Shown here: piece by piece, positions 1-64,000 of the stretch
Layout of the letters: the number at the start of each line of letters is the position of its first letter
Numbering within the stretch: position 1 is the first letter of the stretch
Assembly (NCBI RefSeq): GCF_026248685.1
Contig: NZ_CP111036.1
Location: 248,001 to 312,000 of the forward strand
Source: Haladaptatus caseinilyticus
GTDB taxonomy: Archaea; Halobacteriota; Halobacteria; Halobacteriales; Haladaptataceae
DNA length: 64,000 bases
Direction: 5' to 3'
Notes under the pieces: generated by a model
Seen by the model: only the letters and a program-made list of their open reading frames with translations
Told to the model about the DNA's origin: nothing
Database searches by the model: none
Made by a program: the position numbers and the translations under genes

Positions 1-934
1 CGTCGATTTCCCGTGCAACTTCCAACACGCGGAGGCCATCTTCGCCGGTTACGACCGGGGTCGAACCGGTGGTCGCACTGCGAACGAACGACCGCAGTTC
101 GTTTTTCAACGGTTCGCCGTTTTCCACGGTCGGGCGCTCGACGATGCTTTCGTGGCGATAGCGAAGATCACCGTTTTCCTCGATGTACTCCGGCATGGAG
201 TGGCGGTGAATCTCCACGGATTGGTTGGTGTAATCGACGTTTACCCGGCACTCCTGTGCCGTGATCGAAAGCTTTCGGACTTTCTCCTGCGTCACTCGAC
301 TTGCCGTCAAACCGGCGACGATACCGCCTTCGAACTCGATGCTCGCGCTGGCGTACCGATTATCCTGCGTTCCGACTGCCGCGACCGATGCGATATCGTC
401 GTCCACGATGGAGAGGAGGACGTCCAAATCGTGAATCATCAGATCCATCACCGCGCTCACGTCCACGGCTCTCCCCTCCGGTGGGGGACCGAGTCGCTGG
501 GCGTCGATCGCGATGATATCGAGTTCGGACACGATTTCCGAAAGCGTCCGAATCGCCGGGTTGAACCGCTCGATGTGGCCGACTTGTATCATCACGTCTG
601 CCGTATCGGCACGAGCGAGCAGATCCCGCCCTTCCTCCGGTTCGGCGACGAACGGCTTTTCGACGAGGATGTGAACGCCCCCGTCGATGCACTGTTTCGC
701 CATTTCGTAATGGTAGGGCGTTGGAACCGCGATGGAGGCGACGTCCGCCTCGCGTATTGCTTCGTCCATACTGACTGCTTGCGACCCGTGATTGCGAGCG
801 ACCTCGTCGGCTCGCGTTTCGTCCACATCGTGAATGCCGACGAGGTTTACCTCCGGCAGCTCGCTGTAGACGCGGGCGTGATGGCGACCCATACTTCCGA
901 CGCCGATTACTGCCGCGTTGACTGGTTCACTCAT
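1..934 (-). CDS. Gfo/Idh/MocA family NAD(P)-dependent oxidoreductase, 3' end outside window
   Basis: I translated this leftward frame by hand from the ATG at 934; it stays open to the window edge (311 residues seen, probably 10-20 missing). The N-terminus has a Rossmann dinucleotide motif, VIGVGSMGRHH at residues 9-19, and a VEKPF motif of the EKP type that holds the catalytic lysine of this family. It should oxidise or reduce a sugar ring carbon using NAD(P). The start ATG lies inside the end of the upstream aminotransferase gene (8-base overlap), so the two are translationally coupled. With the acetyltransferase further upstream it matches the WlbA/WlbB/aminotransferase set that makes 2,3-diacetamido sugars; that pathway role is inferred from context. 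Confidence 0.85.
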   Translation of the reverse strand, partial: MSEPVNAAVIGVGSMGRHHARVYSELPEVNLVGIHDVDETRADEVARNHGSQAVSMDEAIREADVASIAVPTPYHYEMAKQCIDGGVHILVEKPFVAEPEEGRDLLARADTADVMIQVGHIERFNPAIRTLSEIVSELDIIAIDAQRLGPPPEGRAVDVSAVMDLMIHDLDVLLSIVDDDIASVAAVGTQDNRYASASIEFEGGIVAGLTASRVTQEKVRKLSITAQECRVNVDYTNQSVEIHRHSMPEYIEENGDLRYRHESIVERPTVENGEPLKNELRSFVRSATTGSTPVVTGEDGLRVLEVAREID

Positions 935-2003
935 AGCTCGTAATAGCAGATGCGATAGTTCGTACGTCGTCACCCGACAACCCCGGATGGACGGGAAGGG
1001 AAAGCACTTCTTCCGCGGCCCGTTCCGAGACGGGGGCGTCGTGCTCGACGTGTTGGTATGCTGGTTGTTCGTGGATGGGCGTCGGATAGTATACACCGGT
1101 TCCGACACCCTTCGATTCGAGGTGGCGTTTGAGACCGTCTCGGTCGTTCGTCCGTACAGTGTACTGGTGATACACGTGTCGACAGCCATCGGGTTCGATC
1201 GGTGTGATCACGTCCGAACCCCGAAGTCGGTCGGTGAGATACGCCGCATTTGCGCGACGGATTTCGTTGTACTTCGGCAGGCGCGACAATTGGACGCGAC
1301 CGATTGCCGCAGCCATACTTGTCATCCGGAAATTGTGACCGAGACGAACGTGGTCGTACCCACCGCCGGCAGTCCGACCGTGGTTGATGAAACTCGTCGC
1401 GCGTTCGGCGACGTCCCGACGATCGGTCGTCACCATTCCCCCTTCGCCGGTCGTCATGTTCTTCGTCGGATAAAACGAAAAACAGGCGGCGTCGCCGAAC
1501 GATCCGGCGGGTTTGCCATCGAACGCCGCACCGTGTGCTTGGGCGGCGTCCTCGATGAGTGCGAGGTCGTGCGTTTCGGCGATATCTTGGAGATGGTCCA
1601 TCTTCGCGGGCAACCCGTAGAGGTGAACCGCGAGGATGGCGTCCGCCTCGTGTTCCCGAACCGCTTCCTCCGTGGCGTACGGGTCGAGCGTGTACGTTTC
1701 CGAGTCGATGTCCGCAAACACCGGTTCTGCCCCGGCCAACCGGATCGCGTTCGCGCTGGCGACGAAGGAGAAAGGTGAGGTGACGACCCGGTCCCCGGGG
1801 CCGATTCCGAGTGCCGCAAACGCGGCGTGGAGGGCAGTCGTCCCGTTGCTCGCTGCGACGCCGAACTCGGTGCGACAGAAGTCGGCGAACTCGGCTTCGA
1901 ACTGCCGAACTTCCGGACCGTCTGCCAACTGTCCGCTTTCGAGACAGTCGACTGCCGCGTCGATTTCCTCATCGCCCAGTTTCGGGTCGGCAATGGGAAT
2001 CAA
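927..2003 (-). CDS. DegT/DnrJ/EryC1/StrS family PLP-dependent sugar aminotransferase
   Basis: A 358-residue fold-type I aminotransferase of the size usual for the DegT/DnrJ/EryC1 family. It transfers an amino group to a keto nucleotide-sugar. The start region [13 protein letters not shown] is typical, [13 protein letters not shown] follows near residue 55, and the segment [15 protein letters not shown] near residue 180 contains the PLP-binding lysine. Translation appears to start at TTG (2003), which overlaps the TGA stop of the acetyltransferase as TTGA; no in-frame ATG or GTG lies nearby. Overlaps on both sides show one co-translated unit. Its likely substrate is a 3-keto-UDP-sugar made by the adjacent oxidoreductase (inference). 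Confidence 0.92.
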
Positions 2004-2578
2004 ATGTCGTTCCCTCCTTTCAGCGATTCGGGAAGCGGACGGTGTTCGGCGGGTGCGCCGACGGCAAGCATTCCGGGTGGAACGTCCTCCGTAACGACGG
2101 CACCCGCGGCGACGAACGAACCTTCGCCGACCGTGACACCGGGGAGGAGCGTCGCGTTTGCTCCGATCGAAACGTCGGTTTCGAGTGTTGGTCCTTCGAG
2201 TTCGAACGACCGTCGAATCGGATACAAATCGTTTGTGAACGTCGCGGACGGGCCGACGAACACCTGATCGTCTATCGTGGTGTTCGTCGGTATGTAGACG
2301 TTCGTCTGCAGGCTCACGCGGGAGCCGATCGTCGTTTGACCGTCGATAACCGTGTTCGTTCCGACGACGACGTCGTCACCGATGCTCGTCCCTTCTCGGA
2401 CGAGCGCGCTGTGGCCGGTTGTAAATCCGTTACCGATGGTTACGTCGTCGTAAATGACGGTTCCCGACCGGATAGTTGCATCCTCGCCGATGACAGGGTC
2501 GTCCGAATCATCCGCGTAGGCGTATCCGATAGTTGCGTCCGGGTGGACGCTCCGGTCTCGACTCCGTGGTTCGGTCAC
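2000..2578 (-). CDS. Hexapeptide-repeat (left-handed beta-helix) N-acetyltransferase
   Basis: About 192 residues of imperfect isoleucine/valine hexapeptides, for example [25 protein letters not shown] and [18 protein letters not shown], which fold as the trimeric left-handed beta-helix of acetyl-CoA-dependent sugar acetyltransferases. The segment [11 protein letters not shown] is the loop that carries acceptor-binding residues in WlbB/PglD-like enzymes. It would acetylate the amine added by the aminotransferase downstream. I prefer the GTG start at 2578 because a GGGGTGG stretch sits 6-12 bases upstream and homologues start here; a GTG at 2602 would add eight residues. First gene of the three-gene unit. 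Confidence 0.88.
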
Positions 2579-2602
2579 CGATGACCACCCCAGAGGGGAC
2601 AC

Positions 2603-2994
2603 GGGTCGCAGGGCGTGTCAGTGGTTAGTAGTGAGTTCATAGGTTGGGTCGTGGATAGCCCGTTTCGGCCGTTAGGACGGCGAACAGGCATTATTGACTC
2701 CATGCCTACCTGTCCTCTTTGTTATACACACCTTGGCCGACGGTAGTTCGAGACTAGCCCTTCCACTGTCACTTGAATCGGCGTAATTCACATTATCCGG
2801 CCGAAATGGCGTGGTATACACTCGCTCGAGGAGTGTATGGCGACACTACCCGGAAACAGCACCGTGGTAACAAAGTGAGGAAGGGGCGATAACCGGTATA
2901 TGCGGTGGTGGCATCTGTGACTGCAGGGTGGTCACGAACCAGAAAGGGGGTGTATTGTTTCCGATGAGCGGTCGCCAAACTCTGTCTTCATACG
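2603..2994. other. Intergenic region between divergent genes
   Basis: About 390 bases without a convincing gene. It separates the leftward amino-sugar cassette from the rightward DUF7344 gene and should hold both promoters. No strong TATA box stands out at the expected distance from either start. The main structure is the inverted repeat at 2816-2838. A minus-strand frame at 2793-2978 has no recognisable content and I do not call it. Confidence 0.6.
2816..2838. promoter_or_regulatory. Perfect 8-base inverted repeat, candidate operator
   Basis: ATACACTC (2816-2823), a 7-base spacer GCTCGAG, then GAGTGTAT (2831-2838). The arms are perfectly complementary. It lies between divergent genes and not just behind a stop codon, which suits a dimeric regulator site better than a terminator. 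The regulator is unknown. Confidence 0.4.
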
Positions 2995-3546
2995 ATGGCT
3001 AGCTCCGGACTCTCGCAGGATCAGGTGTTCGAGGTTCTCAAGAGTCCGCGTCGGCGATACGCGCTCTACTTCCTTCGAAGAGAAGGGGGAACTGTCGAAC
3101 TGTCTGACCTGACCGAGCAAGTTGCGGCGTGGGAAAACGATACCACGCCCACAGAACTGACGAGTGACCAGCGAAAGCGTGTTTACATCTCGCTCTATCA
3201 GACGCATCTCCCGAAGCTAGATGACGCTCGAATCATCGAGTACGACCGCGAAGACGGAGTCGTAAGTCTTTCTCGTCGCGCACGGGAACTGGATACCTAT
3301 CTTGGCGACGTCTCCCGCCCGGAAATTCCGTGGGACAGATACTATCTCGCGCTCTCGTTGGGAAGTATCCTGCTCGTACTCGGCGTCTGGTTCGAAATCT
3401 ATCCGTTCGTTCTTCTCCCGGGGATCGCGACGGCGATGATAATTCTCGTCGCCTACGCACTCTCGGCGATCGGCCAATACTTCTACTATCGGCGGCGAAC
3501 CGTCAAAGGAACGCCGCCGGAGTTACGGCGCGCCGAAGGACAGTGA
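2995..3546 (+). CDS. DUF7344 winged-helix protein with two C-terminal membrane segments
   Basis: 183 residues. Residues 8-105 form a winged-helix domain of the haloarchaeal DUF7344 type: a helix ending KSPRRRYALYFLRR, an ELSDLTEQVAAWE segment, then YISLYQTHLPKLDDARIIEYD, the usual recognition-helix and wing signature. Two hydrophobic segments follow at about 116-133 and 136-158, then a basic tail. This should be a membrane-tethered transcription regulator with the DNA-binding domain in the cytoplasm. It stands alone between divergent and convergent neighbours. The family is known only as a predicted regulator; targets are unknown. Confidence 0.85.
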   Translation: MASSGLSQDQVFEVLKSPRRRYALYFLRREGGTVELSDLTEQVAAWENDTTPTELTSDQRKRVYISLYQTHLPKLDDARIIEYDREDGVVSLSRRARELDTYLGDVSRPEIPWDRYYLALSLGSILLVLGVWFEIYPFVLLPGIATAMIILVAYALSAIGQYFYYRRRTVKGTPPELRRAEGQ

Positions 3547-3601
3547 CGACGGGGGAGAAACCCTTCTACAGCGGAACGAACTGAAAAGAAAACCACGTTT
3601 T

Positions 3602-3811
3602 TTACACTCGGTCTTCGACGTTACAGACCGAGTTCGACCCCGCGAGGATGAAGGCGTCGTCGCGGAGGAGTTCCTCGTCCTTCGGGAGGAACATGAGGCG
3701 ACCGGTTCCGTTTTTCTTCGCACGAATCACGTCCCATTCGTCTATTTCGTAGCCGAGGTCTCCCTCGAGGTCGGGGTCGGATGGGAGCTGTTTCCACAGG
3801 GAGCCGTTCAT
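3602..3811 (-). CDS. Small conserved haloarchaeal protein coupled to the beta-helix protein
   Basis: About 69 residues, acidic, with the segments LGYEIDEWDVIRAKKN and LMFLPKDEELLRDDAF. I do not recognise the family. I place the start at the ATG at 3811 because it overlaps the stop of the upstream beta-helix gene as ATGA; the frame opens further upstream (3835), but that would overlap the exported protein more. There is no signal peptide or membrane segment. The coupling suggests it works with, or is made in proportion to, the exported beta-helix protein. Confidence 0.65.
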   Translation of the reverse strand: MNGSLWKQLPSDPDLEGDLGYEIDEWDVIRAKKNGTGRLMFLPKDEELLRDDAFILAGSNSVCNVEDRV

Positions 3812-5241
3812 TGGTTTGCTCCCACGCGAACCCACGCTTTCGCGCCGCCCTCGATTTCGATGCGTTTCAAGTCGCCCGAAAAGCGGTACGCGTCCTTGCC
3901 GCCGACGACTTTGCCCGTCACTCGGGTTCCGTCGATGGTATCGAACGAGTTGACGCTGCCGAGGTCGTCGTCTTTGGCGACCGACCCGCCCACGTCGAAC
4001 GAGTACTTGCTGGCACCGTCGCTTTGACTGCCGTCGAATACGAGGGTCTTCGGAAGTCCGAGCTTGCCCGGAGTGACGCGTTTTCCGTTGAGATAGATCG
4101 TTGCGTTGCCGTCGATCGCAAATTTCGTCAGCGTACCGGCGAACTGGTAGCTATCCGTACCGCCAGCGACCGCGCCGGAGACGGCTCCGTCCTGGATGGT
4201 GTCCTCGTCGCTCTTCGACGCACCTCGCGCGGAGGATTTTCGAACCGTCCCCGTCACGTCGAACTCGTAATTCGTCGTCGTCGAGGCGTCGGAGCTCGAA
4301 ATACTCAGGACGTTTGGAAGCCCCTCGGCCTGTTTCTGCTTTTGCTTCATCGCTTGGTTACGGTTGCCCGAACTACCACCCGAACCGCTCGCCGCTTGCT
4401 CCGCCGACATCGGAACGCCTTTCGGCGGCGTCAGGTCGGCCTGATCGCCGGTTCGAACGTCAGTTGTCGTCACGGAACCGCCTCTCGCGGTGGTGATACG
4501 GCCAACGATGTCGCAGTTGCGTACGTGGGTCTCACCATACCACGACCAGACCGCGCGAGTGGTGGTCGAACCGGGGGACGAACAGCCGATACGGCATGGT
4601 TTGTTCCCGCGCGTATCGACGACGGTGTTCGTGACGTTGCACGGTCGGGATTTCGCGTTGAGTCGCACGTTCGAGATCGTGTTTCCTTTGAAATAGGAGG
4701 AATCGACGTGGAGGTTGCCACCGTACCCCTGTGCACCGGGCCCCGAACCGTACAGGCCGTTGTCGATCATCCCTGCAACGTGCACGTTACGGAATTGGAT
4801 CGTTCCGCGATGTGGGAGGTTCGCGTTGACCCAGACACCACCGCTGTCCGAACCTGCCACTTGCCCATCGCCCATGTAGACGTTCTCGACCAGACCCGTG
4901 CCGTCAGTGCTCGAAACACCAGGGTTCAGGAGGTAGTGGCCTCCGGGATGAATACCTTTGAATCCGACGTTTCGGATCGTCCATCCGGAACCGCTCGTTC
5001 TGACGAGTGCCGAAGCCCCGTCGGCAGTCATGTCGATGAGGACGTTTTCGAACGTCTCGCCGTCGCCGACGGTGATCGATTTGGTCTGTCCTGCGGGGAC
5101 GGTAATCGTCCGATACTCCTTTCCAGTGCTCGTGCCCGTCGCCGCAAAGGCCGCCGCTGTGGCCCCTGCGAATTTCAGGTACGAACGTCGGTTTAGAAGC
5201 CCATCGGTCGGTAAATCGCGTGCCGCTTCGTCGCGTGCCAT
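3808..5241 (-). CDS. Tat-exported right-handed beta-helix protein with duplicated C-terminal domain
   Basis: 477 residues. A twin-arginine motif (NRRSYLKF, residues 17-24) followed by a short Ala-rich hydrophobic stretch marks Tat export. Residues about 45-260 show the repeated short strands and Asn/Gly turns of a parallel beta-helix, for example GWTIRNVGFKGIHPGG and IQFRNVHVAGMIDNGLYG, typical of carbohydrate-active or adhesin folds. A Gly/Ser/Lys-rich linker (about 275-300) leads to two similar roughly 80-residue units; both contain a YxFDVxGxV-like strand and an AYRFSGDL or SYQFAGTL strand. Enzymatic activity is uncertain because I see no pectate-lyase catalytic motif. A minus-strand TATA-like TTTTAAA lies near 5297-5303. 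Confidence 0.82.
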   Translation of the reverse strand: MARDEAARDLPTDGLLNRRSYLKFAGATAAAFAATGTSTGKEYRTITVPAGQTKSITVGDGETFENVLIDMTADGASALVRTSGSGWTIRNVGFKGIHPGGHYLLNPGVSSTDGTGLVENVYMGDGQVAGSDSGGVWVNANLPHRGTIQFRNVHVAGMIDNGLYGSGPGAQGYGGNLHVDSSYFKGNTISNVRLNAKSRPCNVTNTVVDTRGNKPCRIGCSSPGSTTTRAVWSWYGETHVRNCDIVGRITTARGGSVTTTDVRTGDQADLTPPKGVPMSAEQAASGSGGSSGNRNQAMKQKQKQAEGLPNVLSISSSDASTTTNYEFDVTGTVRKSSARGASKSDEDTIQDGAVSGAVAGGTDSYQFAGTLTKFAIDGNATIYLNGKRVTPGKLGLPKTLVFDGSQSDGASKYSFDVGGSVAKDDDLGSVNSFDTIDGTRVTGKVVGGKDAYRFSGDLKRIEIEGGAKAWVRVGANQ

Positions 5242-5805
5242 GGGTTCAATGCGACGTTACGGATTTAAGTAGATTCCGATTCCAACTCAATGCAAAAGGA
5301 AGAATTTAAAAGTAGAACGTAGAGAATCCGAACGCGAGTAACGTCGGAATATCGTTCGGAAATGGCGGCTTACTCCTCGGTTGGCCCTTTCTTACTCGAT
5401 AATTCGTGAGAAAATTGCGTCGGGAGGCGTGACGTACGGCCGTGTCCAAGGCCGCAGCAGAGGACCGGACGGACGGTTCTCCGAAACTACTTCCAGTCCG
5501 TCCCGCTACGCATCATCTAGGACTCAATGTTATATTTCTAATTTATATAAGTATCGATTTTTCCTCGGAGAATCAATGCCGAGGATAACTCACGGATACC
5601 CACAAACGGGCGCCCATGCGATTGATGTGTGTTCGGGAACCCCCTGACGAATCGAGCGAACGTCCGCGAGTGACCGACTGGTAGTGTGCTCTCGAACCAT
5701 CCGCCTCGTGTTCACCCCGGCGTTCGAGTATCGATAGTACGACCGGTCTACCTCGATAGAAACCCACGCATAACAAAGGACGCAGGTGGATTTTTCGCTG
5801 ACAGC
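5242..5805. other. Long divergent intergenic region with a strong TATA element
   Basis: About 560 bases upstream of both the beta-helix gene (leftward) and the phosphodiesterase-like gene (rightward). A TTTATATAA element at 5542-5550 lies 26-34 bases before an ATG at 5576 that opens a 23-codon frame ending at 5647. Either this is a very small leaderless peptide or the main gene has a leader of over 200 bases. Nothing else gene-like is visible. Confidence 0.55.
5542..5550 (+). promoter_or_regulatory. TATA box upstream of the 5576 mini-ORF and the phosphodiesterase-like gene
   Basis: TTTATATAA inside an AT-rich stretch (5528-5560). Archaeal transcription normally starts 25-30 bases downstream, here near 5572-5577, coinciding with the ATG at 5576. 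Confidence 0.5.
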
Positions 5806-7419
5806 ATGGACTGTCAGATGCAGACGCTCCTCGTCGGAATCGACGCCGGGTGTCGCTCCGTCCTCGACCCACTGTTCGAGGACGACGAGCTTCCCCACCT
5901 GGAGTCTATTTTTGCCGAGGGGTCATCCGGGCCGCTGGAATCACAGATTCCACCGTGGACACCCAGTGCGTGGCCCTCGCTGTACACCGGCGTCAATCCC
6001 GGTAAACACGGTGTCTTTGGCTTTCTCGACTTCGACGGTTACGACTGGGACGTCGTAAACGCGAGTCGAGTCCGTGAACACACGATCTGGGAACTCTTGG
6101 ACCAACACGGCTATTCGAGTGTCGTCGTCAACGCTCCCGTAACACACCCACCGCGGCCGATCGACGGGGCGGTACTCCCGGGATATACTGCGCCGGAGAA
6201 TCCCCGCTGTCACCCGGAGGGATTGCTCGACGACGTACGACACGAAATCGGCGGCTATCGAGTGTATGCCCCGCGGAACCTATCCGAGAGCGAATCCATC
6301 GAGTGGTATCGACGACTCACGCGTATGCGGGGTGAAGCCTTTCGGTATCTCGCAGGACGCTTCGACCCGGACTTCGGGTTCGTCCAGTTCCAGAGCACGG
6401 ACACGGTGTTCCACGAACATCCGGGTGACGAGGATATCATCCGTTCCGTTTACCGGGCGGTCGATGAACAGGTCGGCGCGATTCTGCGTGACTGTGACCC
6501 CGAGACCGTCATCGTCGCTAGCGACCACGGAATCGGCGAATACAACGGCTATGAATTCCGTGTCAACGATTTCCTTCGGGACGAAGGCTACGTGAAAACG
6601 GTGCGCGGCGGCGAGGGAATGCCTTCGTGGTCAACCATCGCAGGGAACCAGCTCCAACGTGGTGAAGAGAGTTCACCCCGACAGCAGGGCGTGGCGGAGC
6701 GTGGCCTCGCTCTCGCCGCGAAAGTCGGAATCACGAGCCAACGAATCGGTGACATCCTCTCCCGCGCGGGTCTGGAGGAGTTCGTCGCAAAGCGTGTTCC
6801 GGAGGATTTCATCCGGGCCGCAACCGAGCAGGTCGACTTCCCGAACTCGGTCGCTTATATGCGAGACAGGATCGAATGCGGAGTCCGAATCAACCTCGAA
6901 GGACGTGACCCCGAAGGGGTCGTTTCGCCCGAGGAGTACGACGAGGTTCGGTCGGAACTCGTCGAGAAGTTACAGGCCGCTCGAACCCCCGACGGCCGTC
7001 CCGTCTTCGACACGGTTGCGCCGCGTGAGGCGTTTTTCGACGGGCCGTACAGCGACGACGCGGTCGACGTGGTCTGTGTTCCCACAGACTTCGACCAGTT
7101 CCTCTCCGCACAGCTGCGCGGCCGACAGTTCGGTGCGCCACGGGAACCGTGGAATCACAAGCTAAACGGGATTTTCGCGGCCGCAGGGTCGGGCATCGAT
7201 GTCGAGGCGGACTGCGCGGATGCCCACCTCTTCGACGTGGCACCGACGATTTTGGCGACCCTCGGCGTCCCCGCAAGTGACCGAATGGATGGATCCGTCC
7301 TTCCGGTCGTAGATTCGGCAGGCGAGCAGAGCTACCCCGCGTACGAAGCGGGCGAAACGGTCGAAACCGACGACGAGTGCGTGGAAGCGCGACTCGCGGA
7401 CCTCGGATATCTCGAATGA
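5806..7419 (+). CDS. Alkaline-phosphatase-superfamily phosphodiesterase/nucleotide pyrophosphatase-like enzyme
   Basis: About 537 residues. The start of the fold is LLVGIDAG, whose Asp should bind metal. WTPSAWPSLYTGVNPGKHG carries the Thr/Ser nucleophile region of type I phosphodiesterase/nucleotide pyrophosphatases. VIVASDHGIGEY supplies the second Asp-His metal site and HKLNGIF a late metal-binding His. It probably cleaves a phosphodiester or sulfate ester, but the substrate cannot be read from sequence. I start at ATG 5806; ATG 5818 is also possible, and a frame open to 5686 has no conserved content. The stop overlaps the next ATG (ATGA). Haloarchaea often keep such enzymes in surface-polysaccharide regions. 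Confidence 0.85.
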   Translation: MDCQMQTLLVGIDAGCRSVLDPLFEDDELPHLESIFAEGSSGPLESQIPPWTPSAWPSLYTGVNPGKHGVFGFLDFDGYDWDVVNASRVREHTIWELLDQHGYSSVVVNAPVTHPPRPIDGAVLPGYTAPENPRCHPEGLLDDVRHEIGGYRVYAPRNLSESESIEWYRRLTRMRGEAFRYLAGRFDPDFGFVQFQSTDTVFHEHPGDEDIIRSVYRAVDEQVGAILRDCDPETVIVASDHGIGEYNGYEFRVNDFLRDEGYVKTVRGGEGMPSWSTIAGNQLQRGEESSPRQQGVAERGLALAAKVGITSQRIGDILSRAGLEEFVAKRVPEDFIRAATEQVDFPNSVAYMRDRIECGVRINLEGRDPEGVVSPEEYDEVRSELVEKLQAARTPDGRPVFDTVAPREAFFDGPYSDDAVDVVCVPTDFDQFLSAQLRGRQFGAPREPWNHKLNGIFAAAGSGIDVEADCADAHLFDVAPTILATLGVPASDRMDGSVLPVVDSAGEQSYPAYEAGETVETDDECVEARLADLGYLE

Positions 7420-8432
7420 GTGTAACCATCGAAAAAAACGGCATCAGAGTAGAGCGCGCGAACGATTTGGACCGCTGGAACGATTACGTCGAGCGGTCGC
7501 CACACGGCGACGTGTTTCACCGACTGGATGCCCTCAGGGTACAGGCGGAGCACACCGGCGCGACCCTTCATCCACTCGTCGGCTACAAGGGACAGGAACC
7601 GGTCGGCCTATTTCCCGCATTCACGATTTCGAAGGGTGGGGTAACGACCGCCTTCTCCCCGCCGCCGAACCTCTGGCTACCACACCTCGGACCGGTCCTG
7701 TTGAACATGGAGAAGCTGAAACGACGAAAGGCGGAACGTAGACACCGCCGATTCATCGACGGCTGTCTCGACTGGCTGGACAGCCAGTACGGTCCGAAGT
7801 ACGTCCACGTCCGAACCGGCGGGCGGTACGAAGACATTCGACCGTTCGAATGGAACGAGTTCGAGGTACTCCCACGACACACCTACGAGGTCGACCTTAC
7901 ACCGGGCGAGGAGAACGTGCTGTCGAGTTTCAGTAGCGATGCCAGAAGCAACACTCGAACCGACGAGGATCGGTACGACATCCGCGTGGGCGGCGTACAG
8001 GCCATCCGACGAATCATCCGCCAGGTCAAAGCTCGGCACAACGAACAGGACGAACCGTACCGACTCTCGGGCGATTTCGTCGCCGACCTCTACCAGAGCC
8101 TCCCTGACGGTGCGGTACGGCCTTACGTCTGTGACGTCGATGGCGAGTTCGCGGGCGGAATGATAGCGCTAGCGGACGACGAACGGATCTACCGCTGGCA
8201 AGGCGGCGCGAAACACGACCACGACGTTCCGATCAACGACCTCGTAGATTGGGCCATCATGCGCGATGCGATGGACGAGGGAATCCCCCGCTACGACCTC
8301 GTCGGCGCGAACGAACGCCGACTCTGTGGCTACAAGGCGAAGTTCAATCCCGAACTCGTGCGCTACTATAGCTTGGAGCGCGGGACACGAATGATGAACC
8401 TGCTGACGGACGTATACAAGCGGTTCCGATAA
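7416..8432 (+). CDS. FemAB-like/GNAT-fold acyl or aminoacyl transferase
   Basis: 338 residues. The start ATG overlaps the previous stop as ATGA, so it is translationally coupled to the phosphodiesterase-like enzyme. The protein shows the FemAB/BioF2 pattern: an N-terminal half-domain ending GYKGQEPVGLFPAF, then a second GNAT-like half with VRPYVCDVDGEFAGGMIALA, a bulky aromatic strand YRWQGGAKHDH, and NDLVDWAIMRDAMDEG followed by YDLVGANERRLCGYKAKF. Proteins of this group attach amino acids or acyl groups to peptides or polysaccharides and are common in polysaccharide clusters lacking peptidoglycan. The acceptor is unknown; a surface-glycan decoration role is inferred from the coupled enzyme. 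Confidence 0.8.
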   Translation: MSVTIEKNGIRVERANDLDRWNDYVERSPHGDVFHRLDALRVQAEHTGATLHPLVGYKGQEPVGLFPAFTISKGGVTTAFSPPPNLWLPHLGPVLLNMEKLKRRKAERRHRRFIDGCLDWLDSQYGPKYVHVRTGGRYEDIRPFEWNEFEVLPRHTYEVDLTPGEENVLSSFSSDARSNTRTDEDRYDIRVGGVQAIRRIIRQVKARHNEQDEPYRLSGDFVADLYQSLPDGAVRPYVCDVDGEFAGGMIALADDERIYRWQGGAKHDHDVPINDLVDWAIMRDAMDEGIPRYDLVGANERRLCGYKAKFNPELVRYYSLERGTRMMNLLTDVYKRFR

Positions 8433-8756
8433 CCGGTTGAACGACCGTTTCGGTTCGCCGACATTCCTTTTATCCATCACACTCGGTACGGACGACTAGT
8501 TCGACACCGCCGGGATACTCCGGTACTCGCCGCTAGCTGCGTCATGTCTGGCGGTCAGATCGGGGTTTTTGTCGTCGGCTTCGTTCTCCCCGTTCTCGGG
8601 TTGACAAGCAGTGGCCCACAGGACAAAACGGGACGCTCGATAATAGCGAACTGCTCCGCCTGTGGGGAACGGACCGACCGCAACGAAGGCGTTCGTCGAT
8701 ACGACGATGCAACGTTTTCGAACGAATAACGAGCCGTTTGCTTCGGATACTAGTTA
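8433..8756. other. Convergent intergenic region with a doubtful small ORF
   Basis: Lies between two 3' ends. Contains a TTTTAT-rich spot (8467-8474) and a 61-codon plus-strand frame, listed separately with low confidence. No other structure seen. Confidence 0.5.
8544..8729 (+). CDS. Doubtful small one-TM protein with a CxxC pair
   Basis: 61 residues: a hydrophobic stretch near residues 6-22 (QIGVFVVGFVLPVLGL), then a polar tail with CSACGER. A single CxxC pair could bind metal only as a dimer. A TATA-like TTTTAT lies about 70 bases before the start. I recognise no family, and chance open frames of this size are common in GC-rich haloarchaeal DNA. Confidence 0.25.
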   Translation: MSGGQIGVFVVGFVLPVLGLTSSGPQDKTGRSIIANCSACGERTDRNEGVRRYDDATFSNE

Positions 8757-9338
8757 TTATCGTCCGATTACAGGCACGTGACGGGTGATCTTTCGCGGGA
8801 TGCCCGGCATCCCGTCGAGCAACCACAGGAAAAAGACGCCGAGCAGAAGACCGAGTTCGAGGCCGAGATAGCTCTGTATTTCGGGGTCGTTCAAATACGT
8901 CAGATAGTTCTCGAAGTACTTCCGGAAGCGAGCGACGAATCCGAACGTCGATCTGTCGGGAGGAATCGAAACGAGGGGCCACAACAAAAAGCCGAAAGAC
9001 GTCTCCTTGCCGACCGCAACCGGGTAAATCACGTCACCAGCGAGGTGTGAGAGGTAACCGATGGTGAACGCGACGCCGATGTCGGTCCGGCGTGCGCGAT
9101 GGGCGAGGACCAGCGCGACCGCCGACAGCGGCAACGCGGTCAGAAGCGAATGCGCCAGCGAATGTCCGCTCGGGAGGATGGAAAGCGTCCACGCGAGCGG
9201 TTTGTCGACGAGGTCGGGCAGTTGTGTCGCGACACCGAGGACGACTACCGCATCGCTTCGCGGCGGCCTTCCGTTTCGAAGGCGGCTGTATGCCGAGAAG
9301 GTCAGATAGCCGAACGCGAGGTGTTCCCACGGCCACAT
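8757..9338 (-). CDS. YdjM-like (DUF457) membrane-bound metal-dependent hydrolase
   Basis: 193 residues with about four hydrophobic segments. The conserved pattern of the family is visible: HLAFGYLTF near the N-terminus, LGVATQLPDLVDKP (Asp motif), PSGHSLAHSLL and YLSHLAGD, giving the His/Asp set proposed to bind metal in the membrane. The substrate is unknown; E. coli YdjM was first noted as a LexA-controlled inner-membrane protein. Its ATG overlaps the stop of the upstream DUF1616 gene by one base (TAATG), so they form one transcription unit. Confidence 0.83.
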   Translation of the reverse strand: MWPWEHLAFGYLTFSAYSRLRNGRPPRSDAVVVLGVATQLPDLVDKPLAWTLSILPSGHSLAHSLLTALPLSAVALVLAHRARRTDIGVAFTIGYLSHLAGDVIYPVAVGKETSFGFLLWPLVSIPPDRSTFGFVARFRKYFENYLTYLNDPEIQSYLGLELGLLLGVFFLWLLDGMPGIPRKITRHVPVIGR

Positions 9339-10372
9339 TATGCTGAGCCGTTCGTTCCGACGGTTGTCCAGAAATATGCATGCTCGTCGGCGGTGTCGAT
9401 ACTCGGATCGGCCGGTGGGTCACCCTTATAGAGGAGATACGTGACACGGAGGTTTTCACCGGCCATCGTCGGCGCTATCTCGTGCCGAGTTCGCCACGAA
9501 CCCCCCGCAGGAACGCGGTGTTCGAATCGTTCCTGTTGCCGTTGTTCGACGATACGGGCACTTCCATCCGGTCGCTGTTCGACACGCTGCAGCAAGACGA
9601 CGACGGTGTATTCGACTCGTTCACCCTCCCGGTTCGTCACCGAGACGTACACCGGTTTCGTTTCGCCCGGCGTGAACGATTCGGGATAGTTCTCGGCAGC
9701 GAACTCCCCGTCGTCCGTCTTCGTGAGCAGGGATAGTTGGGAAAACTCCTCACCGTCCTGCGGTGCGGCGAAGGCGTATCCCACAGCTGAAATCGCGACG
9801 ACGACGGACAGCGCGAGAAGGATGTTCAACACGACATCGAACCCAGTCTCGGTGTCGAAGAGGGCACCGGACAGTCTGGAGAAGCCACCCCGAATCGAGA
9901 CGGAAAACCGATCGTCAGCAGGGACCTTGAATCGACGAATCACCGCAAAAAGGCCAATAACGAGCGTAAATCCGACGACAACCGTGATGACGGTGATCGG
10001 TTCGAACGAAAGGTCGGGGTGCGAGAACGTCAGCCCGAACAGTGGGAGGAGACTGAGGCTGACTCCAAACGAGAGGGCCATTCGTTCGGTACACGAGATT
10101 CCTTCACGTCGAATATGATCGGGCCGACTCCAGTCCGACGTGCGCGGTGGTCCTTCTCCCGGAAACAAGAGCGAAACGACAGCATACCCCGGTGCGAACA
10201 GTGCGAGGGGGAGGCCCAAAACGACTGCGAGTGGGGTCTCACGAACCACCGGTTGGAGGAGCGCGAAGGCGGCCAATCCGACCGCGATTCCGAGTCCCGC
10301 GAGGTCGAGGGGAAACTCGAGTACCGGTCGTGTGAGTTTCGACCACCACGACTCGTTTGTCCCGTGGCTCAT
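9338..10372 (-). CDS. DUF1616 membrane protein
   Basis: 344 residues. The N-terminal half has paired membrane segments (LAGLGIAVGLAAFALLQP, then LAVVLGLPLALFAPGYAVVS), a GLPLALFAPGYA motif characteristic of DUF1616, and RMALSFGVSLSLLPLFGL. Another segment (VVLNILLALSVVVAISAVGYAFA) precedes an extracellular beta-rich domain that ends PADPSIDTADEHAYFWTTV. The exported domain looks like an Ig-type fold (KPVYVSVTNREGERVEYTVVV). In haloarchaea DUF1616 proteins often sit near S-layer or glycosylation genes; the function is not established. Co-transcribed with the YdjM-like gene. Confidence 0.85.
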   Translation of the reverse strand: MSHGTNESWWSKLTRPVLEFPLDLAGLGIAVGLAAFALLQPVVRETPLAVVLGLPLALFAPGYAVVSLLFPGEGPPRTSDWSRPDHIRREGISCTERMALSFGVSLSLLPLFGLTFSHPDLSFEPITVITVVVGFTLVIGLFAVIRRFKVPADDRFSVSIRGGFSRLSGALFDTETGFDVVLNILLALSVVVAISAVGYAFAAPQDGEEFSQLSLLTKTDDGEFAAENYPESFTPGETKPVYVSVTNREGERVEYTVVVLLQRVEQRPDGSARIVEQRQQERFEHRVPAGGSWRTRHEIAPTMAGENLRVTYLLYKGDPPADPSIDTADEHAYFWTTVGTNGSA

Positions 10373-10726
10373 ATCGGCCTCGAGTCGGTGTCGATCTTCG
10401 CGCGATGCTGTCTCGTCGTCGGTTCTCCAGACACCATGAAATCAGTCCGTGACTGGCGTATTCTCGGATGGTACTTTGTTATCCTGCGCGTACTCCTTCA
10501 TCGATCGTTTGCGCAGCATTCTTCGTTTCGTTGAATCGGTCGATGGGCGGAGAAACACGGCGTCAATCAAACACTGTCACGTGGAAGGGAGGTCATAACA
10601 AAGGGGGATCCTGCTCGATAGTCGATTAGCTTGCCCGCCGAAGGTCGAGTCGAACTACGGTGATCTACTCTGAACTGGACACGCTCAGCCGACGATTTCG
10701 AAGCACAGGCCCCCGACGATGACGTC
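10373..10726. other. Divergent intergenic region
   Basis: About 350 bases between the leftward DUF1616 gene and the small rightward genes. The segment near 10438-10533 has a short open frame without recognisable content. I see no repeat or clear TATA box at the expected spacing. Confidence 0.5.
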
Positions 10727-10849
10727 ATGTTCGCCGTCGACGAGGACGATGACGGTGACGAACTCGCAGTCATCGCGGACGTGACCCGCGACGACGCGTG
10801 GATTTCCATGCCGCTTTCGGAATCGCGGACGATCTCTCAGTGTCGGTGA
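10727..10849 (+). CDS. DUF7556-like small acidic protein, N-terminus uncertain
   Basis: Forty residues from ATG 10727. The sequence FAVDEDDDGDELAVIADVTRDDAWISM followed by a short tail ending CR matches my memory of haloarchaeal DUF7556 proteins (VDE...ELVIADITRDDAW...). Those normally have 10-15 more residues. Here the same frame continues upstream with fitting acidic residues (SADDFEAQAPDDDV), but there is no ATG, GTG or TTG before a stop at about 10660, so the original start may have been lost. The usual C-terminal Trp is replaced by Cys. It may be a degenerate copy. Confidence 0.45.
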   Translation: MFAVDEDDDGDELAVIADVTRDDAWISMPLSESRTISQCR

Positions 10850-10891
10850 CTCCGAACTACTTTTCACGCTTCTATTCGCAGTGAACCCACG

Positions 10892-11092
10892 ATGAACCTG
10901 ACCATCACTGCGCTCGCACTCCTGACCGGAGTGATAACCGGCGGTCTGTTTCACTCGATCGGCGTTCCGATACCCGCTCCACCGAAGCTTCCCGGCATCA
11001 TGGGCATCATCGGCATCTATCTCGGGTACAAGATCGTGGATACGATGGGATGGACGGTGAACCTCCTGACCAAGCTCGGAATCTCCGGATAG
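10892..11092 (+). CDS. XapX (DUF1427) small membrane protein
   Basis: 66 residues with two hydrophobic hairpin segments. The conserved XapX pattern is plain: ALLTGVITGGLFHSIGVPIPAPPKLPG, then IMGIIGIYLGYKIVD. XapX-domain proteins are found across bacteria and archaea, named from E. coli xapX next to xanthosine genes; function unknown. It lies 42 bases after the DUF7556-like frame and may be co-transcribed with it. Confidence 0.88.
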   Translation: MNLTITALALLTGVITGGLFHSIGVPIPAPPKLPGIMGIIGIYLGYKIVDTMGWTVNLLTKLGISG

Positions 11093-11431
11093 CGACTCGA
11101 ACGGTGGACTTTCGTCCGGGGCCATTCGGTCGTCATCGGGACTGTAGCCGGGATGTGATGCCGAGAGTACTGTCGCTAGACGAAAGCCACGCCCGCATTC
11201 ATCACTCGCGCTTCCAATCGCTCGCTCTTCGCTCGCCCGTTGTCCAGGCAAGGTGGCAAGGGCGCGCTGCGCCCTTGTCCCGCGATTTGATCGACCTGCT
11301 ATCGTGATTCGAAAAGGAAGCGTCCACTTGACCTAATGTTCACGTCGAAGGCGTGTTTACCCCCGATATCGGCACTCACCTCTCAAAACCACAGTTACGT
11401 ACTGGATCGAGACGAAAAGAACGCGCCGAGT
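11093..11431. other. Convergent intergenic region with GC-rich hairpin
   Basis: About 340 bases between the 3' ends of the XapX gene and sdhA. The only structure I see is the hairpin at 11255-11279. No gene. Confidence 0.55.
11255..11279. terminator. Strong GC-rich hairpin between convergent genes
   Basis: Arms 11255-11265 and 11269-11279 pair over 11 bases (core CAAGGGCGC/GCGCCCTTG, one G-T pair) with a 3-base GCT loop. It could end or stabilise transcripts from either side, though haloarchaeal termination usually relies on T-tracts and no T-run follows. Confidence 0.35.
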
Positions 11432-13264
11432 TCAGTAGCTTCGGATCTTCGGTTCGTACTCCCCGTCTTCTCCTTCGAGGATGGTCGGCTTGAACCAGAG
11501 TTCCGGCGTGCCGTCTTCCCACGAGAGAAGCGTGTGTTTCAGCCACACGTCGTCCCTGCGCTCCTGGTTTTCCTGTCGCCAGTGGGCACCACGGAACTCG
11601 TCACGAACCAGCGCACCGAGGGTGATGGCCTCCGCGAGGTCGATGAGGTTGCGCATCTCGATCGTGTGGATGAGGTCGGTGTTGAACGTACGGGACGGGT
11701 CGTTGACATACACGTTTTCGTATTCCTCACGCACTTCACGGATGTCGCGCAGGGCCTGTTTGAGGCCCTCTTCGTTGCGGAAGACGTTGACGTTCGCCGT
11801 CATCGATTTCTGGAGTTTGGCGCGCAGTTCGGCCTGCTGGACGCCCTCGTCCCTTTCGAGGAGTCGTTCGACGCGAGCGCGCTCGGCCTCGAGCGCGGTT
11901 TCGACGGTCTGGGATGGTTGTGCCATCGTGGTCCCACCGTCGGCGACCGCGTCCTCCGGCGTGCCGACAGCGCCGGGTTCGACGGGAGTATCCAATTCGC
12001 CGATTTCGGTGTCCTCGGTCTTCCCGGTAGTGATTTCGGGAGTTCCGAGGTCCTTACCTGCTGCGTGTCGTCCCGCACGAGCACCGAAGACGATGAGTTC
12101 CGGCAACGCGTTCCCGCCGAGTCGGTTCGCACCGTGAACCGACACACAGGCACACTCACCCGCGGCGTAGAGCCCTGAAATGCAGGTTTCGCCGTTCTCG
12201 TCGGTTTCGATGCCTCCCATGGCGTAGTGCTGGCCGGGTTTGACGGGCATCGGTTCCTCGAGGGCGTTGACGCCCTCGAAGTCCTCCGCGAGGTGGAGGA
12301 TGTTCTCGAGGCGGTCGATGATGCGCTCCTCGCCGAGATGGCGCATGTCGAGGTGAACGTACTCGTCGTTGATTCCTCGTCCGTTGTTCACTTCGGTCAG
12401 TTCGGCACGGGCCACTACGTCGCGGGATGCGAGTTCCCCCTCGTTGTTCGCGTAGCCGTGTTCGAACATGAACCGTTCTCCCTCGCTGTTGTAGAGTATG
12501 CCACCTTCCCCTCGCACACCCTCGGAGATGAGAACCCCCGTCGAGGGGAGCGTCGTCGGGTGGAACTGGATGAACTCCATATCCTCCAGGGGAACGCCAG
12601 CGCGGTAGGCCATCGCGGCACCGTCGCCGGTGTTCGCCACCGCGTTCGTCGTGTGGTCGAAGACCTGTCCGAGACCACCGGTCGTCAAGATGACGCCGTT
12701 TTTCGCGGTGAATCCTTCGATCTTGCCCGACTTGATGTCGTAGGCGATGACGCCGTGGCAATCGCGTTCCGCGGGGTCGTCCTGATTGGTAACGGCGAGA
12801 CGGGTGACGTACCACTCGTCGTACACCTGAATGCCCCGTTTGACGACCTGCTCGTACATCGTGTGGAGCAGGTGGTGACCCGTCTCCGCACCCGCGTAGG
12901 TCGTTCGTGGGAACGAGAGTCCACCGAACGGTCGCTGGGAAACGCTTCCATCGTCCTCGCGCGAGAACGCCATCCCCCAGTGTTCGAGTTGAATGGTCTC
13001 TTTCGGACTGTCCTGACACAGCGTTTCGATTGCCGGGGCGTCGCCGAGATAGTCGGACCCCTTCATCGTGTCGTAGGCGTGGTCCTCCCACGAGTCGCCG
13101 TCTCGAATTGCCGCGTTGATACCACCTTCCGCCGCGCCGGTGTGGCTTCGAACGGGATGCAGTTTCGTGACGAGGGCAACGTCCGCGCCCTCCTCGTGGG
13201 CCGCGATGGCCGCACGAAGTCCCGCACCGCCAGCACCGACGACGATTACGTCGTGTTCGTACAT
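11432..13264 (-). CDS. sdhA: Succinate dehydrogenase flavoprotein subunit
   Basis: 610 residues, full length. The N-terminus has the FAD motif VVGAGGAGLRAAIAA, then HPVRSHTGAAEGGINAA, whose His attaches FAD covalently in complex II. FIQFHPTTLPSTGVLISEGVRGEGG gives the substrate-binding His/Thr/Glu/Arg set. HYAMGGIETDENGET and VHGANRLGGNALPELIVFG are further signatures. It oxidises succinate to fumarate, passing electrons to SdhB, and links the TCA cycle to the respiratory chain. Last gene of the leftward sdhCDBA operon, 16 bases after sdhB. Confidence 0.97.
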   Translation of the reverse strand: MYEHDVIVVGAGGAGLRAAIAAHEEGADVALVTKLHPVRSHTGAAEGGINAAIRDGDSWEDHAYDTMKGSDYLGDAPAIETLCQDSPKETIQLEHWGMAFSREDDGSVSQRPFGGLSFPRTTYAGAETGHHLLHTMYEQVVKRGIQVYDEWYVTRLAVTNQDDPAERDCHGVIAYDIKSGKIEGFTAKNGVILTTGGLGQVFDHTTNAVANTGDGAAMAYRAGVPLEDMEFIQFHPTTLPSTGVLISEGVRGEGGILYNSEGERFMFEHGYANNEGELASRDVVARAELTEVNNGRGINDEYVHLDMRHLGEERIIDRLENILHLAEDFEGVNALEEPMPVKPGQHYAMGGIETDENGETCISGLYAAGECACVSVHGANRLGGNALPELIVFGARAGRHAAGKDLGTPEITTGKTEDTEIGELDTPVEPGAVGTPEDAVADGGTTMAQPSQTVETALEAERARVERLLERDEGVQQAELRAKLQKSMTANVNVFRNEEGLKQALRDIREVREEYENVYVNDPSRTFNTDLIHTIEMRNLIDLAEAITLGALVRDEFRGAHWRQENQERRDDVWLKHTLLSWEDGTPELWFKPTILEGEDGEYEPKIRSY

Positions 13265-13280
13265 TGTAGCTAAATTAGGG

Positions 13281-14159
13281 TTACCAGAACTTGAGGTTGT
13301 TCTTCACTGCCGACCGTTTGAGTTCCTGGATATGCTCGGTCAGCGGGATGTCCTTCGGACAGACGTTCGTACAGGAGAACTGGGTCTGACAGCGCCAGAC
13401 GCCGTGTTCTTGGTCGAGGATTTCGAAGCGGTGTTCGCGCATATCCTCCCCTTCACGCTTGTCCATGGCGAACCGGAACGCCTTGTTCAGCGCCGCCGGT
13501 CCGAGATACTCGTTGTCCCCTGCTGCGATGTTACACGAAGACATACAGGCACCGCACCAGATACAGCGGGTGGACATCTTGATTTTCTCGCGGTTTTCGC
13601 GCGACTGATGCTGTTCCTGCAGTTCGTCGCTTGGAGCCTCGTTCGTCTGGAAGTACGGCTCGACCGCGTGCATCTGATCGTAGAAGTGCTCCATGTCCAC
13701 GACGAGGTCCTTGACGACTTCGGCGTGTGGGAGCGGCTCGACGCGAACCGGCTCCTCCAAGTCCGAGATCTGGGTCTTACAACCCAGTCGCTGGGTGCCG
13801 TTGATGAACAACGCGTCACTGCCACAGATCGCCTGTCGGCAGGAGTGTCGGAACGTCAACGTCGTGTCGAAACGATCACGTGCCAACATGAGCGCGTCTA
13901 GAACGGTCATCCCCTTCGTGAAGGGGACGTGGAAGTCGTCGAAACGGGGTTCCATCTTCCCCTCGATTTCGGGGTCGTAGCGGAACACTTTGAGGTGAAT
14001 CGACTCTTCGTCCGTCTCGGTCGTCTCCTGCGCCTCGGTGGTACCCTTCTGTCGGGCACGTTTTTCGGCCCGCCGTCGGTCACCGGGGGTCTCTGTGCGC
14101 TCCGTTTCGGTTTCGGTTTCGGTCTCGGATTCGGTTTTTTCGGGTACTTGCGTACTCAT
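13281..14159 (-). CDS. sdhB: Succinate dehydrogenase iron-sulfur subunit
   Basis: 292 residues. The [2Fe-2S] site reads CRQAICGSD...C; the third ligand position is Asp, as in E. coli SdhB. The [4Fe-4S] site is CIWCGACMSSC and the [3Fe-4S] and remaining ligands lie in CQTQFSCTNVCP. The quinone side is completed by SdhC and SdhD. The N-terminal 60 residues are an extension rich in Glu/Thr dipeptides (ETETETETE) and basic residues, absent from bacterial SdhB. The start abuts the stop of sdhD with no gap. Confidence 0.97.
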   Translation of the reverse strand: MSTQVPEKTESETETETETERTETPGDRRRAEKRARQKGTTEAQETTETDEESIHLKVFRYDPEIEGKMEPRFDDFHVPFTKGMTVLDALMLARDRFDTTLTFRHSCRQAICGSDALFINGTQRLGCKTQISDLEEPVRVEPLPHAEVVKDLVVDMEHFYDQMHAVEPYFQTNEAPSDELQEQHQSRENREKIKMSTRCIWCGACMSSCNIAAGDNEYLGPAALNKAFRFAMDKREGEDMREHRFEILDQEHGVWRCQTQFSCTNVCPKDIPLTEHIQELKRSAVKNNLKFW

Positions 14160-14525
14160 TTAAATCATCCCGTTCATGACGAGTGCGACGTAGGTTCCCT
14201 GTCCCGCGAGGAGGACGCCAGCGAGCACCAGCACCCACTTCACGGCGGTCTGCTGACTACCGGACAGCCCCTGGTTCACGAGGGCAGCGTAGACGCCGTT
14301 CACGCCGTGGAACGTCGCCGTGATGAGGAACAGCGTCATTGTGAGGAAGTAGCCCCACTGTGACATCCGTGCCCGCGTGCCCATGAATGTGACTTCGTAC
14401 GCGTGGTGGTAGAAGTGGAGCATGAAAAAGTGGAACGCCAGTACCACGACGAGGAACGCCGCAGTAATTCGTTGGAGGAACCATGTCATGCTCCCGCTCT
14501 GGAACGACGAGTATCGTTCCGCCAT
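14160..14525 (-). CDS. sdhD: Succinate dehydrogenase membrane anchor subunit D
   Basis: 121 residues with three hydrophobic segments: ITAAFLVVVLAFHFFMLHFY, MTLFLITATFHGVNGVYAAL and VLVLAGVLLAGQGTYVALV. WFLQRITA at the N-terminal membrane edge and the His of FHGVNGVYAA fit the quinone and heme b region of complex II anchors. Its ATG shares one base with the sdhC stop (TGATG), which indicates coupled translation of the two anchors. Confidence 0.92.
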   Translation of the reverse strand: MAERYSSFQSGSMTWFLQRITAAFLVVVLAFHFFMLHFYHHAYEVTFMGTRARMSQWGYFLTMTLFLITATFHGVNGVYAALVNQGLSGSQQTAVKWVLVLAGVLLAGQGTYVALVMNGMI

Positions 14526-14917
14526 CAGAACGCCCCCTCGAGGAAGGTCGGGACGCTCGCCAGCACGATGATCGCCGTCACTACGAGCGAGGCGTAGAAG
14601 CTCTTGTCCTGCGATTCGAGTCCCAGTCCGAGGTCGACGAAGAGCAGTCTGACGCCGTTGAGGATATGGAAGACAGCAACGGCGAGCAGACCGATTTCGC
14701 CAATTCGGACGAGAAGAAGCCCTTCGAGGCCTTGGATAGTGGACGTGTATGTTTCAGCACCTGCAGTGGCAGTGCTCAGAACGGCGATATGCGTGAACAG
14801 GTAGCCGATAAGCACCCACCCGGTGAATTTGTGGAAAATCCAGGCCCACATTCCGGCCGAAAATTCCCGCCATCGGCCGAAGTCCTCGACGAGGCCCCGG
14901 TTGTACGATTGACTCAT
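14525..14917 (-). CDS. sdhC: Succinate dehydrogenase cytochrome b556 subunit
   Basis: 130 residues with three membrane segments. The signature region [19 protein letters not shown] and the later [15 protein letters not shown] match the SdhC pattern, with His residues placed for heme b. First gene of the operon. A TATA-like CTATTTG (14944-14950, minus strand) is about 30 bases before the ATG, so the message is probably leaderless or nearly so. Confidence 0.93.
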
Positions 14918-14943
14918 TCCAGTCGGATGGTCGGTACCGGGGG

Positions 14944-14950
14944 CAAATAG
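14944..14950 (-). promoter_or_regulatory. TATA element of the sdh operon
   Basis: CTATTTG on the minus strand, its centre about 30 bases upstream of the sdhC ATG at 14917. Confidence 0.45.
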
Positions 14951-15163
14951 AAGTTACTACCTGCCGCCGGTCTTGCCGGGAGAATGAACAGTTCGAGAAC
15001 AATAATGTAACCAACGAATTTCCCGCCGATTTCTCTGTTTTCCGCGCAGTCGATTCGAAGGCTAGGAGACGAAAAGAGAGGTCACAACTGGGGAGTTCTG
15101 CTACCGGCACGATTACTCCCGTCGTTCTTCGACAAAGAAATCGGTATGGTGAGCCCTGTCGCA

Positions 15164-16240
15164 CTACTGATCCGTCGGTTCCGGCGTCCCGACGTATCCC
15201 GGTGGCTGAACGTCCCCTTCGGTTTCCGCGTGCGCTCGGTCACGCTTCAGTGCCCGTCGGGTATCCGCGTTCAGTTCGACGATGTGGCAAAGCGGGTTGC
15301 CGGGATACACGACCGGGTTCTCGAGGACACCGACGAGGAGACCAGTGAAGGGCGCTTCGACGTGTTCGTTTTCGGTTTTGAACGGGTTCGTGATGGTACA
15401 GATCGGCGTCCCCTCGTAGACGAGCGACCCCCGGTCGTAGTGCATCTCCACGAGACCACCCGCGTCCGCGCGGAGCCACGTCTTTTCCTTCTCGTCGTCG
15501 ATGACCGTCCGCCAGCCGGGCCACTTCACCGGGTCGTCGGGGTGGATGTTGTACTCCGCAAAGACGCTCATCACGCCTTCGAGCGCACGGTCGATGAAGT
15601 GGCGCTGGAACCGGTGTGCCTCGCCCATCTCGATGGTGATTGTCGGCGCACCGGCCTCGGAGGCCTCCCGTCGGAGCGTGCCGGACGGGCCGCTGGAGGA
15701 GATGATGACGTTCGAACCGAACGCACGAGCGAGGCGAGCGACCTCCGGGTTTTCCATGTCGGCGCGGACGTGGAGCATGTTCGTCCGTCCACGGGTGGAG
15801 GTGTGAAAGTCGATTCCGAGGTCACACGGTTCGAGGAAGTTGCGATAAATCTGGTCGGCCATCCGTTTCGCACTGGTCGAATCTTCCCGTCCCGGGAACG
15901 AGCGGTTCAAGTCACGGTCGTAGATGGGGAGGTATCTCTGTTGAGCGAGAAACCCGGGAACGTTCAGGACGGGGAGACAGACGATGGTTCCGTGGAGGTC
16001 GTCGTGATTCCAATCGTGTGCGACTTCGCGAACGACCTCGATTCCGTTGAGTTCGTCGCCGTGGGCCGCCGCCGAGAGAAAGACCGTTGGTCCGGGATGC
16101 TCACCGTTGATTATCGTCACCGGAATGCGTACCGGGTCGCCGAGATACGTCTCACTGATTCCGTACCGGATGTTCTGTGTCTCGCCCGGCTCTACGATAC
16201 CACCGTTGTAGGTAAACGCGTCCGACTCCGTCCCGGTCAT
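15164..16240 (-). CDS. Succinylglutamate desuccinylase/aspartoacylase family zinc hydrolase
   Basis: 358 residues. Zinc ligands of this M14-like family are visible: AAAHGDELNGIEV (His and Glu), DLNRSFPG, and DFHTSTRGRTN (His). TITIEMGEAHRFQ carries the catalytic Glu region. The C-terminal part (VYEGTPICTITNPF, HVEAPFTGLLVG) is the beta-barrel-like tail found in AstE-type enzymes. It hydrolyses an amide on an amino acid or peptide end; the true substrate is not known. It diverges from the RimK-RimB fusion, and such hydrolases recur next to RimK genes, which suggests it trims or uncaps glutamylated peptides (inference). Confidence 0.88.
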   Translation of the reverse strand: MTGTESDAFTYNGGIVEPGETQNIRYGISETYLGDPVRIPVTIINGEHPGPTVFLSAAAHGDELNGIEVVREVAHDWNHDDLHGTIVCLPVLNVPGFLAQQRYLPIYDRDLNRSFPGREDSTSAKRMADQIYRNFLEPCDLGIDFHTSTRGRTNMLHVRADMENPEVARLARAFGSNVIISSSGPSGTLRREASEAGAPTITIEMGEAHRFQRHFIDRALEGVMSVFAEYNIHPDDPVKWPGWRTVIDDEKEKTWLRADAGGLVEMHYDRGSLVYEGTPICTITNPFKTENEHVEAPFTGLLVGVLENPVVYPGNPLCHIVELNADTRRALKRDRAHAETEGDVQPPGYVGTPEPTDQ

Positions 16241-16391
16241 GCCTGTCTCTCGGAATCGGGTACGTAAAAAGGTGATAGGTATCCATAGATGAAACGTGGT
16301 CTCCCCGTTGACGGTCGGGATCCGATTCGGTTTTTGGTGATTGATATTTTCACGTTCGAGCCACGATTCCGCTTCAACGCAACTGGAAACG

Positions 16392-16398
16392 TTTTAAG
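16392..16398 (+). promoter_or_regulatory. TATA box of the RimK-RimB gene
   Basis: TTTTAAG centred about 28 bases before the ATG at 16423, which fits a leaderless transcript. Confidence 0.55.
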
Positions 16399-16422
16399 AC
16401 CCGAGAAACGAAATGTACTGTA

Positions 16423-17781
16423 ATGGCTTCTGACGGCTCACCTGTTCGCGTTGGGGTACTCAGTTTACATAACAGCAAGGAAACGAAGGCGATCTGCAAC
16501 GCTGTCGAAGACCTTGGCCACGAGCCCGAATGGCTTCGCCACGAGAACACGGCAGTGGGGATTCGGGGCGGGGAGGTCACGCTTGAACCGGACATCGACA
16601 TCGTCGCGAACCGTCTCCTCCTATCGAACACGGAGCAACCCTCGGAGGCGCTCGGCTTAGCGAATATCTACGATTCCCTCGTCCCAGTTCTCAATCGACC
16701 GTGTGCAGTGATGACGGCGATTCACAAGTTTTCGACAGCGTCGAGGCTCGCCGACGCGGGTATCGCCGTTCCGGACGCGCTCCTCGCACTCAACCCGGAC
16801 CGACTGAACGACGGTCGTCCCGATTTCGGTGAGGAAGCGGTGTACAAAACGGCCATCGGAACCCATGGGGGCGGAACGTGGAAGGTCGGTGCGGACGAGA
16901 TGGTCAACCCGCGAGTGGGTGAACGACAGGCGTTCCTCCAGAAACTCGTCGAACGGGATGGGGAGCGACACCGCGACCTCCGCGTCTACGTCGTCGGAGA
17001 CCAGATCGTTGGCGCGATGAATCGCTACGCTCCCGAAAACGACTGGCGCACGAACGTCGCGCTGGGCGGCGACGTCGAAGACATGACCCACGAACTGCCG
17101 GACGAGGTCGTCGATATCGCTCGACGTGCGACCGAGGTTATCGGTCTCGACTACGCCGGTGTTGACCTCATCGAGGGATCCGAAGGCTGGTACGTGCTGG
17201 AAGTAAACCCGACCGCGGGCTTCAAGGGGCTGTACAAAGCCACGGGACGGAGCGCCGCCCCGTACATCGCGAAGACCGCAATCGAGGCTGCGGGCGGCGA
17301 GGTGGATCGCGACCGGGTCAACGAACTGTCGGCAACGCTTGATGATTCGGTGCCGTCGTGCAAGCCCGTCAGTACCAGTCCCGACCCGACGGAAACCATC
17401 GTTATCGGTTACACCGAGGACGTGCTCGTGAGCGGAACGAGCGGTTCCGAAACCATCGTCGCGAAATCCGACACCGGGGCAACCCGGACGAGCATCGACA
17501 CGAAACTCGCGGCAAAGATCGGAGCAGGGCCGATAAAGAGCATGACGCGGGTAAAATCCGGAAGCCGAAAATCCAGCAAGTCGCGCCCCGTCGTGGACGT
17601 CGTCATCGGCGTCGGTGGCAACCGTCACACCGTGACTGCAAGTATCGAAGACCGGAGTCACATGGATTACCCCGTCCTCCTGGGGCGAGACATCCTCAAA
17701 CATTATCAGGTGGACGTCCGTCGTCGCGTCGATGGCGACGACGAAGTCGAGATGGAAGAGGAAGAAGAGACACAGGAGTAA
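16423..17781 (+). CDS. RimK-type alpha-L-glutamate ligase fused to RimB-like retropepsin-fold protein
   Basis: 452 residues in two parts. Residues about 1-290 are an ATP-grasp RimK ligase: LNRPCAVMTAIHKFSTASRL, the ATP-binding glycine loop KTAIGTHGGGTWK, and AGVDLIEGSEGWYVLEVNPTAGF with the metal-binding Glu/Asn. It adds glutamate residues to a protein or peptide C-terminus using ATP. Residues about 335-435 are a RimB/DUF785 domain with the aspartyl-protease-like motif KSDTGATRTS (Asp 350) and PVLLGRDIL. In bacteria RimB is a separate gene that cleaves the glutamate tails made by RimK. Writer and eraser in one chain is the notable point. The C-terminus is a Glu-rich tail. Confidence 0.92.
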   Translation: MASDGSPVRVGVLSLHNSKETKAICNAVEDLGHEPEWLRHENTAVGIRGGEVTLEPDIDIVANRLLLSNTEQPSEALGLANIYDSLVPVLNRPCAVMTAIHKFSTASRLADAGIAVPDALLALNPDRLNDGRPDFGEEAVYKTAIGTHGGGTWKVGADEMVNPRVGERQAFLQKLVERDGERHRDLRVYVVGDQIVGAMNRYAPENDWRTNVALGGDVEDMTHELPDEVVDIARRATEVIGLDYAGVDLIEGSEGWYVLEVNPTAGFKGLYKATGRSAAPYIAKTAIEAAGGEVDRDRVNELSATLDDSVPSCKPVSTSPDPTETIVIGYTEDVLVSGTSGSETIVAKSDTGATRTSIDTKLAAKIGAGPIKSMTRVKSGSRKSSKSRPVVDVVIGVGGNRHTVTASIEDRSHMDYPVLLGRDILKHYQVDVRRRVDGDDEVEMEEEEETQE

Positions 17782-17844
17782 CGGCGTCGAAAACGCAACA
17801 CCTTTTCTCGATTCGTCCCTATCGACGATTGACCGCGGTTTTCG

Positions 17845-18447
17845 ATGTCATCAGCCATGAACGACGATGCCCTGTCCACGCTTCGAACCGACCCGATAAT
17901 GGCGGATTTGCTCGAGAGACACGATCCGTACACCGAACGGAACTGGAGCGAATACGAGCGGCTCTGTATCTCCATCATCAACCAACAACTCTCGACGGCG
18001 AGCGCGAACGCTGTCCGAGAACGGGTATTCGACCTACTCGACCACGAGGTGACGCCGAAAACCGTGCTGGATGCGAGCGAGGAGAAACTCAGGGAGGCGG
18101 GCCTTTCACGCACGAAGGTCGAATACATCAAGAACGCTGCACGCGCCTTCCAACGCGACGATTACACGAAGTCCGGGCTCGCCGACTGCTCCGACGAGGA
18201 GGTCATCGACCGACTGACCGAAATCAAAGGGATCGGCGATTGGACCGCACGGATGTATCTGTTGTTCGTCCTCGAACGGGGGGACGTCCTTCCGCTGGGT
18301 GACCTCGCGGTTCGGCGCGGTATCGAACAGCTATACAACGAGGGCGAGGAGCTGACTCGCGCGGAGATGCGCGAAATCGCCGAGGCGTGGCGTCCGTATC
18401 GTTCGGTAGCGACCCGCTACATCTGGGCCGAGTACGAGTCCAACTGA
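17845..18447 (+). CDS. DNA-3-methyladenine glycosylase (AlkA-type, HhH-GPD)
   Basis: 200 residues. IINQQLSTASANAVRERVF opens the helical domain. The helix-hairpin-helix is LTEIKGIGDWTARMYLLF, and the catalytic Asp of the HhH-GPD superfamily is in PLGDLAVRRG (Asp 153). It removes alkylated purines from DNA to start base-excision repair. It lacks the four-Cys iron-sulfur cluster of MutY/Nth. It follows the RimK-RimB gene by about 60 bases in the same direction and may be in its transcript. ATG 17857 is an alternative start. Confidence 0.9.
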   Translation: MSSAMNDDALSTLRTDPIMADLLERHDPYTERNWSEYERLCISIINQQLSTASANAVRERVFDLLDHEVTPKTVLDASEEKLREAGLSRTKVEYIKNAARAFQRDDYTKSGLADCSDEEVIDRLTEIKGIGDWTARMYLLFVLERGDVLPLGDLAVRRGIEQLYNEGEELTRAEMREIAEAWRPYRSVATRYIWAEYESN

Positions 18448-18523
18448 GTATCGAGCGAGGTCGTCGGGTCCGACCACCAAGAATCGAGTTGTTTGACCGA
18501 CGTTCGACTGGCCGATCGAACGG

Positions 18524-19870
18524 TCAGTTTCCGATTTTGGTCTCGACCGCGGCATGGGTGTCGAGATGGCCTTCACCGCTGTACGTCGGTTGCCCAACGT
18601 CCTCGGCGGTCGCTTCGAGGTGATTACGGATTTGTGCGGGTGTGGCGTCCGGGTTGACACTCTTGACCAGTGCAGCAGTCGCCGATACCTGCGGCGCAGC
18701 CATGCTCGTTCCGGCTTTCCAGCCGTAGTTCGGGACTAACGATTCATCCCCGAAGTCGAAGACGGTGCTGAGAACGAGGTCGTACTGCCAATTTTCGTCA
18801 TCCGAGGCGTTCTGGTCGTAGTTGCCGCCGGGGGCGCTGATGTCGATAGCTTCGGATCCGTAGTTCGTGTACGGTGCGGGCGTCGTGGTTGGTTGGTCGA
18901 TGTGGTTGAACGCCGCGTGGTAGTTCCGAATGAACTTGCCGTTACCCGGGTCGTTCCAGCGGTAGCCGATCGGGCCGGTCGCGCTGATGCTCATGACGTT
19001 GTCCGCCTCGTTCGGGAGGCTGATAACGTCGCCATCGGTGTCGAGGTTCACGCCGTCGTTGCCTGCCGCCGCGATCATGAGCGTGCCTTGGTCGTTAGCG
19101 TAGTCGGTTGCGCGTTCGATGGTGTCCCGGAGCAAGGCAGTATCGGCGTCCATGGGAAGCGGGTAGGCACCCAAGCTCATATTAGCCACGTCGGATTCGA
19201 TGTCCGCGCTGAACACCATCGCCGCGATGATGTCACCGAACGTCGCGAACGGCCCAGTAAACACCCGAAGCGCGACGAGGTCGGTTCCGGGTGCGGTGCC
19301 GACGATTCCGGTTCCGTTCGTGTCGTCCCCTGCGATGATACCGGAGACGTGGGTGCCGTGGTCGCTGATAATCGGGTTGTAGTCGCCTCCGTCGCCCGTG
19401 AAGTTCTTCGAGAGGTCGGTGTTGAGGACGCCAGCGAGGTCCGGGTGTGTTTCCAAGGCTCCGGAGTCGATGACCGAGACGCGAGTACCCTCACCGCGCG
19501 TGGTGCCGTGAACGTCGGAAATCCTCTGCGCTTGCTTGTCCCACTGAAGTTGCGAAAGCTTGTGTGGCCCGGGTTCGTCGCCGTCGCCGTTGTTCTCGAT
19601 TTCCGCTTGGTCGAGTTCCATCTCGACGTCTTTGGAGTAGCGCGTGCCGCTCACCTGACTTTCCTCCCCTTCAACCACTGCGATGTCGATTTGGTCGAGA
19701 TGGTGGACGACGGTGAGCCCGGAAAGTACGTCGTCCGAGGCGTCCGCAAGGTCGATAATATATCTGTTCTCGGTCGAACTCGCGGAAACCGACTGCGTCG
19801 TCAGTGCAAGGCCGCTCAGTGCTACTCCCGCGGATTTGAGAAAAGAGCGTCGCGTGTGATCGATTGGCAT
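18524..19870 (-). CDS. Tat-exported subtilisin-like serine protease (S8), halolysin-type
   Basis: 448 residues. Tat signal HTRRSFLKSAG (residues 5-15) then a hydrophobic stretch ending VSASS. Residues about 35-75 look like an I9-type propeptide. The catalytic triad is Asp 135 (SVIDSG), His 171 (DHGTHVSG) and Ser 389 (AGTSMAAPQ), with oxyanion Asn 271 (AAAGNDG). It should act outside the cell after folding in the cytoplasm and Tat export. There is no C-terminal extension beyond the catalytic domain. Single-gene unit, with a minus-strand TATTTA near 19889-19896 about 23 bases before the ATG. Confidence 0.94.
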   Translation of the reverse strand: MPIDHTRRSFLKSAGVALSGLALTTQSVSASSTENRYIIDLADASDDVLSGLTVVHHLDQIDIAVVEGEESQVSGTRYSKDVEMELDQAEIENNGDGDEPGPHKLSQLQWDKQAQRISDVHGTTRGEGTRVSVIDSGALETHPDLAGVLNTDLSKNFTGDGGDYNPIISDHGTHVSGIIAGDDTNGTGIVGTAPGTDLVALRVFTGPFATFGDIIAAMVFSADIESDVANMSLGAYPLPMDADTALLRDTIERATDYANDQGTLMIAAAGNDGVNLDTDGDVISLPNEADNVMSISATGPIGYRWNDPGNGKFIRNYHAAFNHIDQPTTTPAPYTNYGSEAIDISAPGGNYDQNASDDENWQYDLVLSTVFDFGDESLVPNYGWKAGTSMAAPQVSATAALVKSVNPDATPAQIRNHLEATAEDVGQPTYSGEGHLDTHAAVETKIGN

Positions 19871-19957
19871 TCATCATTTCCAAAAAATCGTAAATAGGTA
19901 ATGTTATCGAAGGCAGAGAAATATTCCTCCATCGATATAGCACAATTCCAAAAATGG

Positions 19958-19973
19958 TGGAAATTTATTTCCA
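19958..19973. repeat. Short perfect palindrome upstream of the protease gene
   Basis: TGGAAA, 4-base spacer TTTA, TTTCCA. It sits in AT-rich DNA about 90 bases before the protease start and could be a regulator site. Confidence 0.3.
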
Positions 19974-20112
19974 CGCTGTATCCTATTCGCTTCGATATTG
20001 TGTACTTTAAAAGGAAAATCGATGGGGTGAGACGATGGGGATCGGACGACAGGATGAGAAATCGGCAGCGGGTGCAGGATATGTGAGTCGGGAACGAAAC
20101 GGTGTGTGAGCG

Positions 20113-20478
20113 TTACCGTGGACGTTCTATCTCGCCCGCCAAGTCGAGATACTGGTCGAATGGAATATCCGACTCGCCACATCGAATCTCGTCGCCGCTG
20201 CGTTCGACGACGCCGACTTCCTCCATCTTCGGCAGATGTTTGTGGTGTAGTTCGGCCAGGATGTATTTTTCGTCGGACGTATCCATGTCCGAGTCCCAAC
20301 CCGTGAGTTGCCGGGCCAGTTCCCCGATCGTCACCGCATCGTCCTGCCGCCGAAGATAGTATAATGCATAGCGGCGTCGATGGTCGGCGAGAACTTCCAT
20401 GAGGGCGTCGAGGTCGTCTGACCCAAGGCCGTTCGATTCCGCACCCATTTTCGGTACGTCTGGCGAGTCAGAGCTCAT
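20113..20478 (-). CDS. DUF7344 winged-helix regulator (soluble)
   Basis: About 121 residues from ATG 20478; an upstream ATG (20505) would add nine residues. The DUF7344 pattern is complete: LADHRRRYALYYLRR, TIGELARQLTGWD, YILAELHHKHLPKMEEVGVVER, then the wing. Unlike the copy at 2995 it has no membrane segment, so it is a cytoplasmic predicted regulator. It lies about 240 bases from the protease gene in the same direction and could control it, but nothing in the sequence proves that. Confidence 0.85.
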   Translation of the reverse strand: MSSDSPDVPKMGAESNGLGSDDLDALMEVLADHRRRYALYYLRRQDDAVTIGELARQLTGWDSDMDTSDEKYILAELHHKHLPKMEEVGVVERSGDEIRCGESDIPFDQYLDLAGEIERPR

Positions 20479-20548
20479 TGTCTGTGTACTGGGCACATAC
20501 CGCAAAAAGAGCAGTGCCTAAGTGATTAGGTTCCGATAACGGATCGGA

Positions 20549-21703
20549 TCAGAACCCTTTGCCGAGAAGTTCGCGTGCGATGATGTTCTTCTGGATTTCG
20601 GTGGTTCCTTCGTAAATCTGCGTGATCTTTGCGTCACGGTAGAACCGCTCCGCGTCGAAGTCGTTGACGTAGCCCGCTCCACCGTGAATCTGTACCGCTT
20701 CGTCGGCGCATTCGACCGCGATTCGGGAGGAGAACTCCTTGGCCATCGACGCGAGCTGTGTGAGTTGACCGCCCTCGTTCGCCACGCTCCACGCGGATTT
20801 GTAGGTAAGGTTGCGTGCAGCCTCCGTTTTCGTGTGCATGTCGGCGAGTTTGTGCTGAATCGCTTGAAAATCACTGATGGAGCGACCGAACTGCTCACGC
20901 TCTTCGGCGTAGGAGAGCGCCTGTTCACAGGCTCCCTTTGCGATACCGACTCCCTGTGCGGCGACTGCGGTTCGGGTTTCGTCGAAGAACTGCATAAGCT
21001 GGAGGAAGCCCATACCGCGTGTTCCGACGAGGTTCTCCTCGGGAACGCGTACGTCGTCGAAGATGAGTTCAGCGGTGTCACTCGCGCGAATCCCGAGTTT
21101 ACCCGTGATCTTGTCGGCCTCGAATCCGTCGCGGTCCGCTTCCACGATGATTTGGGAGAAGCCGGAGTAGCGGTCTTCGGCCTCTGGGTCGGTCTTGCAC
21201 ATCACGACGAAGAAGTCGCCGATGGAACCGTTCGTGATCCACATCTTGTTGCCGTTGATAACCCACTCGTCGCCGTCCTTCTCTGCGGAGGTGGAGACGG
21301 ACGACACGTCGGAACCGGTGTCGGGTTCGCTGATGGCAGTTCCCATGACGGCCTCCCCTTCCGCGACCGGGGTGAGGTACTCCTCTTTCTGTTCTTCCGT
21401 TCCGAACTCGCGGATGGCGTCCCCACCGAAGGCGGTGCTGGTAATACAGAGGCCGATACCTGCATCGACGGCGAACAGTTCTTCGACGATGATCGCGACT
21501 TCGAGCGGCGAGTATCCCGCGCCACCGTACTCGATCGGAATGTTCGCTCCGGTCAGACCCATCTCAGCCGCTTTGTCGATGATTTCCCACGGGTATTTTT
21601 CTTCCTGATCGTACTCTTTGGCGATCGGTGCGACTTCGTTCTCCGCGAACCGTCGCACTTCGTCTCGAATCGCCTGCTGTTCTTTTGTCAGTTCGAAGTC
21701 CAT
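20549..21703 (-). CDS. Acyl-CoA dehydrogenase
   Basis: 384 residues, the family's usual length. Landmarks are MGTAISEPDTGSDVSSVST (FAD and acyl-CoA contacts), WITNGSIGDFFVVM, RTAVAAQGVGIAKGACEQAL, ERFYRDAKI, and QIYEGTTEIQ, whose Glu is the catalytic base in this family. It introduces the alpha-beta double bond in fatty acyl-CoA, passing electrons to electron-transfer flavoprotein. It is divergent from the hydroxyacyl-CoA dehydrogenase/hydratase fusion; together they supply three consecutive beta-oxidation steps. Confidence 0.95.
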   Translation of the reverse strand: MDFELTKEQQAIRDEVRRFAENEVAPIAKEYDQEEKYPWEIIDKAAEMGLTGANIPIEYGGAGYSPLEVAIIVEELFAVDAGIGLCITSTAFGGDAIREFGTEEQKEEYLTPVAEGEAVMGTAISEPDTGSDVSSVSTSAEKDGDEWVINGNKMWITNGSIGDFFVVMCKTDPEAEDRYSGFSQIIVEADRDGFEADKITGKLGIRASDTAELIFDDVRVPEENLVGTRGMGFLQLMQFFDETRTAVAAQGVGIAKGACEQALSYAEEREQFGRSISDFQAIQHKLADMHTKTEAARNLTYKSAWSVANEGGQLTQLASMAKEFSSRIAVECADEAVQIHGGAGYVNDFDAERFYRDAKITQIYEGTTEIQKNIIARELLGKGF

Positions 21704-21818
21704 GGCAACGAATTACGGGGCCACGGATAAATCGTTTTGTAACCGGATATGAACTCATGGTCAGTTTATTCATTCAGAGAGAGAAACGTTGAAACACCCT
21801 CATGTTGAGGGTTTGTAC

Positions 21819-23783
21819 ATGGAGCTCGAAGATATCAACACCGTCGCGGTTCTCGGTGCCGGAAACATGGGCCACGGAATAGCGGAAGTCGCCGCACTCG
21901 CAGGGTACGACGTCTACCTGCGCGACATCAAAGAAGAGTTCGTCCAGAACGGCTACGACCAAATCGAGTGGAGTCTCGGTAAACTCGCCGAGAAAGACCA
22001 GCTTAGTGAGGCCGACGCCGACGCCGCACTCGACCGTGTGACGCCGATCGTGGACTTCGAAGAGGCCGTCTCGGACGCGGACTTCGTTATCGAGGCCGTC
22101 CCGGAGAAGATGGATATAAAGAAAGACGTGTACTCGGAACTCGAAGAGTACGCGCCCGATCGAGCGATTTTCGCCACAAATACGTCCAGCCTCTCGATTA
22201 CCGAACTCTCCGAAGTGACGAACCGCCCCGAACAGTTCTGTGGCATGCACTTTTTCAACCCGCCGGTTCGGATGCAGTTGGTGGAAGTCATCACGGGTGC
22301 ATACACGAACGAAACCGTCCTCGATCTCACCGAGGAGTTGGCCGAGGAGATGGGCAAAACACCAGTGCGCGTTCGCAAGGATAGTCCCGGTTTCATCGTC
22401 AACCGCGTGCTCGTTCCCTTGATGAACGAAGCGGCATGGATGGTCGAATCCGGCGACGCGACCATCGAGGAAGTCGATAGTGCGACGAAGTTCGACATCG
22501 GCCTGCCGATGGGAAGCTTCGAACTCGCCGATCAGGTGGGAATCGATGTCGGCTATCACGTCCTCGAATACATGCACGAGGTGCTCGGTGACGCGTACGA
22601 ACCGTGCCCACTCCTCGCGGAGAAAGTCGAGGAGGGGAACCTCGGCAAGAAGACCGGTAACGGGTTCTACGATTACGAAGACGGCGGCGCAGATGTACCG
22701 ACCGATGCCGGGAGCGAAGCGGTCGTCCATCGATTGCAGGCCGTGATGGCCAACGAGGTTGCGAAACTCGTCGGCAATGAAGTCGCGCCAGCGGATGAAA
22801 TCGACGAAGCAGTAATGCTCGGCGCTGGCTTCCCCGAAGGTCCCGCCCGGATGGCGGACGACGCCGGGCTGAACGTGTTGCTCGAAACCCTGGAAGACCT
22901 CCACGAGAAGACGGGTGCGGAACGCTACGAACCGGCGGAGTACCTCCGGGAACGTGCTGACGTTGGGTTCTACGAGGGGAGCGGGGAGGACAGCGTCGAG
23001 TTCGAAACCGTTCGGATCGAAAAGCCCGGTGACATGGTGGGCAACATCGTCATCGACCGTCCCCACCGGATGAACACCATCAGCGCGCAACTGCTGGACG
23101 AACTTTCAGTCGCCATCGACCGGGTCGTCGAGGACGACGAGGTGCGCGCCATCCTGATTACCGGCGAGGGTGACAAGGCGTTCTCCGCGGGTGCGGACGT
23201 ACAAAGCATGGCCGCGGGCGGTGGCGATCCGATTCAGGGAGTCGATCTCTCGCGCAAAGGTCAGGAGACGTTCGGCAAACTCGAATCCTGCCCCATGCCG
23301 GTCGTCGCCGGAATCGACGGCTACTGTCTCGGCGGCGGGATGGAACTGGCGACCTGTGCCGACCTTCGCATCGCAAGCGAACGGTCGGAACTCGGCCAGC
23401 CCGAACACAACCTCGGACTCATCCCCGGATGGGGAGGCACGCAACGCCTCCAGCACATCGTCGGGGAGGGTCGCGCGAAAGAGATCATCTTCACCGCGGA
23501 GCGATTCGACCCCGAAACGATGGCCGACTACGGTTTCGTAAACGAAGTCGTCCCGAACGACGAGTTCGACGACCGCGCGCTCGAACTCGCCAGCAGCCTC
23601 GCCGGTGGACCACCGATCGCACAGGAGTACACGAAACGTGCGATGCTCAAAGGCTGGGAGGACACCGACGCCGGTCTCGAAATCGAGGCGCAAGCGTTCG
23701 GCCACCTGATGAGCACGGATGACCTGATGGAAGGCATCACCGCCTTCATGGGCAAACGCGACCCCGAATTCGAGGGCAAGTAA
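21819..23783 (+). CDS. 3-hydroxyacyl-CoA dehydrogenase/enoyl-CoA hydratase fusion
   Basis: 654 residues from ATG 21819; a TTG at 21789 would add ten. Residues 1-290 are the NAD-dependent dehydrogenase: VLGAGNMGHGIAE (Gly 13, 15, 18) and MHFFNPPVRMQLVEVI with the catalytic His. Residues about 405-654 are the crotonase-fold hydratase: AFSAGADVQSMA, AGIDGYCLGGGMELATCADL (oxyanion hole), and GLIPGWGGTQRL with the catalytic Glu region nearby. The order is dehydrogenase first, hydratase second, the reverse of bacterial FadB, and typical of archaeal fusions. It hydrates enoyl-CoA and oxidises the product to 3-ketoacyl-CoA. Confidence 0.94.
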   Translation: MELEDINTVAVLGAGNMGHGIAEVAALAGYDVYLRDIKEEFVQNGYDQIEWSLGKLAEKDQLSEADADAALDRVTPIVDFEEAVSDADFVIEAVPEKMDIKKDVYSELEEYAPDRAIFATNTSSLSITELSEVTNRPEQFCGMHFFNPPVRMQLVEVITGAYTNETVLDLTEELAEEMGKTPVRVRKDSPGFIVNRVLVPLMNEAAWMVESGDATIEEVDSATKFDIGLPMGSFELADQVGIDVGYHVLEYMHEVLGDAYEPCPLLAEKVEEGNLGKKTGNGFYDYEDGGADVPTDAGSEAVVHRLQAVMANEVAKLVGNEVAPADEIDEAVMLGAGFPEGPARMADDAGLNVLLETLEDLHEKTGAERYEPAEYLRERADVGFYEGSGEDSVEFETVRIEKPGDMVGNIVIDRPHRMNTISAQLLDELSVAIDRVVEDDEVRAILITGEGDKAFSAGADVQSMAAGGGDPIQGVDLSRKGQETFGKLESCPMPVVAGIDGYCLGGGMELATCADLRIASERSELGQPEHNLGLIPGWGGTQRLQHIVGEGRAKEIIFTAERFDPETMADYGFVNEVVPNDEFDDRALELASSLAGGPPIAQEYTKRAMLKGWEDTDAGLEIEAQAFGHLMSTDDLMEGITAFMGKRDPEFEGK

Positions 23784-23855
23784 CCGCCCCCATCTCGCCG
23801 TGAGTGGCACCGTGTACCGTGTGAAATCCGCCCGCTGTCGGTCGATAACGCAAGG

Positions 23856-23861
23856 TTTAAA
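23856..23861 (+). promoter_or_regulatory. TATA box of tRNA-Glu
   Basis: AAGGTTTAAAC context; TTTAAA is about 43 bases upstream of the mature tRNA 5' end, leaving a short processed leader. Confidence 0.55.
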
Positions 23862-23901
23862 CTAGTCCGGCAGAAAGCAGTGAGTGCAGGAAGCGCAGCA
23901 C

Positions 23902-23976
<75 letters not shown>

Positions 23977-24196
23977 TTTCTACGACGAACGAATCGAAGA
24001 GCATCCGCTATGCGATGCTCCTCACTCCTCGAGTCGTGACGGAACCGGGTTACTTTCGTTCGACGGAAGCTGCAATAGGTCCCGTCGTCTTCGTTTTCAC
24101 GCCTCGTTTCGCTGCGATTACGGCGATTACTCTCCCCCTGAACGACGCAAACGATAACCCCGGTTGAAGGGACCTCTCGTCGCTCCTTTGGTATCG

Positions 24197-24502
24197 ATGA
24201 CTCGCATTGCCACGCTCCTCGTCGCACTGGCAGTCGTCGGACTGGCTCTTTCCGGTGTTGGCACGGCGGAGCAGACTGATAAACGGGGACAGTACGCGGA
24301 AGCGAACATGACTCATTTTCAACCCGAATCGCAGTCGAGCATGAGTAGTCCGGCCGAACGGACTGCAGTGGGGGGCGAGGGAAACGAATCGGTGTTTCTG
24401 TCCCCGCCAATCGTTGCAGTTGACGAGCCGAGCGACGAGGTAACTTGGGTCGAAATCGAGGGTCTATACACGAACCACCCGTCACGAAACCATGAGGCGT
24501 AG
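24197..24502 (+). CDS. Small secreted hypothetical protein
   Basis: About 101 residues from ATG 24197. The N-terminus is a classic Sec signal peptide: MTRIATLLVALAVVGLALSG followed by a VGTAEQ cleavage region. The mature part is polar, Ser/Glu-rich and without Cys, ending in a short acidic segment (DEPSDEVTWVEIEG). I recognise no family. An in-frame ATG at 24164 would put eleven extra residues before the signal core and looks less likely. It stands alone between tRNA-Glu and the AbrB-type gene. Confidence 0.55.
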   Translation: MTRIATLLVALAVVGLALSGVGTAEQTDKRGQYAEANMTHFQPESQSSMSSPAERTAVGGEGNESVFLSPPIVAVDEPSDEVTWVEIEGLYTNHPSRNHEA

Positions 24503-24591
24503 AAGCTGTTCGAAGGGATTATCGTCAATATCGTCACACCCGGTGAAATAGCTACAAATCCATAACTCCGTCAATTTCGAACCCAACTCCA

Positions 24592-24762
24592 ATGACCGAC
24601 GACGAAATCTTAGGTACGACGAAAATCGCCCAACGGTGGCGAATTAGCCTCATCAAAGATGTGCGCAAAATATTCGAGAAACGGGGTGTCGAACTCGAAG
24701 AAGGGGATAGAGTCGTATTCGTGGAACGGGACGGCGATATCGTCATCGAACCGGCTAAATGA
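24592..24762 (+). CDS. AbrB/MazE/SpoVT-type small DNA-binding protein
   Basis: 56 residues, read by hand because it is short. MTDDEILGTTKIAQRWRISL is followed by IKDVRKIFEKRGVELEEGDRVVFVERDGDIVIEPAK, the swapped-hairpin AbrB fold: a strand, a short helix, then the typical GDRVVFVERDGDIVIEP hairpin. Such proteins are dimeric DNA binders, either global regulators or the antitoxin half of toxin-antitoxin pairs. No PIN or MazF-like toxin follows: the next gene starts 215 bases downstream and is a signalling protein. A solitary regulator is therefore more likely. Confidence 0.8.
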   Translation: MTDDEILGTTKIAQRWRISLIKDVRKIFEKRGVELEEGDRVVFVERDGDIVIEPAK

Positions 24763-24977
24763 TGAGACCATTCGATAGAAGTTCAAATATAGTTCTGAAA
24801 TGTATAACCATTAAAGACGTTGGGAATTGGACAAAGATGGTCAAAATGCAGTGACCCTAGCTCGACAGTTTAGTTCGATTGGTAGATATCTTTATTATTA
24901 TGGAACGCTTTCACCTGTAGTGTCTGACGATAACTCCTTCACCGGAGTAAAAGAAATAAACCGATGCTACCGATATC

Positions 24978-26189
24978 ATGAAGTCAACCGCTGACCCGAC
25001 TCCATCCGCGCGAAACGTGCTCCTTTTTTGCCCAGCTGTCGATGACGAGACCGACACGAAACGGCTCTCTCGACGTTCACCCATCGACCCGACCACGTGT
25101 AATGCGTTGTTCCTCTCCTACGAGCGGCCACCGGAGGAACTGCTCGAGCGCTGGCAGTCGCATGTCGGTGAAAAACCGGCCGAGTTCGGAGCTATCGCCG
25201 TCGGTAAGTACAGTTCGTCACCTCAGGCAGAGGTCCTTCGCTCGGACACCGACCGAAACATCGTCTCGATAGCCAACCCCGAACGTCTCGGACGACTCCA
25301 AACTGCTGTCTACCTCTTTCTCGACCAATGGTCCGCGAACGACCAGCAGTCGATGCTCTATTTCGACTCCATTACCGCGATGCTCCGTTACGTGAATCGA
25401 ACGACCGCGTTTCGATTTCTTCACTCGCTTACCGATTCCCTCCGACGACTCGGCGTGACCGCACATTTCTACATGAATCCGGACGTACACGACGAAGAGA
25501 CGCTTGCCATTTTTCGGCCGCTGTTCGACACTGTCGTCGGTGACCAGACGAAACCTGAACGAGCGGTTTCGCCGGACGTACTCTCGACTCTCTTTACCTC
25601 CTCTCGACGGCGCTCAGTCTGCCGATATCTGGTCGAAGTGGCCGACCGTGCGACCGTCGCGACCGTGGCGGAGCGGATCGCGGAGTGGGAGGTCGAGGGA
25701 ACGCCGAGCAGCGAGATGCGGGAACGGGTCCACATCACGCTTCGGCACGTCCACCTCCCGAAATTGGTCGAGGCGGGCGTCGTCGAACTCGACGGGGAAA
25801 CCGTCAGCGCGGCCGAGGATAGCATCGATCTGGAACGATACAACCGGATCGTGAATGGCGGCGACCCGGTCCGCAAAACGGAGCCGACGATGTCGGATAC
25901 TGCGGCGCTCCCGACGACGAACGTTCCGAACGACCAATCGAGCGAAACCTACTGGACGGTGTACGGTACCGCCCGGGATTCGGTCGTAGTGATGTTGGCC
26001 CGTGCACTCGGCGCCGTTTTGGACGTCCACCCGACGGAGCTGCGACCCGTCCTCTCCGATATCATCGATATCGACGCACTGCAACGACTCGACGAGCGCG
26101 AGGAAACGTCCGTCTACGCGATGTTCAACTACGGGGAGTACGAAGTGGTCGTGGACGGTGGCCAGATTCGGTTGTACGAATCGAGTTGA
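24978..26189 (+). CDS. Three-domain signalling protein: DUF7504-like, DUF7344, HalOD1
   Basis: 403 residues. Residues about 12-190 resemble the haloarchaeal DUF7504 RecA-like domain: ARNVLLFCPAVDDE, NALFLSYERPPEELLERWQ, SMLYFDSITAMLRYVNRTTAFRFLH, HFYMNPDVHDEETL. There is no clear Walker A. Residues about 195-290 are a DUF7344 winged helix: FTSSRRRSVCRYLVEVADRA, RVHITLRHVHLPKLVEAGVVE. Residues about 315-402 are a HalOD1 output domain: TARDSVVVMLARALGAV, then FNYGEYEVVVDGGQIRLYE. It combines three predicted signal or regulatory modules and probably links a sensory ATPase-like fold to DNA binding. Family names are from memory. Confidence 0.82.
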   Translation: MKSTADPTPSARNVLLFCPAVDDETDTKRLSRRSPIDPTTCNALFLSYERPPEELLERWQSHVGEKPAEFGAIAVGKYSSSPQAEVLRSDTDRNIVSIANPERLGRLQTAVYLFLDQWSANDQQSMLYFDSITAMLRYVNRTTAFRFLHSLTDSLRRLGVTAHFYMNPDVHDEETLAIFRPLFDTVVGDQTKPERAVSPDVLSTLFTSSRRRSVCRYLVEVADRATVATVAERIAEWEVEGTPSSEMRERVHITLRHVHLPKLVEAGVVELDGETVSAAEDSIDLERYNRIVNGGDPVRKTEPTMSDTAALPTTNVPNDQSSETYWTVYGTARDSVVVMLARALGAVLDVHPTELRPVLSDIIDIDALQRLDEREETSVYAMFNYGEYEVVVDGGQIRLYESS

Positions 26190-26196
26190 GCGGTTC

Positions 26197-28182
26197 TCAG
26201 GCTAGCCACTCGTCCGGTTTCGTGTTGTAATCGACTTCCGTCGCGGTGATGTCCTCGACGTCGCTCCACGGGAGATCGTGTATCTCGAACTCCTCGCCGT
26301 CGTAGCGCAGGAGTTTTCCTTTCTCTTCCGGTTCCGGCTCGCGGTCACGACGACGGGCGATTTCAGCATCGCGTTCGTCCACTTCCTTCACGATGGTCTT
26401 CAAGTTCACCGGGCGACCCCAGAGGTCGTAGATGCGTTCCAACGTTCGTGTGGCCTGTCCGATGTCGAGCATGACGCCGTTGTAGTGATGTCCCAACAGC
26501 AACTCGTTGCGGTTGTCGTAGTTACCGTCGTAGACCGCGATCGTTGGCTTGCCGAAGTTGGTGAACTGGAGCATCAACTTCTTTTTCACGTCCTCGTACT
26601 GCGCACTCGTCACGCGGTAATCGCCGGTCGTCTGGCTGAACTCGTAGGTGAAATAGTTGTTGTCGGTGACGAACTCCTTCGTCAGGAAGCCATCGAGGAA
26701 CGTCACGTCGTTGTGGCTGGCCCTGACTTCGTACATTCGGTTCCATCCGACGGCGTAGTCAACGTCGGCCATGGCTTCCGCGACGGTCTCGTAGCGTTCG
26801 TCGTCCATCAGGTAGCGAGCGTACTGCTCCAGGTCGGCTTGGCTAATGGATTCGAGGAACCCACGGTTCTGAAGTTTGTTGAGCGAGAAATGACGCTCCG
26901 CCAATCCGTCGTAGGAGAGCACCTTCCACGGATGACGGTCCACGTCGATTTTGCCCGCTTTCGCACGCTCCAACCCTTCGGAGTCGATTTTGGCGGAGTC
27001 AAGCGATTCGAGGTCGGCGAGCGTCTCGGCGTTCACGACTTCGAGTTCCGGTCGTGGTTCGAGCAGTTCGTTCACTTCGTCGAAATCGACGACATCGTGG
27101 AAGTTCCGCCACGAGATTCCCTTCACACGCAGGAGTTTTCGAACGACTTCCCGTCGGTTTTCCGTGTTCTCGATGTACTCCCACAGTTGTTTGCCGAGTT
27201 TGTAGGGATTGAGACCGGGTGATCCGAGGACGCGTGCTTGGTGGTCCGCGTACTCGATGAACTCGTCGGTTCCGGCGAAAGACTCCTCGCCCATCATCAA
27301 CGACTCCCAGTAGGCGGCCCATCCCTCGTTCATCACTTTCGTCGTCTTCTGGGCCGCGAAGTAGTACGACTCGGTTCGAAGCATCTCCAGGATTTCTTTC
27401 TGCCAATCCTCCATCTCGACCGCTTTGCCCTCGTCCGGATCGTAGGCACGTCCGTGGTCGCGGAGGAACGCGAGCAAGTCCTTTTCCGGTTCTTCGAGCT
27501 TTCCGGCACGCTTTTCGCGCTGTGCTTCGAGCCACTCCTCGTCGAATACCTCGTCCCGAACCTCGTCACTGAGGTTCATCTCCGCGAGCTGGTCGGCGAT
27601 TTCGTCCGTTTCACGCTCCTCGTCCTCTTTCGTCCTGTGCTGGTTTTTGAATGCGTGATGTTGGTCGATGTTGTCCTGAAGACAGAGCACGTTGTCGATC
27701 CACTTTTCGACCGCCTCCCTGTCGATTTCCGGGTCGGCCATGATGGAGCGAACGCGATTCGCGTGCCGTTCGAGGAGTGCCGCCGCGTTGAGTTCGTCGG
27801 CGAACATTCCGTACCACCGGTTGTTGGCGAAGAAATCCGAGTGGGCTTCGACGTGCGTGATGACCGCCTTCTGGTCGGCGATACTGTTCGACTCCTGAAG
27901 GAAGGCGTGGGCTGGATCGTCGTTGATGACGATTTCGAACGCCTTACCGCCCGCGTACTGGCCTTGCTTTTGCTGGCGGTCGTATTTCATCCCCCATCGC
28001 CAATGCGGGTATCGCTCCTGGAACCCATCGTACGCGATGAGTTCGTTCATCTCGTCGTAATCGATGATCCAGTACTTGACGGGATACGGGTCGAGACCGA
28101 GCTTTTTTGCGAGCTTTCGCGCTTCGACGACCGGCTCGCGCACCCGCTCGGCCTCGCGCTTGGTTTCGATTCGTTCGTTCAT
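26197..28182 (-). CDS. SpoVR family protein
   Basis: 661 residues, including the full SpoVR/YcgB domain. Landmarks are [20 protein letters not shown], the conserved [50 protein letters not shown], and [14 protein letters not shown] in the middle. It is longer than many bacterial homologues because of a roughly 60-residue charged insertion ([20 protein letters not shown] region). The molecular activity is unknown; in Bacillus SpoVR affects the spore cortex, and in E. coli ycgB is a stress-induced partner of yeaG-yeaH. Last gene of the PrkA operon, overlapping the DUF444 gene by ATGA. Confidence 0.95.
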
Positions 28183-29486
28183 TCTGCCTCCGTGCTCAGG
28201 ATCTCGTAAATCGCCTTGGTCACGTCCTCCGGCCCGTTGACGTAACTGACTGCCACGTTGTCCGCCTCGGCGAAGTGCCGCTCCACTTCCTCCGCGTGGG
28301 TCGCGTTGATGGCTTTTCCTTCCGGTTGTGTCTCCACGTAGGCGTGGAGGTTCGCCGGAATATTCTCCATCATGGGAACGACGTTCTCCTCGGTGTCGTT
28401 TCGGCTGTTCTCGCTGTCACCCGCCGCGAACACGTAGCGGTTCCAGTCCGCCCACGGGAACTCCTCTTCGAGGATCGCGGCGGCGAGTTCGTAGGCCGAC
28501 GAGATTTTGGTCCCGCCGCCCGAGCGAATGCCGAAGAACTCGTTTCGCTCGACCCGCCACGCCTCCGCATCGTGGGCGATGTAGACGAACTCGGCATTGT
28601 CGTACTTGCCCGTCAGATACCAGTCTAGTGGTGTGAACGTGCGTTCGACCAGTTCGCGCTTTTTTTCCCGCATCGACCCGGAGACGTCGCGGATGTTGAC
28701 GACGACGACGTTCTTCTCGCGTTCTTCGATAATTTCGGGGTAGCGATAGCGTTCGTCTTCCCGCCTGAATGGAACGTGGCGGATCCCTTGTTCCCGAATC
28801 TTCTGGGCCGTGCTCATCGGGGTCACCCGACGCTCCATCTCTTCGATGCTCTCCCACTTGGTACGCTCCTCGGCGGACAGCGCGTCGTAGTTCTCCTCGA
28901 CCCACCGTTTCGAGACGGTGATGTTCTTTTCACGGGCCCAGTTGAACACCTCGTCCGGCCCCCAGCTTTCCACCCCCATCGCTTCGCGGACGTAGTTGGG
29001 GTCGAAGTCCATCGCCAGTTTGCGTTTCAGCCCCTCCTTGAACATCCGTTCGAAATCGAGCGTGCTGTCGGGGCCGGTCTTCGTCATGTCGGTGAAGTCG
29101 CCCTCGATTTCCTCGATGACTTCCTTCCCCTTGGGTTCGAGTTCGAGGCCGAGTTCGTCGTCCAGTTCCTGGGCGAACTCCTCGGGGTCCATCTCGTAGT
29201 AGTCGTGATCGCCCGATTCGTCGCCGGGTTCACCCTCTTCCCCGTCGTCGCCGGGTTGGGGCTGGGGCTGACCGACCGGGTCGCCCACATCGGGATTGCC
29301 TTGGCCGACGCCACCCCTGTCCCGTTGGTCGTAACGGAACTCGGGCAAATCGACGATTTTGATGGGAATGTGTATCTCGTCGGGGAGACTCTGTCCGAGA
29401 TCGCCGTACTGAATGAACTCCGCGAGGTCTTCCCGACGATCTTCGCCGACTTCACGGTACCGTTCGAGGTCGTCTCTCAATCCCAT
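28179..29486 (-). CDS. DUF444/UPF0229 (YeaH-type) von Willebrand factor A protein
   Basis: 435 residues. The C-terminal half is a VWA domain with a metal-ion-dependent adhesion site: [10 protein letters not shown] (Asp 267, Ser 269, Ser 271) and [14 protein letters not shown]. The middle carries the DUF444 signature [17 protein letters not shown]. The N-terminus includes a low-complexity acidic and Gly/Pro-rich linker (about 58-95). In E. coli the homologue YeaH is co-expressed with the kinase YeaG under nitrogen and stationary-phase stress. Here it overlaps both neighbours (10 bases with the upstream kinase, 4 with spoVR). Confidence 0.95.
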
Positions 29487-31762
29487 TTGTAGCTCACCTG
29501 ATTCATGACGTGTTGGCTCGTCAGTTCAGCCGACGCCTCCGAATAGCCAAACAGCTCTTGGAGGTTCTGAATCGTCTCCTCTTTCACCTCGGCCGTCTCG
29601 GTGTTCGTCGGTGGATTCTCCCACTGGCTCGGGTTGAAATCCTCGTACACTCGGCGCACGTCGTCCCAGTCGTTGTTCGCGAGCACTGTCTTGATGATCG
29701 GTACCTCTTTCGGATCGATATCGCTCACTTCGAACTCGTCGTTACGACTCTCCCAGGCGTGACGGTTCAGCGCGGTGATGACCTTGTTCCGACGGAACTC
29801 GGCCACCGCGGGGCCCGGCTCGTGATCGACTTCGTACGCGTCCGGCCCGAATCGACCGAGATGCTCCGTCTCGAACACTTTCATTTTCAGTCCGTCGGGA
29901 TCGATTCGTTCACCGCGGTCGTTTTCCACCTCCTCGCCGGTCGCCCACGCGTAGACGTGTTCGATGTATTCGGCGACCGTCTCCTCGTCGACCCGGCGGT
30001 CGCGCATGATGGCATCGAGCACGTCGCTCTCCTGTTGCTGGAAGATGTAGTTTTTCACCGGCACGAGTCGGTTCTCGTACTCAGTGCGCTCGGCCGTCGA
30101 GAACACCGGAGCGTCCCCGATTCCTTCGGCCATCGCGTTCAGGATGTCCCGTGGCATGATGACCTGTTCGACGGGATACTCGGGATGATGGCGGTCGCGA
30201 ACTTCGTTGACCAATCCGGCGATAATATCTCGCGTGTACGTGACCGGAATCCCGCCGGACCCGTCGGCCGCGTCGTCGTCGAAGTCGAAATCGTCCTTGT
30301 CGATGCGCTCGTCGCCGTCCAACAAGTATCCGCGGTCGTACAGCACCGCCTTGTCCACGAGGTCGAGTCCGGCGGGGAGGTCGGTCCCGTCGAGGCGAGA
30401 CACGACGCTGTAGAGCGCCGCGGCTTCGATCGCGTGCGGCGACAGTTCGCGTTCCGCGACGGCGTCACCGTCGCGGACGTGAACCGAGATCGGTTCTCGG
30501 ATCCACGCTTCGAGTTCGTCGTACGTATCCGCCTGCCACACGGGAGTCTCGTTCGTGAGTTCACGCCGGATGAGCTCGGCCTCCAAACTGAGGTTCGTCA
30601 GGTAGCCGAACTCCCGTCGGTCGAGTCGGCGTTTCAGCGCCCGGAGCGGATCCGCTCCGCCGGCATCGGCGTGCTGGTTCAACTGGGCTTCGAGGTCGGG
30701 ATTCGAGATGATGACCAACTGCGTGTCGATATCCATCTGGATGCCCTTGTCCAACTTCACCGACTTCTCGTCCGGCACGTTGAGCAGTTTCTGGAGTAAG
30801 TCTGCGTGCTGGGCCGCATCTTCCACGATGGTCAGCAGGCCGTTGCCCTGCGAGAGGACGCCGTCGTAGCTGAACGCCTGCGGGTTCTTCCGTCCGCGGG
30901 AGTCGAGTTCCTGCAGCATCCCCTGCATCCAACTGCCGACCAGCCGCTGTTTCGGTCTGCCACTGTCCTCCGAGTGGAGGACGCCGATACCGTCGCCGAT
31001 GTCTACGACGTAGTTTTTCACCCGGAGATGTGCCGGGTCGGTAATCGCCGAGAACAGTTCTTCCTCCCCGTTGCGCCGATACTGCTCCTCCAGATAATCG
31101 TACGCTTCCCGACTGAACGGGTCGAGTTTGCCCTCGACGAGCACGTCGATGTGGTCGTCGAGTCCGCCGTTCAACTGTTCGAGCAGCTCCTCGCGAACCG
31201 CTGGCGGGAAGACGAGCAGTGGATGCGACTGTACGGGACTCGCGTACCAGTTTTCCTCGCTCGTCGCGGTCACGTCGTCGCCGTAACTGAGCCCCGGCGA
31301 CTCCGTCGCGGTGGCGATGTTCCACTCGATGGTGTACCGTCGGCCTTCCGGCGTCTTCGAGTACTCGCGCAACCCGTTGACTAGACACCGTTTGAGTTCG
31401 GACTTTCCGGTTGCCGTCGGTCCGGCGAACCAGATAATCTTCTCCTCTTTCCCTCGACGAGCGGCGATCGAACGCAAGTCGTCCACGAACGCGTTCAACA
31501 CTTCGGTGTTGCCGAGGATTGCGTGCTCGCCGCCGTTGTGCGGGTCGTCGAAGAACCGGTAGCGTTCCTTCTCATCCCCCTCCTCGATGACCGTTCGTGT
31601 ACCCATCGACTCGATGGCCTCCAAGAGGTACTTGCTCGCGTGCGAGGCGATGGTCGGGTTTTCGAACGCCGCGTCTACGTATTCCGCGAGGCTCATCGGC
31701 TCCTCGTAGGTCTCGCGGAGTTCGTGGTCGGCATCGGTGATGTAGTCGCTTCCTTCGGACAC
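29477..31762 (-). CDS. PrkA-type serine protein kinase, second copy
   Basis: About 761 residues from GTG 31762. A GGAGG stretch lies just upstream, inside the end of the previous gene, and the frame further upstream overlaps that gene. N-terminal AAA-like PrkA domain with Walker [10 protein letters not shown] (residues 114-122) and [18 protein letters not shown]. The sensor-like region [19 protein letters not shown] follows. The C-terminal part carries the kinase region in PrkA/YeaG proteins. It is clearly paralogous to the preceding gene but diverged: Walker A is GPTATGKS here and GPVGSGKS there. It is about 65 residues longer. Confidence 0.93.
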
Positions 31763-31766
31763 TGTG

Positions 31767-33851
31767 TTACTCCTCCATTTCGGCGCGGGCGACTTCTGCC
31801 CCGGCGAATTCGAGCACCTCCTTCGCGCCCTCACGCGAGTAGCCCTGTTCCATCAGCGCGTCTACCCATGCGTTCTGTTCGTCGTTATCCATCTCGTTGG
31901 CCGACACCAACGCCGAGAAGTTGATGTTGTGTTTCTTGTCCTCCCACAGTTTGCGTTCCAACGCTCGGCGGAGACGGTCGTTGTCCTGTGGGTTGAACGG
32001 CGACCCCTCGCGGGCACGCCGCGACACCCAGTTGGACACTTCCTGCCGGAAGTCGTCCTTGCGGTCCCGGGGGACTTCCAACTTCTCCTCGACGGCACGG
32101 AGGAAGCTCTCGTCCGGTTCCTGTTCGCGGCCGGTCAGTTCGTCCTCGACGGTGGCGTTGTCGATGTACGCCATGACGTGGTCCATGTACTTCTCGCCCT
32201 GCCGCTGGATTTCGTCGATATCGTAGGCGAGTGCGTGACGCACGTCCTCGATGGCACGCTCGCGGTACTCGCCGCGAACACCTTCGAGGTAGCGGTAGTA
32301 CGTCTCGAAGTTCTCCTCCGGAATCGAACCGTGGTTCTCCAAGTTCTCCTCGAAGTGGTTGAACACCGACAACGGACTGAGGAACCCACGGCTGCGATGG
32401 GTGGAGTTCATGATGGCCTCGGCGATTTCGTCGCCGATGAACCGTGCCGAGACGCCCTCCATCCCTTCGCCGATGTCGGCTTTCTCCTCTGCCTCCTCGC
32501 GGAGCTTTTTCACGTCGATGTCGTCGCTGTCCTCGGTTTCGCCGTTGTAGGCTTTCGCCTTCTGGAGCAGGTCCACCATCTCGGTGTCGGGTTCCTCGAT
32601 GCGCGTCAGCACGCCGAAGAGGCCCGCCATTTCGAGGGTGTGTGGTTCGATATGCACGTCCGGCACGTCGGCGTTCCGGAGCATCTTCCGGTAGATATCG
32701 GCTTCCGACTCGTACTCGAGGACGTACGGGAAGTCGATGCGTTTCGTTCGGTCGTTGAACGCCTCCATCTTCTCGTCGCCTTTCTTATCCCGGTACTCGG
32801 GCATGTTCGTCCGGCCGACGATGACCTGGTCGATGTCGATACGCGGGTTGTTCTTCGGCTTGATAGTCTGTTCCTGCGTCGCGTGCAGGAAGTCGTAGAG
32901 GAACTCCCGCTGGAGTTTGAGCAGTTCTTCGCCGCTGAAGATGCCCCGGTTCGCGTTACAGAACGCGCCGGAGTAGTCGAACGCCCGCGGGTCGCTTTCG
33001 CCGTAGATGGCGATTTTCGAGTAGTTGACGTCACCCGTGAGTTCGGTCTCGTCCTGGTTTTTCTTGTCCTTCGGCTCGAACGTCTCGACTGCCTGTCGCT
33101 TGTTTTCGTCGGCGACGAGACGAATGATTTCGATGTGGTTTTCGAGCACCTGCTTGATGTCGTCGTCGTAGTACGCAAGCAGTTCGTCCATGTAGAACTC
33201 GCTCGCGGGGTCCAGCGCCTGCTCGTTTTTGATGGTGTACGGAGCGTCTAGCTCCTCGTTGATGTCGTCGATGACCGTCTGGCGCTGTTCGTATGGGAGC
33301 AGGACCAACGGGTCCTGGTTCATCGGCGAGCGGACCACGTCGTCCGCAGGGTCCTGATCTACGATGACGTCACAGAGGTTCGTCCACCGGAAGGTGTACA
33401 TGCGCCCCTCGTCACGGAGCGTGTAATCCTCGAAATATTTGCGAACCTGTCGGTCGAAGTCGGATTTCCCAGACCCGACGGGACCCAGTAACAGTTTGAT
33501 GCGTTTTTCCGGTCCGAGTCCGCGGGCACCGCTCTTTACCTTGTTTACGAACTCGTGCATCGCTCGGTGAATTTCGCGCCCGTAAAACGTGTTTTCCCCG
33601 TCGTGAAGGGGATCTTCGGACGCGAGTCGGTACTCGACGACACCGGTATCTTCGTCGTATTCGGTGCCGTAGTAATCGAACATATCGGCGACGCGCTGGT
33701 GGGCGTTCCGAGCGATCTTCGGATGCTCGTACACCTCTTGTAGGTACCAGTCGAACGATTTCGTTTCACGGAGGTCTTCCGGCATCGATTCCTGGTAGCT
33801 TCGACTGAGGTCGTCCAGCGTTTCCATGTCACCTTTCATTGTATCACGCAT
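31767..33851 (-). CDS. PrkA-type serine protein kinase, first copy
   Basis: 694 residues. Walker A LLGPVGSGKSD (residues 121-131), then MYTFRWTNLCDVIVDQDPAD and MNQDPLVLLPYEQRQ, the canonical PrkA region. RGIFSGEELLKLQREFLYDFLHATQE and IVGRTNMPEYRDKKGD follow, and the C-terminal kinase domain holds SVFNHFEENLENHG. PrkA/YeaG phosphorylates proteins on serine and works as a stress-response AAA kinase. ATG 33851, 33839 or 33827 could be the start. It leads the operon; the next gene's GTG is only 4 bases past its stop. Confidence 0.95.
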   Translation of the reverse strand: MRDTMKGDMETLDDLSRSYQESMPEDLRETKSFDWYLQEVYEHPKIARNAHQRVADMFDYYGTEYDEDTGVVEYRLASEDPLHDGENTFYGREIHRAMHEFVNKVKSGARGLGPEKRIKLLLGPVGSGKSDFDRQVRKYFEDYTLRDEGRMYTFRWTNLCDVIVDQDPADDVVRSPMNQDPLVLLPYEQRQTVIDDINEELDAPYTIKNEQALDPASEFYMDELLAYYDDDIKQVLENHIEIIRLVADENKRQAVETFEPKDKKNQDETELTGDVNYSKIAIYGESDPRAFDYSGAFCNANRGIFSGEELLKLQREFLYDFLHATQEQTIKPKNNPRIDIDQVIVGRTNMPEYRDKKGDEKMEAFNDRTKRIDFPYVLEYESEADIYRKMLRNADVPDVHIEPHTLEMAGLFGVLTRIEEPDTEMVDLLQKAKAYNGETEDSDDIDVKKLREEAEEKADIGEGMEGVSARFIGDEIAEAIMNSTHRSRGFLSPLSVFNHFEENLENHGSIPEENFETYYRYLEGVRGEYRERAIEDVRHALAYDIDEIQRQGEKYMDHVMAYIDNATVEDELTGREQEPDESFLRAVEEKLEVPRDRKDDFRQEVSNWVSRRAREGSPFNPQDNDRLRRALERKLWEDKKHNINFSALVSANEMDNDEQNAWVDALMEQGYSREGAKEVLEFAGAEVARAEMEE

Positions 33852-34128
33852 TGTTTGGGGCTATGAGATGGACCGGGGAAGTGAGAGAAACCGACCGGGC
33901 GGCCCGATACCGGCGGGAAATACGTAGTCGGCACACACTCACAAAGTAGTGTCGGTCGGAACACCGGGATGGCACTCACACGGGGCAAACCGGGCAACGA
34001 CGAACGTGCCCAAAGAGACTCCTGCCTCTGTCGGTAATTCATGTGCGTGCCATCCACCACCTCAGGAACCAGTCGGCATCTCCAGCGCATTTCATCGACG
34101 AGGTGTGTGATTCGAGACCATGCATCGT

Positions 34129-34192
34129 GTGGGCAACTACCACCCGATACTGTTTAATAGATAGGACGAGGGAATATATAACTGTTGCCCAC
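34129..34192. promoter_or_regulatory. Paired 9-base inverted repeat flanking AT-rich promoter-like DNA
   Basis: GTGGGCAAC (34129-34137) and its exact complement GTTGCCCAC (34184-34192) are 46 bases apart. The spacer contains TTTAATA and AATATATAA, which read as TATA elements on either strand. Regulator binding at both arms could loop the promoter. The spacing is too long for a simple hairpin terminator. Confidence 0.35.
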
Positions 34193-34302
34193 GAGCAAGA
34201 TTCTTTTGGTTTGTATTAATGAGCAAAAACAACCGAAGTTACGGTCGTTAGCGTCTCAATACCGAAAATCCCACTTCCCACGAACGCACTGTTTTTCGAC
34301 CC

Positions 34303-34310
34303 TTTATATA
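34303..34310 (+). promoter_or_regulatory. TATA box of the DUF5820 gene
   Basis: TTTATATA lies directly before the first ATG (34313). Transcription should therefore begin near 34332-34338, downstream of that ATG, which argues for a later start codon. Confidence 0.5.
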
Positions 34311-34366
34311 TCATGGTCTATCTCCGACTAACAAGCCTTACCCATTTCCACGACCAATCGCCGGAC

Positions 34367-34753
34367 GTGGCGCTTGAAACCCTTCCAGAGTCGTGGGTCG
34401 TCTGGAACGATGAACCCAACGGTCGATGTATTCTCGCGTATCGACCGGACGTATTCGACACGAAACAGTTCCCTCCGGAGTGCCTTCCAACGCTCTATCT
34501 CACGCAAGGGACACCGAACCGTCCGGCACAGGAGCGTCGAGCTACTGACTCGTGGTATCTCACGTTCTATCTCGAACCGGACGTGACGCTCCCGCGAACG
34601 CCACGCTTTTCGACACGCGAGGAGGCGCTGACCGCCGCAGTCGAACTTGCCCACGAGTTCGACCGGGGCGAAATCAAGTATCGGGATGCCTATCAGATCC
34701 CACGTGAAGAGTACCTCGACAAACTCGACGAGTTGACGGGACGAGAGGCTTAA
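34367..34753 (+). CDS. DUF5820 family protein
   Basis: About 128 residues from GTG 34367. Conserved parts are LPESWVVWNDEPNGRCILAY, RPDVFDTKQFPPECLPTLYL, WYLTFYLEPDV and QIPREEYLDKLDELTGRE. These match my memory of the haloarchaeal DUF5820 family, whose members begin just before the LPEGWVVW-like motif. The open frame extends to ATG 34313, but the TATA box at 34303-34310 places transcription start after that codon. Function unknown; probably cytoplasmic. Confidence 0.8.
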   Translation: MALETLPESWVVWNDEPNGRCILAYRPDVFDTKQFPPECLPTLYLTQGTPNRPAQERRATDSWYLTFYLEPDVTLPRTPRFSTREEALTAAVELAHEFDRGEIKYRDAYQIPREEYLDKLDELTGREA

Positions 34754-34778
34754 CCGACCCCCAACCCTACGCCCGACT

Positions 34779-35228
34779 ATGTCCACCATCACACTCATCG
34801 GAACCCGACTCGCCGAATCCGGCCAGGAGTTCGTCTATCACGGTGAGGCGAGCGCCTGTGAGGGTTGTCCCTACAGAAACCAGTGTCTCAACCTCTCGAA
34901 GGGGGTCAAATACGAAGTGACGAGCGTCCGAAAGGGTGCACAAACGCTTCCGTGTGGCGTCCACGACGATGGCGTCACCGCCGTCGAAGTCGAACCCACG
35001 ACGGTTCGTGCGAACGTCTCCGCGAGAAACGCCTACGCAGGGAGTAAGGCGAAGCTCGAAGGGCCATGTCCTCACGTCGATTGCCCTAGCCACGAGTTCT
35101 GTGAACCCGCTGGGGCGGCGTTCGACGAAGAGTATCAAATCGCGAAAATCGTCGGCGACCCCCCTCACGACTACTGTCTATTGGACCGCGATTTGACGAT
35201 GGTCGAGTTCGCGGAACGGGACGAGTAA
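34779..35228 (+). CDS. UPF0179 family protein
   Basis: 149 residues. Cys-rich: CEGCPYRNQCLNL near residues 27-39, LPCGVHD, and CPHVDCPSHEFCEP near 103-116. Eight Cys in CxxC-like groups suggest a metal site, zinc or iron-sulfur, but this is not established for the family. UPF0179 is restricted to archaea. It follows the DUF5820 gene by 25 bases and is probably co-transcribed. Confidence 0.9.
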   Translation: MSTITLIGTRLAESGQEFVYHGEASACEGCPYRNQCLNLSKGVKYEVTSVRKGAQTLPCGVHDDGVTAVEVEPTTVRANVSARNAYAGSKAKLEGPCPHVDCPSHEFCEPAGAAFDEEYQIAKIVGDPPHDYCLLDRDLTMVEFAERDE

Positions 35229-36035
35229 TCAGTTCCCCAAGACGCCGATGTGTTCCGCCGTGTAACCGAACATGTTCTCGTAGCCATACGCCGACATCAA
35301 CACCGGGATGAACGACTCTTCCGCCACCAACTGGCTTCCATCGGACGTGGCAAAGGGCTCACCTCGGTCCACCGACGTGAAGTTCTCGACCAACACTTCG
35401 AACTCCGTGCCGCCGTTTTTCAGCACCGGCTGGTCCATTCGATAGACCGAAACCTCGTCACGTTGACCCGCTTCCACCGGGTTTTCTCCGTCCGGCAGCG
35501 GAAGCGCACCGGTTCCCGCGAGGAAACCCCGAACGAGGTCGTAGGCGTTCTCGGCCGCCTCGTCGGTCCCCTGTAATCCACATTCGACCTCCAACGTATG
35601 GGGGTGCGAGATGAGTTTGCCTTTCGTAAAGCGGTCGGTTTCGACCAGTTCGGAGACGGGAAGGTACGGACAGATGGAACGGGCAACGGCGTTCACCCTG
35701 TCCACGAGAGCGAACGGGCGGGCGTACGATTGCGTCGAATGAAGCGACAACACCGTACAGTCCCGGAGTTCGCCCAGCAGTTCGTGAGCCAACCGTCGTT
35801 CGTAGTTCTCGGCGGTCGGGTCGCCCGGAAACACCCGGTTCAAATCCTCGTTGATGTATCGAACGCCGCGTTCCAACGCGGGTTCGTTCACGATAAGACA
35901 TTTTACCGGTCGTTCGACGTCCGGGTCTTCCGCCAGCAACTGTTCGACAGCGCGGGGGCCACACGGTTCGTCGCCGTGAATTCCGGCGACGACGGCCACC
36001 TCCGGCGTTCCATCGCCTAACTGCTCGATTCGCAT
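35229..36035 (-). CDS. Succinylglutamate desuccinylase/aspartoacylase family protein, second copy
   Basis: 268 residues. Zinc-site motifs are GIHGDEPCGPRAV (His, Glu), INEDLNRVFPG and LSLHSTQSYARPF (His). LEVECGLQGTDEAAENAY carries the catalytic Glu region (VECGLQG rather than EMGE). It lacks most of the C-terminal extension of the copy at 15164 and belongs to a different subgroup. It cleaves an acyl group from an amino acid or similar; exact substrate unknown. It ends 1 base after the UPF0179 stop on the opposite strand (convergent). Confidence 0.87.
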   Translation of the reverse strand: MRIEQLGDGTPEVAVVAGIHGDEPCGPRAVEQLLAEDPDVERPVKCLIVNEPALERGVRYINEDLNRVFPGDPTAENYERRLAHELLGELRDCTVLSLHSTQSYARPFALVDRVNAVARSICPYLPVSELVETDRFTKGKLISHPHTLEVECGLQGTDEAAENAYDLVRGFLAGTGALPLPDGENPVEAGQRDEVSVYRMDQPVLKNGGTEFEVLVENFTSVDRGEPFATSDGSQLVAEESFIPVLMSAYGYENMFGYTAEHIGVLGN

Positions 36036-36140
36036 TTACCGAAGGCAGGTGTCGAAGCCTGAAAGCGCTTTACAATCGCAGGTCCGCCAAAAAAGGGTGA
36101 CACGTTCGGGAGACTGAATTAGCGATCTGAGACGAGGTGA

Positions 36141-36465
36141 TTATGCGCCGTCGCTGTCCGAGTCACCGTCACTCCAGTCGCTATCGTCGTCGTTGTCTCG
36201 GTCAGTGCAGTCGGCCGAGTCGGATCGATCGGAGCTACCGTCGCCCATGTCGCCCTCCGAGCCGTCTTCGGTCATATCGACCACTTGCGTCCTCGGGCGC
36301 GTCGAATGCGAACGTGTCCTCCGAAACACAGTTGATGCTGATGTCCGAGAAGGCGGTCGTCGAACTGACGGATTCTCCGCTCCACGACGATTCACTGACG
36401 ACCTTTCGTGGGAGGTAGTTCTCCGAATCGAGGGAGACCACAAGAGGATTCAAAGCGGTGCGGAA
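36141..36465 (-). pseudogene. C-terminal remnant of a LolA-like/outer-membrane-lipoprotein-carrier-type protein
   Basis: Read on the minus strand, VVSLDSENYLPRKVVSESSW and VSSTTAFSDISINCVSEDTF then AFDAPEDA match the C-terminal strands of haloarchaeal LolA-fold secreted proteins (VW-D-ENYLP...TFAFDPPE-A). At about 36285-36290 the frame changes by one base, and an acidic tail (QVVDMTEDGSEGD...) continues to a TAA at 36141. No N-terminal part, signal peptide or start exists: the DUF309 gene ends 50 bases upstream. It is thus truncated and frameshifted. The family assignment is from pattern memory. Confidence 0.5.
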
Positions 36466-36515
36466 CCGGTTCCCGTCGATGGACACGGGAGAAACGACCG
36501 GGACTGATAACGGTC

Positions 36516-37004
36516 CTAATCGAGCGCCTCCGCATAGCTGAAATCCTCCTCGCTCGCCGTCGGGACCGCCCCATCGAGCGGGATCTTCCATCCGTGTAGT
36601 ACGGTTGGGTCCGACAGCGCGTTCGTCATTCTCGTCCGAACGTCCGTCACGCCGACTCCATAGAAATCCCGCGGGACGCCGTGAAGATACTGAAGTGACG
36701 TTCGAAAGAGCGAACGCATGCCGTCGTCGTCCTCGAAATCGAAGTGTTTGTACGCACCTGCAGCGACTTGCACCATTCCATGTAAAAACGCGCTCTCCGT
36801 GGTTCCACTGCCGTAGTTGTACCACTCGTCCTCGAAACAGTCGTGGCTTTCGTGGAACTCCCCGGAATTGAACAGACGGACGCCGTGAATCACTGCCCTG
36901 CGGAGCGTCCCGTGTTCCCAGAGCCCCTTCTGGGGCAACCATCCGGCGGGACTCCGGTCAGTGGGCGGCGGGCCGACAGTCGGGTCGCGCGTGTGGTCAT
37001 CCAT
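36516..37004 (-). CDS. DUF309 family protein
   Basis: 162 residues from ATG 37004; an upstream ATG (37040) adds twelve unlikely residues. The DUF309 helical motif is complete: [21 protein letters not shown] followed by [19 protein letters not shown]. The paired HExH-like helices are the family's defining trait; function unknown, possibly metal-binding. It stands alone between the LolA-like remnant and DUF7116. Confidence 0.88.
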
Positions 37005-37148
37005 AGCTATACATCCCGGTCGAGAGGGCGTAATTCCCACGGTGTATCGAACCCGTTACGAGTACCGTTCAGGTGGCTAGTATCGTTGGGAGTTCTATAG
37101 ATAGTCAAAAAAGGAAAGGGGTACGAATCTCGTGGGAGGTACAACCGT

Positions 37149-37466
37149 CTACACTGCTATTTTGCTGGGTGGCGCTCTCGCGACCTCATAATCGCCACCC
37201 TCTAAAACGGCGATGACTGCCCATTCGTACTCCAAATTCGAATCGCGCAACTGCCGACTGAGACGTGTTGCGTTTTCTTTCCACGCGACGAAACACCGGA
37301 GTTCGCCGTGTTTCGGCGTGCTCATGGAGTCCGCGTATGCTGTAACCCGTACTTCTCGCCACTTCCGTCTGGCCCGGAATTCGTCACCATCATCAATGAC
37401 CTCGTAACCGAGGTTGTTGAAAATCGACTTGGCCTCCTTCATGGGTGGTGTGCTAACAGGGGCCAT
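37149..37466 (-). CDS. DUF7116 family protein
   Basis: 105 residues from ATG 37466. VSTPPMKEAKSIFNNLGYEV, FRARRKWREVRVTAYA, LRCFVAWKENATRL and YEWAVIAVLEGGDYEVARA match the small haloarchaeal family I know as DUF7116 (name from memory). The open frame extends to 37598, but that part overlaps the upstream gene and is not conserved in type. Function unknown. Confidence 0.8.
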   Translation of the reverse strand: MAPVSTPPMKEAKSIFNNLGYEVIDDGDEFRARRKWREVRVTAYADSMSTPKHGELRCFVAWKENATRLSRQLRDSNLEYEWAVIAVLEGGDYEVARAPPSKIAV

Positions 37467-37579
37467 CCAATTGAACGTAATACGCACCGCATAATAAATG
37501 TTCTTGCGGGTTTGGACGGACATAGCTGGACATATGGAAAATTCGAAAGGACCATCGAACGTGAACAAACGAGTGTCTG

Positions 37580-38116
37580 TCAGGTGAGTTGTACCCACGG
37601 GTTCGCATGCTGCGAGGGATACTCCGCCACGTCACCCTCGTCCCTAAGCTGTTTGAGTTGTTCTCGGCCGTCGTCCCTGTCCATCCCCCCGATGGCGACG
37701 GCAACGTCCAACAGCAACTCCTCGGCGACGCCATCCTCGGTTATCTGCCCCCGAGAACTGTCGTCGGTTCCGAACCCATCACTATCGATGACTCGGAGAT
37801 ACTCACGGAGATCTGTCGTATCACGGAGTCGGTCGTGCCATCGAGCGGGGTACACACTCACTCGGTCCCCGTCCAGTTGGTAAATCTTCCTGTCGCCCTG
37901 CCACGACTCCGACTCGGTCAACAAATCCTCGAGCGAGGACGGAAACGCGTCCATGCCGTAGCCGATTTGGTCCAGATAGTCGTCCAGCATCTCGCGCTGG
38001 ATACCCTGTCCCTCATCGGCGTGTCGCAACTCTACCAATCGCACAGCGTCGTCCAACAGTAGTGTCTCCACCCTGTTCTCCAGTTCCGCCACGAGTCGCT
38101 GGTCGGTCGATCCCAT
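37580..38116 (-). CDS. Conserved hypothetical haloarchaeal protein
   Basis: 178 residues, strongly acidic. I do not recognise a family. It opens with a coiled-coil-like helix (RLVAELENRVETLLLDDAVRL), has LDDYLDQIGYGMDAFPSSLE in the middle and a repeated helix near the end (MDRDDGREQLKQLRDEGDV). There are no Cys, no signal and no membrane segment. It precedes DUF7116 in the same direction by about 113 bases, and codon structure favours this frame over the overlapping ones. Confidence 0.6.
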   Translation of the reverse strand: MGSTDQRLVAELENRVETLLLDDAVRLVELRHADEGQGIQREMLDDYLDQIGYGMDAFPSSLEDLLTESESWQGDRKIYQLDGDRVSVYPARWHDRLRDTTDLREYLRVIDSDGFGTDDSSRGQITEDGVAEELLLDVAVAIGGMDRDDGREQLKQLRDEGDVAEYPSQHANPWVQLT

Positions 38117-38158
38117 GCCGGCACTCGGGCCGGAACGTGCCTAAATAGACTGCCCAAC

Positions 38159-38398
38159 CTATTCGTGCGCAGCGTCCCACTCGGTCGCCTTCCGGAGGTT
38201 ACCACACTGATTGCATTCGATACGCCCCATCGAATCCATCGCGTTGTCCAGCGTCTCGCAGTTCCCGCAGAAGTACCCGTACCGTCGATCACCGTCGGGG
38301 GAGCGATAGACGACGAAAAACGGTCCGTTCGATCCGCGAGTTCCTTCGGAGCGGTCGATGTACACGGTTTCGTCGTCCGCTGTCGTCGTTTCGTCCAT
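38159..38398 (-). CDS. DUF5816 family zinc-ribbon protein
   Basis: 79 residues. VYIDRSEGTRGSNGPFFVVY followed by YGYFCGNCETLDNAMDSMGR and IECNQCGNLRKATEWDAAHE matches the DUF5816 family. Two CxxC pairs (CGNC, CNQC) form a zinc ribbon. Widely kept in haloarchaea; function unknown. Upstream of, and co-directional with, the hypothetical gene at 37580. Confidence 0.85.
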   Translation of the reverse strand: MDETTTADDETVYIDRSEGTRGSNGPFFVVYRSPDGDRRYGYFCGNCETLDNAMDSMGRIECNQCGNLRKATEWDAAHE

Positions 38399-38421
38399 CG
38401 ACGTTCGATTATCGGCCCATC

Positions 38422-38428
38422 GGTATAT
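38422..38428 (+). promoter_or_regulatory. TATA element of the 5'-nucleotidase gene
   Basis: GTATATC centred about 25 bases upstream of ATG 38449, supporting a leaderless start there. Confidence 0.4.
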
Positions 38429-38448
38429 CGGTGTCCATCGAAGGAGTC

Positions 38449-39831
38449 ATGAGCCATGGCCGAGATTTCTCGCCGATGGCGCTCCGTCTCCTCCACTATT
38501 CGGATCTCGAAAACGCCTACGACGATTCCGACCATATCGGGCGACTCGCCGGCTGTATCGACGCTCTCCGCGACGATACGACGCTCGTCGTCGGAACCGG
38601 CGACAACACCGCACCGGGAACGCTTTCGCTCGTAACGGAGGGGAAGCAAGCGCTCGATTTCTTCGACGCCGTGGAACCCGACTTCGATACCTTTGGAAAC
38701 CACGACTTCGACTACGGTGTCGAACGAACCCGCGAACTGGTTCGGAACTCACCGCAGACGTGGCTCACCGCGAACATCCGTGAAAGCGGTGCCCGATTCG
38801 CCGTCGATGCTGGAACCGCCTCGCACGTGATTCGTGAACTCGGCGGGAAACGAGTCGGCATCTTCGGCGTGACGACGCCAAAAACACCGACACTGAATCC
38901 GAACGTGACTGGCCTTGACTTTCTCGACCCGCTCAAAGCGGCCCGAAATGCCGTCTCCACACTCCGCGATTTGGATGCCGATCACATCGTTGCCCTCTCC
39001 CATCTCGGACAAGGTGACCGCGAACTCGCAACCGAACTCGATATCGACGTTATCCTCGGGGGCCACGTTCACTCCGAGCGAGTCGAACAGATCGACGGTA
39101 CGCTCGTGACTCGCCCCGGTGTGAACGGTCGTGTCCTCCTCGAAATCGAACTCGGTGCCGAACCGACCGTCAGCCGCCACCGAATCGTGGACGCACCACG
39201 GGACGACGAAATCACGGAAGCGATGCGGGACGCGATGTTGACGACGGGACTCGACACGACCGTCGGCACCGTCGAAACCGCGATCGAGCGTACCGAGGCC
39301 ACGACGTTTCACGGTGAAAGTCGCATCGGAAACTTCGTCGCGGACGCCTATCGCTGGGCGACCGACGCGGACATCGGCCTCCAGAACAGCGGCGGTATCC
39401 GCGAAGGCGATTCGTTGGTCGGCGACGTGACCATCGCCGACCTCGTGAGCGTCATCCCGTTCCAGGAGGACGTCGCCGTCGCGGAACTCTCGGGTGCGGA
39501 ACTGTTCGACGTGTTCCGACAGGCTCACGATGCCACCATCGGGTTCGGCGAACCGGACTGGTGGCACGCACACATCAGCGGAGCGGAACTCGTCTGGAAC
39601 CGGGCCGAACGGGATGTCGAATCGATAACCGTTGGGGGCGACACCGTCCGCGAAGACGCGACGTACACCGTCGCCACGACCGAGTATCTCCTGTACACTA
39701 ACCAGGAATTTCCCACACTCAACGAGGAACATCGCGTCGAAACCGGCGACATACAATACGAAGTGTTGGCCGACTACGCCCGAGAGTTCGGCATCGACCC
39801 GCAAATCGAGGGACGCATCACTCGCCAGTAG
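38449..39831 (+). CDS. 5'-nucleotidase/UshA-type bifunctional metallophosphatase
   Basis: About 460 residues. N-terminal calcineurin-like metallophosphatase: LLHYSDLENAYDD, VGTGDNTAPG, FGNHDFDYG and LSHLGQGD, then LGGHVHSE give the metal ligands. The C-terminal 5'-nucleotidase substrate domain has GNFVADAYRWATDADIGLQNSGGIREG. The first metal motif reads SDLEN where UshA has ND-HG, as in other haloarchaeal members. There is no signal peptide, so it is probably cytoplasmic. ATG 38449 fits the TATA box; ATG 38476 is nearer the conserved fold. Confidence 0.9.
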   Translation: MSHGRDFSPMALRLLHYSDLENAYDDSDHIGRLAGCIDALRDDTTLVVGTGDNTAPGTLSLVTEGKQALDFFDAVEPDFDTFGNHDFDYGVERTRELVRNSPQTWLTANIRESGARFAVDAGTASHVIRELGGKRVGIFGVTTPKTPTLNPNVTGLDFLDPLKAARNAVSTLRDLDADHIVALSHLGQGDRELATELDIDVILGGHVHSERVEQIDGTLVTRPGVNGRVLLEIELGAEPTVSRHRIVDAPRDDEITEAMRDAMLTTGLDTTVGTVETAIERTEATTFHGESRIGNFVADAYRWATDADIGLQNSGGIREGDSLVGDVTIADLVSVIPFQEDVAVAELSGAELFDVFRQAHDATIGFGEPDWWHAHISGAELVWNRAERDVESITVGGDTVREDATYTVATTEYLLYTNQEFPTLNEEHRVETGDIQYEVLADYAREFGIDPQIEGRITRQ

Positions 39832-39981
39832 GAATTGACCGCCCGAGATCGGTTCGAAGCGGAAATCGGATACCGTCCATCCCTTTCGTTCCGTCCATGC
39901 CCGGTGACGTATCACGAGCGGTGAGCGAGTGACTCAAACCGAATAGTAAGGTTCTCCCGGCCGCGACCCGTTCCTCACGAT

Positions 39982-40380
39982 ATGACTCGCGTCCTCGTTC
40001 CGGTTCGGTATCCGCTTTCGGAGCACTCCCGTCGGACGCTCTCCGAAGCGATCAGTATCGCCGAGGAGCGCGGTGCGGACCTCACTATTCTCCACATCAA
40101 TCTGTATCACCGCGGGGGCGAAACGACGCGAACCGACCTCAAACGAACCGTGGAGAAAACGTTTGGTCGCATCAAAAACGCACGTTACGTCGTCAGAAAC
40201 GGGTTTTTGGTCGAGGAGACGATTCTCGAGGAGGTCGCCGCAGCGCGGGCCGACGTGGTCGTTATCGGTCGTAAACAGATGGGTCGCTGGCGTCGAGCGA
40301 TTCGCCGACTGGTTGACGACCCGAACATCGAGAACTTCCTCCGGGAAAAGATCGACTGCGAACTGATTACGGTCGACTGA
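39982..40380 (+). CDS. Universal stress protein (UspA) family protein
   Basis: 132 residues. MTRVLVPVRYPLSEHSRRTL at the start is the UspA strand-loop, ADLTILHINLYHRGG the second strand, and ADVVVIGRKQMGRWRRAIRRL the end of the alpha/beta fold. The ATP-binding G-2x-G-9x-G(S/T) motif is not clear (IGRKQMGRWRRAIRRLVDDP), so it may not bind ATP like canonical members. Single-gene unit. Confidence 0.83.
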   Translation: MTRVLVPVRYPLSEHSRRTLSEAISIAEERGADLTILHINLYHRGGETTRTDLKRTVEKTFGRIKNARYVVRNGFLVEETILEEVAAARADVVVIGRKQMGRWRRAIRRLVDDPNIENFLREKIDCELITVD

Positions 40381-40403
40381 CTGTTATCGGACGGTCAGCT
40401 CAC

Positions 40404-41393
40404 TTACCGTTCGTCGAATTCGACCGGGTGGGGTGTTCGTTCCGGTTCGACCGAAACACGTGCCGTTCCACTCGTGTCGTCGAACACCAGATGCGAGTGA
40501 GGGTAGGCGATTTCCACATCCGCGTCCTCGATTTCCGTCCAAATCTGCTCCAGAATCTTCGACCGAACGCGCATCATGTTGTACGGGTCCTTCACCCAAT
40601 ATCGTAGTTCGAGGAGCACGCCGTGGTCGGCGTAGTCCCTGATTTGTGCCACCGGGTCGCTCGGGTACCGGGCACTCCCGATTCGGATGTCCGGTCCGCC
40701 TGCGACGACCTCGGGTGTCTCGCGGGCCGCCCGTTCCATGATCGCTCGCGCTTCATCGAGGTTGCCCTCGTATGTGACCTGCAGTTTGAGCGAAAGCCGG
40801 GAGCGCGTGTCCTCCGCGGAGTAGTTAATGACGTCGCGCTCGCGCATCGTCGCGTTTGGGATGACGAGAAACGTGTTCTGGAGGGTGAAAATCTTCGTGT
40901 ATCGTAACGTGATGTCTTCGACGTATCCTCGTGTACCGCCATCCGGCGCGCCGTTATCGACGAGCTCTATCAGGTCACCGATCTCGTAGGGTTGGTCGGC
41001 TAAGACGAACAGCCCGTTGATAACGCTCCCGACGATGGGTGCGAGAACGAGACCAACCACGGCGGAGAACACGGTCACCGACACGAGGATGTTCGACATT
41101 CTGAATCCAAGCTGTGCCGCCGCAGCCGCGGCGGCGATGAACAAAACGAAGCCACGGATGCCCCGAAGAATCGTCTTCGTGATGCTCGGTCTCCGGAACC
41201 GACGGGCGACCTGTCGTCCGATGAGGCCGACGACCAACTGCGAGACGTACCACCCGAGGAGGATGTACAGCACTGCGAGGACGATCTCGGTGACGATGAC
41301 GGGATCTCCCGTTCCCCGTCCCAGCACCTCCCAACCGCCGATTCCTCCGAGAAAGTGGAGAAAGCCGGCGAGACGGTCTTCGAGCGTCGGCAT
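40404..41393 (-). CDS. MscS-family mechanosensitive ion channel
   Basis: 329 residues from ATG 41393 (ATG 41405 also possible). Membrane helices: IVLAVLYILLGWYVSQLVVG, then GFVLFIAAAAAAAQLGF and the pore-lining TM3 region ILVSVTVFSAVVGLVLAPIV with Ala/Gly packing, followed by the beta-domain VNGLFVLADQPYEIGDLIEL and NTFLVIPNATMRERDVINYS, the MscS hallmark. It releases solutes on hypo-osmotic shock, relevant to a halophile meeting dilution. Confidence 0.94.
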   Translation of the reverse strand: MPTLEDRLAGFLHFLGGIGGWEVLGRGTGDPVIVTEIVLAVLYILLGWYVSQLVVGLIGRQVARRFRRPSITKTILRGIRGFVLFIAAAAAAAQLGFRMSNILVSVTVFSAVVGLVLAPIVGSVINGLFVLADQPYEIGDLIELVDNGAPDGGTRGYVEDITLRYTKIFTLQNTFLVIPNATMRERDVINYSAEDTRSRLSLKLQVTYEGNLDEARAIMERAARETPEVVAGGPDIRIGSARYPSDPVAQIRDYADHGVLLELRYWVKDPYNMMRVRSKILEQIWTEIEDADVEIAYPHSHLVFDDTSGTARVSVEPERTPHPVEFDER

Positions 41394-41523
41394 GAATCTC
41401 TTCACTCACTCGGATTAGTAAAACCCCCCTATTTCGGCCGCTGACGTATCGTCGCGGCGATGAAATCGAGGCAAGACGAACGACGAGAGTACGAACTAAG
41501 CCACCGCACGTCGAACAGGTAGT

Positions 41524-42270
41524 ATGTCTTGGGAATCGCATCCGCCCAGCGCGTCGTTCGAAATCAACGCTGACGAAGAGCCGAGTGTAACCCTACTCGC
41601 CGGATTTTCGGAGTTCGGTCTCGCCGGACTGACCGCAGTCGAGTATCTCGTCGAACAGTTATCGCTCGAACAAACGGGTCATATTACCGCCGAGAAACTG
41701 CCCACCATCACCCCCTTCGAAAACGGCCAGCCACGCCATCACACGAGACTGTTCTCTCGGCCGGATCTCGACGTGACCATCCTCGTCGGCGAACTGTTCG
41801 TTCCCGTGTGGGCCGCGGATTCGTTCGCGGACGCGATTCTCGACTGGACGGGAGCGAACGGCGTCGAGGAAATCGCCGTCCTCTCCGGTGTGCCGGTGCC
41901 ACACGGTCCCGAGGAACATCGCGTGTTCTACATCGCGACGGAGGGCTATCGAAGAAACCGACTCGACGGAATCGACGTCCCGGGAATGGGACGGGGATTC
42001 CTCGATGGGGCGAACGCTACCCTCGTCGGGCGTGGTATCGACTCCGACCTCGAAACCGGCGTGTTCGTCACCCCGGTTCACGCCCGAACACCGGACGTGG
42101 AGGCCGCGTTGCGCCTCATCGACGCCATCTCGGACGTGTACGAACTGGCCGTCGATACCGGCCCTCTCGAAGCCTTCGCGGACGAAGTCAGCGAGTACTA
42201 CACGGAACTCGCGGCCCGCGTCGAGGCGGCCAACGACGCCGACAGACCGGACGACAGAATGTACATGTGA
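41524..42270 (+). CDS. PAC2 family protein
   Basis: 248 residues. The PAC2 pattern is clear: TLLAGFSEFGLAGLTAVEYL, LFSRPDLDVTILVGEL, ILDWTGANGVEEIAVLSGVP and a late helical tail. PAC2 proteins resemble eukaryotic proteasome-assembly chaperones and are common in archaea, where the client is not proven. Single gene. Confidence 0.9.
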   Translation: MSWESHPPSASFEINADEEPSVTLLAGFSEFGLAGLTAVEYLVEQLSLEQTGHITAEKLPTITPFENGQPRHHTRLFSRPDLDVTILVGELFVPVWAADSFADAILDWTGANGVEEIAVLSGVPVPHGPEEHRVFYIATEGYRRNRLDGIDVPGMGRGFLDGANATLVGRGIDSDLETGVFVTPVHARTPDVEAALRLIDAISDVYELAVDTGPLEAFADEVSEYYTELAARVEAANDADRPDDRMYM

Positions 42271-42396
42271 TCCCACCTTTTTACAGGGTGACGGGAGGGG
42301 GCCGATACGAACCGTACCGGCCCCTGCCTCTCGACCGTCGTCAAAGCTAGACGTGAAAAGGTGGTACTATAGGTCTCCGTTGATTTGCTCTGTGTA

Positions 42397-43458
42397 ATGG
42401 CCTCCGACGACCTCTATCTGACGCTCGAACGAGTCGGAGAACGGTTCAACCTCGGGGAGTACGAGATCGACGCCTATCTGACGGTGCTCGAACACGGACG
42501 ACTGACTGCGAGTCAAATCGCAGACCATACCGACATCCCGCAACCGCGGGTGTACGATACAGTTCGGAGTTTGAGCGACCGGGGGTTAGTCGAACTTCGT
42601 GAGTCCCGACCGATGAAAGTCATCGCAATCGACCCCGAAGAGGCGTTCTCCGACGTACAATCGTCGCTCAGCGACATGATAACCGACCTCGAAGAGCGTT
42701 ACACCGCGCCGACGCGGGATACGGAAGCCGTCTCCCTCGTCAAATCGCGCTCGACAATCCTCCGCTATCTCGAAGACGTCATCGAGAACGCGGAGTACGA
42801 AATCGCGCTGTCGCTCACACCGGACCTTCTCGTCCGGTTCAAAGACGACCTCGAGGATGCGATCGACTCCGGCGTAAGCATCGAACTGCTCGTCACGCCC
42901 GCCTCGGAGGCGCCCGACCCCGAGGCGTTCGATTACGAAGCAGTAGCGACGACGGCACGTGCACGACGCGGCATCACGACGCCCGTCGTCGCGGTTGCGG
43001 ATGGTGAGTATTCGATGTACGCCACGCAGGACGCCCTTCGCGACGATCGCGACCGCTACGGCGTCATTTTCAACCGCTCGGCGCTCGGCTTTCTCGTCTC
43101 CGGTTTCTTCGGCACCGTCCTCTGGACGACTGCGGAGCGAACCCTTTCGGCCGACGGCGACGGCAGAACGTTCCCCCGTCGGTACGCCTCCATCCGTCGC
43201 TGCGTGAAGGAAATTCAGGGAATGGAGGGCGACTTCTACGCGACCATCAAGGGCCGCGATATCGAGAGAGGCAACGAACGTGTCGTTCGTGGGAAGGTCG
43301 TCGGGTTCTCGTTTGAGGGGGGCGAGCGCGTCGCCGGTATGTCGGTCGAAACGGAGAACGGTGTCGTGACGGTTGGTGGGCAGGTCGCTGCACTCGAAGA
43401 TATCGAGGCTCACGAAATTCGAATCGGTACCGACGAACCCCCAGCCTACGAACGATAG
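42397..43458 (+). CDS. TrmB family transcriptional regulator
   Basis: 353 residues from ATG 42397. Winged helix at about 14-80: [42 protein letters not shown]. The central phospholipase-D-like TrmB domain follows ([20 protein letters not shown]), and the C-terminal sugar-sensing TrmB part includes [20 protein letters not shown]. TrmB proteins sense sugars and control sugar metabolism or transport; the sugar ABC transporter 2 kb downstream is a plausible target, though no proof is in the sequence. Confidence 0.93.
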
Positions 43459-43493
43459 TTCGACAGCGGGCCGTCGGCCGGTGACGATATCGG

Positions 43494-44279
43494 TTAGAAC
43501 GTGAAGACGTACTGACGACAAGCCGGACAGGCAAGCACTTCGTCGGGTGGGGAAAGGGGACTCGTGCCACTTCCACAACATCGACTGGCGGTCGTTTCTT
43601 CGAGCGGTTCGTCACAGTTCGGGCAGTCGGAGAGGAACGCCCGCAGAGCAGACGCGGATTGCGTTCGAACGTCTCGTTCGATGTCGTGGTCTCTCAACGC
43701 CCGTTCGCCCGCAACTTCGGCGATTGCGACAGAACGCGAGAGCCATCGTTCGGTTTCCGGTCCGCCTGCCGAGATGACGACCCAATCGCCGTCCTCGACG
43801 AGTTCGACATCCACGGAGTCGGGGGTAACGTCTTGCACTGCTTTTCCGAGGTCGTCACCCCTGATGCGAGTCATTTCCGAACGCCACTCCTGGCGAAACG
43901 GTTCGTCCAGATGGAGGCTCTCTCCGACTGCATGGATGACACCCGCATCGAGGAGCGTTTCCATCACGAACTCGCCCGACACCGCATCGGAATCCCCTGC
44001 AATCGATCCGGGTTCCGTCGGTCGTCGAGAGTCGAACCCGACGGTATCACGCAAACGAGGAGCTATCCGTGGCGTCCCCGGAATGAAGTACCCACGGAGG
44101 GTGATTGCGGCCCCTCCGACGAGTCCGAGCGCTGCGGCGACTCCGAGACGCCGGGAACGATTTTTCGGTACTACTGCTATCACTACGCACGCGAGGAGGA
44201 GTAGAATGGCGTTCAGGACCGTGCAGGGCCAGCACCGATTCTCCCCCGTGTACTCCGGCTTTCGGAGTTGAGTCAGCAT
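43494..44279 (-). CDS. Hypothetical membrane protein with C-terminal zinc ribbon
   Basis: 261 residues, family not recognised. Two membrane segments lie near the N-terminus (NAILLLLACVVIAVVP and LGVAAALGLVGGAAITLRGY). A soluble alpha/beta region follows, and the C-terminus is a zinc-ribbon-like set: CPNCDEPL, CCGSG and CPACRQY. It is convergent with trmB, 33 bases between stops. Confidence 0.6.
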   Translation of the reverse strand: MLTQLRKPEYTGENRCWPCTVLNAILLLLACVVIAVVPKNRSRRLGVAAALGLVGGAAITLRGYFIPGTPRIAPRLRDTVGFDSRRPTEPGSIAGDSDAVSGEFVMETLLDAGVIHAVGESLHLDEPFRQEWRSEMTRIRGDDLGKAVQDVTPDSVDVELVEDGDWVVISAGGPETERWLSRSVAIAEVAGERALRDHDIERDVRTQSASALRAFLSDCPNCDEPLEETTASRCCGSGTSPLSPPDEVLACPACRQYVFTF

Positions 44280-44446
44280 TGCGGAGTGGTTTGTCGGCGA
44301 CTCGTTTCAGTGTTCGGGCGACTAGCTATCGGTTTGGTTGTATGAGTGTGACACGACTGAGTCGTAGTGTGGGTTCCCGTTCTATTTCCCAAAACGGCCA
44401 TCGCCCACAACGCTTTACCCGAATCCGAAGAACACAATAGCGAACG

Positions 44447-45433
44447 ATGACGGAGATGGAGTACACGAAACTCGGCGATACCGGCCTCGAAGTCTCTCGC
44501 CTCTGTCTCGGGTGTATGAACTTCGGAACCGAACAGCCGTGGATGATGAACGACGAGGCAAAGAGCCTCGAACTGCTCGACGAGGCGTTGGGGATGGGTA
44601 TCAATTTCCTCGACACCGCAAACGTCTATTCGACGGGGGAAAGCGAAGAAATCGTCGGCAAAGCCATCGAGGGTCGAAATCGCGACGAACTCGTCATCGC
44701 GACGAAGGTGTTCGGGAAGATGGGCGACTATCCGAACGGACAGGGACTCTCCCGAAAACACATCCTCGACCAGGCGGAGGCCAGTCTCGACCGACTCGGG
44801 ACGGAGTATATCGACCTCTATCAAATTCATCGCTGGGACGACGAAACCCCGATAGAGGAGACGCTTTCGGCGCTCGATTATCTCGTTGAGACGGGGCGGG
44901 TTCGCTACATCGGCGCGAGTTCGATGGCGGGGTGGCAGTTCACGAAGGCCCTTTACGAGAGCGACATCCGCGATTACGAGCGATTTACGTGCATGCAACC
45001 GGAGTACAACCTCGTCGATCGCCACGAGGAAGAAAACGTTCTTCCGGTCTGCGAGTCGGAAGGCGTCGGCGTCATCCCGTGGTCACCACTCGCTGGAGGG
45101 TTCCTGACGGGCAAGTACGACCGTGGCGAGGAGCTGACCGACGGACGAGCAGCCGAAGACGCCCACACCGAGGCGCGGTTCACCGACGAGAACTGGGCCG
45201 TGTTGAGCGAAGTGCGTGCGATCGCCGAAGAAAAGGGCGTGACGCCAGCACAACTCAGCTTGGCATGGCTCCTCCACAAACCGGTGGTCGATTCGCCGAT
45301 TATCGGCCCGCGAACCATCGATCACTTGGAAGAGAACGTCGAATCGCTCGATGTAGCACTCACGAACGAAGAACTGGAACGTCTCGAATCGCCGAAATCA
45401 CCGGTTTGGTCGCGTGAAATCGCGGATATCTGA
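44447..45433 (+). CDS. Aldo/keto reductase
   Basis: 328 residues. TIM-barrel AKR with the full catalytic set: FLDTANVYSTGESEE (Asp, Tyr), IATKVFGKMGD (Lys) and LYQIHRWD (His). The NADPH site is in IPWSPLAGGFLTGKYDRG and VDSPIIGPRTIDHLEEN. It interconverts aldehydes or ketones and alcohols with NADPH. ATG 44456 is an alternative start. It opens the rightward carbohydrate region and ends about 240 bases before the ABC transporter operon. Confidence 0.93.
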   Translation: MTEMEYTKLGDTGLEVSRLCLGCMNFGTEQPWMMNDEAKSLELLDEALGMGINFLDTANVYSTGESEEIVGKAIEGRNRDELVIATKVFGKMGDYPNGQGLSRKHILDQAEASLDRLGTEYIDLYQIHRWDDETPIEETLSALDYLVETGRVRYIGASSMAGWQFTKALYESDIRDYERFTCMQPEYNLVDRHEEENVLPVCESEGVGVIPWSPLAGGFLTGKYDRGEELTDGRAAEDAHTEARFTDENWAVLSEVRAIAEEKGVTPAQLSLAWLLHKPVVDSPIIGPRTIDHLEENVESLDVALTNEELERLESPKSPVWSREIADI

Positions 45434-45579
45434 GGACGCTGCGATCGTCATCGACTGACCCGTTGCGTGAAACGATCGTTTCGAAAAACGAACAGTCGGT
45501 GTGCCATTTTTGCGACACTGTCGAATAATATGTAGCGCAATCGGCCATAAATAGTTTTACTCACCCAATACTCAATTCG

Positions 45580-45599
45580 CACGAAAGTGATATTTCGTG
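45580..45599. promoter_or_regulatory. Inverted repeat, candidate operator of the sugar ABC operon
   Basis: CACGAAA (45580-45586), spacer GTGATA, TTTCGTG (45593-45599). Perfect 7-base arms about 45 bases upstream of the TATA box at 45641, the position of an upstream regulator site in archaeal promoters. Confidence 0.45.
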
Positions 45600-45640
45600 A
45601 TTAGAAAATACAACAACGCGAGTAGTCAATTACACCAAAA

Positions 45641-45647
45641 TTATAAA
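45641..45647 (+). promoter_or_regulatory. TATA box of the sugar ABC operon
   Basis: TTATAAA, centre 29 bases upstream of the ATG at 45673, so the message begins at the start codon. Confidence 0.65.
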
Positions 45648-45672
45648 TGGAGCCCTTCCGTTCTATAAAAGC

Positions 45673-47139
45673 ATGGTGGGTGTTAGCGAGCGTGATGACA
45701 ATCGTCGGCGAGACGGCGTTTCACGACGGAAGTTCGTGAAAGCCGTCGGCGCGTCCGGTGCTGCTGCTGGCCTCGCTGGCTGTACCAGTCGAGGATCAAG
45801 CGGCAACCCTAACGTCGTGCAGTGGGCGGCTGACGACGATGTCAGAACCAACAAAGACGCGATAGAGAACGCACTCCACGAGGCGGGACTGGACGAGGAC
45901 ATCAAACTCGAAGTTCTCGCAGGAAACGAACAGACCGGTGCCAGACAATCGCAGTATCAACGATGGTTGTCGGCAAACCTCTCGGAACCCGACCTCCTTC
46001 TGGTCGACAGTGGATGGGCGATTCCGTTCATCGCACGTCGTCAATTGCTCAACCTGAGCGACCATCTGTCGAGTGAGGCACTCAAGAAGGTCAACAACGA
46101 CTATTTCCAAGGAAGCGTTATCACCGGCAAATCGACCGACGGCGACCTCTATGCGATTCCGCTGTTTTCGGACTTCGGAACGATACAGTATCGCAAGGAT
46201 TTGGTCAAGCAGTCGGGATTCAGCCCGGATGCGGAAAACTGGGCAACCGAGGGAATCTCGTGGAAGAAGTTTTCGAAGGTAACGAAGAAAGTAAAGCAAG
46301 ACAACGATGCTATCGATTACGGATTTACGTTCCAGGCGAGCGCCTACGAGGGACTTTCCTGCTGTGACTTCAACGAGTTCATCAGCAGTTGGGGCGGCAC
46401 GTATTTCGGGAGCGTCGATAACCTCCTCGGACCGGTCGGAAACCGACCGGTGACCCTGGACTCGAAGAACGTCCTCGATTCGGTACGAATGATCCGGACG
46501 TTTATCCACGGTAACGATGCCCCGAACACGTTGAACGATTATGCGGGCAATATCGCACCGCGAGCGGTCCTCAGCTGGACGGAAGAAACCTCGCGCGCGC
46601 CGTTTAGCAACGGAAACGCGGTCATGCACCGCAACTGGCCCTACTCCATCAACATCAACGGCGCGCCGAAGGATGAGGGTGGGTTCGGGAAGGACCTCGG
46701 CGTGATGCCGATACCGTACGGCGTGAAAAAGAGCCAAGCCAAGCAGGGTCTCGGTGGTGTCGCGTCCGCACTCGGTGGGTGGAACGTCGCAATCAATCCG
46801 AACACCAACAAGCGGGACAAGACGTTACAAGTCCTCGAAGCGATGACCACGGAAAGTTTCAAACTCAAACTGTTCGAAATCATCGGGTGGATTCCACCGG
46901 AACCGAAACTCCTCGAAACCAAACGGGCGAGAAACATTCCGATTATGGGACGATACGTTGACTCCCTGAAAGTCGCAGGGCAGAACGCACTTCCGCGCCC
47001 CGTCTCGGTCGTTTGGCCACAGGAATCCGGAAAAATATCACAGAGCGTTTTCGCGGCCTACGCGGGCCAACAGAGCCCACAACAAGCGATGTCAACGTTG
47101 AACAGCCAGATCACGGAAATCGAGGAGTACAACAAGTAG
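45673..47139 (+). CDS. Sugar ABC transporter substrate-binding lipoprotein (Tat-exported)
   Basis: 488 residues. The start is fixed by the leaderless promoter. Tat motif SRRKFVKAVG (residues 17-26) then a hydrophobic stretch ending in a lipobox, LAGC (Cys 37), so it should be lipid-anchored outside the membrane. The mature part is a type 1 extracellular solute-binding protein: LLLVDSGWAIPFIARRQLLN, DLYAIPLFSDFGTIQYRKDL, GNAVMHRNWPYS and GGWNVAINPNTNKRD. It captures a sugar and delivers it to the permeases encoded next. Confidence 0.94.
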   Translation: MVGVSERDDNRRRDGVSRRKFVKAVGASGAAAGLAGCTSRGSSGNPNVVQWAADDDVRTNKDAIENALHEAGLDEDIKLEVLAGNEQTGARQSQYQRWLSANLSEPDLLLVDSGWAIPFIARRQLLNLSDHLSSEALKKVNNDYFQGSVITGKSTDGDLYAIPLFSDFGTIQYRKDLVKQSGFSPDAENWATEGISWKKFSKVTKKVKQDNDAIDYGFTFQASAYEGLSCCDFNEFISSWGGTYFGSVDNLLGPVGNRPVTLDSKNVLDSVRMIRTFIHGNDAPNTLNDYAGNIAPRAVLSWTEETSRAPFSNGNAVMHRNWPYSININGAPKDEGGFGKDLGVMPIPYGVKKSQAKQGLGGVASALGGWNVAINPNTNKRDKTLQVLEAMTTESFKLKLFEIIGWIPPEPKLLETKRARNIPIMGRYVDSLKVAGQNALPRPVSVVWPQESGKISQSVFAAYAGQQSPQQAMSTLNSQITEIEEYNK

Positions 47140-47151
47140 AGGTGGACAAGT

Positions 47152-48135
47152 ATGTCAACCGAACAATCGACGGAAACGCGACGAAGCGGGAAGTCCGGGG
47201 CGTACGCTGGCGCGGTTCGATGGATCGAAAACCTGAGCGAGACCCAGTTCGCGTATCTACTGTTGACGCCCGCGCTGTTGTTGCTCGGCGTCATTGCCTT
47301 CTGGCCGCTCATCAGCACGTTCGAGATGTCCCTCAGAGCCGACAGCCTCCGCGGCGCATCGCAGGTCGGTAAGTTTGTCGGCCTGCAGAACTACGTCGCC
47401 CTGCTAACCGGCAAATTGGACACGGTGGCACTGCCACAGCCGTTCATCGATTTCAGTCAACCGTTCAAGAGCGCACTCATCGTGACGTTCATCTTCACGA
47501 TCGTCAGCGTCGCCATCGAAACGGTCATCGGCTTCGGACAGGCGCTCGTCCTCGACCAGGACTTCCGCGGTCGGCGCTGGGTTCGGGTTGCGATCATCAT
47601 CCCGTGGGCGGTTCCCATCGTCATTCAGGGGATGATTTTCTACCTGATGTTCCAACCCGGCATCGGATTCGGTGCGAGCCTCACCGATATGATCGGCCTG
47701 ACGAACACGCCGCTGTCCAACAGCAGTTCCGCGCTCGGCATCATCGTCATCGCCGACATCTGGAAGACGACGGCGTTCATGGCCTTGCTCATCCTCGCGG
47801 GTCTTCAGAGCATCGACCGGAGCCTCTACGACGTCGCGAAAGTCGCGGGTGCATCGAAATGGCAACAGTTCAAGATGATCACCCTCCCGCTCGTGCTTCC
47901 GACAGTGCTCGTTGCACTGCTGTTTCGCACCATCGCGGCGATGCGAATTTACGGGCTTATCGAAACCGTCTCCGGTTGTACGACGGTTCCGTCGCTGTCC
48001 TGTCTGGTCGTCACGACGTTCAGCACGCGGCGATACGGCACCGCAGCGGCAGTCGCGTTCGTTACGGCCGCCATCATCGGCATCGTCGTGTCGATCTACA
48101 TCGTGAAGTTCCGTGACTCACAGGGGGCGTTCTAA
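47152..48135 (+). CDS. Sugar ABC transporter permease (MalF/UgpA-like)
   Basis: 327 residues with about six membrane segments, beginning FAYLLLTPALLLLGVIAFWP. The EAA loop that contacts the ATPase is DVAKVAGASKWQQFKMITLP followed by LVLP. It starts 12 bases after the binding-protein stop. The region MRIYGLIETVSGCTTVPSLS contains two Cys, unusual but not clearly meaningful. It pairs with the next gene to form the channel. Confidence 0.94.
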   Translation: MSTEQSTETRRSGKSGAYAGAVRWIENLSETQFAYLLLTPALLLLGVIAFWPLISTFEMSLRADSLRGASQVGKFVGLQNYVALLTGKLDTVALPQPFIDFSQPFKSALIVTFIFTIVSVAIETVIGFGQALVLDQDFRGRRWVRVAIIIPWAVPIVIQGMIFYLMFQPGIGFGASLTDMIGLTNTPLSNSSSALGIIVIADIWKTTAFMALLILAGLQSIDRSLYDVAKVAGASKWQQFKMITLPLVLPTVLVALLFRTIAAMRIYGLIETVSGCTTVPSLSCLVVTTFSTRRYGTAAAVAFVTAAIIGIVVSIYIVKFRDSQGAF

Positions 48136-49077
48136 ATGGCACAAGCAGAACAAACGCAGGCGGAAGGACAGACGGACACCAACGAGGGACCGTTCCGTCG
48201 TTGGGTGCAAGGGTCGATTCAGAACCCCGAGCGAACCTATCAGGCCATGTTCTACGTGGTGACCATCTTCTTCCTGTTCACCACGCTGTTCCCGTTCTAC
48301 TGGCTCCTCGTACTCGCACTGACGCCGCGGGAGGCGATCATAAACGTCTGGTTCGTGCCGAAAGGGTTCAACCCCGGCGTATTCATCGAGATATTCGAGC
48401 AGTTACCGTTCCATATCTTCATGTTCAACAGCTTCGTGCTCGCCCTCATCACCACGGCGATCGTGTTGGTGCTGGCGAGCCTCGCAGGCTACGTCTTCGG
48501 GCGATTGTCGTTTCCGGGACGAGGCGTGTTGATGTTGCTCATCCTCGCCATCTCGTACTTCCCACCGGCGGCGTTCCTGCTACCGCTGTTCCGACTATTC
48601 ACCGGAAACGTGGAGATACTCGGCATCAGTAGTCCGATGCTGTACAACACACCGGGAGCGATGGTGCTCCCGTTCAGCGCGCTGTTCATGCCTCTCTCGA
48701 TATTCATCCTGACGACGTTCTACGGCCAGATCCCGGACGGGCTCGAGGACGCCGCACGTATCGAGGGAACGACACGACTCGGCGCGCTCTTCCGGGTCAT
48801 TATACCGCTGTCGGCACCGGGCGTCGCGACGGCAGGGGTGCTGACGTTCATCTCGGTGTACAACGAGTTCTTCTTCTCGTTCCTGATGACGAACGGGAAA
48901 CCGGAGAACTGGGCACCACTGCTGTGGGGCATCCTCGGCTACCAGGGCCAGTACGCCGAATTCTACAACTTGATGGCTGCAGCGAGCATCGTGGGCGTTC
49001 TGCCCATCGCCATCCTCGTCGTCATCGCACAGGAAAAAATCGTCAGCGGACTCACTGCTGGCGCGCTAAAGGAGTGA
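48136..49077 (+). CDS. Sugar ABC transporter permease (MalG/UgpE-like)
   Basis: 313 residues with six membrane segments. The start ATG directly follows the previous stop. The EAA motif is DGLEDAARIEGTTRLGALFR followed by VIIPLSAPG. N-terminal residues 1-25 are polar and Gln/Glu-rich. It is the second half of the permease heterodimer. Confidence 0.94.
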   Translation: MAQAEQTQAEGQTDTNEGPFRRWVQGSIQNPERTYQAMFYVVTIFFLFTTLFPFYWLLVLALTPREAIINVWFVPKGFNPGVFIEIFEQLPFHIFMFNSFVLALITTAIVLVLASLAGYVFGRLSFPGRGVLMLLILAISYFPPAAFLLPLFRLFTGNVEILGISSPMLYNTPGAMVLPFSALFMPLSIFILTTFYGQIPDGLEDAARIEGTTRLGALFRVIIPLSAPGVATAGVLTFISVYNEFFFSFLMTNGKPENWAPLLWGILGYQGQYAEFYNLMAAASIVGVLPIAILVVIAQEKIVSGLTAGALKE

Positions 49078-49083
49078 TACACA

Positions 49084-50271
49084 ATGGGTGAAGTAAACTT
49101 AGAACACGTTTCGAAACGGTACGACGATGTAACGGCAGTCGACGACATGAACCTCGAAATCGAGGACGGCGAGTTCGTCACGCTCGTCGGTCCGTCGGGG
49201 TGCGGGAAATCCACGACCCTCGAAACCATCGCGGGACTCACGATACCCACGGAGGGGAAGATATCCATCGCGGACCGGGAGGTAACCAATCTCCCGCCGA
49301 AAGACCGCGGTATCGCGATGGTGTTCCAAAACATCGCGTTGTTCCCGCACATGGACGTGTACGACAACATCAGTTTCGGCCTGCGGCTTCGAAGCTACGA
49401 CAAAGAGGAGATCAACCGTCGGGTCGAGAACGCGTCGGAAATCGTCCAACTCGAGGGGATGCTCGACCGGATGCCGGACGAGATGTCGGGCGGCCAGCGC
49501 CAGCGCGTCGCTATCGCTCGTGCGATCGTTCGTGAACCGGACGTGTTCCTGATGGACGAACCGCTGGCGAACCTCGACGCCAAACTACGTGTCCACATGC
49601 GTACCGAGCTTCAGCGACTCCACAAGGAGCTCGACGCGACCATCATCTACGTCACGCACGACCAAGCCGAGGCGATGACCATGTCTGACCGCGTGGCCAT
49701 CATCAACAAAGGCGAACTCCAGCAGTTCGCACCGCCACTCGAGTGCTACAACGAACCGAAGAACCTGTTCGTCGCGGGGTTCATGGGTTCGCCGAGTATG
49801 AATTTCGTGGAGGGTGTCGTCGATGCGGACGGATTGAAGCTGCCCGACTATCACGTCGAGTTCGACACCGGACAGCTCAGCGGCATATCGGTAGACGACC
49901 GGCTGACCATGGGTGTTCGCCCCGAGGACGTCTATCTCGTGGAGGATGCCGACCAGGTGGCGAAGCCGACACAGCCTATCAAGGCACGAACCGACGTGCT
50001 CGAACCGATGGGTGACGAAATCTTCGTCTACATCCTCACTGGCGAGGGGCAGACAGCAGGAATGGACGCCGAGGCTGACGATGCGCATCAACTCCTGATG
50101 AGCGTTGACCCCGACGAAAACATCGACATCGACCAGGACGTAGAGGTCGTCCTTGACAGGGAGCGGATCCACCTCTTCGACACCGACACCGGCGACGCCA
50201 TCGCCCACGGATTGGAGTTCGCGTCCGTCGAAGCCGGTCCGACCGGCACCGAAGCGGAGGGGGACGACTGA
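49084..50271 (+). CDS. Sugar ABC transporter ATP-binding protein (UgpC/MsmX/MalK-like)
   Basis: 395 residues. Walker A GPSGCGKSTT, Q-loop VFQNIALFPHM, signature MSGGQRQRVAIARAI, Walker B FLMDEPLANLDA and switch HDQAEAMT are all present. The C-terminal 150 residues form the TOBE/regulatory domain (FMGSPSMNFVEGVV, MGVRPEDVYL). An acidic insert sits in the tail (MDAEADDAHQ), as expected of a halophile. It powers the two permeases; 6-base gap from the upstream gene. Confidence 0.95.
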   Translation: MGEVNLEHVSKRYDDVTAVDDMNLEIEDGEFVTLVGPSGCGKSTTLETIAGLTIPTEGKISIADREVTNLPPKDRGIAMVFQNIALFPHMDVYDNISFGLRLRSYDKEEINRRVENASEIVQLEGMLDRMPDEMSGGQRQRVAIARAIVREPDVFLMDEPLANLDAKLRVHMRTELQRLHKELDATIIYVTHDQAEAMTMSDRVAIINKGELQQFAPPLECYNEPKNLFVAGFMGSPSMNFVEGVVDADGLKLPDYHVEFDTGQLSGISVDDRLTMGVRPEDVYLVEDADQVAKPTQPIKARTDVLEPMGDEIFVYILTGEGQTAGMDAEADDAHQLLMSVDPDENIDIDQDVEVVLDRERIHLFDTDTGDAIAHGLEFASVEAGPTGTEAEGDD

Positions 50272-50272
50272 G

Positions 50273-50476
50273 ATGGGAGTCGAGTTCGGATTGCTGTACT
50301 TCGGGGCGGGAACGCTCCTGTTTTTCTTCTGGGCCTACGGAATCGTCTCGTTCGCCCTCGATCTGAAGAACAAAATCGTCCCCGGCATCCGAACACTGCT
50401 CGAAAATCGGCGAGCGCAGAAAGCGGACGAGGAGTACGAGCGCGAACAAGAAGAGAAAAAACAACAGTTGTACTGA
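50273..50476 (+). CDS. Small one-TM protein in the sugar ABC operon
   Basis: 67 residues from ATG 50273, one base after the ATPase stop (TGAGATG). One membrane segment lies at about residues 6-28 (LLYFGAGTLLFFFWAYGIVS). A charged, probably helical cytoplasmic tail follows (ENRRAQKADEEYEREQEEKK). The spacing implies coupled translation. I recognise no family. A role as an accessory or stabilising subunit of the transporter is inferred from position only. Confidence 0.7.
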   Translation: MGVEFGLLYFGAGTLLFFFWAYGIVSFALDLKNKIVPGIRTLLENRRAQKADEEYEREQEEKKQQLY

Positions 50477-50604
50477 CGTGACCCCCCGTGATTTCCCACC
50501 GTCTGTCCTCCTGCTGTTAGGTTTCCGAGACGAAAGTACCAACGCCCTCCGACAGAGCGATGGAAAGGAAAAGAATAACACCGTCTCACAGGTGAATCGT
50601 TAGT

Positions 50605-51672
50605 ATGAGTGCCAGTGAGCCGGTTCGAGTCGGGTTCGTCGGTCTCGGAAATATCGGACATTATCACGCGGACAGAATCACTGATTTGCGCCACGAAATC
50701 GTCGGTGGAGTGGATATAAATCCAGACGCCCGTGCGCGATTTGCCGAGAAGTACGACACCCGTTCGTTCGAGAGCTACGAAGAACTGTACGAATCAGATA
50801 TCGACTGTGTCATCGTCACGACGCCGAACAAGTTCCACGAGGAGTACGCCGTCTCCGCACTCGATGCGGGACTCGACGTACTTCTCGAGAAGCCGCTCGC
50901 ACACACGTTGGAAAGCGCGGAGCGAATCGCGGAAGCAGCCCGGAACGCCGACGGCTTCTGTATGGTCGGTTTCCACAATCGCTTCCGGAATCCGGTCGAG
51001 GTCATCAAGGGTTATCAAGACGAAGGTCGATTCGGCGAGACGCGCCACGTCGAGGCGAACTACATCCGACGCCGCGGGATTCCAGGCCGCGGTTCGTGGT
51101 TCACGAACCGCGACGTGGCCGGTGGGGGCGCGCTCATCGACATCGGTGTTCACGCCATCGACCTCGCACTGCATCTCCACGATTTCCCGGACGTGAAGGA
51201 GGTCAGCGGTGAAGTTCGCTCGCAATTTGGCAGTCGGGAGGATTACACATACCTCGAAATGTGGGGCGACGACACCGAATCCGGAACGTTCTCCGTCGAT
51301 GACTCCGTAAGCGCGTTCATTCGCTGTGAGAACGGCAAGACCATCGCGCTCGAAGTCGCGTGGGCCGCGAACCGCGAATCGAGTGAGAAATATCACGTTC
51401 GCGGAACGAACGCAGGGGCGAACTTCGATAAAAGCGACGACTCGCTCACGATATACGAGACGAGCATGGTCGGCGCGGACCACTTCTCGGACACCAACGT
51501 CCGGACGCGACAAGAAGACGCTCACAAAGCGGAACAACGTGTCTTCTTCGAAGCGGTGCGGGACGGCGTCGCACCGAAAATGAACACCGTCGAACAGGCG
51601 CTGACGGTGCAACGCGTCATCGACGCGGTGTATCGCTCCTCCGAAAAAGAGGCGGCAGTGCAATTGGAGTAA
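50605..51672 (+). CDS. Gfo/Idh/MocA family oxidoreductase (inositol/sugar dehydrogenase-like)
   Basis: 355 residues. Rossmann motif VGFVGLGNIGHYHADRI, then LEKPLAHTLESAERIAE with the catalytic Lys of the EKP motif, and GGGALIDIGVHAIDLALHLH with the catalytic Asp-His pair. It oxidises a sugar or polyol hydroxyl using NAD(P). It follows the transporter by about 130 bases in the same direction, so it probably acts on the imported sugar. Specificity cannot be told from sequence. Confidence 0.93.
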   Translation: MSASEPVRVGFVGLGNIGHYHADRITDLRHEIVGGVDINPDARARFAEKYDTRSFESYEELYESDIDCVIVTTPNKFHEEYAVSALDAGLDVLLEKPLAHTLESAERIAEAARNADGFCMVGFHNRFRNPVEVIKGYQDEGRFGETRHVEANYIRRRGIPGRGSWFTNRDVAGGGALIDIGVHAIDLALHLHDFPDVKEVSGEVRSQFGSREDYTYLEMWGDDTESGTFSVDDSVSAFIRCENGKTIALEVAWAANRESSEKYHVRGTNAGANFDKSDDSLTIYETSMVGADHFSDTNVRTRQEDAHKAEQRVFFEAVRDGVAPKMNTVEQALTVQRVIDAVYRSSEKEAAVQLE

Positions 51673-51673
51673 G

Positions 51674-52684
51674 TTACAGCAACCATCGCAGCCATTTTCC
51701 GTGTTGTTCGTAGGCCGCCAGCGATCGATACTCCTCGCCGTCGAACCAGTCGAGTGTGAACGCGTTGTCCCACTCGTCCGTGGCTTCGTGTCCCGACAAC
51801 CAATGAAGCGTGCGCTCCTGTGCGGCGGCCTCGATACGCGCCCGGAGACGATCCTGTGCCGGGTCGGGCAGTTGGTAGCGCATCTGTGTATCGAAGACGC
51901 AGACTGGCACGTCGTCGGGAATCCCCATGAGCACAGCAGGGAGGTCCTCGATTGCGTCACCCTGTCGGAGGTCGGGGGGATGCTGTCGTGCGACGTTAGC
52001 GGCCCGCTGAAGCAGTCGTTGGCGGTCCCCGTGTTCCGGCCAGATGAGGGCGCGAAGCCAACGAACGTCGGCCTCATCGCGAACATCGAGTGGGTTCAGG
52101 TCGATGCCGATGCGGGAGGCGACCGGAGGAAAATCGACCGAGACAGGCGGTATTTTTTCACTTCTGACTTCGGCATCGAGGACGCATTCCCCGGTTCCGA
52201 ACGTGCCCACGTCCCCGTACTCGTAGGTGTACTCGTCCCAGCAGAGGTTGAGACCGGCGCTGGGGCCGAGTTCCACAAATGCGAGGGGTTCGTTACCGAC
52301 TTCATTCGAGATATGGGAAAACGCCGGAAAAAGCGCGGTACAGCGCCGGACAGCGTTCGTCTGGGTTCTCCGGTTTCGCAGAAGCGGGAGGAGTTCCGAC
52401 TCGTATTCGACGCAGAAATCGCGAAACGCGGGAAACGGATCGTCCGTTTTCGGGTCGTCGGTGAGGTTTGGGTAGTAGTCGGCGAGCGGGTGGGAACCGT
52501 CGTCGAGCAGATGCCAGTGAACTGCGGCCAGCAGGATGTTCGGCGTGCCACGCTTCGGCGGAATTTCCTCGGCGAGCGTGAGCACCTCGGGGTCGTTCGC
52601 GATTCCACGCGCGATCCGTTCGTACAGGGATGACGTTCCAACACACCAGTCGGCGAACCACTCGAACTGCTCGGCGAGGCTCAT
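51674..52684 (-). CDS. DUF2332 family protein
   Basis: 336 residues. LAEQFEWFADWCVGTSSLYE and LLAAVHWHLLDDGSHPLADY at the N-terminus, then PLAFVELGPSAGLNLCWDEY, whose ELGPSAGLNL glycine motif is typical of DUF2332; WLSGHEATDEWDNAFTLDWF near the end. The pattern hints at a Rossmann or methyltransferase-like fold, but no activity is established. It is on the opposite strand inside the sugar locus, convergent with the oxidoreductase (1 base between stops). Confidence 0.88.
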   Translation of the reverse strand: MSLAEQFEWFADWCVGTSSLYERIARGIANDPEVLTLAEEIPPKRGTPNILLAAVHWHLLDDGSHPLADYYPNLTDDPKTDDPFPAFRDFCVEYESELLPLLRNRRTQTNAVRRCTALFPAFSHISNEVGNEPLAFVELGPSAGLNLCWDEYTYEYGDVGTFGTGECVLDAEVRSEKIPPVSVDFPPVASRIGIDLNPLDVRDEADVRWLRALIWPEHGDRQRLLQRAANVARQHPPDLRQGDAIEDLPAVLMGIPDDVPVCVFDTQMRYQLPDPAQDRLRARIEAAAQERTLHWLSGHEATDEWDNAFTLDWFDGEEYRSLAAYEQHGKWLRWLL

Positions 52685-52761
52685 ATTAGGGGGGATCGAA
52701 GACGGACGGCGTAAGCGTTGCCACCGAAATTTTATTCCCGAGCGAAGTAATGGTTCATGCT

Positions 52762-53733
52762 ATGGACATCGGCGTTCACACTCCGCCACTGTACGGTGAA
52801 TCGCTGGAAGACGCGCTCGCGTATCTCGATGATATCGGCGTGGACGCTATCGAACCCGGCGTCGGCGGCTATCCCGGCGATACACACCTTCCGCGCGACG
52901 AATATCTGGACGACGACGACGCACAGGAGGACCTCCAGTCGTTGCTGTCGGAACACGGCATGCACATCAGTGCACTGGCGACTCACAACAACCCGCTCCA
53001 TCCGGACGACGAACAGGCCGACGAGGCCGACACGGAGCTCCGCGAGGCGATTCGACTGGCCGACCAGCTCGACGTCAACACGGTTACCTGTTTCTCCGGA
53101 CTGCCCGCTGGCGGCCCGAACGACGAGGTCCCGAACTGGATCACTGCTCCATGGCCCTCGGAGCACGACGAGGCGCTCACCTACCAGTGGGAAGAGGTCG
53201 CGATCCCCTACTGGCGCGATGTTGCCGAATACGCCGCAGACCACGGCGTAGACATCGCCATCGAGATGCACCCGAACATGCTCATTCACGAACCCGCCGG
53301 AATGCTCGAACTCCGCAACGCGACCAACGAGCGAATCGGGACGAACTTCGACCCGAGCCATCTCTACTGGCAAGGCATCGACGTCGTCGAAGCCATCCGA
53401 TTCCTCGGCGAACACGACGCAATCCATCACTTCCACGCGAAGGACACGAAAGTCTACGAGTCCCAAGCCCGCTACAAAGGAGTTCTCGACACGACGCCGT
53501 ACGACGAGGAGGCAAACCGCTCGTGGCTGTTCCGTTCCGTCGGCTACGGTCACGGCGAGGAACACTGGAAGGACATCGTGAGCGCGCTCCGAATGATAGA
53601 GTACGATGGCACGCTCTCCATCGAACACGAGGATTCGCTGACCAGCTCGAAGGAAGGGCTGGAAAAGGCGGTCGAACTGCTGAACCGCGCCGTGTTCCGA
53701 ACCGAACCCGGCGAAGCATACTGGGCCGAATGA
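52762..53733 (+). CDS. Sugar phosphate isomerase/epimerase-like TIM-barrel protein
   Basis: 323 residues from ATG 52762; ATG 52750 would add four. The AP-endonuclease-2/xylose-isomerase-like fold is clear: MDIGVHTPPLYGESLEDALA, VNTVTCFSGLPAGGPNDE, VDIAIEMHPNMLIHEPAG, TNFDPSHLYWQGIDVVEA and IHHFHAKDTKV, then TLSIEHED. The Glu, Asp, His, Glu set should bind a divalent metal. With the two Gfo/Idh/MocA enzymes it resembles a keto-sugar or inositol degradation set (inference). Confidence 0.92.
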   Translation: MDIGVHTPPLYGESLEDALAYLDDIGVDAIEPGVGGYPGDTHLPRDEYLDDDDAQEDLQSLLSEHGMHISALATHNNPLHPDDEQADEADTELREAIRLADQLDVNTVTCFSGLPAGGPNDEVPNWITAPWPSEHDEALTYQWEEVAIPYWRDVAEYAADHGVDIAIEMHPNMLIHEPAGMLELRNATNERIGTNFDPSHLYWQGIDVVEAIRFLGEHDAIHHFHAKDTKVYESQARYKGVLDTTPYDEEANRSWLFRSVGYGHGEEHWKDIVSALRMIEYDGTLSIEHEDSLTSSKEGLEKAVELLNRAVFRTEPGEAYWAE

Positions 53734-53737
53734 GTCC

Positions 53738-54161
53738 TTATAGGTCGGCGAGCGTTGCTTCGAGGTAGAACGTCTCGCCACCGTCCGAAATGACGGAGGG
53801 CTGTTTCCAGACACGGTCTATTTCTTCTCCGCGTTCGCCTTCGTAGCCCGAAAACCCGTCCCGCTCGGGGGGCCATAGCGCCACGATTTCACCCTCGTAG
53901 ACCCGTCAGATCTCGTAATAACGTACGCTCCCACTTGCGAATACGTCTTCGTACGTTTCGTAGTAAGCGACGTTCTCCAGTGAAACGCCCAACTCCTCGT
54001 GGAACTCGCGCCGGAGCGCGTCCTCGCTGTGTTCGCCGAACTCGACACTGCCGCCGAGCGGGTAGTAAAACGGGTCGTCTGCTCCCAGTTTGTCCCACGT
54101 GCGACGGGTAGTTCGTCGTCGCGTCGGACGAGTCCGCTGGCGGAATGTGGTTTTCGGACAT
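53738..54161 (-). pseudogene. Decayed NUDIX hydrolase
   Basis: A complete NUDIX box is visible on the minus strand (GGSVEFGEHSEDALRREFHE then ELGV, matching GX5EX7REUXEEXGU), preceded by LGADDPFYYPL and followed by YYETYEDVFASGSVRYYEI. The gene is broken at least three times. An in-frame TGA at 53906-53908 stands where homologues have Trp (EIWRVYEG). The segment before the box (SGLVRRDDELPVARGT) is in another frame, switching near 54090-54100. The ATG (54161, MSENHIPPA) is in a third frame. It cannot make an intact enzyme unless these are sequencing errors. Homologues hydrolyse nucleoside diphosphates linked to other groups. Confidence 0.82.
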
Positions 54162-54303
54162 GGAGGTTGTGAAACGTGAGAAGAGTCACGATCGTATCAA
54201 GTAGGTTGCGGTAGATTGGTGTCGACACCACTTACTCCCCGCTGTCGTTTTTCACCGGAGCCATCAAACACTAAGCATCCCCACGAAGAACCCCAAATCA
54301 GAT

Positions 54304-55404
54304 ATGACGTTGAAAGTCGGTGTCCTCGGCTATCGATTCATGGGGAAAGCTCACGCGAACGCACTCGCTCGCCTGCCGATGTTCTTCCCGGACGCGCCGG
54401 ACGTGGAACGTCACGTCCTCGTCGGACGCGACGAGGAGGCGCTCACAGAGGCTGCGGACCGCCTCGGATTCGCGACCACGAGCACGGAGTGGGAGAAGGT
54501 CATCGACGAGGTAGACGTGTTCTACAACCTCGGGCCGAACTTCGTCCACGCCGACCCTTCCATCGCGGCGCTCGAAGCTGGTGTCCCAGTCCTCTGTGAG
54601 AAGCCGCTGGCGGCCAGCCTCTCGGACGCGGAACGGATGGCTGATGCCGCAGAGTCAGCAGGTGTGCCGACCGCAACCGCGTTCAACTATCGGTTCATTC
54701 CTGCCATCCAGTACGCGAAGGGACTCATCGAGGACGGTGAACTCGGCGAAATTCACCAGTTCAGCGGACGCTATCTCCAAGATTGGCTGGTTGACCCCGA
54801 CGCGCCGTGGTCGTGGCGCAACGACGAGGAGTTGGCAGGCAGCGGCGCACTCGGCGACCTCGGTGCGCACACCATCGACCTCGCGCGTTTCCTCGTGGGC
54901 GACATCGAACGCGTCTCGGGTCATCTCCGAACCTTCGTGGACGAACGACCGATCGACGGGGGAGCCGACACCAAGCCCGTCACGGTGGACGACGCCTACT
55001 CCGCGCAGGCCGAACTGGAGGGCGGCGTCATGGGAACCTTCGAAGCCTCGCGGTTCGCGACGGGGCACAAAAACGACCACTCAATCGAGATTCACGGCTC
55101 GAAGGGAAGCCTAAAATTCTCGCTCGAACGACTCAACGAACTCGAACTCCTACGCGAGGGTGATCGCGGCTACGAGACGATTCTCGTCACCGACGAGGAC
55201 GATCCCTACATCGACCACTGGTGGCCGCCGGGTCACGTCATCGGATGGGAGCACACCTTCGTCCACGAGAACTACGAGTTCCTCTCTGCCGTTGAAAACG
55301 GGGACGAGTATCATCCGAACTTCGCGGACGGTCTGGCGGTTCAAAAGGCGCTCGACGCTATCGAGCGAAGCGACGAACGTGGCGAGTGGGAGAGTGTAGA
55401 ATAA
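54304..55404 (+). CDS. Gfo/Idh/MocA family oxidoreductase, third copy
   Basis: 366 residues. The Rossmann motif is altered: VGVLGYRFMGKAHANAL (Tyr-Arg in the glycine loop). LCEKPLAASLSDAERMADAA carries the EKP lysine and SGALGDLGAHTIDLARFLVG the Asp-His pair. AVENGDEYHPNFADGLAVQK is the usual C-terminal helix. Probably a second dehydrogenase acting on the same imported sugar or its product. Separate transcription unit. Confidence 0.93.
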   Translation: MTLKVGVLGYRFMGKAHANALARLPMFFPDAPDVERHVLVGRDEEALTEAADRLGFATTSTEWEKVIDEVDVFYNLGPNFVHADPSIAALEAGVPVLCEKPLAASLSDAERMADAAESAGVPTATAFNYRFIPAIQYAKGLIEDGELGEIHQFSGRYLQDWLVDPDAPWSWRNDEELAGSGALGDLGAHTIDLARFLVGDIERVSGHLRTFVDERPIDGGADTKPVTVDDAYSAQAELEGGVMGTFEASRFATGHKNDHSIEIHGSKGSLKFSLERLNELELLREGDRGYETILVTDEDDPYIDHWWPPGHVIGWEHTFVHENYEFLSAVENGDEYHPNFADGLAVQKALDAIERSDERGEWESVE

Positions 55405-55417
55405 TCCGTTCGACGGG

Positions 55418-56269
55418 TCAGTACTCCCACGTCCCCTCGTCCGTCACGACGGAATCGAGCAGATCGGTCGGTGTCGCATCGTAGGCAGGGTTTTCCACGG
55501 CAAACCCTTCCGCTGGCTCCCGAATCACTTCGCTCGCCGAGCGAAAGTCGTTCTCGAAGCGGAACGCCTCGCCAACAATTTTCGCGCTGGAGCCGATGGT
55601 CGTCACGGGAACGTCTACTTCGTTCGCAGTCGCGACGAGCGGGAAGGTGCCGACGCGGTTGTAGAGGGTTTCGTCAACGATGCAGTCCATTCCCGTGAAC
55701 ACACGGTCACACTCCGGTAGGTAATGGCCTGCGGCACTGTCGATGATGAGCGTCGCATCGACTTGATCGATTTCGCCGAGGACACGGGCGGTCTTTCGAC
55801 CGAGGTAGCGCGGACGGGCCTCCATCACGTAGACGGTGAGATACGTACCCGTCGCGACGGCGTTCTCCACCGCTTCCAACACCGTCGAGGAGTAGTCGTG
55901 AGTCATGAAGGTCATCCCGTCTTCGAACTGGGGGGCTGCGTTCTCGGCGGCGCGCCGTTTGGCGGTGACGACCTGTTCGACCACGCTGTCGATGGCTTGC
56001 TCCATCTGCGTTTTGACCTCCTCGACCGATTCGCTCTCGGTGTCGGTGACCATCTTCACGATCGCTCGCTGTGTCGTAACGAGCGATGCATGGGAGGGAT
56101 TCGCTCGTCGGAGCGCGTTGCTGTTGTGATCGAGCGCTCGTTCGAACTCCTCGACCGTCTCGAACTCGCGGTCGAGGAGGTCCTCCAACGCGCGGGCGGC
56201 CTTGACCGCGACGGTCGAGGAGCTGTGTGTTTGCATCTCCTGTATCTCCTCGACTGTCTCGTCTATCAT
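55418..56269 (-). CDS. eIF2B alpha/beta/delta-related protein (translation initiation factor eIF-2B family)
   Basis: 283 residues. The N-terminal helical part contains SSTVAVKAARALEDLLDREF, and the C-terminal Rossmann-like part has MTHDYSSTVLEAVENAV, YVMEARPRYLGRKTAR, IDSAAGHYLPECDRVFTGMD and TTIGSSAKIVGEAF. Members range from initiation-factor-like proteins to ribose-1,5-bisphosphate isomerase and methylthioribose-1-phosphate isomerase. This one lacks the AICDN-type motifs I would expect of the sugar-phosphate isomerases (inference). Convergent with the oxidoreductase. Confidence 0.88.
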   Translation of the reverse strand: MIDETVEEIQEMQTHSSSTVAVKAARALEDLLDREFETVEEFERALDHNSNALRRANPSHASLVTTQRAIVKMVTDTESESVEEVKTQMEQAIDSVVEQVVTAKRRAAENAAPQFEDGMTFMTHDYSSTVLEAVENAVATGTYLTVYVMEARPRYLGRKTARVLGEIDQVDATLIIDSAAGHYLPECDRVFTGMDCIVDETLYNRVGTFPLVATANEVDVPVTTIGSSAKIVGEAFRFENDFRSASEVIREPAEGFAVENPAYDATPTDLLDSVVTDEGTWEY

Positions 56270-56366
56270 GCGCTAACGGTGTTCGTCAGGCTACAAGATT
56301 GTTCTGGGTTCGTGTCTCCGGACGACCGACGCATAGTTTACGTCTATTCGACGCTAACCAGCAACC

Positions 56367-56672
56367 ATGACTGTTCCCGTCCGCTACTACTGTCCCCACT
56401 GCGGCGCTATCGCGACGCTGGAGCGCGACGCCAACCTCGCCGACAAGTCCGTGACGGCCGACCCGTTGGATGGATGGGAGTACGCAAACGCCTACGACGA
56501 GTTCGAAAATGCGGATGGCGTCGAAATCGTCTGTGGGGCGAGCGAGACCGAAGACGCCGGTTGTGGCGAATGCTACTATCTCAACTTCGTCAAATTCGAG
56601 GATGGCGAAGAACTCGACCCACACGTTCCACTTCGACCCGAAGACGCACCGAACTTCGATTTCAGAACCTGA
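56367..56672 (+). CDS. Small zinc-ribbon-like haloarchaeal protein
   Basis: 101 residues. It begins MTVPVRYYCPHCGAIATLER; a second Cys group, GCGECYYLNFVKFEDG, supplies the other pair of a likely zinc site, with one further Cys between. The C-terminus ends in an acidic region (RPEDAPNFDFRT). Looks like a conserved haloarchaeal family that I cannot name with certainty. Short divergent spacing (97 bases) to the eIF2B-like gene. Confidence 0.65.
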   Translation: MTVPVRYYCPHCGAIATLERDANLADKSVTADPLDGWEYANAYDEFENADGVEIVCGASETEDAGCGECYYLNFVKFEDGEELDPHVPLRPEDAPNFDFRT

Positions 56673-56690
56673 CGGATTCGATCGGCGGAC

Positions 56691-57231
56691 TCACCTTACT
56701 CGGAGGCAAAATCCCCATTCGTACGTTCTTCCATCGACACCGTACGCGTCTTCAAAGCGATAGCGCCCCGTCGGAAAACACGACTCGTTCTCGGCGTAAT
56801 TGAGAACCGACCACTCTACTACCGCCCTGCTACCGGGGTCGAACGTTCGGCGTTCGGTCACACCTCGTTCGTCGAGCGTTCCGGTTTGCCAGCAGCCACG
56901 ATCTCTATCGGCGGTACTGGCTTCGTACTGGAGGACGAGCCTCGACCCGTTTTCTTCGACGCCGACCGTATCCGCGAACGGGCAGGGATAGCCGAACCGA
57001 AACGTCCGCGCGTCGTCGGCGGTACATTCGAACGCCACTCGGATTGTTGCCGGACGTGTTTCGGTGATTTCGCCGTCGAGACTCGTGTCGAGCGTCGCTG
57101 GCAACCCATTCGGAATCGAATCCGGTTCGAGGGAAAAGCGGAGGACGCTTCGATGACAAATCGAGGATGCTCCCAATACAGCCTGCGGTCGCGCTCGTCC
57201 CCACTGCGCCAAGTAACGCTCGCCGTCGCAT
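56691..57231 (-). pseudogene. Frameshifted lipoprotein gene
   Basis: The frame from ATG 57231 encodes MRRRALLGAVGTSATAGCIG, a twin-arginine-like signal with a lipobox ending at Cys 18. After about 24 residues this frame loses protein character (Arg-rich), while another frame takes over with FSLEPDSIPNGLPATLDTSL, DARTFRFGYPCPFADTVGVE and a clean C-terminus (RTYEWGFCLRVR) to 56691. The switch lies near 57145-57165. A single extra base (or a two-base loss) there would explain it. Joined, it would be a roughly 180-residue lipoprotein of unknown family. It may be a real mutation or a sequence error. Confidence 0.7.
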
Positions 57232-57290
57232 ACGCTTCCTTCGTCGCGATAGGTATCAAAAGATATTGATAAGTGAAAAGGACGTTTTCG

Positions 57291-58748
57291 TTATCCTTTG
57301 ATGTTACAGACGGGATAGGTTCGGACGACTTTGTCACCGATTCCGAGGGCATCGGACACTTTCACGACCTCGTCCACGTCCTTGTAGACGCTCGGTGCCT
57401 CTTCCGCGACCGTCGCCCCACTCTGGGCTTTGACGTAGATGTGTTCCTGCTCGAGTTCGTCCTGTACGTCGCCGCCCCAGTAGTCCTTCTTCGCCTGTGT
57501 CCTGCTCATGACTCTCCCCGCTCCATGAGCGGTCGAACCGAAGCTGAGCTTCATCGACTCGTCGCCGCCACAGAGGACGTAGCTTCCAGCACCCATGCTG
57601 CCGGGGATGATGATCGGCTGGCCGACGTCCAGATACGCACCTGGAACCTCGGGATGGCCCGCGGGGAAGGCTCGAGTCGCACCCTTCCGGTGGACGAACA
57701 GTTCCTTTTCCTCCCCGTCCACGTCGTGCGTCTCCTTTTTGGCGATGTTGTGCGCCACGTCGTACAGTAGTTCCATCTCCATCGCCTCCCACGGTTCCCC
57801 AAAGACGCGCTCGAACACCTGCCGAGTTCGGTGCATGATGAGCTGACGATTCACCCAGGCGAAGTTGATCGCTGCACCCATCGCCTGATAGTACTCCTCG
57901 GCGAGTTGGCTCCCGGCAGGGGCCGCGGCGAGTTCCTTGTCCGGGAGTTTCGACAGCAGGCCGGAATGGGCTTTCTCGATCTTCCGGAGGTAATCGTTAC
58001 AGACCTGATGGCCCAACCCTCTGCTCCCGCAGTGAATGAGAACCACGATCTGGTTTTCCGACAGCCCATAGGTGTCGGCGACATCCTCGCGGAACACGTC
58101 GGTCACGCGCTGGACTTCGAGGAAGTGGTTGCCGCTACCGAGGCTCCCCAACTGATTTTTCCCGCGGTCCTTTGCCTTCTGTGAGATCGCCGATGGGTCG
58201 CTTTCTCGGCGGACCCCCTCGTCTTCGCAATGGGCAAGGTCCGCCTCCGTCGCGTAGCCTTCGTCCAGTGCCCACGCCATTCCTCGGTCGAGAACGTCGT
58301 TGACGGCGTCGATGTCGCCCTCGACGACACCACCGCCACCGAGTCCGGACGGGATGTTCGCGAAAAGGGCGTCCACCAACTCTTCTTCCTTCCCGCGGAC
58401 ATCCTCGTAGGTGAGATTCGTGCGCATCATTCTCACTCCGCAGTTGATGTCGTACCCTACCGCACCCGGTGAAATACATCCGTTTTCCGCGTCGATTCCG
58501 GCGACGCCGCCGACCGGGAAGCCGTATCCCTGGTGTCCGTCCGGCATGCAGAGGGCGTACTTTTGGACGCCCGGTAGATGGGTCGTGTTCCGTAACTGTT
58601 CGAGCGTCTTGTCGTCCGCGATCTGTTCCAGTAACTCCTCGCTGGCGAACACCCGTGCGGGCGTGCCCATCGCTCCTTCCTTCGGGATCTCCCAGACGTA
58701 CTCTCGAACCCGTTCGAGCGTGATGTCCCCCGCAGTGTATGTATCCAT
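57291..58748 (-). CDS. rtcB: RNA-splicing ligase RtcB
   Basis: 485 residues, full length. Landmarks are MPDGHQGYGFPVGGVAG, VGYDINCGVRMM (metal Cys), GSLGSGNHFLEVQ (His), VLIHCGSRGLGHQVCNDYL (His) and SFGSTAHGAGRVMSRTQA, which holds the His that becomes guanylylated. It joins tRNA exon halves with 2',3'-cyclic phosphate and 5'-OH ends using GTP and Mn2+. Downstream of archease in the same direction (79 bases). Confidence 0.97.
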   Translation of the reverse strand: MDTYTAGDITLERVREYVWEIPKEGAMGTPARVFASEELLEQIADDKTLEQLRNTTHLPGVQKYALCMPDGHQGYGFPVGGVAGIDAENGCISPGAVGYDINCGVRMMRTNLTYEDVRGKEEELVDALFANIPSGLGGGGVVEGDIDAVNDVLDRGMAWALDEGYATEADLAHCEDEGVRRESDPSAISQKAKDRGKNQLGSLGSGNHFLEVQRVTDVFREDVADTYGLSENQIVVLIHCGSRGLGHQVCNDYLRKIEKAHSGLLSKLPDKELAAAPAGSQLAEEYYQAMGAAINFAWVNRQLIMHRTRQVFERVFGEPWEAMEMELLYDVAHNIAKKETHDVDGEEKELFVHRKGATRAFPAGHPEVPGAYLDVGQPIIIPGSMGAGSYVLCGGDESMKLSFGSTAHGAGRVMSRTQAKKDYWGGDVQDELEQEHIYVKAQSGATVAEEAPSVYKDVDEVVKVSDALGIGDKVVRTYPVCNIKG

Positions 58749-58827
58749 ACCCGAACGTTGGCTTTGCCCCCCGAAGACGTTTGGGGGTTTGGCTGCGGAT
58801 GAACTCCGTGCCAGTCACACGCCGACG

Positions 58828-59238
58828 TTATACATCGAACACGACGTACGCGCGCCACCCCGCCGGCGTTTCCTCCACCGACATCTCGGAGTACGTGACG
58901 GCCTTGATTTCTCGCGCTCGGAGACCGTCAAGCGGGACGCCACGGGCGGTTCCAGCGAGCGTCCACACACCGTCGGCGTCGTGCACGCTCGCTTCGTTTT
59001 CGACGGGAAGAACGCTTCGAACGTCGCGCTCGTAGATCAGTTCATCGAGGTAGTCGAACAGCAGCGCCTCCCTATTTTCGGCCCGAACTTCGAGATCGAA
59101 TCGCTCTCCGACGGCCGGAATGTCGTCGCACATCGCGGCGGCCAGCCCGTCGGCGACGGCGGCGAAGACCGAAGCGAGGGTATCACCGGTCGCCTCGACT
59201 GCAATGTCGGCGGTGTGCTCGCGAAGCACGTAGGTCAT
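58828..59238 (-). CDS. Archease
   Basis: 136 residues from ATG 59238 (MTYVLREHTADIAVEATG); the open frame extends 13 residues upstream without conserved content. LFDYLDELIYERDVRSVLPV, VPLDGLRAREIKAVTYSEM and a C-terminal YVVFDV end are archease signatures, and the metal-binding acidic residues include the Asp in EHTADIAVEA and the terminal Asp of FDV. Archease activates RtcB by promoting its guanylylation and multiple turnover, and the adjacency here fits that known partnership. Confidence 0.94.
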   Translation of the reverse strand: MTYVLREHTADIAVEATGDTLASVFAAVADGLAAAMCDDIPAVGERFDLEVRAENREALLFDYLDELIYERDVRSVLPVENEASVHDADGVWTLAGTARGVPLDGLRAREIKAVTYSEMSVEETPAGWRAYVVFDV

Positions 59239-59312
59239 TGTTCGATTATCGGTGGCTATCGGTATCAGGCTTGCCAAACCGGCCGTGTCAATCCCGTCTT
59301 ATGCCGGTGGAA

Positions 59313-59318
59313 TTATAT
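59313..59318 (+). promoter_or_regulatory. TATA element of the GNAT gene
   Basis: TTATAT centred about 28 bases before the GTG at 59343, which supports that codon as a leaderless start. Confidence 0.5.
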
Positions 59319-59342
59319 TCACCTGCCTGCTATTCCCTCCCA

Positions 59343-59831
59343 GTGAGCGTAAATATCGACACGCGCGTCGTCTCGCCGGGCGACAATCGCTACGTTGAGG
59401 AAGCGTGGCAGCTGAAGGAGGCGATCCGGCAAACCGAAGGCGTGCTGAAACAGCGGCGAGGGTTTTTTACTGACGCATACCGGCGGTCAACAGTCTACTG
59501 CTATCTCACGGACGGAGAGGGAGGCGAGCGACTCATCGGATTTGCCGCGGTGCGTCGGGACGGTTACATTCTCTTTCTCGCGGTTGCCCCGGACTTTCGG
59601 GGCGAAGGATTCGGCGAGCGGTTGGTTGCACGGGTTGCAAAAAATCACGCGACCGTCACCTGCCATGCCCGAAGTACGAACGAGAACGCGCTCGATTTCT
59701 ATCGTCATCTCGGATTTGCCGTCGAACGACGAATCGACAACTACTACGAAGACGGTGGTGATGCCTATTATCTCCGCTTGGGCGAAGAAGAGAGCATCAC
59801 AAAGCGACTTTCCGATTTCATGCGCGGATGA
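59343..59831 (+). CDS. GNAT family N-acetyltransferase (RimI-like)
   Basis: 162 residues from GTG 59343, chosen because of the TATA box and because homologues begin VNIDTRVVSPGD. GNAT motif A (acetyl-CoA binding) is ILFLAVAPDFRGEGFGERLV, and motif B is NENALDFYRHLGFAVERRID. Similar to RimI-type enzymes that acetylate protein N-termini or small amines; substrate uncertain. Divergent from archease. Confidence 0.92.
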   Translation: MSVNIDTRVVSPGDNRYVEEAWQLKEAIRQTEGVLKQRRGFFTDAYRRSTVYCYLTDGEGGERLIGFAAVRRDGYILFLAVAPDFRGEGFGERLVARVAKNHATVTCHARSTNENALDFYRHLGFAVERRIDNYYEDGGDAYYLRLGEEESITKRLSDFMRG

Positions 59832-60044
59832 AGATCGGACGTGGACATCACTGGACGAGGACATTAACGTAAATCGCGTAGCAATCGGTTTTGGCTCGGT
59901 TTCGCTTTTCGAAGGAGACGCCTCATTGATTCGACCGACTGGTTCGAACGTGGCAGTTCGTTAAAACGCCACGAATCGCCGTCGTCCTCCGCCAGTCGTG
60001 CGGTTTCCGCATCGAAATGAAACCGTAACCCGAAGAAACAACGC

Positions 60045-60049
60045 TTTAA
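60045..60049 (+). promoter_or_regulatory. TATA element of priS
   Basis: CGCTTTAACC; TTTAA lies about 28 bases before ATG 60075, supporting that start over the ATG at 60057. Confidence 0.5.
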
Positions 60050-60074
60050 CCGCTCGGTGTTTCATCAACTGACG

Positions 60075-61247
60075 ATGGAAGAGCGGACGCGAGCGTACCT
60101 TCGAGGCCGGTTCCGCGACCACTACCGGACGGTACAGCCGGAACTACCGCCGAACGCGGACGAGCGTGAGTGGGGCTACATTCCGTGGACTGCCGGTCCA
60201 GGGACGACGATGGTTCGCCACAACTCGCTCCTCGACCTCGGTACGCTCGGCGGTTTTCTCGAAAGCGAACGGCCGCGCCACGTGTATTTCTCCGCCGGAC
60301 GATACAGAAATCCCAGCGCGGGAACCATGGGTGAAAAGGACTGGCGGAACGCCGATCTCGTGTTCGACTTGGACGCGGACCACCTCCCCGGTGTCACTCC
60401 CGACACGCCCTACGCCGAAATGCTGGCACGTGGGAAAACGGAACTACTCGACTTGCTGGATCTGCTCGAACGGGATTTCGGATTCGAGGACATGACGGTC
60501 GTTTTTTCGGGGGGGCGAGGCTATCACGTCCACGTTCGAGACGAAGCCATCCTGCAGTTAGACCGGGAAGCCCGCCGAGAGGTTGTGGATTACATCCGGG
60601 CCACGGACGTCGAATTCGAATCGGTGGTCGAATCGGAGGCAGTCGCCGGAATCGGATTGAAAAATCCGACGCAGAAACGAACCCTACCGACCGACGGTGG
60701 ATGGGGTGGCCGCGTCCACGAGCATCTCTGTTCGTTCGTGGACGAACTCCTGGCGATGGACGAAGCCGACGCGATAGACCGCTTACAGGAATTCGACGGT
60801 ATTGGGTCGGGGAAAGCGACGGGTGCCTACAATGCCGCGAAAAACAATCGACGAGAGGTCGAACGCGGGAACGTCGATGTCCACCCCGCGTTCTACCAAC
60901 TCGCACGGGTTCTTGCGGAGGAAGTGTTCTCGACGGAAACCGCAGCGGTGGACGAACCGGTGACGACGGACACCCACCGACTCATTCGACTCCCCGGAAG
61001 CCTCCATGGAGGCAGCGGACTGGAAGTGACTCGAATCGAGCGGGACGAACTGATCGATTTCGACCCACTTCGAGACGCGGTTCCGGACACGTTCACCAGA
61101 CACGACGTGACCGTCGAATTGGAAGAGAAAGTGGAAATCGAACTCGGGGGCGAAAGCTTTAGGCTTCCGGAAGGCAATGTATCAACTCCCGAATACGTGG
61201 CCATATTTCTCATGGCGCGTGGCCGGGCAGAAAAAGGGAAAGAATGA
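60075..61247 (+). CDS. priS: DNA primase small (catalytic) subunit PriS
   Basis: 390 residues. RHVYFSAGRYRNPSAG and the catalytic pair LVFDLDADH (Asp 98, Asp 100) mark the archaeo-eukaryotic primase active site. DMTVVFSGGRGYHVHVRDEA is the nucleotide-binding SGGRG motif and TTDTHRLIRLPGSLHGGSGL is the third conserved block. It makes primers with the large subunit PriL, which is not in this window. The GINS gene overlaps its end by ATGA. Confidence 0.96.
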   Translation: MEERTRAYLRGRFRDHYRTVQPELPPNADEREWGYIPWTAGPGTTMVRHNSLLDLGTLGGFLESERPRHVYFSAGRYRNPSAGTMGEKDWRNADLVFDLDADHLPGVTPDTPYAEMLARGKTELLDLLDLLERDFGFEDMTVVFSGGRGYHVHVRDEAILQLDREARREVVDYIRATDVEFESVVESEAVAGIGLKNPTQKRTLPTDGGWGGRVHEHLCSFVDELLAMDEADAIDRLQEFDGIGSGKATGAYNAAKNNRREVERGNVDVHPAFYQLARVLAEEVFSTETAAVDEPVTTDTHRLIRLPGSLHGGSGLEVTRIERDELIDFDPLRDAVPDTFTRHDVTVELEEKVEIELGGESFRLPEGNVSTPEYVAIFLMARGRAEKGKE

Positions 61248-62074
61248 ACCTCGACGAACTCCGGAGCGTCCAGAGCAAGGAGCGTTCGAAGGACAGCCTG
61301 CAACATCTGCGGGAATCCTTCTACGCAGACGTAGGGAGCTACATCCGTAACCTACGCGAGGAGCGAGAGCGGGCCGCCGAACGGGCGGACGACCCGTTCG
61401 ACTCCGCCGAGGTCAACCGACTGACCGACGAGATTCAGACGGCTGAGGAAGTCGTCGAAGCGATATACGAACGACGAGTCGGAAAGGTCGTCAAACGCGC
61501 GAGTCTCTCGGCGGCGGGAATCCCGGCCGACGAGGAGGGACTGACGAACGAGGAGCAAACGCTGTTCGCCGACCTGGTACACCGAATCGAGGCGAACAAA
61601 TCGACCGTGCTCGACGTGTTGTCCGGTACGGAATCCGACGAGGGTTCGGACGACACGACGGAATCCACGACGGCATCGTCCGACCCTGGCACGACTGCAT
61701 CGGACCCATCGAATCAGGCGGACGCAACCGATTCGACGACGGCGAAATCGGATTCGGTGTCGGAGGCTGTTCGTCCATCTGCGGAGGCGACGGCAATCGC
61801 TGGAAACCCAGGGGAAGACGACGCGACATCCTCGACGGACGAACCGTCAACCGCGGACGAAACGAGCACCGGCGACGCAGTCGCAGGAGCGGAAAACGAC
61901 CCTGAACCGGCGTTCTCCGAGGAACGGACGACGGTTCGAATTACCCGCGACGTCGGCGAAATTCTCGGTGTGGACGATCGTGAGTACGAACTCGCGAGCG
62001 AAGACGTGGTGACGCTCCCGGCCGAAAACGCCGGACCGCTCATCCAGCGTGATGCGGCCGAGAAATTGGATTAG
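61244..62074 (+). CDS. GINS family DNA replication protein
   Basis: 276 residues. N-terminal A-domain helices (residues 1-125): LRSVQSKERSKDSLQHLRES, FYADVGSYIRNLREERERAA, GIPADEEGLTNEEQTLFADL. A Ser/Thr/Asp/Glu linker of about 95 residues follows (roughly 128-222, low complexity). The C-terminal B-domain has VRITRDVGEILGVDDREYEL and EDVVTLPAENAGPLIQRDAA. GINS joins MCM and GAN/Cdc45-like RecJ in the replicative helicase. Overlapping priS shows the replication pair is co-translated, a known haloarchaeal arrangement. Confidence 0.93.
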   Translation: MNLDELRSVQSKERSKDSLQHLRESFYADVGSYIRNLREERERAAERADDPFDSAEVNRLTDEIQTAEEVVEAIYERRVGKVVKRASLSAAGIPADEEGLTNEEQTLFADLVHRIEANKSTVLDVLSGTESDEGSDDTTESTTASSDPGTTASDPSNQADATDSTTAKSDSVSEAVRPSAEATAIAGNPGEDDATSSTDEPSTADETSTGDAVAGAENDPEPAFSEERTTVRITRDVGEILGVDDREYELASEDVVTLPAENAGPLIQRDAAEKLD

Positions 62075-62158
62075 GAACTGCTTTCCGACCAAATCTTCGA
62101 TTGTAAGACCGCTGGCTAAAAACCGATAGCCATACTCACCGAACGCGCGTGACTGGTC

Positions 62159-62320
62159 GTGCTTGCAGTGGGGAGCACGGCGGTCGTTTGGAAGGGGAGC
62201 GACGCGCTGGAACGCGCGAGCAAGCGCCTGTCGGCCTACTACGGGTTGCCCGCAACCGTACAGGCGCCACCATCGTCGCTATCGGATCGAGTTTTCCGGA
62301 GCTGTCGAGCGTCGTAAACG
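62159..62320 (+). pseudogene. N-terminal remnant of a sodium/calcium exchanger
   Basis: From GTG 62159 the frame reads VLAVGSTAVVWKGSDALERA then SKRLSAYYGLP, after which another frame continues GATIVAIGSSFPELSSVV. Together these match the first membrane segments and alpha-1 repeat (G-x-TIVAIGTS-PEL) of the CaCA Na+/Ca2+ exchanger family. One missing G near 62263 would restore the reading as VQGATIVAIGSSFPEL. The fragment ends about 60 residues in, where the convergent cdc48-like gene begins, so at least five sixths of the transporter is gone. A TGA stop immediately upstream also removes the usual N-terminus. Confidence 0.78.
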
Positions 62321-62323
62321 GCT

Positions 62324-64000
62324 CTATTGGAACGTCCGTCCCAACTGCTCCTGAGTCTCGGGTTCGGCGCTGTCGAACCGTTTTTCGATCTCCGCGTAAC
62401 GTTCGCGGGTTTCCTCGGTGACGCTCGGCGTCACCTCGACCAGCGCGTTCTCGAAGTGTTCCGCGGTGATGCGGACATTGCCGACGCTTTCCCCGATATC
62501 CTCGGGCGAGACGCTCTGGATGAACTCCCGACTCGCGGCCATCGCCGCTTCGCGGCAGACGGCCTCGATGTCGGCGCCGACGTAGCCTTCGGTTTGTTCC
62601 GCGAGCTCGTCCAAGTCAACGTCGTCGGCCAACGGCTTGTGACGGGTGTGAACCTCGAAGATGGCCCGGCGAGCATCCTCGTCAGGAACCGGCACGTGAA
62701 CGTGTCGGTCGAGACGACCCGGACGCAGGAGCGCCGAATCGATGAGGTCGGGGCGGTTCGAGGTAGCGATGACCACCACGTCTTCGAGCTCTTCGAGCCC
62801 GTCCAGTTCGGTCAGCAACTGCGAGACGACGCGCTCGCTGACCTGCGATCCGCCACCGCCGTCGCGGCCGCGCTCCGTGGCGATGGAGTCGATTTCGTCG
62901 AAGAACACCACCGTCGGGGCGTTCTCGCGGGCCTTGCTGAACACTTCACGGACGCCTTTCTCGGACTCACCGACCCACTTCGACAGTAGTTCGGGGCCCT
63001 TGATCGAGATGAAGTTGCTGTCGCTTTCGTTGGCGACGGCCTTCGCCATGAGCGTCTTCCCGGTTCCGGGTGGTCCGTACATCAGGACACCCTTTGCGGC
63101 CTGCATATCCAGCGACTGGAACACTTCTGGATAGTCGAGCGGCCATTGGATGGTTTCGCGGAGGCGCTCTTTGGTGTCTTCCAGTCCACCCACGTCCTGC
63201 CACGACACGTCGGGGACTTCCACGAACACTTCGCGGAGCGCCGAGGGCTCGATGCCCTTCAGTGCCTCCTTGAAGTCCCCTTCCGTGACTTTCAGCGATT
63301 CCAACACGTCCGCCGGGATCTCCTCCGAATCGAGGTCGAGTTCCGGACGGACGCGGCGGAGTGCGTTCATCGCGGATTCGCGAGCGAGCGATTCGAGGTC
63401 GGCACCGACGAATCCGTGGGTGTTGTCGGCGTACTCCTCCAAATCGATGCTATCCGCGAGGGGCATTCCACGCGTATGGACCTGCATGATTTCGAGGCGA
63501 CCGTCGCGGTCCGGGACGCCGATTTCGATCTCGCGGTCGAAGCGACCACCACGGCGGAGCGCGGGGTCGACGGCATCGACGCGGTTCGTCGCGGCGATAA
63601 CCGTCACCTCGCCGCGCTCTTCGAGGCCGTCCATCAGCGAGAGGAGTTGCGCGACGACGCGCCGTTCCACATCGCCGCCAGCCTCCTCGCGTTTCGGCGC
63701 GATGGAGTCGATTTCGTCGATGAAGATGATGGCCGGGGAGTTCTGTTCCGCCTCCTCGAACACCTCTCGCAGTTGCTCTTCGGATTCGCCGTAATATTTC
63801 GACATGATCTCCGGCCCCGAGATGGTCCGGAAGTAAGCGTCGATTTCGTTGGCGACGGCCTTCGCCATGAGCGTCTTCCCGGTTCCGGGCGGTCCATGGA
63901 GGAGTACACCCTTCGGCGGGTCGATGCCGAGGCGACTGAACAGTTCGGGGTGTCGCATCGGGAGCTCTATCATCTCCCGAACTTGTTCGAGTTCGCGCTC
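62324..64000 (-). CDS. AAA ATPase Cdc48/VCP-like, N-terminus outside window
   Basis: 558 residues seen and the start lies beyond the right edge. Two AAA modules are present. D1 has Walker [19 protein letters not shown], Walker [16 protein letters not shown] and [21 protein letters not shown]2 has Walker [19 protein letters not shown], Walker [16 protein letters not shown] and [20 protein letters not shown]. Cdc48 unfolds proteins, in archaea probably feeding the 20S proteasome or aiding complex remodelling. The missing part should hold the N-domain. The C-terminus ends in a Glu/Gln-rich tail. Confidence 0.96.

Follow-up and report, generated by a model that had tools for sequence, protein, structure and literature searches.

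HalOD1 is among the commonest signalling domains of haloarchaea, and its mechanism is unknown. Over 2,000 HalOD1 proteins were known by 2017 (PMC5847659). Metal binding and possible enzymatic activity have been proposed for the domain on the basis of its (DE)hh(DEN) motifs, and the same study described proteins in which HalOD1 and an inactivated KaiC (iKaiC) are joined (Galperin et al. 2018, PMC5847659). DdfA, a stand-alone HalOD1 protein, decides cell shape in Haloferax, and its partners are unknown (PMC10869688). Here, we describe a gene of Haladaptatus caseinilyticus that combines HalOD1 with two further domains. It lies in a window (the whole stretch of DNA that was analysed) of 64,000 nucleotides.

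24978 to 26189, forward strand: coding sequence, DUF7504-DUF7344-linker-HalOD1, 403 aa (open reading frame, Pfam, orthologues)

The reading frame is uninterrupted from the ATG at 24978 to the stop codon at 26187-26189. An earlier, sequence-only reading had proposed that three modules are joined in this single protein, and Pfam bears this out, assigning all three with scores above the curated cut-offs: DUF7504 (PF24336) at aa 13-187 (E 3.3e-24, 86.8 bits against 27), DUF7344 (PF24035) at aa 205-275 (E 5.3e-19, 68.8 bits against 27.8), and HalOD1 (PF18545) at aa 333-397 (E 1.7e-10, 41.3 bits against 26.3). The trio is not a product of chance, because five intact orthologues with 49-64% identity cover its full length, and because pN/pS between intact orthologues is 0.12-0.40 in each of the three domains, often lowest in HalOD1, while it is higher in the linker (about 0.37-1.0). 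Selection keeps all three domains of the protein and leaves the tether between them loose. A response-regulator architecture (REC-HalOD1) was ruled out, as Pfam gave no REC match. The protein scored 29.3 bits against the DdfA equivalog model (NF053557), which has a cut-off of 70. The top match in a viral library was a halovirus HalOD1 protein (E 6.7e-3).

The domains had also been described as normally separate. That description is right only in part, as pairwise fusions of DUF7504-DUF7344 and of HalOD1-DUF7504 are common; the full trio was seen only in Haladaptatus. Fusions of the first kind occur in several haloarchaeal families; those of the second kind, in which the order is reversed, were found in genome G030 and three times in the source genome (G000):

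Contig C5, 553887 to 554984: HalOD1-DUF7504 fusion
Contig C1, 668323 to 669102: HalOD1-DUF7504 fusion
Contig C1, 2421378 to 2422166: HalOD1-DUF7504 fusion

In one of these three, a frame of 461 aa, HalOD1 is present twice. The trio is a combination of two known pairings. With moderate confidence, we consider it to be a soluble one-component regulator, in which a pseudo-KaiC domain gates a putative DNA-binding winged helix, and HalOD1 acts as an interaction module.

The features of the N-terminal domain are as follows:

25014 to 25538, forward strand: DUF7504, predicted KaiC-type pseudo-ATPase domain, aa 13-187 (Pfam, KaiC profile matches)
25014 to 25076, forward strand: aa 13-33, NVLLFCPAVDDETDTKRLSRR, where Walker A has been lost (alignment)
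25353 to 25376, forward strand: Walker-B-like strand MLYFDSIT, aa 126-133 (alignment)

The remark that no Walker A is visible here extends to the family: GxxxxGK[ST] was found in 0/40 aligned DUF7504 sequences, in six of which the aligned stretch begins past that position, and is likewise absent from the fusion protein. A relic, GPSMTGKR, occupies the position in the DUF7504 paralogue L133. Most rows retain the Walker-B-like hhhDS(L/I), with Asp in 30/40 and Ser in 34/40. A profile of the 40 sequences matched KaiC in the PDB around the Walker B strand (hmmsearch, E 2.4e-4), and FlaH weakly; alignment to KaiC ATPases of the same genome with hhalign covered residues 9-192 (E 5.7e-5, probability 66). 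The DUF7504 part thus combines sequence homology to KaiC ATPases with loss of Walker A, as an iKaiC does. Together, the profile matches and the missing motif support the suspected pseudo-ATPase, one of KaiC descent. A full-length AF2 model built from six orthologues had a mean pLDDT of 44; at this low confidence its N-terminal part resembled SRP GTPases and KaiC (Z 7-9), which lends weak support to a P-loop-like fold.

Because the P-loop is lost, this KaiC-superfamily domain would serve as a sensor or as an assembly or docking surface rather than as an ATPase. Many DUF7504 members share a conserved stretch, H-F-H-x-D-P-x-A-H-D (His163 in 27/40, His165 in 25/40, His171 in 20/40, and Asp172 in 36/40), which, speculatively, could be a ligand site. 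Elsewhere in the source genome, a KaiC-family ATPase gene is followed by a DUF7504 gene on the same strand (contig C1, 565936-567834).

The domain that follows is a predicted winged helix, as the sequence-only reading had expected of the middle of the protein:

25590 to 25802, forward strand: DUF7344, predicted winged helix, aa 205-275 (Pfam, AF2 model, fold match)

In deep full-length alignments, MAFFT misplaced HalOD1 fragments, and only the C-terminal half was therefore well modelled. The AF2 model of residues 196-403 had a mean pLDDT of 85 and a pTM of 0.78, with a pLDDT of about 95 in the DUF7344 part. In VIA-align, this part matched CadC, SmtB, HlyU, and the haloarchaeal RosR with Z about 10-10.7, CadC and RosR scoring 10.7; rmsd was 2.0-2.4 over 82-88 residues for CadC, SmtB, and RosR. 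The winged helix took up the list of PDB fold matches. Foldseek alone gave no significant match for the winged-helix model (E 0.09), and the sequence of the C-terminal half, used as a query against the PDB, returned no credible match. DUF7344 is accordingly modelled as an ArsR-like winged helix, which would be dimeric, would be controlled by DUF7504, and would contact DNA.

DNA binding by the fusion protein is not guaranteed, since its predicted recognition helix is not strongly basic: across the fused proteins its net charge lies between -3 and +1, whereas 20 other DUF7344s average +0.95. In ORC and cullins, winged helices take part in oligomerisation and in the binding of partners. Since the helix lacks a strong positive charge, and is neutral or acidic in several orthologues, the protein could instead be an interaction hub with no role in DNA binding. 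Its pseudo-KaiC and winged helix would then serve oligomerisation and partner binding, and HalOD1 would pass a signal on to another partner, for instance a pathway of cell shape or motility. The winged helix also resembles Orc1/Cdc6 domains (Z about 9-10), in keeping with such a hub, as is the control of Haloferax cell shape by the stand-alone DdfA (PMC10869688). However, the best structural matches are DNA-binding repressors of the ArsR family and haloarchaeal RosR. Haloarchaeal DNA-binding proteins, moreover, can be acidic overall. We consider a pure hub unlikely, and prefer the one-component regulator.

HalOD1 follows the winged helix after a linker:

25803 to 25952, forward strand: linker, aa 276-325, which evolves fast and is modelled as disordered in part (pN/pS, pLDDT)
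25974 to 26168, forward strand: HalOD1, aa 333-397 (Pfam, AF2 model)
26058 to 26084, forward strand: acidic double motif of HalOD1, aa 361-369, which reads DIIDIDALQ and so ends in Gln (alignment)

In the AF2 model, pLDDT falls to about 44 at aa 296-315 of the linker and is about 90 in HalOD1, which is modelled as b-a-a-a-b-b-b. The first acidic motif, DIID, is present, and the second, DALQ, is degenerate, with Gln in place of Asp, Asn, or Glu. The motifs from which metal-dependent catalysis was proposed (Galperin et al. 2018, PMC5847659) would allow HalOD1 to be an enzyme that is brought to DNA by the winged helix and switched on by the pseudo-KaiC domain. Against this, the final Gln is invariant in the 6/6 intact fused proteins, while that position holds Asp, Asn, or Glu in 55/60 other HalOD1s and Gln in 0/60. 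The substitution thus argues against metal-dependent activity in the fusion protein, though not against homology at the profile level, and makes an enzyme improbable here. In the regulator that we favour, HalOD1 would rather be an interaction or dimerisation module of the winged helix, held on the flexible linker.

The two domains of the C-terminal half are also linked as separate genes. Profile searches of the source genome gave 66 DUF7344, 52 HalOD1, and 16 DUF7504 matches. With the fusion gene left out, 22/51 HalOD1s had a DUF7344 no more than 1.5 kb away, where 2.25 were expected. This count was reached in 0/2,000 rotations of the positions along each contig, for which three of the contig sizes were estimates. 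Five further genomes, each of a different other family (G082, G083, G030, G084, and G059; most contig sizes approximate), gave 21/108 against 2.5 expected, again reached in 0/2,000 rotations. HalOD1 and DUF7344 genes therefore adjoin about 8-10 times above chance across six genomes of six families, an adjacency that is new here. The earlier reading had named split genes with no functional link as a point that would speak against it; the split DUF7344 and HalOD1 genes instead adjoin far above chance. The signal is weaker on the main chromosome alone (4/19 against 0.58 expected, p 0.002), suggesting that shared genomic islands explain part of the excess.

By a count made by hand, the two gene centres lay within 600 bp of each other in 22 pairs. 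Of these, 14 were on the same strand with DUF7344 first, so that DUF7344 led in 14/16 same-strand pairs (p 0.002). This is also the order in the fusion. In five pairs, the HalOD1 start and the DUF7344 stop were very close, the start falling between 17 nt upstream and 5 nt downstream of the stop, and some pairs overlapped by 17 nt. The fusion would do in one chain what the two separate proteins encoded by adjoining DUF7344 and HalOD1 genes do. Two further DUF7344 genes lie within the window, at 3028-3267 (forward strand) and 20200-20397 (reverse strand; coordinates converted). On contig C1 (199686-201163), the source genome has a gene for a DUF7504-DUF7344 protein and, on the same strand some 450 bp upstream, a gene for HalOD1 alone. 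It thus carries the trio as two genes.

In a sample of 391 genomes of the class, Haladaptatus alone yielded the full trio, at one locus in nine genomes; no further full-length match reached E <= 1e-40, a threshold that more diverged trios could escape. All nine Haladaptatus genomes examined hold the gene or a remnant of it, and it is intact in 6/9. A convergent spoVR adjoins it in all nine, and a 3HCDH-ECH gene lies on the opposite side in all but G002, whose flank is too short or too changed for it to be seen. In G009, from another genus of the same family, the 3HCDH-ECH gene adjoins spoVR without the fusion gene, and no match to the fusion gene was found within 1.5 kb of spoVR in the seven g3 genomes. 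The fusion gene was therefore gained in, or retained only by, Haladaptatus. In the window, spoVR, DUF444, and prkA form a run convergent to the fusion gene (26197-31834, reverse strand).

Three copies are damaged. That of G004 contains two in-frame stops, and those of G002 and G006 have lost the N-terminal part, G002 retaining DUF7344-HalOD1 and G006 less, so that the sensor part is dispensable there. These losses, together with the bare flanking genes of G009, the nearest other genus, could mean that the gene is a random, lineage-specific shuffle of modules that has no important role and is decaying. Purifying constraint on all three domains, however, speaks against this, as do the constraint that persists on what the truncated copies retain of DUF7344-HalOD1, the six intact genes, and a promoter-like element that has been kept. 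A dispensable gene thus seems a poor explanation, and a maintained regulator remains our preferred one.

This promoter-like element is one of two conserved upstream of the gene:

24885 to 24899, forward strand: conserved TATA-box-like element GATATCTTTATTATT, nearly identical in the 7/7 Haladaptatus upstream regions aligned
24922 to 24931, forward strand: conserved element GTCTGACGAT, present in 7/7 upstream regions, which may mark the start site or serve as an operator

The second has the consensus GTC[AT]GACGAT in all seven and lies near the expected start site, where it may be a start-site or operator element. With a TATA-like element and a second one at this position, autoregulation through the conserved upstream element is possible. 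A small AbrB/MazE-like reading frame lies just upstream (24550-24759, forward strand; 21 bits, below the Pfam cut-off of 24.7), and DNA resembling this region is also found upstream of three orthologues.

As a regulator, the protein would presumably respond to a signal, have a partner, and bind DNA at target genes. More tentatively, and with rather low confidence, HalOD1 in general might be a dedicated partner of DUF7344 winged-helix regulators, the two proteins forming a haloarchaea-wide switch that each genome holds in dozens of copies. The Haladaptatus protein would then be a version of this switch that is fused by nature and gated by a pseudo-KaiC domain. The fusion of HalOD1 to a winged helix and the gene pairing above chance point to a specific, testable partner for HalOD1.

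The names DUF7344 and DUF7504 did not occur in the literature searched, and the described systems each share part of this architecture. The HalOD1-iKaiC proteins (PF18545-PF24336) likewise join HalOD1 to an inactivated KaiC-like domain within a single chain. In the examples examined, however, HalOD1 is N-terminal with no winged helix in between, whereas the fusion protein has the reverse order, with DUF7344 inserted. Haloarchaeal DUF7504-DUF7344 two-domain proteins share the first two domains and their order, at about 30% identity, but lack HalOD1 at the C-terminus. ArsR/SmtB regulators and haloarchaeal RosR share the predicted fold of the middle domain, a likeness known from fold rather than from membership at the sequence level, and differ in the company that this domain keeps. 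KaiC and ArlH/FlaH are distant relatives of the N-terminal domain, from which the fusion protein differs in having neither a Walker A nor a second ATPase domain. The protein is a new variant of the haloarchaeal iKaiC/HalOD1 signalling proteins, and the broader lead is the pairing of HalOD1 with DUF7344.
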